Source: Bacteroidota bacterium | GTDB taxonomy: Bacteria > Bacteroidota > Bacteroidia > B-17B0 > Aurantibacillaceae | Direction of reading: 5' to 3' | Assembly: GCA_030681615.1 (NCBI GenBank) | Contig: JAUXSA010000098.1 | Location: 1 to 64,000 of the forward strand | Length of the DNA stretch: 64,000 nucleotides | Shown: in pieces, positions 1-64,000 of the stretch | How positions within the stretch are numbered: position 1 is the first letter of the stretch | Layout of the letters: the number at the start of each line of letters is the position of its first letter | The notes under the pieces: model-generated | The model's input: only the letters and a program-made list of their open reading frames with translations | What the model was told of the DNA's origin: nothing | Database searches by the model: none | Position numbers and translations under genes: made by a program

Positions 1-1457
1 CCTTATTCGATCAGGGATTAAAAACCTCTGCTACTTTTGGCGCAGGTAGTTTTGGTTTAAAGAATATTTCGAGTAATATAATATATAGCAAGCGTCGCTT
101 TATTTCTTCTTCAAAGATATATAATAGCAGATCGACAAATAATTTTAATTATCAAGATACAACTGATAAAAATAATTTCATTAAACAACAAAAAAATGCG
201 GCGTACAATTTTTTGGGCTTAATGCAGGAATTAAAATTTTTGATCAATTCAAAAAATATAATATCCATAAATGCCTGGATAAATACCAACAGGCGGCATT
301 TGCCTGCTTTTAACGTTCAGGCCGACAGTAAAACCTATCAACGTGATGATGCTGCCAGAATAACAGCCAACTGGAGTTTTATAAATTCAAATTTTAGATC
401 AGGAGTAAGGGCAGGTTTTTTTGAAGATAAAATAAATTATACCGACAGTTTAATTTCTCTTTTTTCGAAAAGCAAAACACAAACAATAATTATCGAGAAC
501 GAAAACTATTTAACATGGCATCGGCACCACCAATTAAATTTTGGCATTAATTATTCGTCGGGTTCTGCCTTCACAAATAATTACGCGTCCACAAAAACAT
601 TAAGCAGGGTTTCCGTTTTAGTCGGAAATAAATTCTCCTTTCTTGAAAATAAATGGCTGACTTACGTTTCGGGCCGTGCCGAATATTTTAGCGTTGGTAC
701 ATTGCCTGTAACCGGAAATGTTTCAACAGAATATAATCTTACCAAACATTTTGTATTAATGGCTGGTGCAGCTAAAGTATACAGGCAGCCCACTTTAAAC
801 GAATTATATTGGTTGCCCGGCGGCAACATAAATTTAAAACCAGAGCAAGGTTATACTTATGAGGGAGCTATTAATTATAAGACTCAAATTAATGCCATTT
901 CTTTATTTATTTCAGCCGCTGCTTATAGCCGTAAAATTGATAACTGGATCTTATGGGTTACCGGTGCCAACGGAAATGCATCACCAATAAATATACAACA
1001 GGTTTGGAGTAGGGGAACAGAAACAACCTGGAGACTTCATTATTTAAAAAATAAATTCTCATACAAAATAAATGTGGTGACTGGTTATGTCCTTTCAACC
1101 GTAGAAAAGAACACACAGGAAAATGATAATACAGTACATAAACAATTAATTTATACACCACGGTATACCGTTAACGCTAATTTTTTAATAGGCTATAATA
1201 AAACTGCTTTAACTTTTTTCAACCAATATTTGGGTTATCGTTTTACAACAAGTGATAATTTGCAATGGTTAAATCCTTACCAGGTTTCATCTTTACGTTT
1301 AAATTATTCTATAGAAACCAAAAGAATAGATTTTGTTGTATTTTCGGCCTGCAATAATTTATTGAATAAAAATTATACTATCCTTGCAGGCAGACCAATG
1401 CCTTTAAGGAATTATGAATTTGGAATTACAATTAAAACAAAAAATAAAAACACATAA
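1..1457 (+). CDS. TonB-dependent outer-membrane receptor, 5'-truncated by window edge (probable cobalamin receptor)
   Basis: The reading frame is open from base 3 to the stop at 1455-1457, so the gene begins left of the window; the internal ATG near 225 is not a real start. The visible ~484 residues are alternating beta strands rich in aromatic and Asn residues, as in the barrel of TonB-dependent receptors. The motif RQPTLNELYWLPGGN followed by NLKPEQGYTYEGAI is the conserved late-barrel signature of siderophore/BtuB-like receptors. The signal peptide, TonB box and plug lie outside. The next two genes (DUF4465 protein and BtuG-like lipoprotein) are the usual partners of BtuB in Bacteroidota, so vitamin B12 is the likely substrate; this is inferred from context, not from binding residues. 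Confidence 0.85.
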   Translation, partial: LFDQGLKTSATFGAGSFGLKNISSNIIYSKRRFISSSKIYNSRSTNNFNYQDTTDKNNFIKQQKNAAYNFLGLMQELKFLINSKNIISINAWINTNRRHLPAFNVQADSKTYQRDDAARITANWSFINSNFRSGVRAGFFEDKINYTDSLISLFSKSKTQTIIIENENYLTWHRHHQLNFGINYSSGSAFTNNYASTKTLSRVSVLVGNKFSFLENKWLTYVSGRAEYFSVGTLPVTGNVSTEYNLTKHFVLMAGAAKVYRQPTLNELYWLPGGNINLKPEQGYTYEGAINYKTQINAISLFISAAAYSRKIDNWILWVTGANGNASPINIQQVWSRGTETTWRLHYLKNKFSYKINVVTGYVLSTVEKNTQENDNTVHKQLIYTPRYTVNANFLIGYNKTALTFFNQYLGYRFTTSDNLQWLNPYQVSSLRLNYSIETKRIDFVVFSACNNLLNKNYTILAGRPMPLRNYEFGITIKTKNKNT

Positions 1458-1468
1458 AAAAATAAAAA

Positions 1469-2422
1469 ATGAAAAGAACAATTACTCTTATGGCTTTTGC
1501 TTTATGCCTTTTTGTAACAAAAGCACAAACAATTGTTGCAAATTTTGAAAGCTTACCGCTTGCCGCAAACTCCGCCTATTCAAGCACAACCAGCGTCCCG
1601 TTTTCTACTGGTGGCGCATCTTTCCAACACAAGTATAGTGGTTATTGGAGTGGTGGATTTTCTTACACGAATAAATACGATTCTTCAACTGTAGGATTTA
1701 CAAATATGTACGGCGTAAAACCATTAAAAGGATATAACAATTCAAATATTTATGTTGTAGCACAAGACCAGGGGGTTATTAATTTAACAGCCCCATCTAA
1801 CACGGTTGGTGGTTTTTATATTACCAATACAACATATGCATATAAGTCAATGAAACTTGGCGATTCATTCGCTAAAAAATTTGGTGGTGTAAGCGGTAAC
1901 GATCCTGATTTTTTTAAAGTAACTGTTAGAGGTTATAAAGCAGGTGTTCTTTTGGCAGATAGCGTTCCGTTCTATTTAGCAGATTTTCGTTTTACAAATA
2001 ATACATTAGATTATTTAGTTGATACATGGCAGTGGGTAAACACATCCACTTTAGGAAATGTGGACAGCCTTAAATTTTTTATGTTTACCAGCGATAATGG
2101 TTCTTTTGGGCCAAACACGCCATTGTTTTTTGGTATAGATAATTTCACAACTACACAATCAAGTGTTGGTTTAGCTGAAAATAAAACAAGCTTTAATTTA
2201 AGTGTTTATCCAAACCCATTCAGTTCGGTAATAACAATTCAATCAGATCTTTTTACTGAAGGAACTATTTCAATAATGGATGTGGCAGGAAAAATTATTT
2301 ATTCTCAACAATTAAACGAAATGCAAACGACATTAGATGTAAATGCATTACCAAACGGAATTTATTTTTTAGAACTAAGTTCAACCAATCAAAAAACTGT
2401 AAAAAAATTAATTAAAAACTAA
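1469..2422 (+). CDS. DUF4465 protein with T9SS type A sorting domain; probable B12-locus surface protein
   Basis: 317 residues. An N-terminal signal peptide (MKRTITLMAFALCLFVTKAQ) precedes a DUF4465-type domain with its typical features: YWSGGFSYTNK around residue 60, NTTYAYKSMKLGDSFAKKFGG around 120-140, and a terminal FGIDN stretch. The last ~75 residues (VYPNPF, then GKIIYSQ and LPNGIYFLEL) are a type A C-terminal sorting domain, so the protein should be exported by T9SS and fixed to the surface. DUF4465 proteins occur next to btuB/btuG in Bacteroidota and, as I recall, some are described as cobalamin-binding BtuH proteins. It lies 11 bases after the receptor, so co-transcription is likely. 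A B12 role is inference from family and neighbours. Confidence 0.85.
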   Translation: MKRTITLMAFALCLFVTKAQTIVANFESLPLAANSAYSSTTSVPFSTGGASFQHKYSGYWSGGFSYTNKYDSSTVGFTNMYGVKPLKGYNNSNIYVVAQDQGVINLTAPSNTVGGFYITNTTYAYKSMKLGDSFAKKFGGVSGNDPDFFKVTVRGYKAGVLLADSVPFYLADFRFTNNTLDYLVDTWQWVNTSTLGNVDSLKFFMFTSDNGSFGPNTPLFFGIDNFTTTQSSVGLAENKTSFNLSVYPNPFSSVITIQSDLFTEGTISIMDVAGKIIYSQQLNEMQTTLDVNALPNGIYFLELSSTNQKTVKKLIKN

Positions 2423-2427
2423 AATTT

Positions 2428-2460
2428 GAAGGCGCATACAATTATGCGCCTTCTTTTTCT
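2428..2460 (+). terminator. Intrinsic terminator-like hairpin just before the BtuG-like gene
   Basis: A perfect 10-bp stem, GAAGGCGCAT (2428-2437) with ATGCGCCTTC (2444-2453), has a 6-base loop and is followed by TTTTTCTTC. It ends two bases before the ATG at 2463. It looks like a Rho-independent terminator for the receptor/DUF4465 transcript, or a partial terminator that sets downstream expression. Confidence 0.8.
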
Positions 2461-2462
2461 TC

Positions 2463-3497
2463 ATGAAAAAAATTCCCTACATAATTATTCTTTTATTTGT
2501 AATAACCTCTTGTGTTAAAGATAAACCGCAGGATACCATTCAGCCACAGGTGCAATTAACTACTGCCAAAAAAGTGTACATTATAAATGAAGGCAACTTT
2601 GGTTCGGGTAACTCTTCTGTTTCTTTATATGATACGGGTAATGATGCGGTGATAGAGAATTTTTATCAAACACAAAATACAAGTTCGCCAACTATTGGTG
2701 ACGTGGCACAAAGCTTAACAAAGATCAATGGAAAATTTTATTTAGTTGTAAATAACTCAGGTAAAATTATTGTGTGCGACGATCAATTTAAAAAGCTAAC
2801 GCAAATAACTAAACTTTCTTCGCCGCGTTATATTTTACCTATTACAAATCAAAAAGCGTATGTTAGCGATTATAACGGAAACGAAATTAGTATCATAGAT
2901 CTTAACTCAAATACAAAAATAGATTCTATTCCTTGTCCTGGCTTTACCGAAGAAATGGTGCTGATTTATAACAAAGCTTTTGTAACTAATATTAAACGAA
3001 ATTACACTTACATTATTAATACCATCAATAATACAAAAACAGATAGTATTGATGTTGGAAAAAATGCCGGAAGTATTGTTATTGACAAAAATGATAAAGT
3101 TTGGGTCTTAAGCAGCGGCGATCAAACAAACAATATCCCCGGAAAATTATCACGAATAAATCCTATAAACAACCAGGTAGAGGTTTCTTATTCTTTTAAT
3201 GTCAGCGAATCGCCCTTTCATTTAAGTCTAAATAAAACTAAAGACACCCTTTACTTTTTAAGTGGAGGCATTTACCGTATGGCAATTTCGGATAATAACC
3301 TACCCTCAACCGAGTTTATACAAAAGGGAACAAAAACTTTTTACGGACTAGGGATTAACCCTAATGACTACACTATTTACGCTTCTGACGCTTTAGATTA
3401 TAATCAAAAGTCAAATATCTATATTTATAATAGTGATGGCAGCCCCAAAAAAAACTTTAAAGCCGGATTAATTACCAACGGTTTTTATTTTGAATAA
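2463..3497 (+). CDS. BtuG-like surface lipoprotein, YncE/DUF5074-type beta-propeller (cobalamin capture)
   Basis: 344 residues with a lipoprotein signal (MKKIPYIIILLFVITSC, lipobox Cys at residue 17). The mature part has repeated blade motifs typical of YncE/DUF5074 seven-bladed propellers: VYIINEGNFGSGNSSVSLYD at ~38, AYVSDYNGNEISIIDL at ~135, then AFVTN, VWVLSSG and YASDALDY. The INEGNFG start of the first blade is characteristic of BtuG-family proteins, which bind B12 tightly and hand it to BtuB. Length matches BtuG. A terminator-like hairpin separates it from the DUF4465 gene, so its expression may be uncoupled. Binding cobalamin is established for the family, inferred for this member. 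Confidence 0.82.
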   Translation: MKKIPYIIILLFVITSCVKDKPQDTIQPQVQLTTAKKVYIINEGNFGSGNSSVSLYDTGNDAVIENFYQTQNTSSPTIGDVAQSLTKINGKFYLVVNNSGKIIVCDDQFKKLTQITKLSSPRYILPITNQKAYVSDYNGNEISIIDLNSNTKIDSIPCPGFTEEMVLIYNKAFVTNIKRNYTYIINTINNTKTDSIDVGKNAGSIVIDKNDKVWVLSSGDQTNNIPGKLSRINPINNQVEVSYSFNVSESPFHLSLNKTKDTLYFLSGGIYRMAISDNNLPSTEFIQKGTKTFYGLGINPNDYTIYASDALDYNQKSNIYIYNSDGSPKKNFKAGLITNGFYFE

Positions 3498-3498
3498 A

Positions 3499-3518
3499 AA
3501 TGGTCATCTTTGACCATT
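3499..3518. repeat. 8-bp inverted repeat overlapping the glycosyltransferase start
   Basis: AATGGTCA (3499-3506) and TGACCATT (3511-3518) form a perfect inverted repeat with a 4-base spacer. It begins just after the BtuG-like stop and covers the first two bases of the TTG start codon of the next gene. It has no T-tract, so it is a poor terminator; it could be an operator or an RNA hairpin masking the start. Confidence 0.5.
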
Positions 3519-4644
3519 GACAAAAGCCATAAATATAATTTCTTTTGATGTTCCTTTTCCTGCAAATTACGGTGGGGTAATTGATGTTTATTATAAATTG
3601 GTTTGGCTTAAAAATGCCGGTGTTAAAGTTCACCTGCATTGTTTCACATACGGGCGCGAGGCTTCAAAGGAGTTAGAGGCTTTATGCGAAAAGGTTTACT
3701 ATTACCCGCGCAAGACCGGAACAGTGTCTTTTTTTTCTTTCCTGCCTTATAATGTTAAATCACGTCAATCGGTAGAATTAGAAAAAAATTTATTATCAAA
3801 CGATTTTCCAATACTGTTTGAAGTATTGCACACCTGTTATTTATTAAATGACGCCCGTTTTAAAGACAGAAAGAAAATTTACCGACATAGCAATATTGAG
3901 CACGATTATTATTTACAATTATCTAAGTCAGAACGAAATGCTTCTAAGAGATTTTATTTAAGAACCGAAGCGAACAAATTAAAACGTTTTGAGAAGATTG
4001 TGAACTATGCAGATATTATTTTAGCTGTGAATGAAAATGACGCCGCGTATTTTAATCTTAATTACCCAAAAGTAAAAACGGTGTATTTGCCAAGTTTCCA
4101 TCCTAATCAGGAAGTAAATATAAAAAGTGGTAATGGCGATTATATTTTATATAATGGCAATTTAAGTATCTCCGAAAATTACGAATCTGCCCAATGGCTT
4201 ATTGAGAATGTTTTTTCTCGCATACTTCAAAAAGTTATTATTGCAGGATTAAATCCACCGGCATTTTTAAAAAAGAGTATTGAAGGCTACGCACACATTC
4301 AATTAATAGAGAATCCTTCAGCCGAAAAAATGGAGGAGTTGATTGAGAACGCTCAAATTCATTGCCTGCATACTTTCCAGGCCACAGGCTTAAAATTAAA
4401 ATTGTTAAATGTGCTTTTTACAGGCCGTTTTGTAATTTGTAATCCTAAAATGATCGTGGGTACGCACATTATTGGAGGCGATAAAAGTGGAATTTTTATA
4501 AGCAATGTGCCTGAGCGTTACATAGAACTCATCAATAATTTAATAGATACTGAGGTTAGCATGGATGTTATAGAAGAAAGGAAAAAAAGTCTTGAGATCT
4601 ATTTTAACCAGGTTAATATTAAAAAATTGTTGGAGGTTATTTAA
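3517..4644 (+). CDS. Glycosyltransferase, GT4-like (GT-B fold)
   Basis: 375 residues. The N-terminus (INIISFDVPFPANYGGVIDV) is the donor-independent N-terminal Rossmann start typical of GT4 enzymes that begin with YDxPYPxNYGG. A YRHSNIEHDYY segment (~127) and a second Rossmann half (YILYNGNLSISEN ~209, later HTFQATGLKLKLLNVL ~285) support a GT-B fold; the classic E-x7-E motif is not clear. No ATG is available: an in-frame stop sits at 3511-3513, making TTG at 3517 the first usable start. The gene is alone between the B12 locus and mntH, so its acceptor is unknown. Its stop overlaps the convergent mntH stop by 4 bases. Confidence 0.8.
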   Translation: MTKAINIISFDVPFPANYGGVIDVYYKLVWLKNAGVKVHLHCFTYGREASKELEALCEKVYYYPRKTGTVSFFSFLPYNVKSRQSVELEKNLLSNDFPILFEVLHTCYLLNDARFKDRKKIYRHSNIEHDYYLQLSKSERNASKRFYLRTEANKLKRFEKIVNYADIILAVNENDAAYFNLNYPKVKTVYLPSFHPNQEVNIKSGNGDYILYNGNLSISENYESAQWLIENVFSRILQKVIIAGLNPPAFLKKSIEGYAHIQLIENPSAEKMEELIENAQIHCLHTFQATGLKLKLLNVLFTGRFVICNPKMIVGTHIIGGDKSGIFISNVPERYIELINNLIDTEVSMDVIEERKKSLEIYFNQVNIKKLLEVI

Positions 4645-6503
4645 ACCAACACTAACGGAATTTTAATTTCGTGCCGCACACTTTCAATGGTACTTCCTAA
4701 TAAAATATCTTTTATGGTTCTGTGACCATGAGTTCCCATAATAATTATATCACAATTATTTTTAATGAGAAGTTTTGGTATTGCAATTTTAGGAATTCCA
4801 AACCCTAATTGTATTTCGGTGGTAATATGTTGCGCTTCTAATTCCTGCTGGTATTTTTTTAATTTCTGATAATCTTCTTCGCGCTCAAAATCAAACGAGT
4901 CTTCGCCATACACCATTGCATTTGCACTTTCTAAAATATGAATTAAAATTAAGGTGGAGCTTTTATCTCCCAACTGTAAAGCTTTATTTATGGCTTTATT
5001 ATCACTCGGGCTAAAATCTACCGTTACAGCAATACGTTTAACGGTAGTTTGAAAATCCAGTTTTAGAGGTTCTAATTCATCATGAAAACCTCTGCGTTTA
5101 TTTTCTTTTTCTTTTGTAATGAAAGGAACAACAGTAATATAGATCAACATCAAAAAGCAAAATATACAAATTGGAACAATAGTAAAACTTATTAAAATGG
5201 CAGAGCTGCTGGTAAATAAAAGATCGGCTATTTCGCTAAAAACTAATTTTACATTTAACGAAATAATAATGAGCGCCGCTAACCAGGATAATATTTTTTG
5301 CCACATGGGAATTACATATTCGCCCATTTTCTTTTTATCGCTTACAAAATGAATGAGTGGAATAACTGCAAAACCTAATTGTAAACTTAAAATAACCTGG
5401 CTAAGAATTAATAGTTTGCCTGTTGCTGAATCTCCCATAATTAATATGGTTAAAAAGGCCGGTACAATGGCTATTAAACGCGTTAATAATCTTCTTATCC
5501 AGGGTTGTAAACGTAAATTTAAATAACCTTCCATTACAACTTGTCCTGCTAACGTACCTGTGATGGTAGAACTTTGTCCTGCAGCAATTAAGGCAACAGC
5601 AAATAAAATAGGAGCGAGTGTACTACCTAACATCGGTGCTAATAATTGATGCGCATCCTGTATCTCGGTTACATCATTTTTTCCTTGTTTGTGAAATGTA
5701 GTAGCTGCTAAAATTAAGATGGCAGCGTTTACAAATAAAGCTAAGTTCAAAGCAACGGCGCTATCAATCGTATTAAAACGAATTGCTTTTTTTATGTCCT
5801 TGGGTGTTCGGTCAAACTTTCGTGTTTGAACCAATGAGCTGTGTAAATATAAATTGTGCGGCATAACGGTTGCGCCAATAATACCAATTGCAATATAAAG
5901 TGCTTCATCGTTTTGAATGAAAGGAAACAAACCGCCGGCAATTTCTGAAACTTCGGGTTTTGCAATTAATAGTTGAATAAAAAATGAAACGCCGATTAAG
6001 AGTACCAAACAAATAATAAACGCTTCTAATTTGCGAATGCCTTTATTTAATAAAAACAATAAAATAAAACTATCCAAAACGGTGATACAAACGCCTGTTA
6101 AAATACCAATGCTTGGAAATAATAAATGTATACCAATGGCCATACCAATTACTTCGGCCAGGTCGCAGGCTGCAATGGCTATTTCGGCAAGCCCGTATAA
6201 AAATAAATTAATAAATCTTGGATACGTTTCGCGCGATGCCTGCGCAAGATCTTTTCCGCTAACAATTCCTAAACGCACACAATGGCTTTGCAGTAATAAA
6301 GCAATAATGTTACTCATTACTAAAACCCATAATAAACTAAAGCCAAATTTACTACCGCCTGCAATGTCGGTTGCCCAGTTGCCCGGATCCATATATCCAA
6401 CACTGATCATGTAAGCAGGACCTAAAAAAGCTAAGAGCCTTTTTATGCTTCCACCGGTGTGAGTGTTTACACTCGAATTTACTTCCTCTAACGACTTGCT
6501 CAT
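4641..6503 (-). CDS. mntH: NRAMP-family Mn2+/Fe2+ transporter fused to a universal stress protein domain
   Basis: 620 residues, longer than standard MntH (~410-450). Residues ~20-460 are a polytopic NRAMP transporter with the metal-binding motifs DPGNW (~38) and MPHNLYLHS (~212), plus GQSSTITGTLAGQVVMEGYL (~309). Residues ~485-620 are a UspA domain: VTVDFSPSDNKAINKAL at its start and the nucleotide-binding end GTHGHRTIKDILLGSTIESV with G-2x-G-9x-G-S/T spacing. It should import Mn2+ (or Fe2+) by proton symport, with the cytosolic tail perhaps sensing ATP. It overlaps the upstream mntR by 4 bases (ATGA), so the two are co-transcribed and probably regulated through the palindrome at 7206-7221. 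Confidence 0.93.
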   Translation of the reverse strand: MSKSLEEVNSSVNTHTGGSIKRLLAFLGPAYMISVGYMDPGNWATDIAGGSKFGFSLLWVLVMSNIIALLLQSHCVRLGIVSGKDLAQASRETYPRFINLFLYGLAEIAIAACDLAEVIGMAIGIHLLFPSIGILTGVCITVLDSFILLFLLNKGIRKLEAFIICLVLLIGVSFFIQLLIAKPEVSEIAGGLFPFIQNDEALYIAIGIIGATVMPHNLYLHSSLVQTRKFDRTPKDIKKAIRFNTIDSAVALNLALFVNAAILILAATTFHKQGKNDVTEIQDAHQLLAPMLGSTLAPILFAVALIAAGQSSTITGTLAGQVVMEGYLNLRLQPWIRRLLTRLIAIVPAFLTILIMGDSATGKLLILSQVILSLQLGFAVIPLIHFVSDKKKMGEYVIPMWQKILSWLAALIIISLNVKLVFSEIADLLFTSSSAILISFTIVPICIFCFLMLIYITVVPFITKEKENKRRGFHDELEPLKLDFQTTVKRIAVTVDFSPSDNKAINKALQLGDKSSTLILIHILESANAMVYGEDSFDFEREEDYQKLKKYQQELEAQHITTEIQLGFGIPKIAIPKLLIKNNCDIIIMGTHGHRTIKDILLGSTIESVRHEIKIPLVLV

Positions 6504-7174
6504 TTTTTTATCTCCACTAAAATGTTAGACGCTACTTTATTGCTAAAGAACTGACTGTTATTTTTATTAATCTTAACTTTAAATGAATTATCAAATTCAT
6601 TTATCTCTTCTACTTTTAAAGTATCTCCAATTTTTAAACCAATAGAAGTAAGGTGTTGCAAAAATGTTTTTGAATGCTCACAAACACCCACAAAAGTGAA
6701 TAACCCTTTTATCTTATGTTGATTCAATGGAATCGCTTTTACAATGTTTAGTTGTCCATTAGCATCTGGAATGGGATCACCATGCGGATCGAATTTTGGT
6801 TTACCCAAAAATTTATCGAGACGTTGAATTAGTTCATCACTGTTAATGTGCTCTAACTGTTCTGCTATTTCGTGTACCTCATCCCATTTGAATTGTAATT
6901 TATCCACCAAAAAAACTTCCCACAAGCGGTGTTTGCGAACTACTTTAATAGCAGTTTGTCTTCCTTTCTCGGTAAGTTTTACGCCTTGATAGGGGATATA
7001 ATGAATTAATTTTTTTTCCGACAGGCGTTTAAGCATATCGGTAACAGTAGCCGCTTTATTATTAAGATGATCAGAAATTTGATTGGTACTAACTTCTGAC
7101 TCTTCAAATAAGTGACTTAAAGTGTAAATGGCTTTAAGGTAATTTTCCTCTGTTAATGAAATTATCACGCGCAA
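6500..7174 (-). CDS. mntR: DtxR/MntR-family metal-dependent transcriptional regulator
   Basis: 224 residues. The N-terminal winged helix (SLTEENYLKAIYTLSH, then STNQISDHLNNKAATVTDMLKRLSEKKLI and VKLTEKGR) is the DtxR/MntR DNA-binding domain. A metal-binding/dimerisation domain follows, with the usual EHINSDELIQRLDKFLGKPKFDPHGDPIP segment around residues 107-136. The C-terminal third (~155-224) resembles the FeoA/SH3-like domain. Coupled to mntH by a 4-base overlap, it most likely represses its own operon when Mn2+ (or Fe2+) is bound. The choice between Mn and Fe is inferred from the NRAMP partner. Confidence 0.92.
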   Translation of the reverse strand: MRVIISLTEENYLKAIYTLSHLFEESEVSTNQISDHLNNKAATVTDMLKRLSEKKLIHYIPYQGVKLTEKGRQTAIKVVRKHRLWEVFLVDKLQFKWDEVHEIAEQLEHINSDELIQRLDKFLGKPKFDPHGDPIPDANGQLNIVKAIPLNQHKIKGLFTFVGVCEHSKTFLQHLTSIGLKIGDTLKVEEINEFDNSFKVKINKNNSQFFSNKVASNILVEIKK

Positions 7175-7205
7175 AAATAATAAATTCTATTATACTAAAC
7201 AAATT

Positions 7206-7221
7206 TTTAGACTGGTCTAAA
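7206..7221. promoter_or_regulatory. Palindromic operator candidate for MntR
   Basis: TTTAGAC-TG-GTCTAAA is a perfect 7-2-7 inverted repeat, 32 bases upstream of the mntR ATG. Its size and AT-rich arms suit a DtxR/MntR dimer site, and its position suits autorepression of mntR-mntH. Confidence 0.65.
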
Positions 7222-7361
7222 TTTGATCATCTTTGTTTTTTGGTTTTTCATAAAAAAATTCATCCCCCTTTTAGCGGGAATTTTGCAATTTAACGACAGT
7301 AAAGATCAGGTGTATTTATTTGTTAATCAATAATTTATATAAAAATTTGTTTTTTGGTGCA

Positions 7362-7392
7362 TTTGGCTGTGAAACTTAAAATATTAGCTTTG
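7362..7392 (+). promoter_or_regulatory. Bacteroidota-type promoter of the BNR-propeller gene
   Basis: TTTG at 7362-7365 is separated by 19 bases from TAGCTTTG at 7385-7392, matching the Bacteroidota -33/-7 consensus. The ATG follows 20 bases after the -7 box. Confidence 0.65.
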
Positions 7393-7411
7393 CTGACAAT
7401 TAAATAATCCC

Positions 7412-10400
7412 ATGAAAAATTTTAAATTTTTATTTGTAGCCTTTGCGCTTATATCTGCAAACTCTTTCGCGCAAAAAAAGGAAGAGCCTAAAAAAAATGA
7501 CGAAGCGGCAAAGAAGCCAGAAAAAGCGCCTTTCTTAAAGTCGGAGACTTATTCTTCCTTAACCTTTAGAAATATTGGCCCCGCAGTTACTTCAGGCCGT
7601 GTAATAGATCTGGTAGTAAATCCACATAATAAAAACGAATGGTATGTTGCAGCAGCGGCCGGTGGCGTTTTTAAAACTAAGAATGCTGGCGTAACATTTG
7701 AACCTATTTTTGATGGACAAGGCGCTTATTCTATAGGTTGCCTGGCAATTGATAAGAACAATACAAATATTGTTTGGGTTGGCACTGGCGAAAACAATAA
7801 TCAACGTGCTGTAGGTTATGGCGATGGTGTTTATAAAAGTGAAGATGGTGGAAAATCATTTAAAAATGTTGGTCTCAAAAAATCAGAACACATTGGCAAT
7901 TTCGCCATCGATCCAAAAAACTCTAACGTAGTGTACGTTGCCGCATATGGTCCGGTTTGGAATAGCGGTGGCGAGCGTGGCATTTATAAAACAACCGATG
8001 GCGGAAAAACATGGAAACAGGTTTTAAACGTTAGCGATAATACTGGTTTTAATGAAGTACACATCGACCCTAATCATCCAAATATTTTATACGCTTGTGC
8101 GCACCAACGCCGCAGGCACGAGTGGACCTACATTAGCGGCGGCCCTGAGAGCGCTATTTATAAAAGTGTAGATGAAGGTGCTACCTGGGATAAATTAACT
8201 AATGGTTTACCTACCGGTGATGTAGGAAGAATTGCTTTGGCAGTTTCGCCTGCAAACACAGATATTATTTACGCGATGATAGAAGGCCGTGAGAATAAAG
8301 GCACTTATAAAAGTACAGATAGAGGAGCAAGTTGGGAAAAGCAAAGTGGTATTGCTACTGATGGAAATTATTACCAGGAAATTATTGCCGATCCAAAAAA
8401 CCCAAGTAAATTTTATGTGATGGATACCTGGGCAAAAGTTACTACCGATGGTGGAAAAACATTTAAAGGCATTGGCGAAAAACATAAGCACGTTGATAAC
8501 CACGCTATATGGATCGATCCAAAAAACACCGATCATTTTATTATGGGATGTGATGGTGGTCTGTACGAAACTTTTGATAATGCATCTAACTGGGATTACA
8601 AAGCTAATTTACCAATAACGCAGGTTTACCGTGTGTGTGTAGATAACGCAAAACCATTTTACAATGTGTATGCCGGCACACAGGATAATAATACATTAGG
8701 CGGGCCTGCAAGAACAATTAGCGCCAGCGGTATAACCAATGCAGATTGGATAGTAACCGTTGGTGGCGATGGTTTTCAAAGCAGGGTAGACCCAAAAGAA
8801 CCAAATATTATTTATAGCGAATGGCAATACGGTGGCCTGATCCGTTTTGATAAAAAGACAGGAGAAATTGTAGATATAAAACCAATTGAAAAAGAAGGTG
8901 AGTCTGCTTACCGTTTTAATTGGGATGCGCCTATCATCATCAGTAATTTTGATAACAAACGCATTTATTTTGCAGCCAACAAAGTTTTTAGAAGTGATGA
9001 AAGAGGAAATTCATGGAAAGTAATAAGTCCGGATCTGAGCAGGGGTATTGACAGAAATAAATTAGCAATAATGGGCAAAGTGTGGAGCGTTGATGCTGTT
9101 GCAAAGAATGCTTCAACTTCTCTTTTTGGAAATATTACAGCGCTAACCGAATCACCAAAAAATGAAAATGTAATTTATGCAGGAACAGATGATGGTTTAA
9201 TTCAGGTTACAACAAATGGTGGTAGCAACTGGACAAAGATCGACAACATTGCAGGCATTCCACAAATTTCGGTGAGCAATGTAAAAATGCAACCGTTGGT
9301 AAATTATTTATTGGCCTCGCAACATAATGAAAATGTAGTATACGCTGTTTTTAATAATCACCGCCAGGGAGATTTTAAACCTTATCTAATTAAGAGTAGC
9401 GATAAAGGTAAAACATGGACAAACATTAGCACCACACTTCCAGAAAGAGGCTCTGTATATAGTATTGCAGAGGATCATAAAAATCCTGATCTTATTTTTT
9501 GCGGAACCGAATTTGGTTTTTATTTTAGTTTAGATGCCGGTAAAAATTGGGTAGAGCTAACCTCGGGTTTACCAGAATCTGTTTGTATAAAAGATATCAC
9601 CATACAAAAAGAAGAAAACGATCTTATCCTTGCTTCTTTTGGAAGAGGTATTTTTGTTTTAGATAATTATACTCTATTACAAAGCATTAAAGCAGATGAT
9701 CTTAATAAAACTGCAACTATTTTTCCAATTAAGAATGGTTTGGTGTTTCTTCAATCATCACCATACGGCCATAAAGGAAAATCGTTCCAGGGCGAATCTT
9801 TTTTCACGGCACCAAATCCTGAAATTGGAGCAACCATTTATTATTATTTAAAAGATGATTTTAAAAGCATAAAAGATAAACGTAAAGAAAGTGAGAAAGA
9901 AAAAATAAAGAACAATAAAGATGTTTATTATCCAAGCGCTGATAGTTTGCGTTTGGAAGATACAGAAGAAGCTGCTTATATTTTAGCAACCATTAGTGAT
10001 GAGCTTGGAAATGATGTTCGCAAAATACATCTGCCGGCAAAAAAAGGTATTGCTAATTTTGTTTGGAATGGCCGTTACGATGTTACATCGCCCATAAATT
10101 TTAATGTAGTTGATGAATCCAATCCTTATTATTCGCCGGATGAAGGTCCGGTTGCAATTCCTGGAAAATATTTTGTTAAACTTGATAAAATATATAATGG
10201 AACAGTTCAAAATTTGGTCGAAAAAACTGCGTTCACCATTTCAACTTTAGATCAATCAACTTTGCCGTTACCTGACAGACAAAAATTAATGGTTTACAAT
10301 AAAGAGTTAAGTGAATTTAGAAGAGTTGTTTTAGGAACTGCCGATTATTTTGGTTTATTAAACGAAAAGATCAAGTATCTTAAAAAAGGTGTGTTAAATG

Positions 10401-10744
10401 GAAATGTAAACGCAGTAAGTCTTTTAGCCGATATTAATACTTACGACACAAAGAAAAAAGCAATTGAGATAGCCTTAAATGGCGATGAAAGTCTTGCTAA
10501 ACGCGAGTTTGAAACGCTTCCTGGTTTTGTAGGAGCTTTGGAAGGCATTGTTAGTGGCAGTTGGAGCAGTTCGATGGGAGCAACGCAAACCATGACTGAT
10601 AAATTTGTAAAATTAAAAGCAGAATTTAAACCAATTTATAATTCTATTGTGGAGTTAAAAACGTTGGTGGAATCTATTGAGCAAAAGGCCGAAAACCTTA
10701 AAATACCATCAACTTATGGTAGGTTACCTGTTTTAGAAAAATAG
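7412..10744 (+). CDS. Secreted sortilin/VPS10-like BNR (Asp-box) beta-propeller protein
   Basis: 1110 residues. Signal peptide MKNFKFLFVAFALISANSFA with cleavage before QKKEEPKK. A Lys/Glu-rich linker (22-40) leads into repeated Asp-box units of the S-x-D-x-G-x-x-W/F type: KTKNAGVTF, KSEDGGKSF, KTTDGGKTW, KSVDEGATW, KSTDRGASW, TTDGGKTF, RSDERGNSW, TTNGGSNW, KSSDKGKTW and SLDAGKNW, spread over residues ~80-720. This is a ten-bladed VPS10/sortilin-type propeller, often annotated in Bacteroidota as glycosyl hydrolase, though no sialidase catalytic residues are evident. The C-terminal ~350 residues include a mixed beta region and a helical end. There is no T9SS tail or lipobox. Function is not known; it appears monocistronic. 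Confidence 0.85.
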   Translation: MKNFKFLFVAFALISANSFAQKKEEPKKNDEAAKKPEKAPFLKSETYSSLTFRNIGPAVTSGRVIDLVVNPHNKNEWYVAAAAGGVFKTKNAGVTFEPIFDGQGAYSIGCLAIDKNNTNIVWVGTGENNNQRAVGYGDGVYKSEDGGKSFKNVGLKKSEHIGNFAIDPKNSNVVYVAAYGPVWNSGGERGIYKTTDGGKTWKQVLNVSDNTGFNEVHIDPNHPNILYACAHQRRRHEWTYISGGPESAIYKSVDEGATWDKLTNGLPTGDVGRIALAVSPANTDIIYAMIEGRENKGTYKSTDRGASWEKQSGIATDGNYYQEIIADPKNPSKFYVMDTWAKVTTDGGKTFKGIGEKHKHVDNHAIWIDPKNTDHFIMGCDGGLYETFDNASNWDYKANLPITQVYRVCVDNAKPFYNVYAGTQDNNTLGGPARTISASGITNADWIVTVGGDGFQSRVDPKEPNIIYSEWQYGGLIRFDKKTGEIVDIKPIEKEGESAYRFNWDAPIIISNFDNKRIYFAANKVFRSDERGNSWKVISPDLSRGIDRNKLAIMGKVWSVDAVAKNASTSLFGNITALTESPKNENVIYAGTDDGLIQVTTNGGSNWTKIDNIAGIPQISVSNVKMQPLVNYLLASQHNENVVYAVFNNHRQGDFKPYLIKSSDKGKTWTNISTTLPERGSVYSIAEDHKNPDLIFCGTEFGFYFSLDAGKNWVELTSGLPESVCIKDITIQKEENDLILASFGRGIFVLDNYTLLQSIKADDLNKTATIFPIKNGLVFLQSSPYGHKGKSFQGESFFTAPNPEIGATIYYYLKDDFKSIKDKRKESEKEKIKNNKDVYYPSADSLRLEDTEEAAYILATISDELGNDVRKIHLPAKKGIANFVWNGRYDVTSPINFNVVDESNPYYSPDEGPVAIPGKYFVKLDKIYNGTVQNLVEKTAFTISTLDQSTLPLPDRQKLMVYNKELSEFRRVVLGTADYFGLLNEKIKYLKKGVLNGNVNAVSLLADINTYDTKKKAIEIALNGDESLAKREFETLPGFVGALEGIVSGSWSSSMGATQTMTDKFVKLKAEFKPIYNSIVELKTLVESIEQKAENLKIPSTYGRLPVLEK

Positions 10745-10858
10745 ATCTGGAATTGTGTTAAAAGGACCTTTTTTTGCTTTTGGTTAATGGAAAAGAAAGA
10801 TTTACCCCCTTCATTACCAGCAAAAAGAGGCTTTTTTCTCAAAATAATAGGTTAAATC

Positions 10859-10889
10859 TTTGCCTGCAACGAATAAATACATATCTTTG
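10859..10889 (+). promoter_or_regulatory. Promoter of rpmI-rplT
   Basis: TTTG at 10859-10862, a 19-base spacer and TATCTTTG at 10882-10889 match the Bacteroidota consensus. The rpmI ATG lies 22 bases further on. Confidence 0.72.
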
Positions 10890-10911
10890 CCATCCTTAAA
10901 AAAACGAAAAA

Positions 10912-11106
10912 ATGCCAAAAATGAAAACTAATTCCAGCGCTAAAAAGCGTTTTAGCCTGACTGGAAGCGGTAAAATTAAAAGAAAGCATGCTTTCAAACG
11001 TCACATCTTAACTAAAAAAGAAAAAGACCGTAAACGCGGTTTAGCTAAGAGCGGCCTAGTAAGCAAGCCAGATACCAATAACGTGAAATTCATGTTAAAT
11101 ATCTAA
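10912..11106 (+). CDS. rpmI: 50S ribosomal protein bL35
   Basis: 64 residues with the full bL35 pattern: [20 protein letters not shown] at the start, [16 protein letters not shown] in the middle and a short C-terminus. It is a small basic protein of the large subunit. It has its own promoter directly upstream and is followed by rplT after a 114-base spacer holding a stem-loop. The infC gene that commonly precedes this pair is not in the window. Confidence 0.98.
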
Positions 11107-11160
11107 GCGAAAGCTCTTTAAAAATTATCGAGATCGGTTAATTAAACAAATGTTTAACCC

Positions 11161-11201
11161 GAATTTTAGTCAAAAAGACTCGTAAAAGAGCACTAAAATT
11201 C
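11161..11201 (+). promoter_or_regulatory. Intercistronic stem-loop between rpmI and rplT (candidate bL20 autoregulatory site)
   Basis: GAATTTTAGT (11161-11170) and ACTAAAATTC (11192-11201) form a perfect 10-bp stem around a 21-base loop that contains a small CTC/GAG hairpin. It lies 19 bases upstream of the rplT ATG and lacks a T-tract. bL20 is known to bind mRNA structures near its own gene in other phyla; that role here is a guess from position. Confidence 0.5.
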
Positions 11202-11220
11202 AAAATCAAAAACAAAAAAA

Positions 11221-11565
11221 ATGCCAAGAAGCGTCAATCACGTAGCCAGCAGGGCTCGCAGAAAAAAAATCCTAAATTTAACCAAAGGTTATTGGGGTGC
11301 TAGAGGTAATGTTTGGACAATAGCCAAAAATACCCTGGAAAAAGGTTTAACTTATGCTTACCGCGATCGTAAAAACAAAAAACGTACTATGCGTGGTTTG
11401 TGGATACAACGTATTAATGCAGGAGTTAGAGAACATGGAATGAGTTATTCTGAGTTCATGGGTAAATTAAATGCTAAAGGTTTACAATTAAACCGTAAAG
11501 TATTAGCAGATCTTGCCATGAATCATCCTGAAGCTTTTACAGCGGTTATAAACCAGGTAAAATAA
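11221..11565 (+). CDS. rplT: 50S ribosomal protein bL20
   Basis: 114 residues matching bL20 end to end: [53 protein letters not shown] and a C-terminal globular domain ([14 protein letters not shown]). It binds 23S rRNA early in large-subunit assembly and in some bacteria represses its own operon. It forms an operon with rpmI and is followed 20 bases later by a strong terminator. Confidence 0.98.
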
Positions 11566-11585
11566 GCAAATCACAATATATTGAG

Positions 11586-11619
11586 TAAAAAATGCCCCAT
11601 TTTGTGGGGCATTTTTTTT
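11586..11619 (+). terminator. Rho-independent terminator after rplT
   Basis: The stem AAAAAATGCCCC (11587-11598) pairs with GGGGCATTTTTT (11606-11617) around a 7-base loop and continues into a T-run. This is a textbook intrinsic terminator. Confidence 0.93.
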
Positions 11620-11757
11620 AATAGAATATTCATAATATATGTTACTGAAATAGCTGCTATGTCGAATTTTTTCGTATATTAGCTTAAATTAACGTTAATA
11701 ACCAAACTAAATAGGTTTATTTGCGTTGTATATTAATAGAACTTCGATCACAAAAAA

Positions 11758-11919
11758 ATGAGAACAATGAAAGCAAAGATCAAAAAAGCGGCAGAGGTGA
11801 AAGGAAGCACGTACTTAGTAAAACTTCGTATTGATGCCAGGACAGTTATTACGGTTAGAACCAAAGAAAGTTTAAAGAATTGGAAAACAAAATATCCAAA
11901 CGCAGTAGAATTGTCATAA
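11758..11919 (+). CDS. Small hypothetical protein, 53 residues
   Basis: An ATG at 11758 opens 53 codons ending at TAA 11917-11919; an internal ATG follows at 11767. The product is basic with alternating charged and beta-type residues (KGSTYLVKLRIDARTVITVRTKESLKNWK) and ends NAVELS, like a small beta-rich cytosolic protein rather than random sequence. The start has the A-rich leader (CAAAAAAA) common in this window. It follows the rplT terminator and ends five bases before a 9-bp hairpin, so it is framed as its own unit. I do not recognise a family. Bases 11620-11757 upstream hold no other gene. Confidence 0.6.
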   Translation: MRTMKAKIKKAAEVKGSTYLVKLRIDARTVITVRTKESLKNWKTKYPNAVELS

Positions 11920-11924
11920 GATGA

Positions 11925-11951
11925 ATGTAGAATCCTAAAAAAATTCTACAT
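11925..11951. terminator. Hairpin between convergent small ORF and corA
   Basis: ATGTAGAAT (11925-11933) and ATTCTACAT (11943-11951) form a perfect 9-bp stem with a 9-base A-rich loop. It overlaps the last codons of corA. It probably ends transcription from the plus strand and protects convergent 3' ends, though no clear T-tract follows. Confidence 0.5.
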
Positions 11952-13022
11952 CCATTTCTTTCTCTTAAAATAGATTATTTGCCCAATAATAATCGTCAAC
12001 ATTACCCCCCAAACTACCGCATATCCATAAGGCTCTCTTAACTCGGGCATTATATCAAAGTTCATCCCATACACTCCCACAATAAAAGTTACCGGAATAA
12101 AAATACTCGACACGATCGTGAGCATTTTCATGACCTCATTCATTCTGTTGGAGTTAGTGCTTAAATAAATATCCATAATGCCACTCAACAAGTCCCTGTA
12201 AGTTTCCACGGTATCTATAATGCGGGTGCTATGATCCTGTAAGTCGCGAAAGAACAACTGTGTGCTTGGTGTAATAAATTCAGATTCTGAACGCAATAAA
12301 TTACTTATCATATCACGCAGCGGCCAAACCTGTTTACGCAAAAAGATCACTTCGCGCTTTAACCTGTAAAGCTCTATCAAGGATTCACGCTTTGGCTCGT
12401 TAATTATCTCTTCTTCTATCTTCTCAACCTTATCACCTATTTTTTCAATAGCATCAAAATAACAATCTACTACAGCATCCATTAAGGCATAAAATAAATA
12501 ATCTGCACCAAGTTTACGCACACGACCTTTGGCCTGTCTTAACCTTGCACGGATAATATCAAAAGCATCTCCACTATGAGGTTCCTGGAAAGAAATAACA
12601 GTATTATCCAATAGTATCAACGAAAGTTGTTCTGCATGCACTTCTTTATCATACATGATCATTTTTAAAATAGAAAGTATATAATGATCGTAATCCTCAA
12701 ATTTCGGACGTTGGTCAATATGTACAATGTCTTCTAATGTTAAAGGATGAATGTTATAGAGTTTGCCAATTTTTTCAATCAGTTCAATGTTATGTACGCC
12801 TTCTACATTTATCCATTTAACCATATTATCTTTTACATGCGAAAGACAGTCTGAAAGGTCGTAAAAATCATCTTCAAAAAATTCAGTCTCATTAAATTCG
12901 ATCAAGGTAATTTTTATACGTTCGCCTTTTTCTTCTCCATTATAGGTCATGGTGCCAGGAGGTGCGCCAATGTCATGGGTTCTGACAATTTTTCTTTTTT
13001 TCTTTTTATAATTTTTACCCAT
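11946..13022 (-). CDS. corA: CorA-family Mg2+/Co2+ transporter
   Basis: 358 residues. A large N-terminal cytosolic domain (IKITLIEFNETEF, VKWINVEGVHNIELIEKIG, HPLTLEDIVHIDQRPKFEDY) leads through long helices to two C-terminal membrane segments. The signature GMN motif appears as VYGMNFD at the end of TM1, and the second TM segment ends with a basic tail (KRKKWM). It forms a pentameric channel for Mg2+ (or Co2+) in the inner membrane. Its start overlaps the rsmI stop by 8 bases, so the two are transcribed together. Confidence 0.96.
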   Translation of the reverse strand: MGKNYKKKKRKIVRTHDIGAPPGTMTYNGEEKGERIKITLIEFNETEFFEDDFYDLSDCLSHVKDNMVKWINVEGVHNIELIEKIGKLYNIHPLTLEDIVHIDQRPKFEDYDHYILSILKMIMYDKEVHAEQLSLILLDNTVISFQEPHSGDAFDIIRARLRQAKGRVRKLGADYLFYALMDAVVDCYFDAIEKIGDKVEKIEEEIINEPKRESLIELYRLKREVIFLRKQVWPLRDMISNLLRSESEFITPSTQLFFRDLQDHSTRIIDTVETYRDLLSGIMDIYLSTNSNRMNEVMKMLTIVSSIFIPVTFIVGVYGMNFDIMPELREPYGYAVVWGVMLTIIIGQIIYFKRKKWM

Positions 13023-13713
13023 CTGTTTCTGTGTCTAAGTTTTTGTTTCCTTGTACAACAACAACAATTTCTCCTTTAATTGGTTTAGAAGAATAAAAAG
13101 AAATCAGTTCATTAATGGTTCCCCTTTTTGTTTCTTCAAATAGTTTTGTGATCTCACGCGACACGCTTGCTTTCCTGTCTTCGCCTAAATACGTTTTAAA
13201 TTCTTCTAATAATTTCAAAAGTCTAAAAGGCGATTCGTAAACAATAAACGTTTTTTCTTCCTGCGCTAATAATTTTAAGCGTGTTTGTCTTCCTTTTTTT
13301 TGCGGAAGAAAACCGTAAAAACTAAATTCGTTGCAAGGCAGGCCGCTGTTAACAAGCGCGGGTACAAAGGCTGTGGCTCCTGGTAAACTAATTACATTAA
13401 CGTTATTGGCAATGGCTTCTCTTATCAATAAAAATCCGGGATCGGAAATGCCAGGAGTTCCTGCATCTGAGATCAGTGCAATATTTTTTCCTGAGTTTAA
13501 AGAAGAAATAAGTTCTTCTAATATTTTATGCTCGTTATGCTGGTGGTAAGACTTTAAAGGCTTTTCTATTTGCAAATGTTTCAGCAAAAAAGAAGAGGTG
13601 CGGGTATCTTCTGCCAAAATAAGATCGGCAGACTTTAGGGTATTAATAGCACGTAATGTAATATCCTCCAAATTACCAATGGGTGTTGGCACTATAAATA
13701 ACTGTCCGCTCAT
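13015..13713 (-). CDS. rsmI: 16S rRNA (cytidine-1402-2'-O)-methyltransferase
   Basis: 232 residues of the tetrapyrrole-methylase-like fold. Seen motifs: PTPIGNLEDITLRA at the N-terminus, LAEDTRTSSFLLKH, ISDAGTPGISDPG (SAM-binding region) and the LPGATAFVPALVNSGLP segment, all typical of RsmI. It methylates C1402 of 16S rRNA in the decoding centre. It precedes corA with an 8-base overlap; the pairing has no obvious functional logic. The 111-base gap to the next gene (13714-13824) holds only AT-rich sequence. Confidence 0.96.
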   Translation of the reverse strand: MSGQLFIVPTPIGNLEDITLRAINTLKSADLILAEDTRTSSFLLKHLQIEKPLKSYHQHNEHKILEELISSLNSGKNIALISDAGTPGISDPGFLLIREAIANNVNVISLPGATAFVPALVNSGLPCNEFSFYGFLPQKKGRQTRLKLLAQEEKTFIVYESPFRLLKLLEEFKTYLGEDRKASVSREITKLFEETKRGTINELISFYSSKPIKGEIVVVVQGNKNLDTETDG

Positions 13714-13824
13714 TTAACCTTGAAGTTAAATTTTTTGGGCCTGAGAAATAAAATGAAAAAGAATAGTTATTGATAAGCAATAGTTAATAGTAAATAGGGA
13801 TTAGTTAACAGGAAGGCGCTTAAC

Positions 13825-15672
13825 TTATTTAAAACTCTGCATATCGCAAAGCTTTTTGTAGGTGCCATTTAACGCAAGTAATTGTTCGTGGTTACCGCGT
13901 TCAATGATCTCGCCGCGGTTCATTACAACTATCTCATCAGCATTTGCAATTGTAGATAAACGGTGGGCAATAACCACACTGGTGCGGTTCTTCATTAAAT
14001 TGGTCAAAGCTTCCTGCACTAACTTTTCGCTTTCTGTATCTAAAGCAGAAGTAGCTTCATCCAGAATTAAAATAGATGGGTTCTTTAAAATAGCGCGTGC
14101 AATACTTAAACGCTGGCGTTGCCCCCCGCTTAATTTTCCGCCCCTATCGCCAATAATGGTATTATATCCATTTGGTAATTGCATAATAAATTCATGCGCA
14201 TTGGCAATTTTTGCGGCGTCTATTACATCATTTTCAGAAACGTTTTGCATGCCAAAAATAATATTGTTCTTAACGGTATCGTTAAACAAAATACTTTCCT
14301 GTGTAACCACGCCAATATGTTTACGCACACTTTCGGTTGTAAGATCTTTTATATCTGTACCGTCAATTAATAAAGCACCTTTGTCGCTTTCGTAAAAACG
14401 CGGCAACATATCTGCTAAAGTTGTTTTTCCGCTTCCGCTCTGGCCAACTAAAGCAATGGTCTTACCTTTTTGTATCTTTAAATTAATATTTCGTAACACA
14501 TGTCCATCATCACCTTTGTGATAAGCAAACCATAGATCTTTATATTCTATTTCTTTGGTAAAATTTAAAATTTCTTTTGCGTTTGGTTTATCTATGATCA
14601 CATTATCTGCTAATAAGATCTTATCAATACGTTCTTCGCTGGCAACACCTTTTTGAATATTGCTATAAGAAGTTGTTAGTTGTTTGATCGGCGGAATTAA
14701 TTGGGAGGCTAAAATAAAATAGGTCATAAATAAAGGACCCGTTAGTTCGCCGGTAAACACCATACTGCCCCCAATAAATAAAATAAACATTAAAATGCCT
14801 GTTACTACAACTTCTGTTAAGGGTGAGCTAAGATCTGTTTTCCTGTATACATTTACAGATTGTTTGTAATAGGTTTGGTTAATGTCTTCAAACTTTTTTT
14901 GCATTGGGTTCATGGCACTAAAGGCCTTTATCACTTTTAAACTCCCCAATGTTTCTTCTATCACACTTATTAATCCACCAAGTGTTTCTTTGCTTTTGCG
15001 CGAAGCATTTTTTAAACTTTTGCCAAGAATTACAATAAATAAAGCAGCAATCGGCAATAAAATTAAAATGTAAAGTGTCAGCTTTGTGCTTATTATAAGC
15101 ATTAAACTAAATAAAATTATTACAGTTAATGGTTCCCTGAAGATCATTTCCAAAGTTTGCATTATGCTCCATTCAATTTCCTGCACATCAGATGTCATGC
15201 GGCTCATGAGATCACCTTTTTTTTCTTCACTGTAATAACTTAACGGAAGATCCATTGATTTTTTGTACATTTTATTACGAAGATCGCGCACCACACCATT
15301 GCGAATTGGCGCAATAAAAAACATGGCCAGATAACGGAACATGTTTTTGAAAAAGGTCATTACAAAAATGATGATGCAAATAATAATAAGCGCTTTTATT
15401 TTGCCTCCTTGTGTAACCACTAAGCCTGCTAAATAAAAATTGGAGATATCTTTGATATAATCTGCAGACAATGAAAATTCAGGTTTTCCTTTCAGTAATA
15501 TTAAACCGGTTTCCATTAAATTCGTTTCCTCGAAAAGCAACTTTAAAAAAGGCATGGCCAGTGTTAAACTTACCGCGTTAAAAACAGCAAATAAAATGTT
15601 AAAAGATACGTTTGCGGTAAGGTAACCCTTGTAGTTCTTAGTATATTTTAAAACCGAGAATAGTTTTTTCAT
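13825..15672 (-). CDS. ABC exporter, MsbA/lipid-flippase-like (fused permease-ATPase)
   Basis: 615 residues. The N-terminal ~320 residues hold six membrane segments with the MsbA-like coupling region (PLSYYSEEKKGDLMSRMTSDVQEIEWS ~150-175). The C-terminal ATPase has Walker A GQSGSGKTT (~409), Q-loop VTQESILFND, signature LSGGQRQRLS, Walker B ILILDEATSALD and the switch histidine in VIAHRLSTI. Such half-transporters work as homodimers and export lipid A, other lipids or drugs; the substrate cannot be told from sequence. The gene is transcribed on its own, divergent from rbfA. Confidence 0.93.
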   Translation of the reverse strand: MKKLFSVLKYTKNYKGYLTANVSFNILFAVFNAVSLTLAMPFLKLLFEETNLMETGLILLKGKPEFSLSADYIKDISNFYLAGLVVTQGGKIKALIIICIIIFVMTFFKNMFRYLAMFFIAPIRNGVVRDLRNKMYKKSMDLPLSYYSEEKKGDLMSRMTSDVQEIEWSIMQTLEMIFREPLTVIILFSLMLIISTKLTLYILILLPIAALFIVILGKSLKNASRKSKETLGGLISVIEETLGSLKVIKAFSAMNPMQKKFEDINQTYYKQSVNVYRKTDLSSPLTEVVVTGILMFILFIGGSMVFTGELTGPLFMTYFILASQLIPPIKQLTTSYSNIQKGVASEERIDKILLADNVIIDKPNAKEILNFTKEIEYKDLWFAYHKGDDGHVLRNINLKIQKGKTIALVGQSGSGKTTLADMLPRFYESDKGALLIDGTDIKDLTTESVRKHIGVVTQESILFNDTVKNNIIFGMQNVSENDVIDAAKIANAHEFIMQLPNGYNTIIGDRGGKLSGGQRQRLSIARAILKNPSILILDEATSALDTESEKLVQEALTNLMKNRTSVVIAHRLSTIANADEIVVMNRGEIIERGNHEQLLALNGTYKKLCDMQSFK

Positions 15673-15742
15673 ATATAGAGTAAACGTAAATTTATTTGAA
15701 TTATTAGCGAATATACTACAAAAATCTCAGTACATTTACAGT

Positions 15743-16081
15743 ATGGAAAGCCTTAGGCAACAAAAAGTAAATAAATTATTGGCAAAAGAATTAGCCGAGA
15801 TCTTTAGAAGTGAATCGCGCTCACTTTTTGGCGGCGGTTTTATTACTGTAACTACCGTACGCGTTAGTCCTGACCTTAGTTCGGCAAAAGCGTATTTAAG
15901 TATTATGGGCAATAAAGACAAAAAAGTTATTTTTAAATTGATCCAGGACCAAACCTCTGTGATACGTAAAAAACTGGGATTGATAGTTGGTAAACAGTTA
16001 CGAATAGTACCCGAATTAATGTTTTATATTGATGATTCTTTAGATTACGCCATGAAAATTGATGCACTTTTAAAGAAGTAG
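15743..16081 (+). CDS. rbfA: Ribosome-binding factor A
   Basis: 112 residues with the KH-like RbfA pattern: SLRQQKVNKLLAKELAEIF at the start, TVTTVRVSPDLSSAKAYLSI in the middle and the ending GKQLRIVPELMFYIDDSLDYAMKIDALL. It acts in late maturation of the 16S rRNA 5' end. In Bacteroidota it is commonly followed by a LolC/E-type permease gene, and this is so here with only three bases between them. Confidence 0.96.
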   Translation: MESLRQQKVNKLLAKELAEIFRSESRSLFGGGFITVTTVRVSPDLSSAKAYLSIMGNKDKKVIFKLIQDQTSVIRKKLGLIVGKQLRIVPELMFYIDDSLDYAMKIDALLKK

Positions 16082-16084
16082 ATC

Positions 16085-17296
16085 CTGGATTTTTCATTTT
16101 ACATAGCCAAACGATATTTAGTCTCAAAAAAATCTAATAATGCCATCAACATTATTAGCTGGATAAGCATTATTGCTATTGCCATTACAACTGCCGCTTT
16201 AATTATCATTCTTTCAGCCATGAATGGTTTAACCGGAACCGTTGCCAATTTGTATAATGTTTTTGAGCCCGATCTAAAGATCACTGTAGCTAAAGGGAAA
16301 TATTTTGATGCGGACGATAAACTGATCTCAGAGATCAAAAATATAGATGGCATAAAAGTAATTTCACGAACGTTAAGCGATAAAGCTTTATTAAAAAATG
16401 GTGATAAACAAACTTTGGTTACCATAAAAGGCGTTGATGAGAATTTTAGTAAAGTTGCCGAAATAGAAACCTCCGTTGAAGATGGTGTTTATGGTTTGAA
16501 CGATCCCCAAAAAAAAAATATACTTTTGGGAAGAGGAATTGCCAACCAATTGCAGGTAAATATCAGGGAGTTTGTAAACGAGTTAAGCATTTTTAGCCCC
16601 GTTAAAGGCAAGTCAGGCAGCCTTAACCCCGATGATAATTTTAACCAGGTGTATTGCACGCCAACCGGTGTTTTTTCATTGAACGACGAGTTTGATTTTC
16701 AATTTGCTTTTGTAAACCTTGAAACGGCTAAAAAAGTGTTTGATGAACCAAATAAAGTAAGCGCTATTGAAGTATTATGCGAGAAAGGAAAATATGAAGA
16801 TGTACAAATTGTTTTGCAGGAAAAATTAGGCGATAAATTTTTAGTGAAGAACCGCTATCAGTTAAACGATGTTTTATTTAAAACATTAGAAACAGAAAAA
16901 TTAGCAACCTTTATTATTTTAGCTTTTATTTTAATAATAGCCACTTTTAATATTATTGGTGCACTAACCATGTTAATTATCGAAAAAAGAAAAGACATTA
17001 AAACACTTCATAGTATGGGCGCTAGCACAGCATTTATAAGAAATATCTTTATGAGGGAAGGGTTTTTAATTACGGGTATTGGTGCTGTAATTGGTTTATT
17101 AATTGGTTTATTGGTTTGTTGGTTGCAAATGCAATTTCATTTGGTAAAGTTTGGCGACGAATTTATTATACCTTATTACCCAATAGATATACAGGTAAAA
17201 GATTTTATTTGGATCTTTGGATTAATAATGCTGATCGGATTTTTTGCTGCGCTATACCCGGTAAGGGTTTTTACAAAAATGGATCTTGTGCACTAG
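16085..17296 (+). CDS. LolC/LolE-like ABC permease (FtsX family), likely CTG start
   Basis: The frame is open from the rbfA stop codon (16079-16081, same frame). Translation from CTG 16085 reads LDFSFYIAKRYLVSKKSNNAINIISWISIIAIAITTAALIIIL in two halves: the expected amphipathic N-terminus and TM1 of this family. The first ATG (16220) would delete TM1. Full length is then 403 residues, normal for the family. A periplasmic MacB-like domain (~55-265) is followed by three C-terminal membrane segments with the FtsX coupling region (EKRKDIKTLHSMGASTAFIRNIFM). It probably works in lipoprotein release or a related outer-membrane process. An ATPase partner could be the LolD-like protein at 22023-22676. 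The CTG start is inferred. Confidence 0.85.
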   Translation: MDFSFYIAKRYLVSKKSNNAINIISWISIIAIAITTAALIIILSAMNGLTGTVANLYNVFEPDLKITVAKGKYFDADDKLISEIKNIDGIKVISRTLSDKALLKNGDKQTLVTIKGVDENFSKVAEIETSVEDGVYGLNDPQKKNILLGRGIANQLQVNIREFVNELSIFSPVKGKSGSLNPDDNFNQVYCTPTGVFSLNDEFDFQFAFVNLETAKKVFDEPNKVSAIEVLCEKGKYEDVQIVLQEKLGDKFLVKNRYQLNDVLFKTLETEKLATFIILAFILIIATFNIIGALTMLIIEKRKDIKTLHSMGASTAFIRNIFMREGFLITGIGAVIGLLIGLLVCWLQMQFHLVKFGDEFIIPYYPIDIQVKDFIWIFGLIMLIGFFAALYPVRVFTKMDLVH

Positions 17297-17374
17297 TAAT
17301 TTAAGACCGTAGATTTTAAAATTAAGATTTGGAGCAATTAAAAATCTTAAATCTAACTTCTTAAATCTAAAATT

Positions 17375-17722
17375 TTAAGATTCCCACCACTTAGCTTTAA
17401 TGCCAACATAAACACCGTTTTCTTTTATTTCTATTGGATATAAGTTTATAGCGAAAGCGCTCCCTGATGTTGCTCTGCCGGTTTCAAGATCAAATGAATA
17501 ACGGTGTAGTGGACAAACGATCTCATTTTTTTTTGTGCAAAAACCTTTGCTTAAACTGGCACCGTTGTGCGGGCATTTGTCGCCAAAAGCATAAAGACCT
17601 TTCGCGGTTCTGGTAACGCAAATTCTCTCCCCTTTAAATTCAAAATTGATAAATGTATTTGGTTGAAGATAATCTTCGGCGCGTTCTTCTTTCTCGAATA
17701 TTTTAAACCAATGGTAACTCAG
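17375..17722 (-). CDS. Rieske-type [2Fe-2S] ferredoxin-like protein, likely CTG start
   Basis: Reading the minus strand gives a 115-residue ORF with both halves of the Rieske cluster motif: CPHNGASLSKGFC and CPLHRYSFDLETG, i.e. C-x-H and C-x2-H ligands. It ends KAKWWES. An in-frame stop lies two codons upstream of CTG at 17722-17720, and there is no ATG, GTG or TTG before the cluster; starting at CTG gives (M)SYHWFKIFEKEE, the normal beginning of such small Rieske proteins. It should carry electrons for an oxygenase or reductase not identifiable here. It lies just upstream of the gene order dapB/DUF5683 on the same strand but is downstream in transcription. Confidence 0.8.
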   Translation of the reverse strand: MSYHWFKIFEKEERAEDYLQPNTFINFEFKGERICVTRTAKGLYAFGDKCPHNGASLSKGFCTKKNEIVCPLHRYSFDLETGRATSGSAFAINLYPIEIKENGVYVGIKAKWWES

Positions 17723-17756
17723 AAATTATAAATGTTGAATTATAAATTTTAAATGA

Positions 17757-18464
17757 TCAGATAATATCACTCATGGTATAAATACCTTTTTTGCCGGTAA
17801 GGAATTCTGCTGCGATAACTGCACCAAGAGCAAAGCCTTTTCGGTTATGGGCTTTGTGCATTATTTCAATATCATCTACTTCCGACTGATATTTAATAAT
17901 GTGTGTGCCCGGCACTTCGCCCTCACGAATATCATGAATAAATAAATTTTCAGTATCACTTTTTTCTATACTCCACTTTTTCTTTTTATCAATTTTACTA
18001 ATGATCTGTTCTGCAAGTGTAATTGCTGTTCCACTTGGTTTATCCAGTTTATGAATATGATGGATCTCTTCCATGCTTACTTCATAATCGTTGTACTTGT
18101 TCATTAACTCAGCCAAATAAGTATTTACTTTAAAAAATAAATTAACTCCCAAACTAAAATTTGTTGCATGAAATAAAGAGCCGTTCTTTTCGGCGCACAA
18201 TTTTTTTATAGCTTCAAAACTATCATACCATCCTGTAGTTCCCACAACAACTGGCACCTGGGCATTGATACATTTTTTAATATTTTCAAGAACGGTATGC
18301 GGTGTGCTGAATTCAATGATCACGTCTGCTTTTTTTAAGTCAGTTTCTGTGATCGTATCAACATTATCTTTATCAATTTTAAGTACAACAGAGTGGCCTC
18401 TTTTTAGAGCAATGGCTTCAATTTCTTTTCCCATTTTGCCATAACCAAATAATGCAATGTTCAT
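17757..18464 (-). CDS. dapB: 4-hydroxy-tetrahydrodipicolinate reductase
   Basis: 235 residues, the short Bacteroidota form. An NAD(P)-binding start (MNIALFGYGKMGKEIEAIA), the VVGTTGWYD and NFSLGVNLFF segments and the catalytic stretch EEIHHIHKLDKPSGTA (His and Lys) identify it. It reduces the dihydrodipicolinate precursor in lysine and meso-diaminopimelate synthesis. It sits six bases after the DUF5683 gene, an arrangement common in this phylum, so the two are probably co-transcribed. Confidence 0.96.
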   Translation of the reverse strand: MNIALFGYGKMGKEIEAIALKRGHSVVLKIDKDNVDTITETDLKKADVIIEFSTPHTVLENIKKCINAQVPVVVGTTGWYDSFEAIKKLCAEKNGSLFHATNFSLGVNLFFKVNTYLAELMNKYNDYEVSMEEIHHIHKLDKPSGTAITLAEQIISKIDKKKKWSIEKSDTENLFIHDIREGEVPGTHIIKYQSEVDDIEIMHKAHNRKGFALGAVIAAEFLTGKKGIYTMSDII

Positions 18465-18470
18465 ATAATT

Positions 18471-19052
18471 TTATTTAAAATTTAATTTAAAAGATAAGCC
18501 GGTTGCCATTCTGTATCCCGAACTTGTTTTGTAAGTGCTTTGCCATGGGTCTATGTGTAGACTTACATCATCACTTACATCAAAGCTTCGTAAATGTGCA
18601 TCTACATTGGCATCAATAATATTTATCAAATAAATAATTCCAAAACCAATAACTGCAAAATCTCTGAATTTTCTGTAATACAATTTTTGTGTTTGCAGCT
18701 GATCGCCGCTATAGTTTGTTAATGTAGGAATTGTTGTTGAATCTTCATCGTAATAAGCCCTCACATTGGTCCTGTATAAATTGTACTGTTTGTTGTTGGT
18801 AATGAACATGTAACCAAAGCCGCCGAGCCCTGCATATACAATAGGAATTTTCCAATACTTTTTATTGTAAGCCTGACCTAAACCTGGCAATATAGCGCTC
18901 ATGATACTTGCTTTACGCGCGTCTGAATAAATTGCCTTTTTTTCGCTTTTAGTTTGAGTGCTAGTATCCTTACCCAAAACAATTGTATCATTTTGCGCAG
19001 AAACAAAATGAGTAAAAAATAAAAAAATAATTATGGTTATTGTCCTGATCAA
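18471..19052 (-). CDS. DUF5683 family exported protein
   Basis: 193 residues with a signal peptide (MIRTITIIIFLFFTHFVSAQ). The conserved core KKAIYSDARKASIMSAILPG followed by LGQAYNKKYWKIP and a hydrophobic segment (VYAGLGGFGYMFI) is typical of DUF5683, which in Bacteroidota is usually found next to dapB and often parB. Later segments include another hydrophobic helix (FAVIGFGIIYLINIIDANVDAHL). The role is unknown; an envelope function is likely from the signal and hydrophobic segments. It directly follows the YihY-family gene with no spacer. Confidence 0.85.
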   Translation of the reverse strand: MIRTITIIIFLFFTHFVSAQNDTIVLGKDTSTQTKSEKKAIYSDARKASIMSAILPGLGQAYNKKYWKIPIVYAGLGGFGYMFITNNKQYNLYRTNVRAYYDEDSTTIPTLTNYSGDQLQTQKLYYRKFRDFAVIGFGIIYLINIIDANVDAHLRSFDVSDDVSLHIDPWQSTYKTSSGYRMATGLSFKLNFK

Positions 19053-20375
19053 TTATTTTACAATGTCTTTAATAAAAGTATTTCCAAGTTCGTTATCCAT
19101 TGATTTGTCAAGATCTTTCATTAATTGGTTAATGTGGATAAGTTCACTTGTATCGTTGATCGGTAAAGTATTTACGCCATTCTTTTCTAAGGCCTCTATA
19201 ACTTGCTTAACAGTAAGTTTGCTTTCTGTTATACCAGGTTGGTAAACAACTTCTTTGTCCTTATCCGTTTTCATTTCAATAAAAATTCCGGCAGATACAA
19301 ATTCGTTAATAATGTTGCGTGCCAAACGAACAGGAAGATCCAGTTTAAGAGCAATATCAATTGCGGTCATTGGTTTTTCACCATTGTAAAATCCTTTTGC
19401 AACAAGACTGCCTATCATTAATGCAATTACTTTTTTGTAGCGAACACTTAACTTTGTTATTTCGTTTTCCAACTCATAATGATCGACGTTCTGATTGGCA
19501 AAAGCAATCTCGGCCCCAAATAAAACTACATACCAACTATACTGTACCCAAATTAAAAATAATGGTAATGCAGCAAAACCCCCATAAATAGCACTTAAAG
19601 AGCTGGCGCCTATTTGAAATTTTACATAAGCCCAGCCAAGTAATTCAAATAAAATTGTAGCAACCACAGCGGCAACAGCAGCTGATCTAAAATTTACTTT
19701 AGTGTTAGGTAAAACAAGGTATAAAAAAGTAAATACGCCGGTCATTAATGAATACGCCAATAATTTTATAAAGATCGTTCCAACAAAGCCAAGCATTCCA
19801 ATATTACCTATCTTAGTTTGAATAGCAACTATTAATCCACCGGAAATAATCAATAACAAAGGACTTACAAGCATTACAGTTAAATAGTCGGTTATTTTTC
19901 TTACCCAGCTTCTTCCTTTTTTTATCTCCCAGATCTCGTTAAAGTCGGCTTCCATATTTACCAACAATTTTAAAACGCTCCATAATAATAAAACTATACC
20001 AAATCCTGCAATGATTCCACCTTTAGCGTTTGAAAGCATTGAGTTGGCGTATACAAATGCATTCGTAAGAACGTCATGATACTCAGGATATTTTTCTAAG
20101 ATCTGTATTTGCAGGTCTTTTTCTAATCCAAATCCTTTAGAGATTGCAAAACCTAAAGCAAGAATAGGTACGATAGAAAATAAAGTATAAAAAGTTAATG
20201 CTGTAGCTTTAGTTAAACATTTATCCTGGTTAAATCCTTTAACGGCTAAAGAAAAAATACGCAACTGTCTAATTAAAAAACCCTGTCTTTTATCAACTTT
20301 GTCAAGCCTGATATGCCACAGCTTTTCTGAAACAAAAATTCTTGAGTTTTTAATAAACGTAAATATATTAGCCAT
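19053..20375 (-). CDS. YihY/BrkB-family inner-membrane protein
   Basis: 440 residues from ATG 20375 (a TTG six codons upstream is possible but the sequence MANIFTFIKNSRIF is the usual start). The core ~40-300 has six membrane segments with the family pattern: KATALTFYTLFSIVPILALG, LLWSVLKLLVNMEADFNEIWE, GRSWVRKITDYLTVMLVSPLLL and SLSAIYGGFAALPLFLIWVQ. The C-terminal ~130 residues form a winged-helix-like cytosolic tail. The family was once called ribonuclease BN in error; its function is unsettled. It heads the minus-strand run into DUF5683 and dapB. Confidence 0.9.
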   Translation of the reverse strand: MANIFTFIKNSRIFVSEKLWHIRLDKVDKRQGFLIRQLRIFSLAVKGFNQDKCLTKATALTFYTLFSIVPILALGFAISKGFGLEKDLQIQILEKYPEYHDVLTNAFVYANSMLSNAKGGIIAGFGIVLLLWSVLKLLVNMEADFNEIWEIKKGRSWVRKITDYLTVMLVSPLLLIISGGLIVAIQTKIGNIGMLGFVGTIFIKLLAYSLMTGVFTFLYLVLPNTKVNFRSAAVAAVVATILFELLGWAYVKFQIGASSLSAIYGGFAALPLFLIWVQYSWYVVLFGAEIAFANQNVDHYELENEITKLSVRYKKVIALMIGSLVAKGFYNGEKPMTAIDIALKLDLPVRLARNIINEFVSAGIFIEMKTDKDKEVVYQPGITESKLTVKQVIEALEKNGVNTLPINDTSELIHINQLMKDLDKSMDNELGNTFIKDIVK

Positions 20376-20455
20376 ATCAAACAAAATTAACAAAATAATT
20401 AAAGAGGAATGAATTTTTAAATTATCTTCATGCAGACTTTAACTTTTTATAGTAT

Positions 20456-21913
20456 TTGAATTCCAACAGAAAATATTTTTTTCAGGCCCTGGGGCCCTTG
20501 ATGGCCCTGATCTTTTGGTTTTTTATTGATCTGGATAAGGATAACCATCAGGTTAGTTTAATGGCAGGTGTGGCTATTTGGATGGTTGTTTGGTGGTTTT
20601 CCGAAGCAGTTAATCTTGCCGTAACAGCTCTGGTTCCGGTTTTAATGTTACCGGTGCTTGGTATTGCCGATTGTAAAACGGTCTCGCAGCAATATACAGA
20701 TAGCATTGTATTTTTATTTATTGGTGGTTTTATGTTGGCTTTTGCTATCGAAAAATGGCAGCTACATAAACGAATCGCTTTAAAAATTCTATCAGTGGTT
20801 GGCACTAAACCTTCAACCATTTTATTTGGCGTAATGATATCAACGTATTTGATCAGTAATTGGATCAGTAATACTGCCACAACCATGATGTTATTTGGTG
20901 CTGTTTTTGCGCTGGTGCACGAAACAAGAGAATATATTGAGAAAAATTCGGGCAAGTTTGCAGCGGCTTTATTATTAGGACTTGCTTTTTCTGCAACTAT
21001 TGGTGGTATGGCAACCCCAGTTGGTACACCTCCAAATATGTATTTTTTTAAAGCATATAAAGAAGCTTTTCCATTAGCAAATGATCTTAATTTTTTAAAA
21101 TGGAGTGCAATTGGTTATCCAATTTCTTTAACTTTTTTAGTACTTACTTTTTTTGTTCTGAACTTTTATTTTATAAGAAAAAAAGTCGAATTAAAAATTC
21201 ACAAAGCGTTTTTTCAGGATGCGTATAAAAAACTAGGTAAATTTTCGTGGGAAGAAAAATGGGTCTTCGCTATTTTTATTTCTTGTATATTAATGTGGTT
21301 TACAAGGGCTGATATTGATTTTGGGAACTTTAAATTTAAAGGCTGGAATCATATTTTTGTTGTGCCAAAATATGTTGATGACGCTTTTGTTGCCATTCTT
21401 GCCGCACTTATTTTATTTTTAGTTCCATCAAAAGCAAATAAGGGCGAGGCTTTATTGATATGGGACGACGCGAAAAAATTACGCTACGATATTATTTTAA
21501 TGTTTGGTTCCGGTTTTGCATTGGCCTATGGTTTTGAAGTTACCGGCTTAAGTCATTGGCTCGCAGAAAGCTTAACGGTATTAAAAGGAGTTTCGCCTGT
21601 ATTAATTATATTAGGGATCTGTATCATAGTAACTATTATTAGCGAATTTGCCTCTAATATTGCCAGTATCCAATTGGCTATTCCTGTAATGATAGCTTTG
21701 CAAAAAGATCTTGACGTGGCACCTTTATTGTTAATGATGCCTGCTACCTTCGCAGCATCCTTAGGCTTTATGTTACCGGTTGCAACCGCGGCAAACACTA
21801 TTGTTTTTGGCACAAAAGAGATCCATATAAAAGATATGCTAAGAGTTGGCCTTGTTTTAGATGTAATTGGCATTTTACTTATTACCTTTATGTGCTATTT
21901 ATACTTAGGTTAA
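20456..21913 (+). CDS. SLC13/DASS-family anion:Na+ symporter
   Basis: 485 residues, polytopic. The two DASS hairpin motifs are present: SNWISNTATTMMLFGAVFAL (first SNT, ~140) and ISEFASNIASIQLAIPVMIAL (second SNT-type, ~395-415), with GTPPNMYFFK (~190) following TPV. The family imports di- and tricarboxylates, sulfate or phosphate; the substrate is not fixed by what I see, though a dicarboxylate is most common in this group. The start used is TTG at 20456; no upstream ATG is available. The gene is monocistronic, followed by 109 bases that resemble a degenerate dispersed repeat. Confidence 0.9.
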   Translation: MNSNRKYFFQALGPLMALIFWFFIDLDKDNHQVSLMAGVAIWMVVWWFSEAVNLAVTALVPVLMLPVLGIADCKTVSQQYTDSIVFLFIGGFMLAFAIEKWQLHKRIALKILSVVGTKPSTILFGVMISTYLISNWISNTATTMMLFGAVFALVHETREYIEKNSGKFAAALLLGLAFSATIGGMATPVGTPPNMYFFKAYKEAFPLANDLNFLKWSAIGYPISLTFLVLTFFVLNFYFIRKKVELKIHKAFFQDAYKKLGKFSWEEKWVFAIFISCILMWFTRADIDFGNFKFKGWNHIFVVPKYVDDAFVAILAALILFLVPSKANKGEALLIWDDAKKLRYDIILMFGSGFALAYGFEVTGLSHWLAESLTVLKGVSPVLIILGICIIVTIISEFASNIASIQLAIPVMIALQKDLDVAPLLLMMPATFAASLGFMLPVATAANTIVFGTKEIHIKDMLRVGLVLDVIGILLITFMCYLYLG

Positions 21914-22022
21914 TATTGCAAAGCCTCGAAGACATGAAGTTTCACAAAGAAAAATTTATTCTACTTGCATGAATAAAAAGCTATTATGTATCTTAGCGCC
22001 GTAGAGCCTTAGTGGCAAGAAA

Positions 22023-22676
22023 ATGATCATAGGAAAAAATATTCGAAAAAAATTTGGCGAACTGGAAATTCTAAAAGGGGTTGATCTTGAGATAAATCAG
22101 GGCGAGATCGTTTCTATTGTTGGTTCTTCGGGCGCAGGCAAAACAACGTTACTAACTATTCTCGGCACTTTAGACAGGGCCTCGGAAGGTGAAGTGATCA
22201 TTAATAACGAGTCGGTTTTTAAACTCAACGAAAAAAAATTAGCGGCTTTCCGCAATCAAAATATTGGATTTGTTTTCCAGTTCCATCAATTATTACCGGA
22301 GTTTACAGCTATCGAGAACGTTTGTTTTCCTGCTATGATAGCAAAAAAGAGTAAAAAAGAATCTGAAAAGCGCGCACAAGAATTGCTGGAGTTATTTAAT
22401 TTAAAAGATCGTGTAGATCATAAACCATCAGAGTTAAGCGGCGGCGAACAACAACGCGTGGCTGTTGCCAGAGCACTCATGAACAACCCAAAAGTTATTT
22501 TTGCCGATGAGCCAAGCGGTAACCTGGATAGCGTTAATGCAAAAGAATTACATCAATTGTTCTTTAAATTGCGTGATGAATTTAACCAAACCTTTGTAAT
22601 TGTTACACATAACTCAGAGTTGGCCGCCATGGCCGATAGAACCTTGGTAATGCGCGACGGTAGGATCGTAATTTGA
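22023..22676 (+). CDS. LolD-like ABC transporter ATP-binding protein
   Basis: 217 residues. Walker [10 protein letters not shown] (~38), Q-loop [18 protein letters not shown], signature [15 protein letters not shown], Walker [13 protein letters not shown] and switch His in [10 protein letters not shown] place it in the MacB/LolD/FtsE group; the [16 protein letters not shown] stretch is typical of LolD. It would power release of lipoproteins from the inner membrane with LolC/E-type permeases such as that at 16085-17296, although the genes are 4.7 kb apart. The start follows directly after the AT-rich repeat-like spacer. Confidence 0.88.
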
Positions 22677-22722
22677 TGAATAACTATTCAAATTAGCGCT
22701 TATTTTATTTTGAATTAATATT

Positions 22723-22730
22723 TATTTTTG
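22723..22730 (+). promoter_or_regulatory. -7 promoter element of the bio operon
   Basis: TATTTTTG at 22723-22730 matches TAnnTTTG and lies 15 bases before the bioB ATG. No clear -33 TTG lies at the expected distance, and I see no BirA-type palindrome. Confidence 0.4.
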
Positions 22731-22745
22731 TTTATATTTATTGCT

Positions 22746-23726
22746 ATGATTAAAGACTGGACCAAACAGGAAATTCTTGATATTTACAATACTCCTTTGT
22801 TGGAATTAATTTCTAAAGCAGCCGAAGTTCACAAACAATATCATAAAATAGGTGAGGTTCAGGTGAGCTCTCTTTTATCTATTAAAACCGGGGGTTGTCC
22901 CGAAGATTGTTCTTATTGTCCACAAGCAGCACGTTATAATACAGAAGTTAAAGTTCATAAATTAATGGATGTTGCAGAGGTAAGTGCTTGTGCCGATAAT
23001 GCAAAAAAAGGTGGCGCAAGTCGCATGTGTTTGGGAGCTGCGTGGCGAGAAGTGCGCGATAATAAAGATTTTGATAAAGTGTTGGATATGGTAAAGACCA
23101 TTAACGGCAAAGGATTAGAAGTATGCGCTACTTTGGGGATGGTAACAGAAGAGCAGGCAAAAAAACTAGCAGAGGCAGGATTATACGCTTACAATCATAA
23201 TATTGATACATCTAAAGAGAATTACGATAAAATTATTTCTACCAGAACATTTGACGATCGTTTGGACACGATTAAGAATGTACGCAAAGCAGGCTTAACA
23301 GTTTGCTCTGGGGGTATTATTGGCATGGGCGAAAGTGCAGAAGATAGAATTGGAATGTTGTATACATTAAGTATCCTTCGTCCGCAACCGGAAAGTGTTC
23401 CCATCAATGCATTAGTTGCGGTTGAAGGAACGCCTATGGAAGATCAACCACCCGTTCCAATTTGGGATATGGTGCGCATGATAGCTACTGCAAGAATTGT
23501 ATTACCAAAAACCGCAGTACGTTTAAGTGCCGGTCGCTTAACCATGAGCATGGAAGGACAAGCACTTTGTTTTATGGCGGGTGCTAATTCTATTTTTGCA
23601 GGCGATAAATTATTAACTACTCCAAATCCAAAATATAATGAGGATATGGAGATGTTTAAGATCTTAGGATTAAGTCCTAAAAAAGCTTTTGCAGATAAAA
23701 CTGTAGAAGAAGAAATTTCACATTAA
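22746..23726 (+). CDS. bioB: Biotin synthase
   Basis: 326 residues from ATG 22746 ([10 protein letters not shown]); an in-frame start 18 bases upstream would only add MFIFIA. The radical-SAM motif CPEDCSYC (Cys 51, 55, 58) is followed by the auxiliary-cluster region [17 protein letters not shown]-like [15 protein letters not shown] and the C-terminal RLSAGR. It inserts sulfur into dethiobiotin, the final step of biotin synthesis. First gene of bioB-bioF-bioD-bioA, with 2 bases to bioF. Confidence 0.98.
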
Positions 23727-23728
23727 AC

Positions 23729-24865
23729 ATGTCTGGTAAAAATATTCCAAACCATTTGTTCAAAGCACTTGCGGAGCGAGAACAAAAAGGAATGTTAAGA
23801 AAGCTCACAACCAATTATCCATCAATAGATTTTTGTAGTAATGATTATCTGGGATTTTCCAAATTAGGATTGCTCTCTAAAAAACTAGAAACTTCAAATC
23901 TTAAACAGGAAACGGTATATGGTTCTACCGGCTCTCGTTTAATTAGCGGTAATTCAACTTTTGTTGAAGAAGCCGAAAAACAGATCGCATTATTTCATCA
24001 TGCTTCAAGCGCTTTAATTTTTAATTCGGGTTACGATGCTAATCTTGGTTTGCTTTCGAGTGTGCCTCAAAAAGATGATCTTGTTTTGTTTGATGAATTA
24101 ATTCATGCATCGTTATACGATGGTATAAGATTAGGTCACGCCACACATTACAAATTTAAACACAATAATATAGATGCTCTAAAAGATCTTATTCAAAGAC
24201 ATCAGCATAATTTTAAAAATATTTATGTTGTTGTTGAAAGTGTTTATTCAATGGACGGTGACCTTGCCCCGTTGCTTGAAATAACCGAATTACTTAAGAT
24301 ACAGGAAAATGTTTTTTTAATTGTTGACGAAGCTCATGCTATTGGTGTTTTTGGAAACCAGGGTAGAGGATTATGTAACGCATTAGGGATAGAAAAAAAA
24401 TGTTTTGCAAGGATCTACACTTATGGCAAAGCAATGGGTTGTCACGGGGCTGCAATTGTTGGTGATGAGCTATTAAGCAATTATTTGATCAATTTTTCCC
24501 GCTCGTTTATTTATACTACAGCCTTACCAAACCACAGTGTTAATGCCATATTGAACGCCTATCAGTTATTAATTGAAACGAATCAGAAAGATGTTTTGCA
24601 GAATAACATTTCTTATTTTTATTCAAAAACCAATACTATTAAAGCTTTGATAAAAAGCCAAAGTGCTATTCATAGCCTGGTTGTTGGCAGTAATAACAAA
24701 GCTGATCTGATGGAAAAAAAATTAGCATTAAAGAACATTTACGCAAAAGCAATTAAAAGCCCAACTGTAAAAGAAGGTACTGAGCGGGTCCGTTTTTGCA
24801 TTCATGCGTTTAATACAAAACAAGAAACAGATCTTTTGATCGAACAAATACAAAGTACTTTATGA
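23729..24865 (+). CDS. bioF: 8-amino-7-oxononanoate synthase (AONS), alpha-oxoamine synthase family
   Basis: 378 residues, PLP fold type I. Visible are IDFCSNDYLGFSKL, GSTGSRLISGNSTFVEEAEKQIA, DELIHASLYDGIRLG, VVESVYSMDGDLAPL, VDEAHAIGVFGNQGRGL and the PLP lysine in TYGKAMGCHG (~234). It condenses pimeloyl-ACP/CoA with alanine to give KAPA. It overlaps bioD by 4 bases and lies inside the biotin operon, which separates it from the related KBL enzymes. Confidence 0.95.
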   Translation: MSGKNIPNHLFKALAEREQKGMLRKLTTNYPSIDFCSNDYLGFSKLGLLSKKLETSNLKQETVYGSTGSRLISGNSTFVEEAEKQIALFHHASSALIFNSGYDANLGLLSSVPQKDDLVLFDELIHASLYDGIRLGHATHYKFKHNNIDALKDLIQRHQHNFKNIYVVVESVYSMDGDLAPLLEITELLKIQENVFLIVDEAHAIGVFGNQGRGLCNALGIEKKCFARIYTYGKAMGCHGAAIVGDELLSNYLINFSRSFIYTTALPNHSVNAILNAYQLLIETNQKDVLQNNISYFYSKTNTIKALIKSQSAIHSLVVGSNNKADLMEKKLALKNIYAKAIKSPTVKEGTERVRFCIHAFNTKQETDLLIEQIQSTL

Positions 24866-25485
24866 ATAAATATTTTATTACAGGCATTGGCACCGGTGTT
24901 GGAAAAACAGTTGTTGCAGCCATTTTAACCGAAGCTTTAAAAGCAGACTACTGGAAACCTGTACAATGCGGAATAGCAAATGGAACGGATAAAGACACAG
25001 TCGCTAATTTACTTACCAATCAAACCAGTACTATTCATATGGAACAGTATTGTTACGAGCAGCCTGTATCGCCACATTTGGCTGCATCATTGAACGGGGA
25101 AAAAATAATAATGGAGATAATGGAACCTCCTCTAACCAGCAATGATCTTGTTATTGAAGGTGCGGGAGGTATCCTTGTTCCATTGAATGAACAATATTTT
25201 GTAATTGATATGGCTACTTTTTTTGAAGCTGAAATTGTTTTGGTAATTAGGAATTATTTAGGCTGCATAAACCATTCTTTATTAAGTATTGATTACCTCA
25301 CAAAAAATGGTTTTGAAATTAAAGGTCTGGTGTTGATCGGAACTTTTGATAGCGCTGTGCGATCGACTATAATTAATTACGCTGAGTTGCCTATTATTGC
25401 CGAAATTCCTGAAGTAACAGAAATATCCAAAGAAAGTATTTTAGGCCTGGCACAAAAAATTGACATGAGTTTATTTGCAAATTAA
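24862..25485 (+). CDS. bioD: Dethiobiotin synthetase
   Basis: 207 residues. The P-loop GIGTGVGKT at the N-terminus, KPVQCG, the PVSPHLAA segment and EGAGGILVPL identify BioD. It closes the ureido ring of dethiobiotin from DAPA, CO2 and ATP. Its ATG overlaps the bioF stop (ATGA) and it abuts bioA directly, so translation is probably coupled. Confidence 0.97.
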   Translation: MNKYFITGIGTGVGKTVVAAILTEALKADYWKPVQCGIANGTDKDTVANLLTNQTSTIHMEQYCYEQPVSPHLAASLNGEKIIMEIMEPPLTSNDLVIEGAGGILVPLNEQYFVIDMATFFEAEIVLVIRNYLGCINHSLLSIDYLTKNGFEIKGLVLIGTFDSAVRSTIINYAELPIIAEIPEVTEISKESILGLAQKIDMSLFAN

Positions 25486-26751
25486 ATGAGCGTTTCCGAA
25501 AAAGATAAACTATTTGTTTGGCATCCGTTCACACATCAGCTAACTGCCAAGCCTGCAATTACTATCGTAAAAGGCGAAGGTGTTTATTTTTTTGAGGATA
25601 AAGGCAATAAATATATTGACGCGATCTCCAGTTGGTGGGTTAATTTGCATGGACATTGTAACCCTTACATCTCCAAAAAAGTTAGCGAACAATTATTAAA
25701 TCTTGAACATTCAATTTTTTCTGATTTTACGCATGTGCCGGCAGTTACTTTGGCAGAAAGACTTTTAGGACATCTTCCGAACAATCAATCAAAGATATTT
25801 TATTCCGACAATGGTTCTACAGCAGTTGAGGTGGCATTAAAAATGACCCTTCAATACTGGCACAATCAAAAAATTAATAAACCACTCTTTATTGCTTTTG
25901 AAAATGCATACCATGGAGACACTTTTGGAGGTATGAGTGTGGGAGCAAGAAATGTGTTTAATAATGCTTTTGAGAATTCGTTATTTAATGTAGCGCACAT
26001 TCCTTTACCAACAAAAGAGAATATAATTGAATTGAAAAATACAATTCAATTATGGTCGGAGCAACATGAAATTGCGGGATTTATTTTTGAACCCATAGTG
26101 CAAGGTGCTTCCGGAATGTTAATGTACGAAGCGGAATTATTAGACGAAATAATTGCTATCTGTAACCAAAATAATATTATTACTATTGCTGATGAAGTAA
26201 TGACAGGTTTTGGAAGAACGGGGAAATTTTTCGCGAACGATCATTTAAAGAACAAAGCAGACATAATTTGTTTAAGCAAAGGGTTAACCGGTGGTTATAT
26301 GCCTTTAGGAGTAACCAGTTGCGCACAATTTATTTATGATGCATTTTTAAGTGAGGACAAAACAAAGACCTTTTTTCATGGGCATAGTTACACGGCTAAT
26401 CCTACAGCCTGTAGCGCAGCGCTAGCAAGTTTAGATCTTCTTGAAAAAGAAGAAACCTGGCAACAAATTAAAATGATAGAAGAGCAACATCTTCAATTCA
26501 AAAAGAAGATCGAAACTAACTCAAAATTAAAAGATGTTCGGGTTCAAGGAACTATTATTGCTTTTGAATTACAAACAGAAGAACAAACACACTATTTAAA
26601 TAACGCTTCTCAAACTATCTCTGATTTCTTTTTACAAAAAGGAATTCTGCTGCGGCCGCTTGGAAATATTTTTTATATACTTCCTCCGTATGTAATCACT
26701 AAAGAAGAGTTGAGCTATATTTATGCTTCTATCGAAGAATTTTTAAAATAA
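25486..26751 (+). CDS. bioA: Adenosylmethionine-8-amino-7-oxononanoate aminotransferase
   Basis: 421 residues, class III aminotransferase. The start WHPFTHQ, the AISSWWVNLHGHCNPYI segment, GSTAVEVALKM, ENAYHGDTFGGMSVG, ADEVMTGFGRTGKFFA and the PLP lysine in CLSKGLTGG (~265) are all BioA hallmarks. It converts KAPA to DAPA using SAM as amino donor. Last gene of the operon; bioC and a pimeloyl-ACP esterase (bioH/bioG) are not seen here. It converges with the PAP2 gene with only 3 bases between stops. Confidence 0.97.
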   Translation: MSVSEKDKLFVWHPFTHQLTAKPAITIVKGEGVYFFEDKGNKYIDAISSWWVNLHGHCNPYISKKVSEQLLNLEHSIFSDFTHVPAVTLAERLLGHLPNNQSKIFYSDNGSTAVEVALKMTLQYWHNQKINKPLFIAFENAYHGDTFGGMSVGARNVFNNAFENSLFNVAHIPLPTKENIIELKNTIQLWSEQHEIAGFIFEPIVQGASGMLMYEAELLDEIIAICNQNNIITIADEVMTGFGRTGKFFANDHLKNKADIICLSKGLTGGYMPLGVTSCAQFIYDAFLSEDKTKTFFHGHSYTANPTACSAALASLDLLEKEETWQQIKMIEEQHLQFKKKIETNSKLKDVRVQGTIIAFELQTEEQTHYLNNASQTISDFFLQKGILLRPLGNIFYILPPYVITKEELSYIYASIEEFLK

Positions 26752-26754
26752 AAA

Positions 26755-27339
26755 TTACTTCTTGTTAAACGATTTATCTAATTGCCAGGTTAATAAACCG
26801 CTGCCAATACCCAGGATAATTCCTCCTAACACGTCGGTACCATAATGCATACCTAAACGCATACGCGAATAACCAACAAGGCTGGCATAAGCAAATGCTG
26901 GCGCAGTTACATACCATTTTTTGTAACTTAAACTAACTGCTGTTGCGGTTGCAAAAGCGGCTGTTGTATGTCCGCTTGGAAAAGAGTAGGGGCCGGAATG
27001 ATCCCGTTTTATTATATCGTTTGGATATTGTGTATATGGTCGTGTTCGGTTTACAGCGTATTTTAAACCTGTAGATGCCGCAATAGCAAAGCCAATGGTT
27101 ATAGCACTTTTATAACCATTGCGCATCATTACTTCATCTTTATTAATATAACCATGTGTCCATATGCCAATAACGCTTGCCGGCATTACCGGATAAACAG
27201 AGAAGGAAACGCCTTTCATGGTTTTATCCCAACAAGGCATATCAGTTTGGTTAACGGATTTTAAAATTCTATAATCAAGGTTTTGGGCATAAAAAGAACC
27301 GACAAAAAAAAGAAAATATATTGCAATTTTTTTTCCCAT
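26755..27339 (-). CDS. PAP2-family phosphatase, exported
   Basis: 194 residues with a signal sequence (MGKKIAIYFLFFVGSFYAQ). The three PAP2 motifs are intact: KYAVNRTRP (motif 1), SFPSGHTTAAFA (motif 2) and SRMRLGMHYGTDVLGG (motif 3). It is a membrane-associated, periplasm-facing acid phosphatase acting on lipid phosphates such as undecaprenyl pyrophosphate, or on small phosphate esters. It is 11 bases downstream of the nucleoside transporter, so the two are probably co-transcribed. Confidence 0.92.
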   Translation of the reverse strand: MGKKIAIYFLFFVGSFYAQNLDYRILKSVNQTDMPCWDKTMKGVSFSVYPVMPASVIGIWTHGYINKDEVMMRNGYKSAITIGFAIAASTGLKYAVNRTRPYTQYPNDIIKRDHSGPYSFPSGHTTAAFATATAVSLSYKKWYVTAPAFAYASLVGYSRMRLGMHYGTDVLGGIILGIGSGLLTWQLDKSFNKK

Positions 27340-27350
27340 GCAACCTAATA

Positions 27351-28583
27351 TTAAATAAGCATGCCTGCAATGGTTGCAGAAAGATAACTTGCCAGAGTGC
27401 CGCTTATTAGAGCGCGTATTCCCAGCTTAGCAAGATCTGCCCGTCGTTCTGGCACCAATGCCCCAATACCACCAATTTGCATGCCCACTGAACTGAAATT
27501 AGCAAAGCCGCAAATAGCAAAGCTGGCAATGATCAATCCTTTTTCGCTTAAAGGTTTTGCTAAATGATGTGTCATGGTATCAAACGCTACAAATTCATTA
27601 ATGGTTAATTTTTGTCCCATTAATGTGGCAACCTGCTGTACGTCATCCATGGGCACACCCATGCACCAGGCCAGCGGATAAAATAATTTCCCAAAAATAA
27701 AATCAAGTGAAAGTCCTGGATAAATTTTTCCGAGACCATAATTTACCATGGCAATTAAAGCAATAAACCCAATTAACATTGCAATTACGTTAATGGCAAT
27801 TTTCATTCCGTCGCCTGCGCCATGCGAGATAGCGTCAATTAAATTAGTATGTTCTTTTTTTACTTCAAGTTTAACTGTACCTTTTGTAACAGGTTCTTCT
27901 GTTTCAGGAAAAATAATTTTTGAAATAACGATCGCTGCAGGGGCTGCCATTAAACTGGCGGTTAAAAGATATTCTGCGCGGGCTCCCATGTTCACGTACA
28001 CAATTAGTATTCCACCTGCAATACAAGCCATGCTACCCGCCATCGAAGAAAGTAATTCGCTTTTTGTCATGCTTGGTAAATAGGGGCGGATCATAACCTG
28101 CGCTTCAACCTGGCCCACAAATGCACTTGCAACATTACTTAATGCTTCGGCACCACTGGCACGCATCACAAAATTCATTACCCTTGCTATTAATGCTACA
28201 ACGCGCTGCATAATGCCAATGTGATATAAGATGGCTACTAAAACACAAACTAAAATAATGGTAGCGGTAACACTAAAAGCAAAAACAAAGGTGTGCGGCG
28301 CTCCATACGAAACAGAAGTTCCATCATGCTTATCAACCATAATTCCACCGTAAACAAAAGAAGCCCCTTGCACAGCAAACTGCTCTATCTTCCCCATGCC
28401 TCTTCCCAGCCAGGAAAAAAAACTGGTAATGAAAGGTACTTTAAGAACTAACACAGCAATTAAAAGTTGCAGCGCCAGGCCACTGAACACCAAACGTAAG
28501 TTGATCGCCTTCCTATTGTTTGACATGAGAACAGCAATGCCAAAGATCACAATAATGCCTATAATACCTGTAAACCTATCCAT
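27351..28583 (-). CDS. nupC: CNT-family concentrative nucleoside transporter
   Basis: 410 residues, polytopic. The family signatures are visible: GKIEQFAVQGASFVYGG, AEALSNVASAFVGQVEAQVMIRPYL (the EA motif of CNTs), MTKSELLSSMAGSMACIAGG and the C-terminal ICGFANFSSVGMQIGGIGAL. CNT proteins take up nucleosides with Na+ or H+. The start is ATG 28583. It precedes the PAP2 gene on the minus strand; the pair could scavenge nucleosides after dephosphorylation of nucleotides. Confidence 0.93.
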   Translation of the reverse strand: MDRFTGIIGIIVIFGIAVLMSNNRKAINLRLVFSGLALQLLIAVLVLKVPFITSFFSWLGRGMGKIEQFAVQGASFVYGGIMVDKHDGTSVSYGAPHTFVFAFSVTATIILVCVLVAILYHIGIMQRVVALIARVMNFVMRASGAEALSNVASAFVGQVEAQVMIRPYLPSMTKSELLSSMAGSMACIAGGILIVYVNMGARAEYLLTASLMAAPAAIVISKIIFPETEEPVTKGTVKLEVKKEHTNLIDAISHGAGDGMKIAINVIAMLIGFIALIAMVNYGLGKIYPGLSLDFIFGKLFYPLAWCMGVPMDDVQQVATLMGQKLTINEFVAFDTMTHHLAKPLSEKGLIIASFAICGFANFSSVGMQIGGIGALVPERRADLAKLGIRALISGTLASYLSATIAGMLI

Positions 28584-28666
28584 GTTTAAAATCTAAGCCA
28601 AAATACTAAAATATATATTGTAACCAAAGCGAATGTTATTAGTTATTTATATAAAAGGAGGGAAAA

Positions 28667-29518
28667 ATGGTTAACAAAATAATTTTCTGTGTTTTAATAA
28701 TGAGTCTGCAAGTGACCGCTACACGCCAAAAAATGTATTTACAAAAAGCACTTGACCTTAAAATGGTAAAAGCCCAGGTAAAAAGTTTAGGGGGTTACCA
28801 GGGTTATTGTATTAAGATGGACCTTAAAAATTTGAGTAACGATTCGTTAATTATAGTTGTGGAAGCCGGAAGGAGATTAAATTCTATGGATGAAAAGAAT
28901 CAGGATATTTTAATAACCCGTGAAGAAATAATTGTGATGAAGAAACTGGAGAATAAGTCTTTTGATGTAAAAGGATATTGTTGCCAGGCCTCTAATCATT
29001 CGCCGGCGCCCGGTGCAAAGTATGATATAAATAAACTCGCTGATAGTAATTTAGTGAGCCTCGCAAAATATTTAAGTGTTTCTAAATTTGATAAAGATAT
29101 TGAACAACAAGCTATCTGGGCCATTAGCGATAAACAATCAACAGCTAATGTTGCTTCAGCAAAAGACTCATCGTTTTTACCTTTAAAACAATTGGTTGCC
29201 AATTTAAAAGGCGAGAAACTACCCTGGTACTCTATGATCACCAAAACGGTTCTGTATGCCGGTGGTAGTATGCAAACTTTTCCTTTGTATCTAAGAGGGA
29301 AAATGAATTATTCAAATGATAAAGAAGATTATGTATCTCTATATGTTTTTAATGAGAAGGGATTACCTGTTTGTGAAATTAAAAGTCAGTGGTTAGTGCC
29401 ATGTTCAAATAAAGCGTATGAATTGAACTTACCGATGAACGGTTTGGCGAAAGGAAAATACACCATTGAATTAAAAACTCCTGAAAAGCAGTTGGCTAAA
29501 CAGGAGTTTGAAATTTAA
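28667..29518 (+). CDS. Hypothetical secreted protein
   Basis: 283 residues that I do not recognise. A likely signal peptide (MVNKIIFCVLIMSLQVTA) is followed by a beta-rich domain with KMDLKNLSNDSLIIVVEAGRR, a GYCCQASNHSPAPG segment with two adjacent Cys, and QQAIWAISD (~145). The C-terminal ~80 residues (YSNDKEDYVSLYVFNEKGLP... to KGKYTIELKTPEKQ) look like a small beta-sandwich. A GGAGG stretch lies 9 bases before the ATG, unusual among the starts here. It is monocistronic, between divergent nupC and a palindromic element. Confidence 0.75.
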   Translation: MVNKIIFCVLIMSLQVTATRQKMYLQKALDLKMVKAQVKSLGGYQGYCIKMDLKNLSNDSLIIVVEAGRRLNSMDEKNQDILITREEIIVMKKLENKSFDVKGYCCQASNHSPAPGAKYDINKLADSNLVSLAKYLSVSKFDKDIEQQAIWAISDKQSTANVASAKDSSFLPLKQLVANLKGEKLPWYSMITKTVLYAGGSMQTFPLYLRGKMNYSNDKEDYVSLYVFNEKGLPVCEIKSQWLVPCSNKAYELNLPMNGLAKGKYTIELKTPEKQLAKQEFEI

Positions 29519-29519
29519 A

Positions 29520-29591
29520 AGCCACAGATTTCGCGGATAACACAGATTAGTTTTTAAAATTTATCTGCGCGAATCAGTGCAATCTGTGGCT
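29520..29591. repeat. 72-bp imperfect palindrome, probable bidirectional terminator or dispersed repeat
   Basis: The ends AGCCACAGATT (29520-29530) and AATCTGTGGCT (29581-29591) are perfect 11-bp inverted repeats, with imperfect inner arms (CGCGGATAA and TTATCTGCGCG) around a T-rich centre. It fills the gap between two convergent genes. Sequences of this wording occur as dispersed intergenic repeats in many Bacteroidota. Confidence 0.6.
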
Positions 29592-29598
29592 AAAAATA

Positions 29599-30876
29599 TT
29601 ATGCTTTAAAGAGAGGGTACTTCACCATCATGGTATTTACTTTCTTTTTAATTTTCGCCAATTCTTTTGGGTTGTCTTTATTTTTTAGAACCTCGTCAAT
29701 AAGACCAACGATCTTTACACATTCTTTTTCTTTTAAGCCGCGCGTTGTAATAGCCGGTGAGCCAATGCGTATGCCGGAAGTAACAAAAGCAGATTTATCA
29801 TCAAAAGGCACCATATTCTTATTTACAGTAATATTAACTTGTTCTAAAGCAGCTAATGCTTCTTTGCCCGTTAAATTTTTATTTCTAAGATCAATTAAGA
29901 ACATGTGATTGTCTGTGCCTTTAGAAACAATATTATAACCAAGATCTATAAAACCTTTTGCCATGGCCTGCGAATTTTTTACTAATTGTATGCAGTAATG
30001 CATGTAATCGTCAGTTAAAGCTTCGCCATACGCCACTGCTTTTGCCGCAATAACATGTTCTAACGGCCCGCCTTGTATTCCGGGAAACACAGCCATATCC
30101 AACATAGCGCTCATCATTTTTGTTTCGCCTTTTGGTGTTTTTTCACCGAATGGATTTTCAAAATCTTTACCCATCATGATCATACCGCCACGGGGGCCAC
30201 GTAATGTTTTGTGTGTAGTTGTAGTTACAATATGGCAATGCGGTAAAGGATCGTTTAAAATTCCTTTAGCAATTAATCCGCTTGGGTGGGATATATCGGC
30301 TAATAAAATAGCGCCAACAGCATCTGCAATTTTGCGTAAACGTTCGTAATCCCAATCGCGTGAATAAGCACTGGCACCACAAATGATCATTTTTGGTTTT
30401 TCTGCCTTTGCAGTTGCTTCTAATTTATCGTAACTAATTAAACCTGTTTCTTTTTCAACACCATAAAAAGTAGGGCGATATAATTTACCTGAATAATTAA
30501 CGGCTGAGCCATGCGTTAAATGTCCGCCATGCGAAAGGTCTAAACCTAAAATAGTATCGCCGGGTTTTAAGCAGGCAAGCATAACTGCTGCATTTGCTTG
30601 TGCGCCCGAGTGCGGTTGCACATTTACCCAAGCAGCGCCAAATAATTCCTTTGCACGGTCAATTGCCAATTGTTCAACTTTATCTACTACCTCACAGCCG
30701 CCATAATAACGTTTAAAGGGTAAACCTTCGGCGTATTTGTTAGTTAAAACACTGCCCATGGCTTGCATTACCTGATTACTTACGTAATTTTCGCTGGCTA
30801 TTAATTCAATGCCTTCGGTTTGGCGGTGTTGTTCTTCTTTAATTAATTTAAAGATGGCTGTATCTTTTTTTATCAT
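29599..30876 (-). CDS. glyA: Serine hydroxymethyltransferase
   Basis: 425 residues, PLP fold type I. The motifs [58 protein letters not shown], and the PLP-lysine site [15 protein letters not shown] define SHMT. It interconverts serine and glycine while charging tetrahydrofolate. Its ATG overlaps the stop of the exosortase F-associated gene by 4 bases, so this housekeeping gene is translated as the last cistron of the exosortase operon. Confidence 0.98.
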
Positions 30877-31343
30877 GATGCTGTCGATTTTGTATATAGT
30901 TTTTCAGAGGCAATTAATATTAAACAAATTATGGGTGACTGCGCTATACCAAGTAACCAACGGCTAAAGGTATACTCATCATCCTGCAGACGGCCGTTAA
31001 TAAAATACCCGTAGACCATTGCTATTGCCGCTAAAGATAATAAAATGAGATAAGAGTAAGCAAGAAATTTTAATAATATTTTTTTTTCAGTGAGATGTTT
31101 GAGAGCCATGTAATTGGCAATAAAGAAAAGGCCTATCCAAAGCAATGATAAAAAGTATTTTGAATAGTATAAGGTCTTGTAAGAAAAAGAATTGAAGAAT
31201 AACATGACAGAAGGGATAGGCAGATCGGTATGGTTATAATATTTCTGAAACATGATGTTATTTAAGTTCACAAAAAAAAACTCCCTGAAATAACCAAGGC
31301 AGCCAAAAATGATGAGAAAAAAAATTATTTTTTTGATCTTCAT
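30873..31343 (-). CDS. Exosortase F system-associated membrane protein
   Basis: 156 residues with four hydrophobic segments. The N-terminal [16 protein letters not shown] and the C-terminal [20 protein letters not shown] are the recognisable conserved stretches of the membrane protein that accompanies XrtF in flavobacteria-like genomes. It overlaps xrtF and glyA by 4 bases on either side (ATGA junctions). Its biochemical job is not known; by constant association it is presumed to assist the exosortase in the inner membrane. Confidence 0.82.
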
Positions 31344-31876
31344 ACTGCGGTTGAATTTTTAATGGAATATTTATTTACCCAAAGCATCCAAAGAAAAAAG
31401 ATGAAGGAATAGATCAAAAATGTGAACGTGTAAGTATGATTAAAATTCAGGAATTGCGGGTAATAATAAGCTATTAAAACAAGGGCAATTACCCTTAAAA
31501 TATTTAAAATATGGATAGCTAAAATTCCTAAAGGAATGTACCAGAGTTTATTTTTGATCTTGCCGGGATAAGCAATAATAAAAACCGAAAACAAAGAGAA
31601 TAATGTAATGGCATTACAGTTGGAGCCAATCCAAACCCCATTCGAACCATCTATTCCAATTATTTGATAATCACGATCTTGCAGAACCGTAAAGGTCTTG
31701 TAACCAATACCTTCCAGCAAAAAATTAACAGCATGAATAATGGAACCAATAAATTTTTGATCGTAATAAGTATATCTTTTTACAACAAACTGGTAGATAA
31801 GGTAAAGGAAGAAATAAAGAAAGCCAGCTGTAAGAATGAATTTAATAAAGGCATTTTGTTTGAATACAGCCCTCAT
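31340..31876 (-). CDS. xrtF: Exosortase family protein XrtF
   Basis: 178 residues with about five membrane segments. The proposed exosortase catalytic set is present: Cys87 in WIGSNCNAI, Arg128 in ILNILRVIAL and His147 in FNHTYTF, each at a membrane edge as in EpsH-type exosortases. XrtF is expected to cleave and anchor proteins with the PID-CTERM tail; the gene for such a protein lies 13 bases upstream in the same operon. Exosortases in other phyla are tied to exopolysaccharide, and a large polysaccharide locus starts on the other side of this operon. Confidence 0.88.
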   Translation of the reverse strand: MRAVFKQNAFIKFILTAGFLYFFLYLIYQFVVKRYTYYDQKFIGSIIHAVNFLLEGIGYKTFTVLQDRDYQIIGIDGSNGVWIGSNCNAITLFSLFSVFIIAYPGKIKNKLWYIPLGILAIHILNILRVIALVLIAYYYPQFLNFNHTYTFTFLIYSFIFFLWMLWVNKYSIKNSTAV

Positions 31877-31889
31877 GAAACCAGGAAAC

Positions 31890-32108
31890 TTAGATTATTG
31901 ATTTATTTTTTTTGCGGGCGTCAACTAATTTTTTTGCGCCGTATGCAGCGCCTGCTGCGATTAAAAATGTAATACCACCATCAATTGGAACACAAGGTGG
32001 AGGCCAGCAACCGGGCGAACCGCCAGGAGGAGGTGGTGGAGCAGATAACAAAACCTGACTACCAAACAGTATAAGAGACAATACGAGAGTACGTTTTAAA
32101 ATCTTCAT
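31890..32108 (-). CDS. PID-CTERM small exported protein, probable XrtF substrate
   Basis: 72 residues. A signal peptide (MKILKRTLVLSLILFGSQVLLSA) leads into a short Pro/Gly/Cys stretch (PPPPPGGSPGCWPPPC) and then the tripartite tail: VPIDGG (PID at residues 41-43), the hydrophobic segment ITFLIAAGAAYGA, and a basic end KKLVDARKKNK. This is the PID-CTERM sorting arrangement. The mature region is so short that the protein may be a model or housekeeping substrate of the XrtF encoded next. It is the first gene of the PID-CTERM/xrtF/associated protein/glyA run. Confidence 0.85.
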   Translation of the reverse strand: MKILKRTLVLSLILFGSQVLLSAPPPPPGGSPGCWPPPCVPIDGGITFLIAAGAAYGAKKLVDARKKNKSII

Positions 32109-32167
32109 TTTCAGAGTATAAATGTATAAAAAAAAAATAAATCAAACAAGAATATCTTTTAAAACTT

Positions 32168-32175
32168 TATATTTG
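32168..32175 (+). promoter_or_regulatory. -7 promoter element of the Wzc-like gene
   Basis: TATATTTG at 32168-32175 fits TAnnTTTG and lies 16 bases before the GTG start at 32192. No convincing -33 TTG is seen, so it may be weak or activator-dependent. Confidence 0.42.
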
Positions 32176-32191
32176 TTAACTAAAACCAATA

Positions 32192-34570
32192 GTGGCTACT
32201 TCCCCATCAAATACTAAAAAGCAGGCAATTGTTTCTCAAAAAGATCTTAATCTCTTGCTTCGTATTATTAAAAGCAATTGGTGGGTTCCTATAGTTGTTT
32301 TGCCAATCTTTTACGTTATAGGCACTTTTTACGTTTACAGGTTAACTAATATTTACCAGGCTTCAACGCAATTTTTATTAAAAGTAAACGATACTTATTA
32401 TCAAAATAATGTATTAAGTGATGCAAATTTTTATTCATATGGTTCTTATGTAGATAATCTAAATGAGCAACGGATCATTCAATCCTATGACTTGTCTAGC
32501 AAGGTGGTTGATAAATTAGTAGACAGGATCCAGATATCCTATTTTATTGTTGGAAAGGTAAGGACGACTGAAGAGTTTAACGCTATCCCTATATATATTA
32601 AAATTAACTCTATTAATTCGGACTACTACGAACAAATATTTGATTTTAAAATTATTGATTACAATAACTATGAAATAAGCTATGATCAGGGCGGAATTAA
32701 ACAGGTAAAAAAAGGTAAGTTTGAGCAAGACCTGATTGATACCGATTTGCAAATAAATGTTAAGCGAACAGAGATCTTTACCGAAAAAAAAGTTGAGTCC
32801 TTTAAAGAGATCTTTTACCAATTTAGCATTCATAGTAAAGATTATTTGATCTCGAGTATACAAGGTAACCTCACGATTGAAAATCCTGAATACACCAATA
32901 TCTTAATTGTAAAGTTAAACGATATTATCCCCGAGAGAGCCACACTCATTTTAGACACTCTTAACAGCGTTTATGCCGCTGAAAAGCTGAGAACAAAATT
33001 TGAGTTAAATGAAAGAACAATTACTTACATAGACAGGCAATTAAACGAAATTACTTTTTCATTAAAAAGCATAGAAGACACTATGCAAAATTATAAAGAG
33101 CGCAAATCGATCATTGATCTTAATTGGGAGCAAGGCGATTTTTTAAGTAAAATAAGCAATTATGATGGCCAAAAATCGCAACTTCAGCTTCAGATAATAG
33201 CTCTAGGTGATCTTGAAAAATATATCATTGAAGATAAGGATCCACAATTTTTACCGCCAAATATTTTCATTTTTGAAAAATCAGGATTTTTGTCTACCGC
33301 AGTGAATGATCTTTATTCAAAACAAATTGAATTGAATAGGGTATACAATTTAGCAAAGGAAACAAACCCGGTTGTTGCGGATCTAAAATCAAGTATTAAA
33401 AAAACAAAACAAGACCTTTTAATTTATATTAATAACACGCGAAAGGCCGCAAATCAGCAAATTGAGGGCCTTAACAAAGAAATTTTAACTTACATCAATG
33501 AGGCAAAATTAATTCCCGGTAAGCAACGTGATATTTTAAATATTCAGCGTAGGTCTGATGTAAGCGAACAGCTTTATAATTTTTTATTAGAAAAGAAAGC
33601 CAATACAAAAATTGCTAAAGCAGGTATTGTGCCAGATATAAAAATTGTTGAATCGCCAAGGAATGTTGGTGTTGTTTCTCCAGATAAACCGGGAATCCAA
33701 AAGTCATTTTTGTCGTTTGGCCTACTATTATCTGTATTAATTATTGTATTGCGTGCTTTCTTTTATTCGAAAATTAAATCTGTTGAGCACTTACGTGAAT
33801 TAACAGAGCTACCTTTAATTGGCGTTTTACCTTATGTAAAAGAAGAAAATAATGATGGTTTGATCGTTGATTTTAGTCCTAATTCAGTAATCTCCGAGGC
33901 TTTTAGAAATCTGCGCACAAATTTGCTTTATGCTAATATTGGAATCGATTCTAAAACATATTTAGTTACTTCCTTTTCGCCTGGCGAGGGAAAGACATTC
34001 ACAAGCGCCAACCTGGCCTGTATTTTTGCGAAAAGTGGAAAAAAAACAGTTTTAATTGAGCTTGATCTGCATAAACCCCGTATTTTTAAAAGGTTTGGAC
34101 TTCCTCCTCAAACAAAGGGTCTAACAACATGTATCTCGGGAATGAATAGCTACGAAGAGATCATTAATGAAACTCACATTCCAAATCTATATTGTATTTA
34201 CGCCGGCCCTGTTCCTCCTAATCCATCCGAATTTGTACTCTCAAATAAATTAAAAGAGCTGCTCGATAGGGCAAAACAGGATTTTGACTTTGTTATTATT
34301 GATACTCCTCCAGCAGGTTTATTATCCGATTCAATTTATTTAGTGCAGCAGGTTGACGCTACTATTTTTGTATTAAATACAAAGACAAGCTCAAAACGTG
34401 TAATTACTTTTATGGAAAATGTAATTGAGTCAAATAACCTTAAAAATGTATTATTGGTACTTAACGGTATTTCTCGCCTCGGAAAACGTTATTATTATCA
34501 GGGTTATGGTTATAGCTATGGTTATGGCTATGGTTATGGCTACGGCAAAGGTTACGGTTTTAAAAAGTAA
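32192..34570 (+). CDS. Wzc-like polysaccharide co-polymerase / BY-kinase (tyrosine autokinase)
   Basis: 792 residues, starting at GTG. A Wzz domain is bracketed by TM1 (~30-52, WWVPIVVLPIFYVIG) and TM2 (~505-525) with a long coiled periplasmic part and the PxxP-like linker before TM2. The cytosolic BY-kinase has Walker A SFSPGEGKT (~593), Walker A' LIELDLHKPRI and Walker B FVIIDTPPAG (~700). The tail (~766-792) is a run of Tyr-Gly pairs, the usual autophosphorylation cluster. It should control chain length and export of the polysaccharide made by the downstream genes. No outer-membrane Wza gene is seen in the window. Confidence 0.94.
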   Translation: MATSPSNTKKQAIVSQKDLNLLLRIIKSNWWVPIVVLPIFYVIGTFYVYRLTNIYQASTQFLLKVNDTYYQNNVLSDANFYSYGSYVDNLNEQRIIQSYDLSSKVVDKLVDRIQISYFIVGKVRTTEEFNAIPIYIKINSINSDYYEQIFDFKIIDYNNYEISYDQGGIKQVKKGKFEQDLIDTDLQINVKRTEIFTEKKVESFKEIFYQFSIHSKDYLISSIQGNLTIENPEYTNILIVKLNDIIPERATLILDTLNSVYAAEKLRTKFELNERTITYIDRQLNEITFSLKSIEDTMQNYKERKSIIDLNWEQGDFLSKISNYDGQKSQLQLQIIALGDLEKYIIEDKDPQFLPPNIFIFEKSGFLSTAVNDLYSKQIELNRVYNLAKETNPVVADLKSSIKKTKQDLLIYINNTRKAANQQIEGLNKEILTYINEAKLIPGKQRDILNIQRRSDVSEQLYNFLLEKKANTKIAKAGIVPDIKIVESPRNVGVVSPDKPGIQKSFLSFGLLLSVLIIVLRAFFYSKIKSVEHLRELTELPLIGVLPYVKEENNDGLIVDFSPNSVISEAFRNLRTNLLYANIGIDSKTYLVTSFSPGEGKTFTSANLACIFAKSGKKTVLIELDLHKPRIFKRFGLPPQTKGLTTCISGMNSYEEIINETHIPNLYCIYAGPVPPNPSEFVLSNKLKELLDRAKQDFDFVIIDTPPAGLLSDSIYLVQQVDATIFVLNTKTSSKRVITFMENVIESNNLKNVLLVLNGISRLGKRYYYQGYGYSYGYGYGYGYGKGYGFKK
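34502..34557 (+). repeat. Degenerate GGYTAY hexamer repeat coding the Tyr-Gly tail of the BY-kinase
   Basis: Around nine tandem copies of a GGTTAT/GGCTAT/AGCTAT hexamer encode alternating Gly-Tyr (with one Ser and one Lys). Such short tandem repeats can change copy number by slippage without shifting the frame. Confidence 0.75.
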
Positions 34571-34636
34571 TTTCTTATTAACATTCATTCTTTTGCAAGT
34601 TAAAGACCTAATTTTAAAATAATTAGCTGTAGGTTA

Positions 34637-34667
34637 TTGTTATTTTAATGGATTTTTCCCATCTTTG
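34637..34667 (+). promoter_or_regulatory. Possible promoter of the winged-helix regulator and polysaccharide operon
   Basis: TTG at 34637-34639, a 20-base spacer and CATCTTTG at 34660-34667 match the Bacteroidota promoter with one mismatch (C for T). The regulator ATG is 34 bases downstream. Confidence 0.45.
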
Positions 34668-34679
34668 TTATATACTTAT

Positions 34680-34698
34680 TGAGTAGTTTTAGTACTCA
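34680..34698. repeat. Inverted repeat before the winged-helix regulator
   Basis: TGAGTA (34680-34685) and TACTCA (34693-34698) are inverted around a 7-base centre, 3 bases before the ATG at 34702 and just after the predicted transcription start. It could be the regulator's own operator. Confidence 0.45.
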
Positions 34699-34701
34699 TT
34701 T

Positions 34702-35238
34702 ATGATTGAAACATTAATATCTTCAAAAACCAGGATTAAGCTTTTGCTCAAGTTCTTCTTGAACAGCAAAAACACAGCTTACTTAAGAAGTCTTGAGGAA
34801 GAATTTGGAGAATCTACCAATGCTATTCGATTAGAATTGAACAAATTCGAAAAATCAGGTTTTTTAAAATCTTTCGCCGAGGGAAACAAAAAAGTTTTTA
34901 CCGTTAACACCCAGCACCCGTTATTTTCAGACTTAAACAAGATCATTTTAAAAATGGTAGGTCTGGAATATGTAATTGATTACATTTTACAACGTATTGG
35001 CGATCTTGAAAAAGTTTATCTGGTCGGTAATCTCTCAAAAGGACAGTCAACGGATATAATAGACCTGGTTTTAGTTGGCAATCATTTAAACAAGAATTTT
35101 TTGATTGAGCAAATTGAAAAAGCTGAAAAAAAGATCGAGAAAAAAATACGGTATATACATTTTACATCTGACGAATTTGATTTAAATAAAATAAAGGAAC
35201 CTGGTATGCATCCGCTTCTTTTATGGAGTAGAGAATAA
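34702..35238 (+). CDS. Winged-helix transcriptional regulator with degenerate nucleotidyltransferase-like domain
   Basis: 178 residues. Residues ~1-75 form an ArsR/MarR-type winged helix (LISSKTRIKLLLKFFLN, LRSLEEEFGESTNAIRLELNKFEKSGFL, wing GNKKVFTVN). Residues ~105-178 resemble a minimal nucleotidyltransferase: VYLVGNLSKGQSTDIIDLVLVG keeps the GxLSxG and D-x-x-D layout. Genes of this type commonly sit beside UpxY antiterminators at the head of Bacteroidota capsule loci. It likely regulates the operon that follows. It is separated from upxY by a 107-base leader with a hairpin. Confidence 0.8.
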   Translation: MIETLISSKTRIKLLLKFFLNSKNTAYLRSLEEEFGESTNAIRLELNKFEKSGFLKSFAEGNKKVFTVNTQHPLFSDLNKIILKMVGLEYVIDYILQRIGDLEKVYLVGNLSKGQSTDIIDLVLVGNHLNKNFLIEQIEKAEKKIEKKIRYIHFTSDEFDLNKIKEPGMHPLLLWSRE

Positions 35239-35247
35239 TATTAATAG

Positions 35248-35279
35248 TTAGAGTTTTATTATTAAATATAAAACTCTAA
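35248..35279 (+). promoter_or_regulatory. Leader hairpin upstream of the UpxY gene
   Basis: TTAGAGTTTTAT (35248-35259) and ATAAAACTCTAA (35268-35279) form a perfect 12-bp stem with an 8-base loop. There is no T-tract after it, so it is more likely a regulatory or stabilising structure, or a pause site, than a simple terminator. Confidence 0.65.
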
Positions 35280-35320
35280 GGGTACTACACAACAAAAATT
35301 AAAACTTAGTATGTGACTGA

Positions 35321-35332
35321 GGAGGCGAAGCC
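35321..35332 (+). promoter_or_regulatory. ops-like element candidate in the polysaccharide operon leader
   Basis: GGAGGCGAAGCC contains a tiny GGC-GAA-GCC hairpin followed by ATAAAAAAA, 14 bases before the upxY ATG. RfaH/NusG-paralogue recruitment sites (ops) likewise form a small hairpin in the non-template strand. The GGAGG is too distant for a normal Shine-Dalgarno site. Function is inference. Confidence 0.4.
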
Positions 35333-35345
35333 ATAAAAAAACGAG

Positions 35346-35861
35346 ATGACCGTTGATAAAATAAAAAATTGGCGTGCTATTTATGTTAGCTCAAGAACTG
35401 AAAAAAAAATTGGCGAAACACTTAATGCTAAAGGTATTGAAGCCTATGTGCCATTAGTAAAAACAATGAGACAATGGAGTGACAGAAAAAAAATGGTTGA
35501 ATTACCTTTATTACACGGCTATGTTTTTGTAAAAACAGATTTGCACGAGAATGATAAAGTAATGCAAACTAAAGGCGTTGTTAACTTTGTTAGAAGCGAA
35601 GGAAAAATTGCTGTTATACGAGAGATCGAAATTGACAGGTTAAAACAATTAGTAGCACTCGGTTATCATTTAGAAGCTCATGGAATAAACAAAAAATACA
35701 AAGAAGGTGATAGGGTGAAAATTACTTCGGGTGTGTTAAAGGGTGTTGAGGGTTATGTAGTGGATGCAGGTGAAAACAAACAAATTGAAGTGTTGTTGGA
35801 AAGTATTGGGCAATGTATAAGGGTTAAATTACCAAAAGAAATATTGGTGAATATAATATGA
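35346..35861 (+). CDS. UpxY/NusG-family transcription antiterminator
   Basis: 171 residues. The NGN domain (WRAIYVSSRTEKKIGETLNA, GIEAYVPLVKTMRQWSDRKK, LPLLHGYVFVKTD, VVNFVRSEG) is followed by a KOW motif (YKEGDRVKITSGVLKGVEGY). NusG paralogues of this type (UpxY, RfaH, LoaP) allow RNA polymerase to read through long polysaccharide operons. It is the first gene of an approximately 28-kb run of overlapping plus-strand genes, which fits that job exactly. It overlaps the permease gene by 4 bases. Confidence 0.92.
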   Translation: MTVDKIKNWRAIYVSSRTEKKIGETLNAKGIEAYVPLVKTMRQWSDRKKMVELPLLHGYVFVKTDLHENDKVMQTKGVVNFVRSEGKIAVIREIEIDRLKQLVALGYHLEAHGINKKYKEGDRVKITSGVLKGVEGYVVDAGENKQIEVLLESIGQCIRVKLPKEILVNII

Positions 35862-36709
35862 AAAACCAAAAAGAAAACTGGGATCTAATTATCAGACCTC
35901 ATACGAAATGGTATGATTTAAGATTATCAGAAATATTAAATTATAAAGATCTGTTGTTTCTATTTGTAAAAAGAGATTTTGTTTCTGTATATAAACAAAC
36001 TATCCTTGGTCCTGCATGGTTCTTTATTCAACCCATTATTACTGCAATAACCTTTACTGTTATTTTTGGCAATTTAGCCAATATATCAACAGACGGTTTG
36101 CCACCAGTTCTGTTTTACTTATGTGGGATCACACTTTGGAATTATTTGTCAGATACATTAATAAAAACTGCTGATACATTTACGGCAAATGCAAGTATTT
36201 TTGGGAAAGTTTATTTTCCAAGAATGATCGTTCCGTTGTCGGTTGTTTTATCTAATCTGATAAAATTTGGAGTTCAATTTTTACTTTTTATTGCTGTTTG
36301 GGTTTATTATTTAATAACTCAAACAACAGTTCATCCAAATTTGACGTTAATTCTTGTTCCTTTTTTGATTCTGCTAATGGGTTTTTTGGGTTTAAGTTTC
36401 GGTATTATAATTTCATCAATGACTACAAAATATAGAGATCTTAAATTTCTTATTGCTTTTGGTATTCAATTAATGATGTATGCTACACCAATTGTATACC
36501 CGTTATCTATTGTGCCTCAAAAATATAAATGGTTAATCCTTGCAAATCCGGTTACGAGCATTATTGAAACATTTAAATATGCTTTCTTAGGAGTTGGAGA
36601 ATTTAATTGGTTGTACCTGTTATATAGTTTATGTTTTACTTGTGTCTTATTTTTTTTAGGCCTGGTAATTTTTCATAAGGTGGAAAAATCTTTTATGGAT
36701 ACTGTTTAA
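35858..36709 (+). CDS. wzm: Wzm-like ABC-2 polysaccharide export permease
   Basis: 283 residues with six membrane segments. The N-terminal YKDLLFLFVKRDFVSVYKQTILGPAWFFIQPI is the classic start of O-antigen/teichoic acid ABC permeases; later, SSMTTKYRDLKFLIAFGIQLMMYATPIVYPLS is also typical. With the Wzt-like ATPase 12 bases downstream it forms the exporter that carries a lipid-linked polysaccharide across the inner membrane. Confidence 0.94.
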   Translation: MKNQKENWDLIIRPHTKWYDLRLSEILNYKDLLFLFVKRDFVSVYKQTILGPAWFFIQPIITAITFTVIFGNLANISTDGLPPVLFYLCGITLWNYLSDTLIKTADTFTANASIFGKVYFPRMIVPLSVVLSNLIKFGVQFLLFIAVWVYYLITQTTVHPNLTLILVPFLILLMGFLGLSFGIIISSMTTKYRDLKFLIAFGIQLMMYATPIVYPLSIVPQKYKWLILANPVTSIIETFKYAFLGVGEFNWLYLLYSLCFTCVLFFLGLVIFHKVEKSFMDTV

Positions 36710-36721
36710 TTTTTAAAAAAA

Positions 36722-38008
36722 ATGGGCAACGAGGTATTAAAAGTCGAAAACATTTCTAAACAATATCGTTTAGGACAATTCGGTACTGGTACTATGTCGC
36801 ATGACGTAAACCGCTGGTGGCATAAAATAAGAGGAAAAGAAGACCCTTATTTAAAAATTGGCGATGTAAATGATAGAAGTATTAGTGGCGGCAGCGAATA
36901 TGTTTGGTCATTAAAAGATATTAATTTTGATGTAAAACAAGGCGAAGTTTTAGGTATAATAGGTAAGAATGGCGCTGGAAAATCTACCTTATTAAAAATT
37001 TTATCACAAGTAACTACTCCCACCACAGGTGAAGTAAAAGTAAAAGGCCGAATTGCTGCACTATTAGAAGTGGGAACCGGCTTTCATCCTGATTTGAGCG
37101 GGCGGGAAAATATTTTTTTAAATGGCGCTATACTGGGCATGTCCAAAGCCGAAATAAAACTTAAATTAGATGAGATCATAGAATTTAGTGGTGTTGCAAA
37201 ATATATAGATACACCAGTAAAACGATATTCTTCAGGAATGATGGTTCGCTTAGGTTTTGCTATTGCTGCGCATCTTGAGCCCGAAATTTTGATTGTTGAT
37301 GAAGTGTTAGCTGTGGGCGATGCCGAGTTTCAAAAAAAGTGTATGGGTAAAATGAAAGAAGTTAGTGGAGAAGGAAGAACAGTTCTTTTTGTAAGCCATA
37401 ATATGCCGTCAATTAGAGCACTATGCTCTTCGGTTATGATTTTAAAAAACGGAAAATTAATTAGTATTGGTGAGACAAATGAAATGATCTCGGATTATCT
37501 GTCTTCAGAAACTAAATCAATAAAAAATGAGGAAGGGGTTATTCCTGATAATTTAAGCTTATATAACACGGGTGAAGCAAAATTCACACAAGCAAGAATA
37601 TTAACCCTTAATCAAACACCAACCACCGAACTATTTTTTAAGCAAAATTTTATATTAGAATTTACAATTGATGTCTTTAAGCAAATAACCGATGTTAATA
37701 TTTCCATATTTATAGTAAATGCTTTTGGTGAAAATATTTTAATGGCAGTTGAAAATGAAATGTATAAGCCCACAAGTTTTGACAAAGGAACGCATACATA
37801 TTCAATTACGTTTAGTGATCATTTGATGCCTGGAGAATATTCAATAGGCTTAGCAATATCTTATTTTCACACCGGAAATTCAATTGATCATGTAGAGAGT
37901 TTTTATAATTTTAGAATACTTAAGGAAACAGAAACTAAAGATATGGAGTATCCTTGGGCAACAGTTCATGGTTATACTAAACCGCATACAAAATGGTCAA
38001 AAAAATAA
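36722..38008 (+). CDS. wzt: Wzt-like ABC ATPase with C-terminal carbohydrate-binding domain
   Basis: 428 residues. The ATPase (~1-250) has Walker A IIGKNGAGKSTLLK, signature YSSGMMVRLGFAIAA, Walker B ILIVDEVLAVGDAEFQ and switch His in FVSHNMPSI. It carries the usual insertion before Walker A (HDVNRWWHKIRGKED). Residues ~270-400 form a beta-sandwich Wzt-C domain (INISIFIVNAFGENILMAV, MPGEYSIGLAISYF), which in known systems recognises the modified chain end. Its presence suggests that a capped polysaccharide is exported. Confidence 0.94.
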   Translation: MGNEVLKVENISKQYRLGQFGTGTMSHDVNRWWHKIRGKEDPYLKIGDVNDRSISGGSEYVWSLKDINFDVKQGEVLGIIGKNGAGKSTLLKILSQVTTPTTGEVKVKGRIAALLEVGTGFHPDLSGRENIFLNGAILGMSKAEIKLKLDEIIEFSGVAKYIDTPVKRYSSGMMVRLGFAIAAHLEPEILIVDEVLAVGDAEFQKKCMGKMKEVSGEGRTVLFVSHNMPSIRALCSSVMILKNGKLISIGETNEMISDYLSSETKSIKNEEGVIPDNLSLYNTGEAKFTQARILTLNQTPTTELFFKQNFILEFTIDVFKQITDVNISIFIVNAFGENILMAVENEMYKPTSFDKGTHTYSITFSDHLMPGEYSIGLAISYFHTGNSIDHVESFYNFRILKETETKDMEYPWATVHGYTKPHTKWSKK

Positions 38009-38023
38009 ATTGCAAATAAAAAC

Positions 38024-38992
38024 ATGGAAATAAAAAATAGTAAAATATTAGTAATTGGCGGCGCAGGCTTTATTGGAAGCTTTGTTGTTGCCGAACTATT
38101 AAAAGAAGAGGTAGCTGAAGTTATCGTTTACGACAATTTTGCGCGCGGAAAAAAAGAATATCTTATTGAATCGTTAAAAGATAAGCGTTGTAAAATATTT
38201 CCAATTGGAGGAGATATCCGTGAAATTGATATCTTAAATACTGCCATGCAGGGAATGGATTATGTTATTTGTCTTTCTGCCATGTGGTTATTGCATTGTA
38301 AAGATTATCCAAGAACTGCTTTTGAAGTTAATATTGCAGGAACTTTTAATGTTCTTGAAGCTTGTGTAAATAATAAGATCAAGAAATTGATCTGGTCTTC
38401 CTCTGCTTCGGTGTATGGAGACGCTGTTCAATTACCAATGACAGAAGATCACCCCTTTAACAATAAAAATTTTTATGGGGCAACTAAAATAGCGGGTGAA
38501 GCAATGGCAACAGCTTTTAACGACCGCTATGGTTTAAAGGTTATAGGTCTTCGTTATATGAATGTATACGGCCCCCATCAAGATCAAACCGCAGCATACA
38601 CCGGTGTTGTTCCTATTATGCTTAATAAGATCGATGCAAATGAAGCACCCGTTATAAATGGCGATGGTAGCCAGGCTTATGATTTTATTTATGTTGAAGA
38701 TGTGGCACGTTGTAATGTTGACGCATTAAAAAGCAATATTGATCATGGATTTTATAATGTTGGAACTGAAGTGCAAACCTCAATAAAAAGTCTTTGCGAC
38801 CTGATCTTACAACTAAAAAAATCAGAATTAAAAGTTACCTACAAACCTTATAGTGCCGACGATGCAAGGTCACTTGTACAAAACAGAATTGGCAGCGCTG
38901 TGAAAGCGCAAAAAGAACTTGGGTTTAAATACAAGTATAGTTTAACCGATGGCCTCTTAAAATTAATTGAATGGAGGGATAAAAATGCCTGA
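38024..38992 (+). CDS. NAD-dependent sugar epimerase/dehydratase (extended SDR)
   Basis: 322 residues. The Rossmann start ILVIGGAGFIGSFVVAELLK, the SSASVYGDAVQLPMTEDHPF segment, the catalytic FYGATKIAGE (Tyr-x3-Lys) and the RYMNVYGPHQDQTAAYTGVVP stretch are those of UDP-glucose 4-epimerase-like SDRs. It likely epimerises or otherwise modifies a nucleotide sugar for the polysaccharide. Its stop overlaps the following GT2 start by 8 bases. Confidence 0.9.
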   Translation: MEIKNSKILVIGGAGFIGSFVVAELLKEEVAEVIVYDNFARGKKEYLIESLKDKRCKIFPIGGDIREIDILNTAMQGMDYVICLSAMWLLHCKDYPRTAFEVNIAGTFNVLEACVNNKIKKLIWSSSASVYGDAVQLPMTEDHPFNNKNFYGATKIAGEAMATAFNDRYGLKVIGLRYMNVYGPHQDQTAAYTGVVPIMLNKIDANEAPVINGDGSQAYDFIYVEDVARCNVDALKSNIDHGFYNVGTEVQTSIKSLCDLILQLKKSELKVTYKPYSADDARSLVQNRIGSAVKAQKELGFKYKYSLTDGLLKLIEWRDKNA

Positions 38993-39710
38993 AAATTTAG
39001 GATTATCTATTGTTATACCAGCGTATAACGAAGGAAAAACGATTCACCTTATTTTAGATAAAGTGAAGGAAACAACTTTGCCAAATAATATTTCAAAAGA
39101 AATAATTATTGTAAACGATTATTCAACCGACAATACCGAAGAGGCGATAATGGATTACATGAAAAAAAACGCTGAATTGAATATTGCCTATTATAAACAT
39201 GAAGTAAATAAAGGAAAAGGCGCTGCCTTACACACTGGCATAGAAAAAGCAAAAGGTAATTATTTGATCATACAAGATGCTGATCTTGAATATGACCCTA
39301 ACGAATACACTATTCTTTTAGCGCCTATATTAAAAGGCGATGCCGACGTTGTTTACGGCTCGCGTTTTATTGGAGGTAAACCACACAGGGTTCTGTTTTT
39401 CTGGCATACAATAGGAAACAAAGTGCTTACCTTTTTATCTAATATGTTCACTAATTTAAATTTAACGGACATGGAAACATGTTATAAATTATTTAAAACA
39501 GAGATAATACAAGGTATTAAATTAAAAGAAAAAAGATTTGGTTTTGAACCTGAAGTAACTGCAAAAATGTCGCGCATACCCAACATACGAGTTTATGAGG
39601 TTGGCATCTCATATTATGGCAGAACCTTTGCAGATGGTAAAAAAATTGGCTGGAAAGATGGTTTCAGAGCTATTTATTGTATTTTAAAATATAATATTTT
39701 TTCAAGATGA
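38985..39710 (+). CDS. Glycosyltransferase family 2 (dolichyl-phosphate-mannose-synthase-like)
   Basis: 241 residues from ATG 38985 (MPENLGLSIVIPAYNEGKT); an upstream in-frame start would add six residues, but GGAGGG eight bases before this ATG favours it. IIVNDYSTDNTEEAI, NKGKGAALHTGIEKAKGNYLIIQDADLEYDPNEY and the RFIGG loop are the DPM1-type GT2 pattern, with the DAD metal site. No membrane domain follows. It probably makes a polyprenyl-phosphate sugar or adds a sugar directly. Confidence 0.9.
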   Translation: MPENLGLSIVIPAYNEGKTIHLILDKVKETTLPNNISKEIIIVNDYSTDNTEEAIMDYMKKNAELNIAYYKHEVNKGKGAALHTGIEKAKGNYLIIQDADLEYDPNEYTILLAPILKGDADVVYGSRFIGGKPHRVLFFWHTIGNKVLTFLSNMFTNLNLTDMETCYKLFKTEIIQGIKLKEKRFGFEPEVTAKMSRIPNIRVYEVGISYYGRTFADGKKIGWKDGFRAIYCILKYNIFSR

Positions 39711-40447
39711 CACAGAAATTTGATTATAAACCAGTAGACCACGAGGGAATGGATATTTTATCTGTTATTGAAAAAGCAGATAAATTTAATTTTTGGATGT
39801 ATAGTACCATTAAACCTTTTTGTAAGGGAAAAATATTAGAAATAGGCAGCGGTATTGGAAACATCTCTCAATATTTTATCAGAGAAAAATATACTATTAC
39901 CCTGTCAGATATTAGGGATAATTATTGTGATATTTTAAGGGACAAATTTAAGAACGCTCAAAATGCTATAGAGGTAGTTAATATAGACCTAGTAGATCCT
40001 GATTTTGACACAAAATATAAAAACTACATAGGTACTTTTGATACCGTATTTGCTTTGAATGTGGTTGAGCATATTGAAAATGATATTTTATCCCTTAAGA
40101 ACATTAACAAACTTCTCGCAAAAGACGGTGTAGTAATTATATTGGTACCTGCTTACCAGGCTTTGTATAATGGTATTGATAAGGGTCTTGAACATTATAG
40201 AAGATACACACAAAAAATGACCAATAAAGTTATAACTGCCGCCAACTTTAAAATAATACACGAGCAGTACTTTAATGCAATGGGTATTTTAGGATGGTAC
40301 ATTTCCGGAAAATTGCAAAAGAACGATACTATTCCCGAGGGACAAATGGACCTTTATAATAAATTGGTCCCAATTTTTAAAGTAGTAGACAAAATTGTGT
40401 TTAATAAATTTGGTCTTTCAAATATAGCTGTTGGAAAAAAAGAATAA
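39707..40447 (+). CDS. Class I SAM-dependent methyltransferase
   Basis: 246 residues. SAM-binding motif I is ILEIGSGIGNISQYF (~51), then FALNVVEHIENDILSLKNINKLLAKDGVVIILVPA (motif post-I to III) and EHYRRYT. This architecture is common in polysaccharide loci directly after a DPM1-like GT2, as here (4-base overlap). The acceptor is unknown; sugar O-methylation or chain capping are possible, the latter in line with a Wzt carrying a binding domain. Confidence 0.85.
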   Translation: MTQKFDYKPVDHEGMDILSVIEKADKFNFWMYSTIKPFCKGKILEIGSGIGNISQYFIREKYTITLSDIRDNYCDILRDKFKNAQNAIEVVNIDLVDPDFDTKYKNYIGTFDTVFALNVVEHIENDILSLKNINKLLAKDGVVIILVPAYQALYNGIDKGLEHYRRYTQKMTNKVITAANFKIIHEQYFNAMGILGWYISGKLQKNDTIPEGQMDLYNKLVPIFKVVDKIVFNKFGLSNIAVGKKE

Positions 40448-40455
40448 ATTTTATT

Positions 40456-42018
40456 TTGTTCAGAGTATTGGTAGATAGTTTTAAAACATACGTAAACGTT
40501 AAACAAAAAATTATTTTGTTTTTTGTTTCTGTTTTATCGATCAAGCTATTTTTCTTTTTTAAACTTCATATTGTTCTTTTCTGTGGCGATTCCTCATCTT
40601 ATCTGTTTAATACATATAATCTTATAGAAGGCATTACGCCGCTTTATCATACCCGCCCACCCGGCTATTCTTTTTTTATTTTTTTTGTATGGAAAATATT
40701 TGGCCATAATTACTTTAACATTGTAATGGCACAAATAATAGTATCAGCATTTTCGTGGACACTATTATTTTTTATGTTCACAAAATATTTTTCAAAAACA
40801 AGATGGATCTTCTTTTTTTTAGTTTTGCTTAGTTGTCTTCCTTTTTTTTGGTTAGAAGAGTACATTATATATTCCGAATCATTAAGTTTTTCACTATTTA
40901 TAATTTGTATAGCCCTATATGGTTTAGCCATAAGATCAAAAAGCCGCGTTCATATTTTTTTATTTTCAATGCTGGTAACATTTAGCATAATAACTAAATC
41001 ATCCTTATTACCCCTTGTACTTCTTTTAGCGTTAATGTTTGTGACTAATTATAATTATCTTAGTTTATGGAGTAACCTTAGTCTCTCCTTTTTGCCATTG
41101 GTTATTTTTCTCGCCTTTTATTCTTTTCACAATCATAAAACTTTAGGGTCTTTGTCTTTATTTAAATTTGGCGATTTTGCCCGGATGATGTCTGTGAATT
41201 TTATTATTGACGAATCTTTTTCTGATGATCGAGAGATCAAAAAAGCACTTAACTACTATTGCGATAAGATCGATCCGAACGAGCGCGAAGTTATCAATAA
41301 TATAAATTCGGCTTTCGAAACTAACCCACAGATCAGGGAGATCTATTCAAAGAATTGTGATAATATTTATTTTTACAATAATTATATGAGCGATTCTTTA
41401 AAAAAATCGTCTTTTCAAATATACGCCTCAACTAAAGATTACGTTTCTCTTGGACGAAAAAAAAACAGTATGCTTTATCTTAATTATATCATAAATAATT
41501 TCGTGTCTTTTTTATATAACACAAGGCAGGGAGAAATGTATCCGGTTAATAAGATCAATCAAACGCATACTATAAAAAATGTATTTTCCTCGGATCTTCT
41601 TTATAAAGAACATTTAAAGGCAATAGAGTTTAGCCGTTTTTTTGTAAGCGTTGGTTTTCAGGAACGTACTTTGCCTCCACTACTATTAAAGATCATGTTC
41701 AGGCTTAACCAGGTTTTAAGAAACATGGTTTGGTTCATCGTATTTTTGATCTCATTTGTTTTAAATTTTATTTTATTAAAGCGATCAAAGTTTACAGATA
41801 CTTTTAGTTTATTAGGTTTTTCTCTTGCTGTTTTTTCTTTGTCTTATATATTTTTGATTGTTACCACCGGCTCTGCCAGTGTTGATCGTTATTCTTTATT
41901 CAGCGATCTTGTTATGTATTTGTCATTGATATTTTTGTGTTACTCAATTAATAAACTTTTCCCGCAACAAATAAATTGGTTTAAGAATAAATTTTCGCCT
42001 GTAAAAATTAAAGCATAA
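40456..42018 (+). CDS. Polytopic GT-C-type glycosyltransferase-like membrane protein
   Basis: 520 residues with roughly ten membrane segments. An acidic periplasmic-loop motif CGDSSSYLFNTYNL is followed by HTRPPGYSFFIFFVWKIFG, which resembles the RPPxYP loop of ArnT/PMT-type GT-C enzymes. A large central soluble loop (~220-390) carries DDREIKKALNYYCDKIDPN and similar. It probably adds a sugar from a polyprenyl-phosphate donor at the periplasmic side, perhaps that made by the DPM1-like enzyme two genes upstream. The start is TTG at 40456; no ATG lies near. Confidence 0.7.
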   Translation: MFRVLVDSFKTYVNVKQKIILFFVSVLSIKLFFFFKLHIVLFCGDSSSYLFNTYNLIEGITPLYHTRPPGYSFFIFFVWKIFGHNYFNIVMAQIIVSAFSWTLLFFMFTKYFSKTRWIFFFLVLLSCLPFFWLEEYIIYSESLSFSLFIICIALYGLAIRSKSRVHIFLFSMLVTFSIITKSSLLPLVLLLALMFVTNYNYLSLWSNLSLSFLPLVIFLAFYSFHNHKTLGSLSLFKFGDFARMMSVNFIIDESFSDDREIKKALNYYCDKIDPNEREVINNINSAFETNPQIREIYSKNCDNIYFYNNYMSDSLKKSSFQIYASTKDYVSLGRKKNSMLYLNYIINNFVSFLYNTRQGEMYPVNKINQTHTIKNVFSSDLLYKEHLKAIEFSRFFVSVGFQERTLPPLLLKIMFRLNQVLRNMVWFIVFLISFVLNFILLKRSKFTDTFSLLGFSLAVFSLSYIFLIVTTGSASVDRYSLFSDLVMYLSLIFLCYSINKLFPQQINWFKNKFSPVKIKA

Positions 42019-42024
42019 AAAAAT

Positions 42025-43176
42025 ATGGATTCAAAAACAAAACGTATCATTCAAATTTCGCAACCCATGATGGGGCAGGAAGAATGGGAGGCCACTAAAG
42101 AACCGATCATGTCTGGCTGGTTAACTGCTGGCCCAAAGGTAAGAGAGTTTGAAGAAATTTTCGCTAAACGTCATGGCGTAAAACATGCCATGGCAGTTAC
42201 TAGCGCTACTACAGCATTACATTTGGCTCTTGTAGCGTTAGGAGTGAAAGCTGGAGATGAGGTCATTGTTCCGGCTTTTACTTGGATATCCACGGCCAAT
42301 GTAGTATTATACTGTGGTGCTAATGTAGTCTTTGTGGATGTAGATCGTAATAGTTTTAATATTGACGTAAATGATTTAAAAAAGAAAATTACAGCAAAAA
42401 CAAAGGTTATTATTCCTGTACATTTATTTGGTTTGTGTGCTGATATGGACGCTATTAAAGCGATTTCCGGAAGTATTCCTTTGCTAGAAGATGGGGCATG
42501 TGCTGCAGGCGCTTCTTATAAGGGGAAACCCGCCGGTAGTTTAGGAATTATTGGTTGTTTTTCTTTTCATCCCCGAAAATCAATCACAACGGGCGAGGGT
42601 GGAATGATTACCACCAATGATGACCGTTTAGCGGAAATCATTTCCAGTTTAAGAAATCATGGGGCATCTATAAGTGAGGAGCAGAGACACCATGGGGCTA
42701 AACCATATATATTACCTGATTTTAATATGTTGGGTTATAACTATAGAATGACCGATTTACAAGCTGCGGTTGGCATTGTACAATTAAAAAAATTAGATTC
42801 GTTTATTGACGAACGTCAGAAATGGGCTGAATTTTATAACGAGCAATTAAAGGATATTATTTGGCTAAAAACACCTCTTGTAAATTCTGATTACAAACAT
42901 GGTTGGCAATCTTATGTTGTTTATATTGACGAATCAAAATCACCAATTTCCAGAAATGAAATGATGGAAAAACTTCAGCAAATGGGAGTTTCAACAAGAC
43001 CAGGGACACACGCCCCACATATGCTGGGATATTATGCAGATAAGTATAATCTTAAACCTGATGATTTTTCTGGAGCAAAAGATTGTAATGATTTTTCTAT
43101 GTCTATCCCTCTTTTCAATAAAATGACCAAAGAAGATTATGAATATGTAGTTTACTGTTTAAAATCAATAAAATAA
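42025..43176 (+). CDS. DegT/DnrJ/EryC1-family sugar aminotransferase
   Basis: 383 residues, PLP-dependent. PMMGQEEWEATKEPIMSGWLTAGP, TSATTALHLALVALG, VIVPAFTWISTANVVLYCGA and the PLP-lysine site GCFSFHPRKSITTGEGGM define the family, with GYNYRMTDLQAAVG near the end. Such enzymes transaminate 4-keto or 3-keto nucleotide sugars. It sits directly before an AsnB-type amidotransferase (1-base gap). A second DegT-type enzyme lies at 60638-61783. Confidence 0.93.
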   Translation: MDSKTKRIIQISQPMMGQEEWEATKEPIMSGWLTAGPKVREFEEIFAKRHGVKHAMAVTSATTALHLALVALGVKAGDEVIVPAFTWISTANVVLYCGANVVFVDVDRNSFNIDVNDLKKKITAKTKVIIPVHLFGLCADMDAIKAISGSIPLLEDGACAAGASYKGKPAGSLGIIGCFSFHPRKSITTGEGGMITTNDDRLAEIISSLRNHGASISEEQRHHGAKPYILPDFNMLGYNYRMTDLQAAVGIVQLKKLDSFIDERQKWAEFYNEQLKDIIWLKTPLVNSDYKHGWQSYVVYIDESKSPISRNEMMEKLQQMGVSTRPGTHAPHMLGYYADKYNLKPDDFSGAKDCNDFSMSIPLFNKMTKEDYEYVVYCLKSIK

Positions 43177-43177
43177 T

Positions 43178-45061
43178 ATGTGTGGGATTGCCGGAATATA
43201 TAATACAAATCAAAAAGCGGTTACTTTAAGTCAAATCAAATTAATGGCAAATGCGATCGCCCATCGAGGACCGGATGGCGAAGGTTATTTTGTTCACGAT
43301 AATATGGCTTTTGGCCATAAGCGCTTGGCAATCCTCGATACAACGGATAAAGGATTACAACCAATGTCATCTAAAGATGGACAATGGATAATAACATTTA
43401 ACGGTTGCGTATATAACTATCTTGAATTAAAACAAGAATTAAGAACTCTGGGACATAGTTTTATTTCTGGAACAGATACTGAAGTAATTGCTGAAGGACT
43501 GGCCGAATTTGGCACTGATTATTTTACACGATTAAATGGCATGTTTGCTATAGGCGCTTATCACAAACCTTCCCGCCAACTATATTTGAGCAGAGATAGG
43601 TTTGGAGTAAAACCACTTTATTATTATTTTCAAAACGGAACATTATTATTTTCATCTGAAATAAAAGGCATCCTGGCATTTCCTAATTTTAGGAATGAAC
43701 TCAATCATTATGCACTAAATGAATATTTTACTTTTCAAAATCAGTTTACTTATACCACTCTTTTTAAAGATGTGTTTATGCTTCCAGCTGCCAATACAGT
43801 ACTTATTAATATTGATACAAAAGAAATAGTTCATAAACCTTGGTGGGATTATGATTTTACAGAGCCGGATGATAGCATGACTTTTGAAGATGCGGTTTCA
43901 GAAACTAAAAATTTATTTCAAAAAGCGGTTTCCCGCCAAATGTTATCTGATGTACCTGTAGGCTCATATTTATCGGGCGGGATGGATTCAGGCTCCATTA
44001 CAGCTATTGCCTCATCACATGTTGAACGCTTAACAACTTTTACTTGCGGCTTTGATATGAGCCAGGTAACAGGCGTTGAAGCCAATTATGATGAACGTAG
44101 AGATGCTGAGCTTATGGCTAATTTTTTTAAAACCGAACATTATGAGCAAGTAATGAATGCAGGTGATTTAAGATGGTCGCTACCAAAAGTTGTAAAACAT
44201 ATAGAGGATCTAAGGGTAGGCATGAGTTATCCTAATTATTATATTTCGCGTTTGGCCAGCAAGTTTGTAAAAGTATGTTTGCAAGGCACGGGTGGTGATG
44301 AGTTATACGGAGGTTACCCATGGCGTTATTACAGGGTTTTTAAATCAATAGGGCAAAAAGACTTTTTTGATCAATATTACAATTTTTGGCAACGCCTGGT
44401 TCCTGATAATCAAAAAAGAGAACTATTTAACGCTGACGTACTAAAGCGTGTGGATCTTGAAGAGCCCCGTAAGATATTTGAGCGTGTATTTACTTTTAAT
44501 GATAAGCTTAGGTATGATACACCGGAACAACATATTGCCAACTCACTTTATTTTGAAATTAAAACTTTTTTACCGGGTCTCTTGCTCGTCGGAGATAAGC
44601 TCTCAATGGCAAATGGTTTAGAAGAACGCTTCCCTTTTTTAGATAACGATCTTGTTAATTTTGCGCAAAAAATTCCGGTTAAACATAAACTTGGACAACT
44701 TGAGCTTATGAAAAAAATTGATGAGAATGATTTCAGAGATAAAAGAAATCTTTATAATGAACATAATGATGGAAAAACTGTTTTGCGTAAAGCAATGTGT
44801 GATTTTTTACCTGAAACAATAATTAACCGTAAAAAGCAAGGATTTTCTGCCCCGGACGAAAGTTGGTACAGAGGAGAAAATGCAGATTATGTGAAAGATT
44901 TGTTATTAAATAGTAATACTGTTTCTACAGCGTTTATAAATAAATCCTTTATCGAAAAAACAATTAATGAGCATATAAATAAAAAAGTAAACCATAGGCT
45001 ATTAATTTGGAGTTTAATGAATTTCGAAATGTGGTGTCAGCAATTTTTGATCAATAAATAG
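43178..45061 (+). CDS. asnB: Asparagine synthase (glutamine-hydrolysing)-type amidotransferase
   Basis: 627 residues. The N-terminal glutaminase starts with the catalytic Cys2 (MCGIAGIYN), followed by IAHRGPDGEG and FNGCVYNYLELKQEL. The synthetase half has the PP-loop SYLSGGMDSGSI (~264) and the GTGGDELYGGY segment. In polysaccharide loci such AsnB homologues often amidate sugar carboxylates (uronamides) rather than make asparagine; both remain possible. A second copy begins at 63162. It is followed by an acyltransferase-like gene after 6 bases. Confidence 0.9.
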   Translation: MCGIAGIYNTNQKAVTLSQIKLMANAIAHRGPDGEGYFVHDNMAFGHKRLAILDTTDKGLQPMSSKDGQWIITFNGCVYNYLELKQELRTLGHSFISGTDTEVIAEGLAEFGTDYFTRLNGMFAIGAYHKPSRQLYLSRDRFGVKPLYYYFQNGTLLFSSEIKGILAFPNFRNELNHYALNEYFTFQNQFTYTTLFKDVFMLPAANTVLINIDTKEIVHKPWWDYDFTEPDDSMTFEDAVSETKNLFQKAVSRQMLSDVPVGSYLSGGMDSGSITAIASSHVERLTTFTCGFDMSQVTGVEANYDERRDAELMANFFKTEHYEQVMNAGDLRWSLPKVVKHIEDLRVGMSYPNYYISRLASKFVKVCLQGTGGDELYGGYPWRYYRVFKSIGQKDFFDQYYNFWQRLVPDNQKRELFNADVLKRVDLEEPRKIFERVFTFNDKLRYDTPEQHIANSLYFEIKTFLPGLLLVGDKLSMANGLEERFPFLDNDLVNFAQKIPVKHKLGQLELMKKIDENDFRDKRNLYNEHNDGKTVLRKAMCDFLPETIINRKKQGFSAPDESWYRGENADYVKDLLLNSNTVSTAFINKSFIEKTINEHINKKVNHRLLIWSLMNFEMWCQQFLINK

Positions 45062-45067
45062 CTTTTA

Positions 45068-46138
45068 ATGAAGTATACCGTCCAAATAAAAACTCCGAAT
45101 GAAATAATAGAAAATGAATTTTCTGAATTGCTGCTTTCTACGAGTACAAATCTCCTTTATTCTTCGTTACCTTATTTAAAATTGTTGCAATACTTTTTAA
45201 ATTGTGAGGTCATTATCATTACTGTTTTGAAAGATAAAAGTATTGTTGGTTGCTTTCCTTTAGCATTTAAAAATAATTTAAAACATGGCTGCGTCTGCAA
45301 TTCGTTACCGTTTTATGGAAGCAATGGTGGTATGATCGTTTCTGAAAGCGTTACAGATAAAAATGAAGTGCGTACAATTCTTAAACAAGAATTTGAAAAA
45401 ATAGTACAGCATAAAAGTTGCGTTGCTTATACTATTATTAGCAATCCTTTGGATGTTGAGACAGACAACTGGTTACGTAATAATGTTTCACATGATCAAA
45501 TAGACGAAAGAATTGGACAGATAACGCACTTCCCAAAAGGAATTGTAGATATTGAAAACGATTTAATGAAAAGCTTCGAAGATCCGCGACCAAGAAATAT
45601 TCGTAAAGCAATAAAAGAAGGCGTAAATATTTATGCTACAAATGATCAGGATGCAATTGATTTTTTATATAAGGTACATTACGATAATATTAAAGCTATA
45701 AACGGTATTCCCAAAGAAAAAAAATTCTTTGATCTAATTCCAAAATTTTTCAATAACACAGAGTATAAAATTTACATTGCCGAATACAAAGGAGAAAGAG
45801 TTGGTGCTTTGCTTTTATTTTATTTTAATAAAACTGTTGAATACTTTACGCCTGCAGTTATAGAATCTCATCGCAATCTTCAGCCAACCTCACTAATTAT
45901 TTACAAAGCAATGATCGAGGCTATAAAAGATGGTTACGAAAATTGGAATTGGGGCGGCACATGGCTTACTCAGGGTGGGGTTTACGACTTTAAAAAGAAA
46001 TGGGGAACTACAGATCATCATTATTTTTATTACACCAAAATATATAAAGAAGATCTTTATACATCATCAAAAGAGTTTTTATTACAGGAGTATCCTTACT
46101 TTTTTGTATTACCATTTAGCTCGTTAAAACAATCATGA
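45068..46138 (+). CDS. GNAT/FemAB-like acyltransferase
   Basis: 356 residues. The C-terminal half has the GNAT/FemAB pattern: DPRPRNIRKAIKEGVNIYA (~170), then YKIYIAEYKGERVGALLLFYFNKTVEYFTPAV, the LQPTSLIIYKAMIEAIKDGYENWNWGGTW motif and YDFKKKWGT at ~320. The last two are typical of the FemAB-like proteins in polysaccharide loci, which transfer an acyl or aminoacyl group to an amino sugar. It overlaps the next gene (PglD-like) by 4 bases. Confidence 0.8.
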   Translation: MKYTVQIKTPNEIIENEFSELLLSTSTNLLYSSLPYLKLLQYFLNCEVIIITVLKDKSIVGCFPLAFKNNLKHGCVCNSLPFYGSNGGMIVSESVTDKNEVRTILKQEFEKIVQHKSCVAYTIISNPLDVETDNWLRNNVSHDQIDERIGQITHFPKGIVDIENDLMKSFEDPRPRNIRKAIKEGVNIYATNDQDAIDFLYKVHYDNIKAINGIPKEKKFFDLIPKFFNNTEYKIYIAEYKGERVGALLLFYFNKTVEYFTPAVIESHRNLQPTSLIIYKAMIEAIKDGYENWNWGGTWLTQGGVYDFKKKWGTTDHHYFYYTKIYKEDLYTSSKEFLLQEYPYFFVLPFSSLKQS

Positions 46139-46785
46139 TAAAAAAAACCAAAAAAGCAATTATATTTGGAACCTCGGGCCAGGCCGAAGTGATGGATTAT
46201 TTATTAAACAATGATAGTGAATATGAAGTAGTAGCTTTTACTTCTACTAAAGAATACATTCACGAAGACAAGATTTATAACAGGCCACTTGTAGCCTTCG
46301 AAGATATAGAAAAAAAATACGCTCCTTCTGAATTTGAAATGCATATTGCTATTGGTTATAATGATCAAAACCGAACGCGTAAAAAATTCTTTGATCAGGC
46401 AAAATTAAAGGGGTATAAGCTTTTAACCTACATTAGTTCTAAAGCAACCAATTACGCAAAAAGCATAGGAGAGAATTGTTTTATTTTTGAAGATAACACC
46501 ATTCAACCATTTGTTGAAATTTCAGATAATTGTATTTTATGGAGCGGTAATCACATTGGACATCATTCAAAAATAAGTGATAATGTGTTTATTTCATCTC
46601 ACGTTGTTATTTCAGGGCATTGCAAAATTGGTGAAAATTCTTTTTTAGGAGTTAACTCTACTTTAAGGGATGGAATAACAATAGCACCTTTTACAACATT
46701 GGGTGCGGGTTGTCTTATTGTAAAGGATACAGAAATTGGTAAAACGTATATTGGCACTAAGGCCACAGTATACCCGCAAAAATAA
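46135..46785 (+). CDS. PglD/NeuD-type sugar O/N-acetyltransferase (left-handed beta-helix)
   Basis: 216 residues. A Rossmann-like N-terminus (KKAIIFGTSGQAEVMDYLL) precedes hexapeptide repeats (~95-215: NYAKSIGENCFIF, HIGHHSKISDNVFISSHVVI, HCKIGENSFLGVNS). The pairs of His in SGNHIGHHSKI fit the active site of PglD-like enzymes. It likely acetylates an amino sugar made by the DegT enzyme upstream. A paralogue lies at 59990-60631. Confidence 0.88.
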   Translation: MIKKTKKAIIFGTSGQAEVMDYLLNNDSEYEVVAFTSTKEYIHEDKIYNRPLVAFEDIEKKYAPSEFEMHIAIGYNDQNRTRKKFFDQAKLKGYKLLTYISSKATNYAKSIGENCFIFEDNTIQPFVEISDNCILWSGNHIGHHSKISDNVFISSHVVISGHCKIGENSFLGVNSTLRDGITIAPFTTLGAGCLIVKDTEIGKTYIGTKATVYPQK

Positions 46786-46790
46786 AAAAA

Positions 46791-47399
46791 ATGGATTTAG
46801 GTAAGATCGAAAAATTATATTCCGAAAACTTCGATAAGTTTGGGATCGACTCAAAAAGTGTTGGCTGGAATTCGCCGAACACACAACAATTGCGTTTTGA
46901 AAAATTATTAATGGTTGTCCAAAATCGGTCAGAAAGTTTTTCTTTAAATGAACTTGGTTGTGGCTATGGAGAGCTGTTTAAATATGCTACTTTGAATGGG
47001 TACAATATCAATCTTTTTAATGGCTATGATATAAGCGAAAAAATGCTTCTGGCAGCGAAAGATTATTTAAATGATAGTAAAGCTGTTTTTTTTAAAGAAG
47101 CATCTATAATTACGAAGGCCGATTATACAATAACATCAGGTATTTTTAATGTGAAATTTGATGAGCAAAAAGACCGCTGGGAAACTTATATTAAGGATAC
47201 ATTAAAAAACATGTTCGAAAATTCAAATAAAGGAATGTCTTTTAACCTCCTTACGAAATATGTAGACTTTGAAGCAAAAGATTTATATTATGCTGACCCG
47301 TTGTATTATTTTGATTTCTGCAAAAAAGAATTATCCCGTTATGTTAATCTTATCCATGATTATAATTTGTATGAATGGACAATTATTGTAAAAAAATAA
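46791..47399 (+). CDS. Class I SAM-dependent methyltransferase
   Basis: 202 residues. SAM motif I is LNELGCGYGELFKYA (~47), then YDISEKMLLAAKDYL (motif II-like). The region after (VKFDEQKDRWETYIKDTLKNMFENSNKGMSFNLLTKYVD) is found in methyltransferases of polysaccharide and peptide loci. It ends directly at the next ATG (no spacer). The acceptor is unknown. Confidence 0.82.
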   Translation: MDLGKIEKLYSENFDKFGIDSKSVGWNSPNTQQLRFEKLLMVVQNRSESFSLNELGCGYGELFKYATLNGYNINLFNGYDISEKMLLAAKDYLNDSKAVFFKEASIITKADYTITSGIFNVKFDEQKDRWETYIKDTLKNMFENSNKGMSFNLLTKYVDFEAKDLYYADPLYYFDFCKKELSRYVNLIHDYNLYEWTIIVKK

Positions 47400-48314
47400 A
47401 TGGCCTGGAAAAAAAGAGGTTTGATTTTTAAAGTGGAACAGCAGTATCCATGGTTGCAATCTCACGCGCAATTGCCCGTCGCAGATCTTATTTCCGAAAA
47501 TACGGTACGAGTATATTTTGCAGGAAGAAGTATTCAATCCTTTTCAAGTATTGGTTATGTTGACCTTGATGTAAAAAATAACTTTAATATAATAAACATT
47601 TCTGAGCAACCTGTACTTTCACCTGGAAAAATTGGGCATTTTGATGAACATGGGGTTTTTCCTGCATCCATTATTAATTATAACAATAAAAAATATTTAT
47701 ATTTTATAGGCTGGAATCAAGGTTACAAACAGCCTTTATTTTATGCTTCAATTGGTCTTGCGGTAAGTGAAGATAATGGAAATACATTTAAAAAAATATC
47801 AAATGTACCCGTGATGTCAAGGAGCGAATATGATCCTTGCCTGGTTACATCTCCAAACGTCTTCCTTGAGAATAATATTTGGAAAATGACCTACGTTTCA
47901 GGAGTTAAATGGGAGTTGGTAGATGAGCAATTAAAATCTTTTTATCATATAAAATATGCTGAGTCTGATAATGGAATTGATTGGAAACGTGATGGAACCA
48001 TTTGTATTGACTTTAGAGATGAAAAGGAAACGAATATTGCACGCTCGGCAGTAATAAAAGAGAATGGGGTCTATAAAATGTGGTTTTGTTATGTATATGA
48101 CACAGCAAAATACAGGATGGGTTATGCAGAATCCTATGATTGTAAAACATGGATAAGGAAAGATGCTGAAGCAGGCATAACAATTTCAGAAAATGATTTT
48201 GATAGTGAAATGACGTGCTACCCGAATATTATTGTTATCAACGGAAAAAAACATATGTTTTATAATGGAAATAGTTTTGGGAAACAAGGGTTTGGATTAG
48301 CGATTTATGAATAA
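47400..48314 (+). CDS. Glycosidase-like five-bladed beta-propeller protein of polysaccharide loci
   Basis: 304 residues with the fold signs of the GH43/GH32/GH130 superfamily: VRVYFAGRSIQSFSSIGYVDLD, FDEHGVFPASIINYNNKKYLYFIGW, NVFLENNIWKMTYVSG, TNIARSAVIKENGVYKMWFCYVYD and NIIVINGKKHMFYNGN, each a propeller blade with an acidic turn. There is no signal peptide, so it acts in the cytosol. Such proteins accompany acetamidino-sugar genes in many O-antigen loci, yet their activity is not established. It overlaps the WbpG-like gene by 8 bases. Confidence 0.75.
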   Translation: MAWKKRGLIFKVEQQYPWLQSHAQLPVADLISENTVRVYFAGRSIQSFSSIGYVDLDVKNNFNIINISEQPVLSPGKIGHFDEHGVFPASIINYNNKKYLYFIGWNQGYKQPLFYASIGLAVSEDNGNTFKKISNVPVMSRSEYDPCLVTSPNVFLENNIWKMTYVSGVKWELVDEQLKSFYHIKYAESDNGIDWKRDGTICIDFRDEKETNIARSAVIKENGVYKMWFCYVYDTAKYRMGYAESYDCKTWIRKDAEAGITISENDFDSEMTCYPNIIVINGKKHMFYNGNSFGKQGFGLAIYE

Positions 48315-49455
48315 ATTAGAAAAAATAATGTGTAGTCGTTGTCTTTATGATAGCGAAACACCAAAAATATCTTTTGATGAAAAAGGTGTTTGTAATTATT
48401 GTGATCTTTATGATAATTTAAAAAAACAATTTCCAGGCGGAAAAAAAGGTGAAGAAGATTTTCTGAAAATTGTTAGAGAAATAAAGGCTGCAGGTAAAAA
48501 TAAAAAGTACGACTGTGTAATTGGTGTAAGTGGTGGAGTAGATTCATCGTATCTTGTACACAAAGTATTAGAATACGGTCTTAGACCACTGGCCGTTCAT
48601 TACGATAACACATGGAACTATGCTGTAGCTAATGAAAACATCAGTAAGGTATTAACCAAACTCAATGTTGATCTGTATACATATATTGTAAATAACGAAG
48701 AAGCAGATGACATCTTCTTATCTTTTCTAAAAGCAAGTGTTCCCGAAATAGATGCAAGCAGCGATATCGGGCTTGCGTCTGTATTATATATTGCTGCCGA
48801 AAAGTATGGCGTTCAATATGTGATCGAAGGCCATTCTTTTAAAGCAGAAGGTGTAGCGCCACTTGGATGGGCGTATATGGACGGCAAGTATATTGCCAGC
48901 ATCCAAAAACAATTCGGCTCAAAAAAAATAAAAACGTTTCCTAACATGCCACTTTATAAATTTATAAAGTGGATAGCAATTAAGCGTATCCGGAAAATAA
49001 GACCATTATGGTATTTGGATTACAACAAAGAAGCGGCAAAAGAACTTCTAAAAAGAGAGTTTGACTGGAAAGATTATGGTGGACATCATATGGAAAATAG
49101 AATATCGAGGTTTGGACATGGTTTTTATCTTCCTATTAAATTCAAAATGGATCAACGAAAAAATGCTTATGGAGCAGCCGTGCGCGAAGGAGTTATTACC
49201 AGAGAAGAAGGAATTAGATTATTAGAAGCAGGAAGAGACTATACGAAAGATGAACTCGATAATTTTAAAAAGCGCTTAAAACTCACAGACGAAGAATTTG
49301 ATAAATTAATTGCCTTGCCTTTAAAATCTTTTAGAGATTATCCTACCTACAAAAAAACATTTGTGAGACTAAAGCCCCTGTTTTTTATATTGCTGAAGTT
49401 TAATCTCATTCCGCATTCATTTTATATCAAATATACTTCAAAAGACGAAATTTAA
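48307..49455 (+). CDS. N-acetyl sugar amidotransferase (WbpG/PseA-like)
   Basis: 382 residues. The N-terminal zinc-type pair CSRC and CNYC (residues ~9-32) is followed by the PP-loop GVSGGVDSSYLVH (~71), then VHYDNTWN and IEGHSFKAEGVAPLGWAYMD. This is the ATP-dependent subunit that converts an N-acetyl sugar to an acetamidino sugar, using ammonia from the HisH/HisF pair encoded immediately after. Known examples are WbpG of Pseudomonas O-antigen and PseA of flagellin pseudaminic acid. Its stop overlaps the hisH start by one base. Confidence 0.93.
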   Translation: MNKLEKIMCSRCLYDSETPKISFDEKGVCNYCDLYDNLKKQFPGGKKGEEDFLKIVREIKAAGKNKKYDCVIGVSGGVDSSYLVHKVLEYGLRPLAVHYDNTWNYAVANENISKVLTKLNVDLYTYIVNNEEADDIFLSFLKASVPEIDASSDIGLASVLYIAAEKYGVQYVIEGHSFKAEGVAPLGWAYMDGKYIASIQKQFGSKKIKTFPNMPLYKFIKWIAIKRIRKIRPLWYLDYNKEAAKELLKREFDWKDYGGHHMENRISRFGHGFYLPIKFKMDQRKNAYGAAVREGVITREEGIRLLEAGRDYTKDELDNFKKRLKLTDEEFDKLIALPLKSFRDYPTYKKTFVRLKPLFFILLKFNLIPHSFYIKYTSKDEI

Positions 49456-50066
49456 TGATCACTATTATTAATTATGGTTTAGGTAATTTGGGGTCGGTTC
49501 AAAATATGCTCAAACGCATTGGTACGCCATGTATAATTACTTCTGACATTAAAGAAATCGAAAACGCTGAAAAAATTTTGCTGCCTGGTGTTGGCGCCTT
49601 TGATTCTGCAGTACAAAAAATTGACGAATTAAACTTACGTTCCATACTAGTTCACAAAGCAAAAGTAGATAAGATCCCTTTCTTGGGCATTTGTTTGGGC
49701 ATGCAGCTATTAACAAGAGGAAGTGAAGAAGGTGTATTAAATGGATTGGATCTTGTCCCTGCAAAAACAATAAAATTTAAATTCGACGAAACATCTGATC
49801 TTAAAATTCCGCATATGGGTTGGAATTTTGTAAAAGTTAACACGCCAAGTAAATTAACCGAAGGCTTTACGCCAGAGCATAGGTTTTACTTTGTACATTC
49901 ATACAAAGTGGTTTGTGATAATAATAACAACTCTATTTTAAGAACCGGTTATGGTAGTGATTTTGATGCTGCTATTCAAAATGAAAACGTGTATGGAACC
50001 CAGTTTCATCCTGAAAAAAGTCATAAATACGGCATGCAGTTATTAACTAATTTTTCTAAAATTTAA
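49455..50066 (+). CDS. hisH: Glutaminase subunit HisH of the sugar amidotransferase system
   Basis: 203 residues, class I glutamine amidotransferase. The triad is complete: Cys80 in FLGICLGMQLL, His185 and Glu187 in QFHPEKS. LLPGVGAFDSA forms the oxyanion region. Sequence alone cannot separate histidine HisH from the sugar-locus paralogue, but the WbpG-like gene before it and the altered HisF after it point to the latter. Adjoins hisF without spacer. Confidence 0.92.
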   Translation: MITIINYGLGNLGSVQNMLKRIGTPCIITSDIKEIENAEKILLPGVGAFDSAVQKIDELNLRSILVHKAKVDKIPFLGICLGMQLLTRGSEEGVLNGLDLVPAKTIKFKFDETSDLKIPHMGWNFVKVNTPSKLTEGFTPEHRFYFVHSYKVVCDNNNNSILRTGYGSDFDAAIQNENVYGTQFHPEKSHKYGMQLLTNFSKI

Positions 50067-50825
50067 ATGTTATTAGTACGCTATATACCATGTTTGTTAT
50101 TAAAAGATAACGGGCTGGTTAAAACTGTTAATTTTAAAAACCCAAAATATGTTGGCGATCCAATTAATACGGTTAGGATCTTTAATGAAAAAGAAGTTGA
50201 CGAATTAATTTTCTTGGATATTGAAGCAACACCTAAGAATAGAGAACCAAATTATAAATTACTGGCCGAGATAGCTAACGAATGTTTTATGCCATTGGCA
50301 TACGGCGGAGGAATAAAGACCTTTGAACAGGCGCAAAAGATCTATAATATAGGCATTGAAAAGGTGGCTATTAATAGTTTCCTTCACAAGGATCTAAATT
50401 TAGTTACTCAAATTTCAGAGGTTTATGGCGCACAGGCTGTAATAGGTGTAATAGATGTTAAAAAGAATTTCTTTGGAAAAAATCAAATTGTTTCTAATTC
50501 AGCAAATGATAAACATAAATATACTATTGAAGAATGGGTAAAAAGATTAGAAAAAGCTGGTGTTGGCGAAATACTTATTACAAGTGTTGATAATGAGGGA
50601 ACCTGGAATGGATTGGATGTTGAATTAATAAAACAGGTCACATCAATTTCAAAAGTGCCAGTTATTGCACATGGTGGAGCAGGCAATATCGATCATTTAG
50701 TTGCTGGTATAAAGCAGGGCGGCGCTAATGCAATTGCAATGGGTAGTATGGTAGTATATCAAAAAAAGGATTTTGGTGTATTGGTAAATTTTCCGGATAA
50801 AAAAATACTTGAAGATAAATTGTGA
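50067..50825 (+). CDS. hisF: HisF-like ammonia-channel subunit of the sugar amidotransferase system
   Basis: 252 residues, TIM barrel of the HisF family (DELIFLDIEATPKNREPN, PLAYGGGIKTFEQA, KVAINSFL, EILITSVDNEGTWNGLD, VIAHGGAGN). The cyclase aspartate expected at position 11 is replaced by Leu (RYIPCLLLKD instead of CLDVKDG); the second Asp (VIGVIDVKK) is kept. Loss of Asp11 is typical of sugar-locus HisF2/AglZ proteins, which pass ammonia to WbpG-type enzymes instead of making imidazole glycerol phosphate. Its last bases overlap the next gene (GTGA). Confidence 0.92.
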   Translation: MLLVRYIPCLLLKDNGLVKTVNFKNPKYVGDPINTVRIFNEKEVDELIFLDIEATPKNREPNYKLLAEIANECFMPLAYGGGIKTFEQAQKIYNIGIEKVAINSFLHKDLNLVTQISEVYGAQAVIGVIDVKKNFFGKNQIVSNSANDKHKYTIEEWVKRLEKAGVGEILITSVDNEGTWNGLDVELIKQVTSISKVPVIAHGGAGNIDHLVAGIKQGGANAIAMGSMVVYQKKDFGVLVNFPDKKILEDKL

Positions 50826-52150
50826 AGAAAGACGAAATAAAAATAGCCTGCATTGGTAACATGAATAATAATATGTTTACTGTTGTGCGGTATTTAAAAG
50901 ATGAGGGATATTGTGTTACTTTATTTTTATTAGATGAGTATGGGCATTTTTTGCCAGAGGCCGACACCTTTGATAAGGTTGACGTTGAAGTTAAAAATTT
51001 AGGGTGGAATAAGTTTACATTTCATCAAGAAAGTAAGGAAAGCATTAAGAAGAAATTTGAAGGATATAATTTTTTTATTGGAACCGATTGGGCGCCGGCA
51101 TACCTTTTTAAAGCAGGAATTTTACTTGACATTTTCTGCCCTGCCGGCAGCGATTTATTTGAGTATCCTTTTTGCAAACTCGAAAAAATTCGACCATTAC
51201 CAACTATTGCAGGCATCGAAGGCTGGCGTTGTTCAAAGTATCAGTATTACGGAATTAGATATACCAGATACATATCAATGGAGCCAACTAATGCTGAACT
51301 TGAAAGATATGTAAAAGAGATATGCTCCGTTAACAGTAAAAGAATTCCTGCTTTACCTTTTTTATATATTAAACAATATAATGAAAACTATTTTCAAAAA
51401 TCTGAATTTTATGAACGGGTAAAAAAAATAAGGAACGAAAGTGATATCCTGATCGTTCAGCATTGCCGTCAAGAGTGGAAAGGAGATAAAGAAAGCTTTC
51501 ATTATAAAGCAAACCAAATTTTTTTGAAAGGGTTTAGGGATTTTATATCCTCTGTTCCTAAAGTTCGTGTAAATCTTTTATTGCTCGAGTATGGTACGGA
51601 TGTGAATGCTTCTAAAGAATTGATCTTAGAATTGGGTTTACAAGATAGAGTACATTGGTTGCCAACTACATTAAGAAAAAACCTGATCGGCGTTATTGAC
51701 CTTTGTGATATAGGAGTTGGAGAATTGGGAAAAAGCTGGGTAGTTTATGGTTCTGTTTTGGAAATTTTATCTGTTGGAAAAATTTTTATTGGCCGCAGAA
51801 ATGATAAAGAGTATAGCGAAAATTACAGTTATTTATATCCGATGTTTAATGCAGTAAGCGCTGAAGATGTAACGAAAAGTTTAATAGAAATTTCTTTAGA
51901 TCTAAATAAACAAAAATTAATTGCCTTAACCGGAAAAAAATGGCTTGAGGAAGAAATTATTAATAAAAGTATTAAAACGCTTAACGGGTGTATTGAAAAT
52001 AAGGCAATGTCAGAAAGTAATTATTCTAAAGTTGTGCCATTTAAAGTTGAGCTTACCCTGTTTACTTATACTTTATGTTCATATTTTATTATTATTTTAA
52101 ACTACTTTAAAATAAAATTAACAAGGAGTTATAATCCCCATGCTGTTTAA
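50822..52150 (+). CDS. Glycosyltransferase-like protein (GT-B fold)
   Basis: 442 residues, starting at GTG. IKIACIGNMNNNMFTVVRYLKDEGYCVTLFLLDEYGHFLPEAD is the beginning of a GT-B N-terminal domain (given in part: first strand GNMNNN). The second domain includes LIVQHCRQEW, LLLEYGTDV, LGLQDRVHWLP and GVGELGKSWVVYGSVLEILSVGK, matching the acceptor/donor cleft of GT4-like enzymes, with a degenerate E-x7-E (~303-313). A C-terminal hydrophobic stretch (LFTYTLCSYFIIILNYF) may tie it to the membrane. It overlaps the MBOAT gene by 11 bases. Confidence 0.78.
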   Translation: MKKDEIKIACIGNMNNNMFTVVRYLKDEGYCVTLFLLDEYGHFLPEADTFDKVDVEVKNLGWNKFTFHQESKESIKKKFEGYNFFIGTDWAPAYLFKAGILLDIFCPAGSDLFEYPFCKLEKIRPLPTIAGIEGWRCSKYQYYGIRYTRYISMEPTNAELERYVKEICSVNSKRIPALPFLYIKQYNENYFQKSEFYERVKKIRNESDILIVQHCRQEWKGDKESFHYKANQIFLKGFRDFISSVPKVRVNLLLLEYGTDVNASKELILELGLQDRVHWLPTTLRKNLIGVIDLCDIGVGELGKSWVVYGSVLEILSVGKIFIGRRNDKEYSENYSYLYPMFNAVSAEDVTKSLIEISLDLNKQKLIALTGKKWLEEEIINKSIKTLNGCIENKAMSESNYSKVVPFKVELTLFTYTLCSYFIIILNYFKIKLTRSYNPHAV

Positions 52151-53573
52151 TTCGTTACAGTTTATACTTTTCTTTTTGATCGTAACTCCGGTGTATTATT
52201 TGCTGCCACATAAATTCAGATGGTTTCATTTATTGGCAAGCAGTTGTGTTTTTTATATGGCATTTGTTCCTGTGTATATATTAATACTTTTTGGAACGAT
52301 CATCATTGATTATTTTGCGGGAATCTTAATAGCAAAAACAGATGGAAAGAAAAGGAAATACTATTTGATCATTAGTTTAATAGCCAACATTGGTGTTCTT
52401 TTTGTTTTTAAATATTATAATTTTTTTATAGATAATATAAATGATATTGGTGGAGCCAATTTGCCTTTTCTTAAAATTTTATTGCCAATAGGTTTATCAT
52501 TCCACACTTTTCAGGCAATGAGTTATACTATCGAAGTATACCGCGGAAACCAAAAAGCAGAAAAACATTTTGGGATCTATGCCTTATATGTTATGTTCTA
52601 TCCTCAATTAGTTGCCGGCCCAATTGAAAGGCCACAAAATATTTTGCACCAGTTTCATAAAAAAAAACAATTTTCTTACGCTAACATTGTTAATGGTTTG
52701 AAGCTAATAGCCTGGGGAATGTTTAAAAAAGTTGTTGTGGCCGACAGGTTAGCTATTTATGTAAACGAGGTATTTGATAACCAGTTAAGTTACGAAGGTA
52801 TACCTGTAATTATAGCCTGTGTTTTCTTTTCATTGCAGATCTATTTCGATTTTTCCGCATATTCAGATATTGCTATTGGTACTGCAAAAACATTAGGTTT
52901 TGATCTGATGATCAATTTTAGGATGCCCTACTTTTCAAGAACTATCACCGAATTTTGGAGTAGATGGCACATCTCTTTATCTACCTGGTTCAGAGATTAC
53001 TTATATATACCCTTGGGTGGTAATAGAATATCAAAAACGCGAACAAAAATAAATCAATTCATAGTTTTTGTTATAAGCGGTTTTTGGCACGGCGCTAACT
53101 GGACCTTTTTATTATGGGGCTTTTTGCATGGCCTATATATAATCATCGAAAATGAGCTTAAAGCAATGCTTGGAACCTTCAAAATTTATTTACCTGTAAA
53201 ACGTATATTAATATTTGGGTTAATAACATTTGCATGGATCTTTTTTAGGGCAGAAAATATTAAACAGGCTTTTAATATTGTAGGGTCTTTAGAGAATAAT
53301 TTATTGCAACAAATAAGCAATATTATTAGCAATGCAGACCTTGCCAGATTAAAACTACTTTATGCTAACAAAGGGGCCGGTGTGTTTTTATTGTCACTTC
53401 TTTTTGTATCAACAGTAATGCTAATAGAGTGGAAGCAGAAAGACAGAAGTATCATTCATTATTTTCATTCGTTGAGCAAGCCTGTGCGTTATTCTATGTA
53501 TTTTTTTCTCATCTACGGAAGTATTTTCTTCGGTATTTTTGAAAAGAACCAGTTTATTTATTTTCAGTTTTGA
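52140..53573 (+). CDS. MBOAT-family O-acyltransferase (AlgI-like)
   Basis: 477 residues with about ten membrane segments. The start MLFNSLQFILFFLIVTPVYY, YSDIAIGTAKTLGFDLMINF, the RTITEFWSRWHISLSTWFRDYLYIPLGGN block and the catalytic His in SGFWHGANWTFLLWG (~316) match AlgI/DltB-type acyltransferases. It moves an acyl (usually acetyl) group across the membrane for O-acylation of the polysaccharide. The next gene encodes an SGNH-like partner, the usual arrangement; they overlap by 4 bases. Confidence 0.95.
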   Translation: MLFNSLQFILFFLIVTPVYYLLPHKFRWFHLLASSCVFYMAFVPVYILILFGTIIIDYFAGILIAKTDGKKRKYYLIISLIANIGVLFVFKYYNFFIDNINDIGGANLPFLKILLPIGLSFHTFQAMSYTIEVYRGNQKAEKHFGIYALYVMFYPQLVAGPIERPQNILHQFHKKKQFSYANIVNGLKLIAWGMFKKVVVADRLAIYVNEVFDNQLSYEGIPVIIACVFFSLQIYFDFSAYSDIAIGTAKTLGFDLMINFRMPYFSRTITEFWSRWHISLSTWFRDYLYIPLGGNRISKTRTKINQFIVFVISGFWHGANWTFLLWGFLHGLYIIIENELKAMLGTFKIYLPVKRILIFGLITFAWIFFRAENIKQAFNIVGSLENNLLQQISNIISNADLARLKLLYANKGAGVFLLSLLFVSTVMLIEWKQKDRSIIHYFHSLSKPVRYSMYFFLIYGSIFFGIFEKNQFIYFQF

Positions 53574-54547
53574 AAAAATTAGTTGCGAATACATTTATTT
53601 TTGGCAGTCCTCTGATCTTTTTCCTGTTGTTCTTTGCTATTGATGATCCATTTGGAATAGTATACAAAAGTACTTGCCTTGCTGCTACCAGTGAAGATAT
53701 GATAGTTATAAGAAAGTATTTAAACGAGTATGAAGCTCAAGCTCCTTCGGCATTTATTTTTGGTAACTCAAGAACACACGCATTTAAGAAATACAAGTGC
53801 GGAACAACCACGGAAGATTTTTTTGATTTTGGCTGCCCGGGCGAAAGCGTTTTAAATATTAAAAAGAAATTACAGTTGATAATAGATAAACAAAAGGAAG
53901 TAAAAAATGTTGTGATCCTCGTGGATGATGGAATTCTTGAGAATACCGACAATACACATAGATTTTACCAGGGCCCTGTATATAACCACACGCCCATAAG
54001 TTCTAATGTTTCTTATATTACTTTTTATTCAAATTACATCAAGTATTATTTTAGCGACTATTTTTTTATTAAACATATTTACTATAGGTTAACCGGTAAT
54101 TATAAAGAGGCCTGGATGAAAGACGCTTTCGCAAAACCCGGAGTAGATAAAAATTACGCTTGTAAAAATTATCCTACCCTGGCGGATAGTTTACTTGAAA
54201 CAAACTTTGAAGAATATAAACGTGTATTTAAACCAGATTATATAAGTTATACAAAAAAAAAATTGAAAATTGATACTCGTGATACTGAACATTTGAGCGA
54301 GATCGCAAAAACACTTAAAGAAAATAAGATCAATTATAAAATTATTTATCCTCCTAATTTCCATAAACGCAAAATTGAGCCCGAATTGGAGAAGCTGTTA
54401 TCTGGTATGTTTAAAAATAATTTCTACGATTTTTCCGGCGTTAATAAGATCACAACAGACAGTGCTTTAAATTATGAGAATCTGCATTTCACTTACCGGG
54501 CTGCAAATATGATGTTGGATAGTATGTGTAGAAGTGCTAATGAGTAA
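53570..54547 (+). CDS. SGNH/AlgJ-like partner of the MBOAT acyltransferase
   Basis: 325 residues, TTG start overlapping the MBOAT stop. An N-terminal anchor (~1-25, FGSPLIFFLLFFAI) is followed by AFIFGNSRTHAFKK (~62), which corresponds to block I of SGNH-type proteins (S within GNSR), then VVILVDDGILE and, near the C-terminus, NYENLHFTYRAANMM with the D/N-x-x-H block. It is likely the periplasmic acyl carrier or transferase that completes O-acetylation of the polysaccharide. Family assignment rests on pattern and neighbour. Confidence 0.75.
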   Translation: MKKLVANTFIFGSPLIFFLLFFAIDDPFGIVYKSTCLAATSEDMIVIRKYLNEYEAQAPSAFIFGNSRTHAFKKYKCGTTTEDFFDFGCPGESVLNIKKKLQLIIDKQKEVKNVVILVDDGILENTDNTHRFYQGPVYNHTPISSNVSYITFYSNYIKYYFSDYFFIKHIYYRLTGNYKEAWMKDAFAKPGVDKNYACKNYPTLADSLLETNFEEYKRVFKPDYISYTKKKLKIDTRDTEHLSEIAKTLKENKINYKIIYPPNFHKRKIEPELEKLLSGMFKNNFYDFSGVNKITTDSALNYENLHFTYRAANMMLDSMCRSANE

Positions 54548-55760
54548 TAAGGTCCTTAATATTTTCACGATCGATTTTCCTTATGGTAACGGCGAGCCGT
54601 TTTTAAAAAATGAAATTGAGCTCCTTTCTAAAAAATTTGATACGATCTTTGTTTACCCTATGAATTTTAAAAATACAGCAATAAAATGCGATCTGCCTGA
54701 GAATATTATAATAAAGCACGAGGATATTTTTAGTTCGTATAACCGTTTAGCTGTTTTAAGTAAGAATATAATGTTGGTCACAACTATCTTTTTAAATGAA
54801 ATGATCCGATCGGGTTATGGTAAGTATTATTTTTTTAATTTTAGTAAGCATCTCAATACTTTGCTTCATAGGATCAATGCTGCTAATGCATTAAGTCTTT
54901 TATTTAAAAAAGATGGTCAAAAACATTTGGTGTATACTTATTGGTTCACACAATGGACACTTATATTTTCTATAATCAATAAAAGGCAAAAGAATATTTC
55001 TTTATTTACACGAATTCACGGGATGGATGTATATGAAGATCAGCACACCGAAAAAAATTTCTTTTTTCCTTTCAGGGTCTTTCAGGAAAAGCAAATTAAA
55101 AACGTATTGGCAATAAGTGAAAATGGAAAACAGCATTTATTAAATATGCACCCTCAATTTAAAGGTAAAGTAGCAGTTAACAGGCTTGGTGTTGCTTTTC
55201 ATAATTTAAATCCGGTTAATACCAGCGAAGAATTTATTTTGGTTTCTTGTTCCTCCTTTCAAAAATACAAACGCGTAGATCTTATTGTTGAAATATTAAA
55301 AAACATCAACTTTAAAATAAAATGGATCCATTTTGGAGATAGTGAAGAAAGAAAACTTGTGGAAGATTGTTTCAAAAATATTCCCATTAATGTTTCAGTT
55401 GAATTAAAAGGTTATGTTTCAAATAAAAAAATAATGGAGTTTTATGCAAGTCATCCCGTTGATCTGTTTATAAACGTTTCAGAAACAGAAGGTATACCCG
55501 TTTCTATTATGGAGGCAATGAGTTTTGGAATCCCATGCATTGCTACTAATGTGGGTGGTGTAAGTGAAATAGTTACAAGCAAAAACGGTTTTTTAATAGA
55601 TAAGATCTTTGAGAATGAATATGTAAGCAGATTGCTAACACAATACAAAGAAAGTGACACGTTGATCAAGAATAGCTTTCGTAAGGAGGCTGTTAATACC
55701 TGGGAGTCTAAATTTAACCAGCAAAAAAATTGTATGCAATTATTAGAAGTTTTAAATTAA
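54540..55760 (+). CDS. Glycosyltransferase family 4
   Basis: 406 residues from ATG 54540 (MSNKVLNIFTIDFPYGNGEPFL); a GTG two codons upstream is also possible. The C-terminal GT-B half carries FILVSCSSFQKYKRVDLIVE, VELKGYVSNKKIMEFYASHPVDLFINVS and the donor-site TEGIPVSIMEAMSFGIPCIATNVGG, the GT4 E-x7-E motif. It overlaps the previous gene by 8 bases and the next by one (TAATG). Confidence 0.9.
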   Translation: MSNKVLNIFTIDFPYGNGEPFLKNEIELLSKKFDTIFVYPMNFKNTAIKCDLPENIIIKHEDIFSSYNRLAVLSKNIMLVTTIFLNEMIRSGYGKYYFFNFSKHLNTLLHRINAANALSLLFKKDGQKHLVYTYWFTQWTLIFSIINKRQKNISLFTRIHGMDVYEDQHTEKNFFFPFRVFQEKQIKNVLAISENGKQHLLNMHPQFKGKVAVNRLGVAFHNLNPVNTSEEFILVSCSSFQKYKRVDLIVEILKNINFKIKWIHFGDSEERKLVEDCFKNIPINVSVELKGYVSNKKIMEFYASHPVDLFINVSETEGIPVSIMEAMSFGIPCIATNVGGVSEIVTSKNGFLIDKIFENEYVSRLLTQYKESDTLIKNSFRKEAVNTWESKFNQQKNCMQLLEVLN

Positions 55761-56590
55761 TGAAAGTCGATTTTTCCAAATATTCGAATAATTTAGAATT
55801 GAGAGAAAATGGAATATGGTTTTCGAAAGACACTCAAACTATTTCCTATCCTGAAGATGGGAATGACCTTTGTTTAGCACTAGAAGATTTTAGTTTCTGG
55901 TTTCGGCATCGAAACAATTGTATCGTTGAACTAGTTAAAAAATTCTCTTTACATGAAAATTTTTTTGATGTTGGAGGTGGAAACGGTTATGTATCTCTTG
56001 GTCTTCAAAATGCCGGTATAAATGTTGCTTTATTAGAGCCAGGAATAAGTGGGGTAATAAACGCTAAAAAAAGAAACATTGAAAATGTGGTATGTGCAAC
56101 AACACAAAATTGTGGTTTAGCCAGTGAGTTTGTAGAAAATATTGGTGTTTTTGATGTAGTTGAACATATATCCGATGAACAAGACTTTTTAAGGTCCTGT
56201 CATAAAATGCTAAAAACTAACGGAAAAATATTTGTTACAGTTCCTGCTTTTAAATTTTTATGGAGTAAAGAAGACGATTACTCAGGACACTTTCGTAGGT
56301 ATACAATTAATACATTAAAGACATCTTTAGAAAATGCGGGCTTTAAATTGCTTTATACCTCATATCTGTTTTCTCCATTGCCATTGCCAATTTATTTCAT
56401 GCGAACGCTTCCTTCAAAACTAAATATGCATAAAAATTATAATGACAAGGATAAATTTTTGAAAGAACATAAGAGTGAAAAATCATCCGGCATTTTAGAG
56501 AAAGTTTGGCAGTGGGAATTAAATAAAGTAAAAGCGCTTTCGAAAATTCCCTTCGGAAGTACAGTAATTGCAGTAGCCGAAAAAATTTAA
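55760..56590 (+). CDS. Class I SAM-dependent methyltransferase
   Basis: 276 residues from ATG 55760, which overlaps the stop of the GT4 gene (an in-frame start 30 bases upstream would lie inside that gene). SAM motif I NFFDVGGGNGYVSLGL (~67), then IGVFDVVEHISDEQDFLRSCHKMLKTNGKIFVTVPAF and GHFRRYT resemble the methyltransferase at 39707-40447. A hydrophobic C-terminal region (YLFSPLPLPIYFMRTLP) may touch the membrane. The acceptor is unknown. Confidence 0.85.
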   Translation: MKVDFSKYSNNLELRENGIWFSKDTQTISYPEDGNDLCLALEDFSFWFRHRNNCIVELVKKFSLHENFFDVGGGNGYVSLGLQNAGINVALLEPGISGVINAKKRNIENVVCATTQNCGLASEFVENIGVFDVVEHISDEQDFLRSCHKMLKTNGKIFVTVPAFKFLWSKEDDYSGHFRRYTINTLKTSLENAGFKLLYTSYLFSPLPLPIYFMRTLPSKLNMHKNYNDKDKFLKEHKSEKSSGILEKVWQWELNKVKALSKIPFGSTVIAVAEKI

Positions 56591-56593
56591 AAA

Positions 56594-57448
56594 TTGAATA
56601 GTAGTAGAACATATTTAATTGTTGGTGCAAACAACCCGTTATCTTTAAGACTTACGGAAAATTTACCTTCAAAGAATACATTTGTTTTATATAATTCTGC
56701 CCCTACATTTAAAAAAGAAGGCGTTACATATTATGGGATAGACGATTTAAATAAACTTCCAAAAATAGATGTGGTTTTTATTATAAGCGCTTTTGTGCCG
56801 GATAGGATGGACTCTTTTAATGATAACCTGCAGCTTTTTAATGTAAATATCCAGTTTATTAAAAAAATTTCAGACTGCTTCAAAGATTCGAAGTTAATAT
56901 ATGCATCCAGCGTTTCAATTTATAAAAATATACCCGGAAAGGCAATTAGCGAGGATTCAGAAATTGATCCACTTAGTCCGTATGCAATTTCAAAGCTATG
57001 GGCAGAAAAAATCATAAAACAAAATTGTAGTTATTCGATCTTCCGGATCTCATCATTAATTGGTAGTGGAATTAAAGAAAGAACCTTTGTTCCTATTGTT
57101 ATTAACGAAGCTTTTAATAACAAAACTATTACTTTGTATGGTAATGGCTCACGAGTTCAGAACTATATTAACTATCTTGATGTTTGTAAATTACTGATTA
57201 AAGCTTCAGAAATAAAAACTAATGGAACGTATTTAGCAGTTAACCCCCTGTCTATATCAAATACCGGAGTTGCTGAGTTGATAAAAGAATTAATACCAGA
57301 TGTTAGCATAAAGTATATTGGTAGCGATGCATCATCATCTTTTAGATATAACGCAGAACGCACATATGCCGACCTAAGTTACACACCTTCAATAACCATT
57401 AAAGAATCTATAAATGAAATATTAAAATGGAAAACCGAACAGTTTTAG
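56594..57448 (+). CDS. NAD-dependent epimerase/dehydratase (SDR)
   Basis: 284 residues, TTG start. The Rossmann start is YLIVGANNPLSLRLTENL, less canonical than GxxGxxG (here GANNPLS). IYASSVSIYKNIPGKAISED, the catalytic SPYAISKLWAEKII (Tyr-x3-Lys), FRISSLIGSGI and NGSRVQNYINYLDVCKLL follow, all typical of nucleotide-sugar SDRs. It likely works with the ATP-grasp and HAD proteins encoded next; its 3' end overlaps the ATP-grasp gene by 22 bases. Confidence 0.85.
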   Translation: MNSSRTYLIVGANNPLSLRLTENLPSKNTFVLYNSAPTFKKEGVTYYGIDDLNKLPKIDVVFIISAFVPDRMDSFNDNLQLFNVNIQFIKKISDCFKDSKLIYASSVSIYKNIPGKAISEDSEIDPLSPYAISKLWAEKIIKQNCSYSIFRISSLIGSGIKERTFVPIVINEAFNNKTITLYGNGSRVQNYINYLDVCKLLIKASEIKTNGTYLAVNPLSISNTGVAELIKELIPDVSIKYIGSDASSSFRYNAERTYADLSYTPSITIKESINEILKWKTEQF

Positions 57449-58404
57449 TTACAGGTATTGGAGGAAATGTTGGTCAGGGTATTATCCGTAATATAATTTC
57501 TTTAAATAAAAATATTAAAGTTATAGGTACAGGTGTTGAAGATTTCTCAGGTGGAAACCATCTTTGTGATAAGTATTATAAACTTCCATACTCTTATCAT
57601 GATAATTATATTAGTGAGATTTTTGATGTCGTAAAAAAAGAAAATGTTGATCTTATCATTCCTTCAACAGATTATGAAACTTATTATTTATCAAAAAATA
57701 AAGACGTATTTAATTGTGAGATCTCTGTTTCCAACCTCGACGCTTGTGAAATTTATTTAGATAAGTATAATACATATTTGCACCATCTCAAACACAACAT
57801 TCCGTTTGCCAAATGTATTTTGCCCTCTTTTTATAAGAACGAATTTGAGAAGTCTATTGCCAAACCAAGAAAAGGAAGAGGTTCCAGGGGCTTAATAATA
57901 AATCCATCAGACGTTAGTAATTTGAATGATGAAGAATATTTGATCCAGGAATTATTTGAAGGTGATGAGATCACTACTGCTTTTTACGTAACTAAAACTA
58001 AAAAAATACTTGGACAAATTACTTTAAATAGAACTTTGGTTTCGGGAACGACACATAACTGCTTTGTTGAAAAAAAATATGATCAGGCGTTACTTTCGAT
58101 AATTACGGAGATGGTAAAATCGGCAGGAATCTTAGGTTCGGCAAATCTTCAGTCGATAGTAGACAAGAATGGTATAATTCACCCATTTGAGGTTAATTGT
58201 AGGATATCAGGTACAAATTCAATACGGTCGCATTTTGGTTTTACGGATGTTAAATATACTCTGCAGGAGTATCTTTTGAATGAAACGCTTCAAACACCAA
58301 ATATAATTGAAGGTTCGGCTACAAGAATATTAATGGATGTAATTTATCCAAAACAGGCTAATCAGGCTCTAAGTGATAACTCGTCAACATTTCATATATT
58401 TTAG
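57427..58404 (+). CDS. ATP-grasp ligase of the CarB-like group
   Basis: 325 residues. A Rossmann-like preATP-grasp domain (TVLVTGIGGNVGQGIIRNI, VDLIIPSTDYETYYLSKN) precedes the ATP-grasp fold: IAKPRKGRGSRGLIIN (glycine-rich loop), EEYLIQELFEGDEITTAFYV and IHPFEVNCRISGTNS (metal-binding Glu/Asn). Such enzymes join a carboxylate to an amine or other nucleophile through an acyl phosphate. In this context it may attach an amino acid or similar acid to an amino sugar. It overlaps both neighbours (22 bases and 1 base). Confidence 0.85.
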   Translation: MENRTVLVTGIGGNVGQGIIRNIISLNKNIKVIGTGVEDFSGGNHLCDKYYKLPYSYHDNYISEIFDVVKKENVDLIIPSTDYETYYLSKNKDVFNCEISVSNLDACEIYLDKYNTYLHHLKHNIPFAKCILPSFYKNEFEKSIAKPRKGRGSRGLIINPSDVSNLNDEEYLIQELFEGDEITTAFYVTKTKKILGQITLNRTLVSGTTHNCFVEKKYDQALLSIITEMVKSAGILGSANLQSIVDKNGIIHPFEVNCRISGTNSIRSHFGFTDVKYTLQEYLLNETLQTPNIIEGSATRILMDVIYPKQANQALSDNSSTFHIF

Positions 58405-59045
58405 TGAGTAATATAAAATTCATATATTTTGATGCGGCAAATACGCTTATTCATAAACCTGACCTTTGGATGCGGTTTAATGAGGTTTTAACGAAATACG
58501 GACATATAATTGATGTAAATGTTTTAAAGAAGCAGCATAAGTTGATCTCCGAAAACGTAAAATTCCCAGATAATACTTCACGGGATTTTTATAGTTCTTT
58601 CAATAGTGAAGTTTTAAGGTCACTCGGCGTTGCTTCAGACAACAAAATTTTGGACGATATTTATAATGCCTGTACTTATTTGCCATGGAAAACTTTTGAT
58701 GATGTTGAATCCTTAAAGGATATTAAAATCCCAATGGGTATAATTTCAAATTTTAATTCTTCTTTAAAAGCCAAAATAACTTCTCTTTTTGAAATATCAT
58801 TTAAAGAGTTTGTTGTGTCAGAAAATATTTCTGTTGCAAAACCTGATAAAAGAATTTTTGAATATGCAATTAATAAAGTAAATATAGATCCTGCCGATAT
58901 TTTATTTATAGGCGATTCTATTACACTTGATATTGAACCTGCCCAAAGTATAGGGATGCAGGCATACTTGATTGACAGGGATGGGATTTATCCTGATTTT
59001 AAAAGCAGGATAAATAGTTTTTATGAATTAAAAAACTTATTGTAA
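58404..59045 (+). CDS. HAD-superfamily hydrolase with altered motif I
   Basis: 213 residues, GTG start. Motif I reads IYFDAANTL: nucleophile Asp10 is kept, but the +2 residue, normally the acid/base Asp, is Ala12. Motif II MGIISNFNS, motif III Lys in VAKPDKRIFE and motif IV FIGDSITLDIEPAQSIGM are intact, and a helical cap (~20-90) is of the C1 type. Family members with D-x-A include phosphonatases and several of unknown activity. Activity as a simple phosphatase is therefore doubtful. It follows the ATP-grasp gene with a one-base overlap. Confidence 0.88.
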   Translation: MSNIKFIYFDAANTLIHKPDLWMRFNEVLTKYGHIIDVNVLKKQHKLISENVKFPDNTSRDFYSSFNSEVLRSLGVASDNKILDDIYNACTYLPWKTFDDVESLKDIKIPMGIISNFNSSLKAKITSLFEISFKEFVVSENISVAKPDKRIFEYAINKVNIDPADILFIGDSITLDIEPAQSIGMQAYLIDRDGIYPDFKSRINSFYELKNLL

Positions 59046-59046
59046 A

Positions 59047-59997
59047 ATGGAAACAAAAAATACATCGGCAAAAAAGATATCATTTGTTGTACCTGTATTT
59101 TATGAGGAAGAATGCATTCTACAATTTATAAAAGAGGTTGAGGAAGAAATGCAAACTATAAAATTAGATTTTGAATTTGTATTTATTGACGATGGCAGCA
59201 CAGATAAAACAGTGCAAATTATTAAACAAGAAGCCATACAAAAAAAGCACATCAAATTAATTGAATTGTCTTATAATCACGGTAAACAAGCTGCAGTAAG
59301 TGCAGGCATAAAATATGCTACGGGCGATTATTTAATGTATATGGATCCCGATCTACAAGACCCTCCAAAGGAGATCTCAGCTTTTTTGTATGAAATTGAA
59401 AAAGGGTATGACCTTGTTTTTGGTATAAGAGAAGAGAAAAAAGACAGTTTAATAAATGTTATTTTCTCAAAAATATTTTGGCATACACTAGAGAGGTTTA
59501 CAGGTTTAAAAATTCCCAAAGGCCTTGCTGTGATGAGATTGTTTAACAGAAAATTTGCTGACAGATTTTTACTATATGCTGAGCAGAATAGATTTATAGA
59601 AGGTATATTCATGCATATTGGATTAAACAGATCAGTAATTAAAATTAGTCAACGTGAACGTTTTGCAGGAAAAAGTAAGTTTAATTTTAAAAGAAAAATG
59701 ACACTTGCTTTTGATGCTATTTTCGATTTTTCTGAAATACCGTTAAAAGCCGCAGTTAAGCTTGGGGTTTTGTTATCAGCTTTAGGATTTATTTTTTTAA
59801 TTACCTTGGTTTTTATTAAGTTATTCGCAATAAGTTTTCAAATCGGATGGCTTTCCACAATAAGTACCATTATTTTATGTAGTGGTATTCAATTGTTTTT
59901 CATGGGTATAATTGCATTATATGTTGGAAGAATTTATAAAGAAACAAAAGGCAGGCCATTGTTTTCAATAAAAGGGTTTACAAATATCAATGAGTAA
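59047..59997 (+). CDS. Membrane-anchored GT2 glycosyltransferase (GtrB/ArnC-like)
   Basis: 316 residues. The catalytic domain shows ISFVVPVFYEEECILQFI, FIDDGSTDKTVQII, NHGKQAAVSAGIKYATGDYLMYMDPDLQDPPKEI (DPDLQDPP metal site) and a C-terminal pair of membrane segments (~235-295). This is the polyprenyl-phosphate hexose synthase group (GtrB/ArnC/DPM1 type). It may supply the donor for the polytopic protein at 61777-63159. Overlaps the next gene by 8 bases. Confidence 0.93.
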   Translation: METKNTSAKKISFVVPVFYEEECILQFIKEVEEEMQTIKLDFEFVFIDDGSTDKTVQIIKQEAIQKKHIKLIELSYNHGKQAAVSAGIKYATGDYLMYMDPDLQDPPKEISAFLYEIEKGYDLVFGIREEKKDSLINVIFSKIFWHTLERFTGLKIPKGLAVMRLFNRKFADRFLLYAEQNRFIEGIFMHIGLNRSVIKISQRERFAGKSKFNFKRKMTLAFDAIFDFSEIPLKAAVKLGVLLSALGFIFLITLVFIKLFAISFQIGWLSTISTIILCSGIQLFFMGIIALYVGRIYKETKGRPLFSIKGFTNINE

Positions 59998-60631
59998 TAC
60001 AAAAAAAATTGGAATAATCGGATCGGGTGATCTGGGGCAATTAATCGCTCATCATGCACTTAATTATTGCGGATTTAATAAGGTTTTGTTTTTTGATGAT
60101 TACAGGGCTACAAACGAGGTTGTAAATGGATGCATGGTGTATGGAAATATTAATGATGTTAATATGGCTTACCAAAAAAAGGAAATTGATTGTTTAATAA
60201 TTGGTATCGGTTATAAACACATCGAATTGAGAAAAAGATTGTTTGAAGGTTTTATGAATGTAGTGCCGTTTGCTTCGGTAATTCACCCATCTGCATATAT
60301 TGATATTACCTGCAAAATTGGTAATGGAGTTGTGATATTGCCTGGTTGCGTGTTAGATATGAATGTTGAATTGCAAGATAATGTTTTGTTAAATACAGGC
60401 TGTGTTATTGCTCACGATTCGTTTATTGGGGCTCATTCTTTTTTATCACCAAAAGTGGCAATTGCCGGGTTTTCAGAAGTAGGACAATGTTGTAATATTG
60501 GAATCAATACAACAGTTATAGATAATATAAAAATAAGCGATTTTGTACAAACTGGTGGAGCAACTGTTGTTATTAATAACCTAACTTTAAAAGGTTTGTA
60601 CGTTGGAAATCCAGCAAAATTTATAAGGTAA
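59990..60631 (+). CDS. PglD/NeuD-type acetyltransferase
   Basis: 213 residues. N-terminal Rossmann part (KIGIIGSGDLGQLIAHHAL, VLFFDDY, VYGNINDVNMAYQKKEIDCLIIGIGY) and hexapeptide beta-helix (~95-205: YIDITCKIGNGVVILPGC, NVLLNTGCVIAHDSFIGAHSFLSP, VGQCCNIGINTTV). The His in IAHDS corresponds to the usual active-site position. It is likely to acetylate the amino sugar made by the DegT enzyme directly downstream (6-base gap). Confidence 0.88.
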   Translation: MSNTKKIGIIGSGDLGQLIAHHALNYCGFNKVLFFDDYRATNEVVNGCMVYGNINDVNMAYQKKEIDCLIIGIGYKHIELRKRLFEGFMNVVPFASVIHPSAYIDITCKIGNGVVILPGCVLDMNVELQDNVLLNTGCVIAHDSFIGAHSFLSPKVAIAGFSEVGQCCNIGINTTVIDNIKISDFVQTGGATVVINNLTLKGLYVGNPAKFIR

Positions 60632-60637
60632 ATATAT

Positions 60638-61783
60638 ATGATCACTTTTAATAAACCCTATTTAACAGGTAACGAAACTGAATACATTAAACAAGCGGTT
60701 CAGAATTTAAAGATATCCGGCGATGGCCTTTTTACAAAAAAATGCCACAATTTTTTTGAAACCAGATACAAGTTTAAAAAAGTTTTACTAACTACCAGTT
60801 GTACCGATGCTCTTGAAATGGCGGCAATATTGCTGGATATTAAGCCGGGTGACGAAGTGATTGCGCCTGCTTACACTTTTGTATCAACTGTAAATGCTTT
60901 TGTTTTAAGGGGAGCAAAAATTGTTTTTGTAGATAGTAGTACAAAAAATCCAAATATGGATGTGGACAAAGTCGAAGCCTTAATAACTTCAAAAACAAAA
61001 GTTATTGTGCCTGTTCATTATGCTGGTATTGCTTGTGATATGGATAAATTAATGTTGTTAGCAAAGAAATATAATTTATTTGTTGTAGAAGATGCTGCAC
61101 AAGCAATAGATGGTTTTTATAAAGATAGGCCCTTAGGAAGTATTGGACACTTATCTGCATTTTCATTTCATGAAACAAAAAATATTATTTCCGGGGAAGG
61201 AGGAATGTTAGTAATAAACGATGAAAATCTTATTAGCCGTGCGGAGATAATTCGTGAAAAAGGCACAAATCGTACAGCCTTTTTTAGAGGTGAAGTTGAT
61301 AAGTATGGATGGGTAGATATAGGCTCGTCTTTTCTTCCGTCAGATATTATAGCTGCGTTTTTATATTCACAATTAGAAAATCTAGACAAAATTCAAAATA
61401 GGCGATTAGCTATTTGGAATAACTATTACAATAAATTAAGTTATCTTAAAGATACTAAAAAGCTCGAATTACCTGAGATACCGGCATTCGCATCCAATAA
61501 TGCGCACATGTTTTATATAGTTTGTAGTAGCCTAACTGAAAGATCGGCTCTTATCGGGCATTTAAAGAAAGATAATGTCCATGCTGTTTTTCATTATTTA
61601 TCTTTAAATAAAAGTCCGTATTATTTATCAACAAATAGTAACAGTTCTACCTTGGATCTATTTAATTCTGATAAATACACTGATAGGCTATTACGATTAC
61701 CGATGTACTTTGAGTTAACTGAAGATGATATTAATAAAATTGTTTCATCTATAAGCAATTTTTACGAAGATCAGAAATGCTAG
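60638..61783 (+). CDS. DegT/DnrJ/EryC1-family sugar aminotransferase (WecE-like)
   Basis: 381 residues. MITFNKPYLTGNETEYIKQA, TSCTDALEMAAILLDIKPGDEVIAPAYTFVSTVNAFVLRGA, VVEDAAQAIDGFY and the PLP-lysine site SAFSFHETKNIISGEGGM identify it. TGNETEYI and REKGTNRTAFFRGEVDKYGW are close to WecE, which makes dTDP-Fuc4N (dTDP-4-amino-4,6-dideoxygalactose). The substrate here cannot be proved. It overlaps the next gene by 7 bases. Confidence 0.93.
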   Translation: MITFNKPYLTGNETEYIKQAVQNLKISGDGLFTKKCHNFFETRYKFKKVLLTTSCTDALEMAAILLDIKPGDEVIAPAYTFVSTVNAFVLRGAKIVFVDSSTKNPNMDVDKVEALITSKTKVIVPVHYAGIACDMDKLMLLAKKYNLFVVEDAAQAIDGFYKDRPLGSIGHLSAFSFHETKNIISGEGGMLVINDENLISRAEIIREKGTNRTAFFRGEVDKYGWVDIGSSFLPSDIIAAFLYSQLENLDKIQNRRLAIWNNYYNKLSYLKDTKKLELPEIPAFASNNAHMFYIVCSSLTERSALIGHLKKDNVHAVFHYLSLNKSPYYLSTNSNSSTLDLFNSDKYTDRLLRLPMYFELTEDDINKIVSSISNFYEDQKC

Positions 61784-63159
61784 ATCTCAAAAAAAATATC
61801 TATTTATATACAGCTTTATTTTTATTAATAAGTTTTGGTATTTGTCATTTTACATTTTCCTATTTCAATACACTTGAGTCAGATGATTATAATCTTATTG
61901 CTTATATAAAAGAAAAAGGTTTCTTTGGCACAATCTGGTTTATTTATATGGAGTGGGAAGGGGCCTTTGGTGTTTTGCTCATTAGCCTCTTAAAAATAAA
62001 ATTTACTTTACTTACAGGTTCATTGTTTTTGCATAATGTACTTTCCTGTATCATTACACTGTATTGTTTTTATTATTTTATAAAAGCATGCTTTGTCCGT
62101 CTGCATATATTGCAAAAAGATCATTTTCCAATTATACTTGCTATTTTAATTTATACCAATATTTATTATAATAACTTAGCGCTAAACGATACTTGGTATT
62201 GGTTGTGTGGCAGCATCTATTTTTTTATGCCTGCTGTTTTGCTTTTTTTTATAGGGGTTATATTAAATCAAACAAATAAATACCTTGTATATATTGCTTA
62301 CGCCTTCTTCTTTATTTTTGGCGCAAGTCGTTTTAATTATTCGGTAATTACGCTTTCAGTTTTATGCTTGTTGCTTTTTTATTTTTGGATAAAGAACAAA
62401 ACGATCAATAAAACGATGTTATTACTATTAACACTTGTTTTAGCAGCACTTGTAATATATGTAATAGCTCCCGGAAATTATATCAGGCGAAACGATGAAT
62501 TAAAAAGTATTTTAACCTTATCTGACTATGTTATTGGGCCCTTAAAAATGGCTTCATCTTTCATTTACAAATACATCATTCTTAAAGCGCCATATCACGC
62601 TTTATTTTTATTACCCGCACTTTTTATCGGCTTTTCTATTAAAGACAGAATTCAAATTTTAATTCCTACAAAGCAGAAATTGTTTAGTATTGGTCTATAC
62701 CTTGTAGGGTTTCTGTTATTTTGTATTTACGTTCAGTGTTTTAGTATGTTCCTTGCAAAAGGGTCACAGGTTAACAGAACGCTTGAGATGTTATGTATTA
62801 TTTGCAGCTTTATTTTTATGGTCTTTTTTTTAATGATTGGCGCTTTTTTGCATCTAAAAAAACTATATCTGCCTTTGGGCATTACGTGTATGTTAGTTTC
62901 TTCACTCTTATTATTACGCAGAATACATATTTGTTACCCCATTATAAAAAAATATTCAATAGCCGTTGATGAAAGACATAGAACCATAGAAAATGCAATG
63001 AAGAATTTTACAGGCGATACGCTTGTTCTTAAAAAATTACCACCGGCTTCGTGGTTGCATTGTGGCGAATTGAAAAAACGTGCAGGCACCGACCCAATGA
63101 ATAATATTTTTCTTGAGAATTACTATAAACCCAAATTTGCCCTTGATATAGAAGATTAA
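61777..63159 (+). CDS. Polytopic membrane protein, DUF6056/GT-C-like
   Basis: 460 residues with about ten membrane segments. The first periplasmic loop has FNTLESDDYNLIAYIKEKG and MEWEGAFG, resembling the acidic motif and GR/E region of DUF6056-type and GT-C membrane proteins. Later LNDTWYWLCGSIYFFMPAVL and APGNYIRRNDELKS match the same group. The C-terminal ~60 residues are soluble. It may transfer a polyprenyl-phosphate-linked sugar to the polysaccharide; no catalytic role is proved. Two bases separate it from the next ATG. Confidence 0.68.
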   Translation: MLDLKKNIYLYTALFLLISFGICHFTFSYFNTLESDDYNLIAYIKEKGFFGTIWFIYMEWEGAFGVLLISLLKIKFTLLTGSLFLHNVLSCIITLYCFYYFIKACFVRLHILQKDHFPIILAILIYTNIYYNNLALNDTWYWLCGSIYFFMPAVLLFFIGVILNQTNKYLVYIAYAFFFIFGASRFNYSVITLSVLCLLLFYFWIKNKTINKTMLLLLTLVLAALVIYVIAPGNYIRRNDELKSILTLSDYVIGPLKMASSFIYKYIILKAPYHALFLLPALFIGFSIKDRIQILIPTKQKLFSIGLYLVGFLLFCIYVQCFSMFLAKGSQVNRTLEMLCIICSFIFMVFFLMIGAFLHLKKLYLPLGITCMLVSSLLLLRRIHICYPIIKKYSIAVDERHRTIENAMKNFTGDTLVLKKLPPASWLHCGELKKRAGTDPMNNIFLENYYKPKFALDIED

Positions 63160-63161
63160 AA

Positions 63162-64000
63162 ATGTGTGGAATTGCCGGCATATATAAATTAGATAAGAGT
63201 ACTGTTAATAAAAATGCTTTATCTGCAATGACGGATATTATTGAACATCGCGGACCCGATGGTTTTGGGTATTGGTTCAATAATAAAGAAACGTTAGGCC
63301 TTGGTCATCGTAGGTTATCAATTATCGATCTGAGTGTTGCGGGAAAACAACCAATGGCCTATATGGGATCGGTTATTACTTTTAATGGTGAGATATATAA
63401 TTACCTTGAAATTAAAAAAGATCTTGAAAAAAAAGGGTATAAATTTTTTACTGAAACAGATACAGAGGTTTTACTGGCACTTTACCATCTTAAAGGGAAG
63501 GATTGTTTAAAAGAACTTGATGGTATGTTCTCTTTTGCTATTTGGGATGAGAAGAATGAAGAATTATTTTGTGCACGCGATAGGTTTGGCGAAAAACCAT
63601 TTTATTATTATCATGATTCTACACAATTTATTTTTGGTTCAGAGGTAAAACAGATCTTTGCTGCAGGAATTAATAAAGAAGTAAACCCTTCAATGTTATA
63701 TAATTATTGCGCGAGCGACCGATATAATAATTCACAAGACCTAAAAGAAACATTCTATAAAAATGTTTACCAGCTTCCGCATAGCCATTCTTTAGTCATT
63801 AAACAAAATGGATTCATTCAAATTGAGAAATACTGGGATATTGACCTTGAACAAACAAATAAAATTGGCATTAATGATGCGATTGAAAGATTCAATGAAT
63901 TATTATATGAATCAATAAGCAGAAGGTTACGATCAGATGTACAGATCGGTACAAGCTTAAGTGGAGGCCTTGATTCTACCACTATTGCGGGGTTTATTTG
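63162..64000 (+). CDS. asnB: Asparagine synthase-type amidotransferase, 3'-truncated by window edge
   Basis: The first ~279 residues are visible. The product begins MCGIAGIYKLDKS (catalytic Cys2), then IIEHRGPDGFGYW, HRRLSIIDLS, TFNGEIYNYLEIKKDL, ELDGMFSFAIWDEKN, RDRFGEKPFYYY and, at the edge, the PP-loop SLSGGLDSTTIAG. This is complete glutaminase plus the start of the synthetase. It is a paralogue of the protein at 43178-45061 with a clearly different sequence. Its position after another DegT/PglD pair suggests amidation of a sugar or aminoacyl group in the same polysaccharide. Confidence 0.93.
   Translation, partial: MCGIAGIYKLDKSTVNKNALSAMTDIIEHRGPDGFGYWFNNKETLGLGHRRLSIIDLSVAGKQPMAYMGSVITFNGEIYNYLEIKKDLEKKGYKFFTETDTEVLLALYHLKGKDCLKELDGMFSFAIWDEKNEELFCARDRFGEKPFYYYHDSTQFIFGSEVKQIFAAGINKEVNPSMLYNYCASDRYNNSQDLKETFYKNVYQLPHSHSLVIKQNGFIQIEKYWDIDLEQTNKIGINDAIERFNELLYESISRRLRSDVQIGTSLSGGLDSTTIAGFI

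Follow-up and report, generated by a model that had tools for sequence, protein, structure and literature searches.

A conserved SDR, ATP-grasp and HAD cassette in surface-sugar gene clusters of Bacteroidota, and its possible role in the N-acylation of 4-amino sugars

A conserved set of genes, encoding in order an SDR, an ATP-grasp ligase, a HAD hydrolase, optionally a GT2 glycosyltransferase, a NeuD-type acetyltransferase and a WecE-type transaminase, is widespread in the surface-sugar clusters of Bacteroidota. It is described here from a single stretch of 64,000 nucleotides from a Bacteroidota bacterium (the window), in which the cassette genes sit within a long polysaccharide cluster. The cassette is so far unnamed, and varies a known ligase and phosphatase logic from Campylobacter. 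The preferred reading, to which about even chances are given, is that the cassette makes and transfers an N-acylated 4-amino-4,6-dideoxyhexose, with the HAD protein removing phosphate from the small acid that is used for acylation. A dTDP-Fuc4N derivative destined for a surface glycan is the most likely product.

The cassette lies on the forward strand. An extended SDR of the NAD-dependent epimerase/reductase type (56594..57448, 284 amino acids, TTG start) is followed by an ATP-grasp ligase of the PRK12767 (carbamoyl-phosphate-synthase-like) type (57427..58404, 325 amino acids, ATG start) and a C1-capped, REG-2-like hydrolase of HAD subfamily IA (58404..59045, 213 amino acids, GTG start). The ORF coordinates bear out the overlaps given in the preliminary description, of 22 bases between the SDR and ATP-grasp reading frames (57427..57448) and of 1 base between the ATP-grasp and HAD genes (58404). 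The cassette runs past 59045 to 61783, with genes directly downstream, all co-occurring with it, for a GT2 of the polyprenyl-phosphate glycosyltransferase kind (PgfS/ArnC-like, 59047..59997), a NeuD/PglD-type hexapeptide N-acetyltransferase (59990..60631) and a WecE-type dTDP-4-amino-4,6-dideoxygalactose transaminase (60638..61783). The next operon gene is probably that for a membrane protein, possibly of GT-C or polymerase type (61777..63159, forward strand), which is kept only in the closest relatives (L018/L027 and L019/L028). There is no second copy of the ATP-grasp gene in the 4.28-Mb assembly. The same cluster contains a wbpG-hisH-hisF-like trio (48307-50825), an amidotransferase set of the kind familiar from acetamidino sugars. 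The genes for an MBOAT acyltransferase and an SGNH-like protein (52140-54547) form a pair that is kept with the cassette only in its two closest relatives (L018 and L019).

Conservation of the cassette was assessed with a profile made from an alignment of six ATP-grasp sequences, which identified 80 loci in a scan of 84,980 species genomes; adjacency was counted in those loci, among the 80 ATP-grasp relatives in other genomes, that have enough flanking sequence. The HAD gene directly follows the ATP-grasp gene in 73 of 77 such relatives, and the SDR gene directly precedes it in 73 of 78. This co-occurrence check had been proposed along with the suggestion that the three genes share a pathway; far from being rarely found together, they form a conserved unit. 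Four relatives (L091, L101, L104 and L106) have no adjacent HAD gene, and the HAD protein may thus be dispensable or encoded elsewhere. The identical 22-base overlap between the SDR and ATP-grasp genes recurs in 47 of 75 loci, which rules out a chance origin and points to tight translational coupling. Downstream partners were counted in 62 loci, and include NeuD in 54, WecE in 51 and GT2 in 39. Five other genomes of the family to which the window belongs have a close ATP-grasp relative (50-82% identity), and all of them preserve the order SDR, ATP-grasp, HAD, GT2.

The hosts of the 80 loci are mostly Bacteroidota, with a few Planctomycetota, Verrucomicrobiota and other phyla (genomes outside the Bacteroidota being under-sampled), and the closest relatives of the window ATP-grasp are from Bacteroidota. 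Within the phylum the cassette is patchy, being detected at E<=1e-60 in three of 395 sampled genomes, which fits the expectation for surface-glycan genes. In the same sample only three HAD proteins score above 300 bits, all of them adjoining this ATP-grasp, and the next best scores about 76 bits. The cassette is not described in the literature searched, on ATP-grasp proteins with HAD, metallophosphoesterase, PHP or pseudaminic acid in polysaccharide clusters; most subscription papers lie outside that search, which makes it weak evidence of novelty, and the earlier remark that the genes match no familiar pathway holds to that extent. Two candidate matches were rejected: Shewanella SfmA-E include an ATP-grasp_4 and a NeuB-like protein, but no comparable phosphatase, and a Pseudomonas syringae ATP-grasp gene lies in another context.

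The ATP-grasp protein has the fold and the ATP/Mg-binding residues of the acid-amine ligase superfamily. Pfam detects PylC-like_N and ATP-grasp_3 domains (the latter at 1.4e-7), K113, K146, E181, R202, N240, Q242, E255, N257 and R259 are invariant, and the best NCBIfam model is of the PRK12767 type, with a score below the cut-off (171 bits versus 218). The predicted structure (pLDDT 95.4) most closely resembles 2pn1, a solved PRK12767 protein with the same fold and Pfam domains (Z 32.5, rmsd 2.1, 291 residues aligned, over the whole length), for which we know of no tested function. Next come PurK, GAR synthetase and PylC (Z 25-26), ATP-grasp enzymes overall falling at Z 24-32; these three activate carboxylate or bicarbonate. 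Both the modelled fold and the invariant residues agree with the initial prediction that this protein would ligate an acid to an amine.

Of the other cassette proteins, WecE passes two curated cut-offs (PRK11706, 578 bits versus 375; TIGR02379, 534 versus 434.85). NeuD scores just below its own (TIGR03570, 2.3e-44, 151.4 bits versus 160.8), passes the PglD_N and hexapeptide Pfam models and has a conserved H142. The SDR matches the Pfam Epimerase family (PF01370, 1.5e-17), with its catalytic triad of S105, Y130 and K134 conserved in 77 sequences, and the GT2 matches the NCBIfam models PgfS (4.3e-71) and ArnC (1.7e-47), both below cut-off. RmlB and RmlA are encoded in the same cluster as the cassette in one relative (L048). 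In another (L036, 11216-14212), an HTTM/DCC1-like ORF and an acyltransferase are inserted between the NeuD and WecE genes of the cassette.

The HAD protein (PF00702, 2.5e-13) possesses the nucleophile Asp, the motif II Ser/Thr, the motif III Lys and the acidic Mg site of motif IV (D10, S115, K146, D171 and D176), the last retained as GDSxxLD, but departs from canonical DxD phosphatases in having no Asp two positions past the nucleophile. Motif I (D10-A11-A12-N13-T14, 58431..58445, forward strand) reads FDAANTL with its flanking residues, and the codon at 58437-58439 places Ala at the usual acid/base position, as had been pointed out. Across 75 sequences, the residue at position 12 is Ala 61 times, Ser 13 times and Cys once, but never Asp. 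No variation is seen at D10, T14, K18, H45, E50, F54, P55, F62, Y63, F66, N67 or G75, and almost none at S115, K146, D171, D176 and, in the cap, K46. The missing Asp is accordingly a fixed trait of the family, not a sequencing oddity, and selection maintains the remainder of the active site. The same residues bear on the suggestion that the HAD protein has no catalytic activity and serves the ligase as a scaffold or stabilising partner: the absence of the canonical acid/base residue would be in keeping with such a role, but the invariance or near-invariance of D10, T14, S115, K146, D171 and D176 across the 75 sequences makes it very unlikely.

By family, the HAD protein is closest to the REG-2-like HADs of TIGR02252, which all 61 aligned members match, the window protein scoring below the curated cut-off (88.4 bits versus 155.2). 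Its solved relatives, 2zg6 (S. tokodaii ST2620) and 3k1z (HDHD3), likewise belong to subfamily IA with a C1 cap, and to our knowledge neither has a known substrate. The closest solved chain by profile, 2zg6, also lacks the Asp (DFGNT, with Gly at position 12), and has in common with the window protein the K18-P19 pair that follows motif I and a D191-R192 motif. The HADs of the phylum nearest to that of the cassette (L145-L166) mostly have Gly at the acid/base position (IFDYGGTL, IFDLGGTL). The predicted structure (pLDDT 96.2) matches HAD-IA proteins that include both phosphatases and haloacid dehalogenases (Z 18-21); PDB matches to ubiquitin were discarded as repeat artefacts.

A second suggestion from the preliminary description, that the protein is phosphonatase-like, can be widened to include dehalogenase-like enzymes, in which case a C-P or C-X bond would be broken and the Ala would give room for a catalytic lysine. 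Phosphonatase carries Ala at the usual acid/base position, as the window protein does, K18, H45 and E50 are invariant and K46 nearly invariant around the cap, and the structural neighbours include dehalogenases and cis-epoxysuccinate hydrolases. However, of these features only the Ala and the conserved cap lysine favour a phosphonatase in particular, motif IV retains its Mg site, none of the neighbouring genes examined was identified as a phosphonate gene, and ordinary phosphoesterases occupy the position of the HAD gene in relatives (see below). Cleavage of a C-P or C-X bond is accordingly quite improbable, and the activity of a known phosphatase that lacks the same Asp also speaks against it. 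That enzyme is Escherichia coli YihX (HAD4), a proven alpha-D-glucose-1-phosphate phosphatase specific for glucose-1-phosphate, which is a HAD-IA protein with Gly where canonical HADs have Asp+2. Its motifs III-IV can be aligned with those of the window HAD, although the two are only 24% identical over 66 residues and belong to different subfamilies. Because YihX is active with Gly, loss of the Asp does not abolish phosphatase activity, and the earlier view that Ala makes a plain phosphatase unlikely is probably wrong, particularly as phosphoesterases fill the same position in relatives. The example of YihX could also be taken to mean that the HAD has no part in handling the ligase product and instead hydrolyses a sugar-1-phosphate, or another phosphate whose leaving group is good, as a side step that serves salvage or flux control. 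This is improbable, as the strict linkage to the SDR and ATP-grasp genes and the strongly conserved cap residues point to a dedicated step.

The position beside the ligase gene was surveyed in 40 more distant ATP-grasp loci (about 26-32% identity where measured). Next to the ligase, these relatives keep a gene of roughly 190-260 codons whose product has other folds; an SDR is often present as well. In 32 of the 40 loci this neighbour is a phosphoesterase. Calcineurin-like metallophosphoesterases with intact metal-binding motifs (DxH, GD, GNH, GH) are found in 12 loci (L007-L012, L014, L111 and L115-L118), PHP proteins in five (L013, L110 and L124-L126) and ordinary HADs in 15, eight of the HADs being confirmed by Pfam and the remainder by profile and motif; the canonical Asp+2 is present in all 14 of the HADs inspected. 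In three relatives (L120, L123 and L139), the ATP-grasp and SDR genes are fused (662-683 amino acids) beside a DegT transaminase. A PHP, ATP-grasp and oxidoreductase trio directly follows cysD-nodQ-cysQ on Sinorhizobium medicae pMl3 (L110, 4574-10919), which suggests a link with sulfation.

In a tree of ATP-grasp sequences, those of the cassette form one clade of 25 rows (support 100/100), which lies inside a clade of 42 rows (100/98) that includes ligases whose partners are metallophosphoesterases or PHP proteins. Two rows with PHP partners fall among those with metallophosphoesterase partners (100/99), which gives good support to at least that exchange; branches are long and the other joins uncertain. 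The sister clade with DxD HADs may differ in function, and the exchange there is weaker evidence. Metallophosphoesterase and PHP genes are not common background in the clusters that carry the cassette, since no profile match to either was obtained among 1333 ORFs from the 80 loci. On the basis of this exchange with other phosphatase folds, and by analogy with YihX, the window HAD is most likely a phosphatase.

The surroundings of the distant relatives indicate that ligase and phosphatase travel with C4-aminosugar pathways. One ATP-grasp, SDR and metallophosphoesterase set (L170) adjoins RmlA, RmlB and a DegT transaminase (LegC-like, just below cut-off), and in two other loci the ATP-grasp and metallophosphoesterase genes lie inside pseudaminic acid clusters (L172, with PseB, PseC, PseG and PseI; L173, with PseG and PseI). 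In the VioA/VioB, WecE/WecD and PseC/PseH types of N-acylation, as here, a C4 transaminase is followed by an N-acyltransferase, but the window cassette adds a ligase that depends on ATP and a phosphatase, neither of which the acyl-CoA-dependent routes to N-acylated 4-amino sugars are known to use. N-acetylglycyl, N-acetyl-alanyl and similar groups do occur on 4-amino-4,6-dideoxyglucose in O-polysaccharides (PMC3210612).

The closest parallel in biochemical logic is found in the glycan amidation of Campylobacter jejuni, in which the ATP-grasp amidoligase Cj1438 couples a phospho-amine and the phosphate is then taken off the product by the HAD phosphatase Cj1435 (PMC11800379). The proposed pathway shares with it the pairing of ATP-grasp ligase and HAD phosphatase and the sequence of ligation of a phosphorylated building block and then dephosphorylation, and the adjacency counts above place the ligase gene next to the phosphatase gene, as expected of a system of this type. 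However, the ATP-grasp domain of Cj1438 is TupA-like and fused to a glycosyltransferase, whereas the window ligase is CarB/PRK12767-like and stands alone, without a match to a TupA-like model in Pfam or NCBIfam; the Campylobacter acceptor is a uronic acid, and the SDR, NeuD and WecE set is a feature of the window cassette. The window locus may work like Cj1438/Cj1435, but is no member of that system. A stricter reading of the parallel would have the ATP-grasp join a phosphorylated amine to the carboxylate of a uronic acid, in a glycan or nucleotide sugar, before the HAD removes the phosphate, with the 4-amino sugar genes as mere neighbours. The experimental precedent of Cj1438C and Cj1435 (PMC11800379) is direct, and a UDP-glucose dehydrogenase-like gene lies near the cassette in L048. 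This amidation is nevertheless rather unlikely, given the difference in ligase type, the linkage of WecE and NeuD to the cassette, and the recurrence of the metallophosphoesterase version in clusters that produce amines rather than uronates, namely those for pseudaminic acid and those with RmlA, RmlB and a transaminase.

N-acylation of a 4-amino sugar by the cassette can be laid out as follows. WecE, from its family assignment, would aminate dTDP-4-keto-6-deoxyglucose at C4. The ATP-grasp would activate a small carboxylic acid as an acyl phosphate and join it to an amine, the acid probably bearing a phosphate ester, as in an O-phospho-amino or -hydroxy acid. From the exchange of phosphatases beside the ligase, we infer that the HAD acts as a Mg-dependent aspartyl-phosphate phosphatase without Asp+2, and takes the phosphate off either before or after ligation. 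NeuD may acetylate a free amine, the SDR would adjust a keto or hydroxyl centre, and the GT2 would load the sugar onto polyprenyl phosphate. Several points weigh against this scheme: besides the relatives without an adjacent HAD gene and the possibly different function of the sister clade, the conserved Ala, Ser or Cys could mean chemistry other than ester hydrolysis, and NeuD alone could acylate the 4-amine, leaving the ATP-grasp without an obvious acceptor. More tentatively, and with somewhat less than even chances, the cassette could represent a general route to N-acylated 4-amino sugars in which a phosphorylated acid is ligated and then dephosphorylated; the SDR and the CarB-like ATP-grasp would be its constant core, with the phosphatase swapped among at least three unrelated folds and the position taken in Bacteroidota by a HAD clade without the catalytic Asp.

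For genes that are otherwise anonymous, a fixed position in which phosphatase folds are exchanged is a functional clue of unusual strength. The HAD clade has lost its acid/base residue yet retains the other parts of the active site, and so offers a natural test of the HAD phosphatase mechanism. O-antigens, capsules and flagellin glycans owe part of their character to N-acyl groups on amino sugars, although many of the enzymes behind the more unusual acyl groups have yet to be identified. Because the cassette is small and widespread and suggests a clear candidate order of steps, such an attachment can be tested directly.
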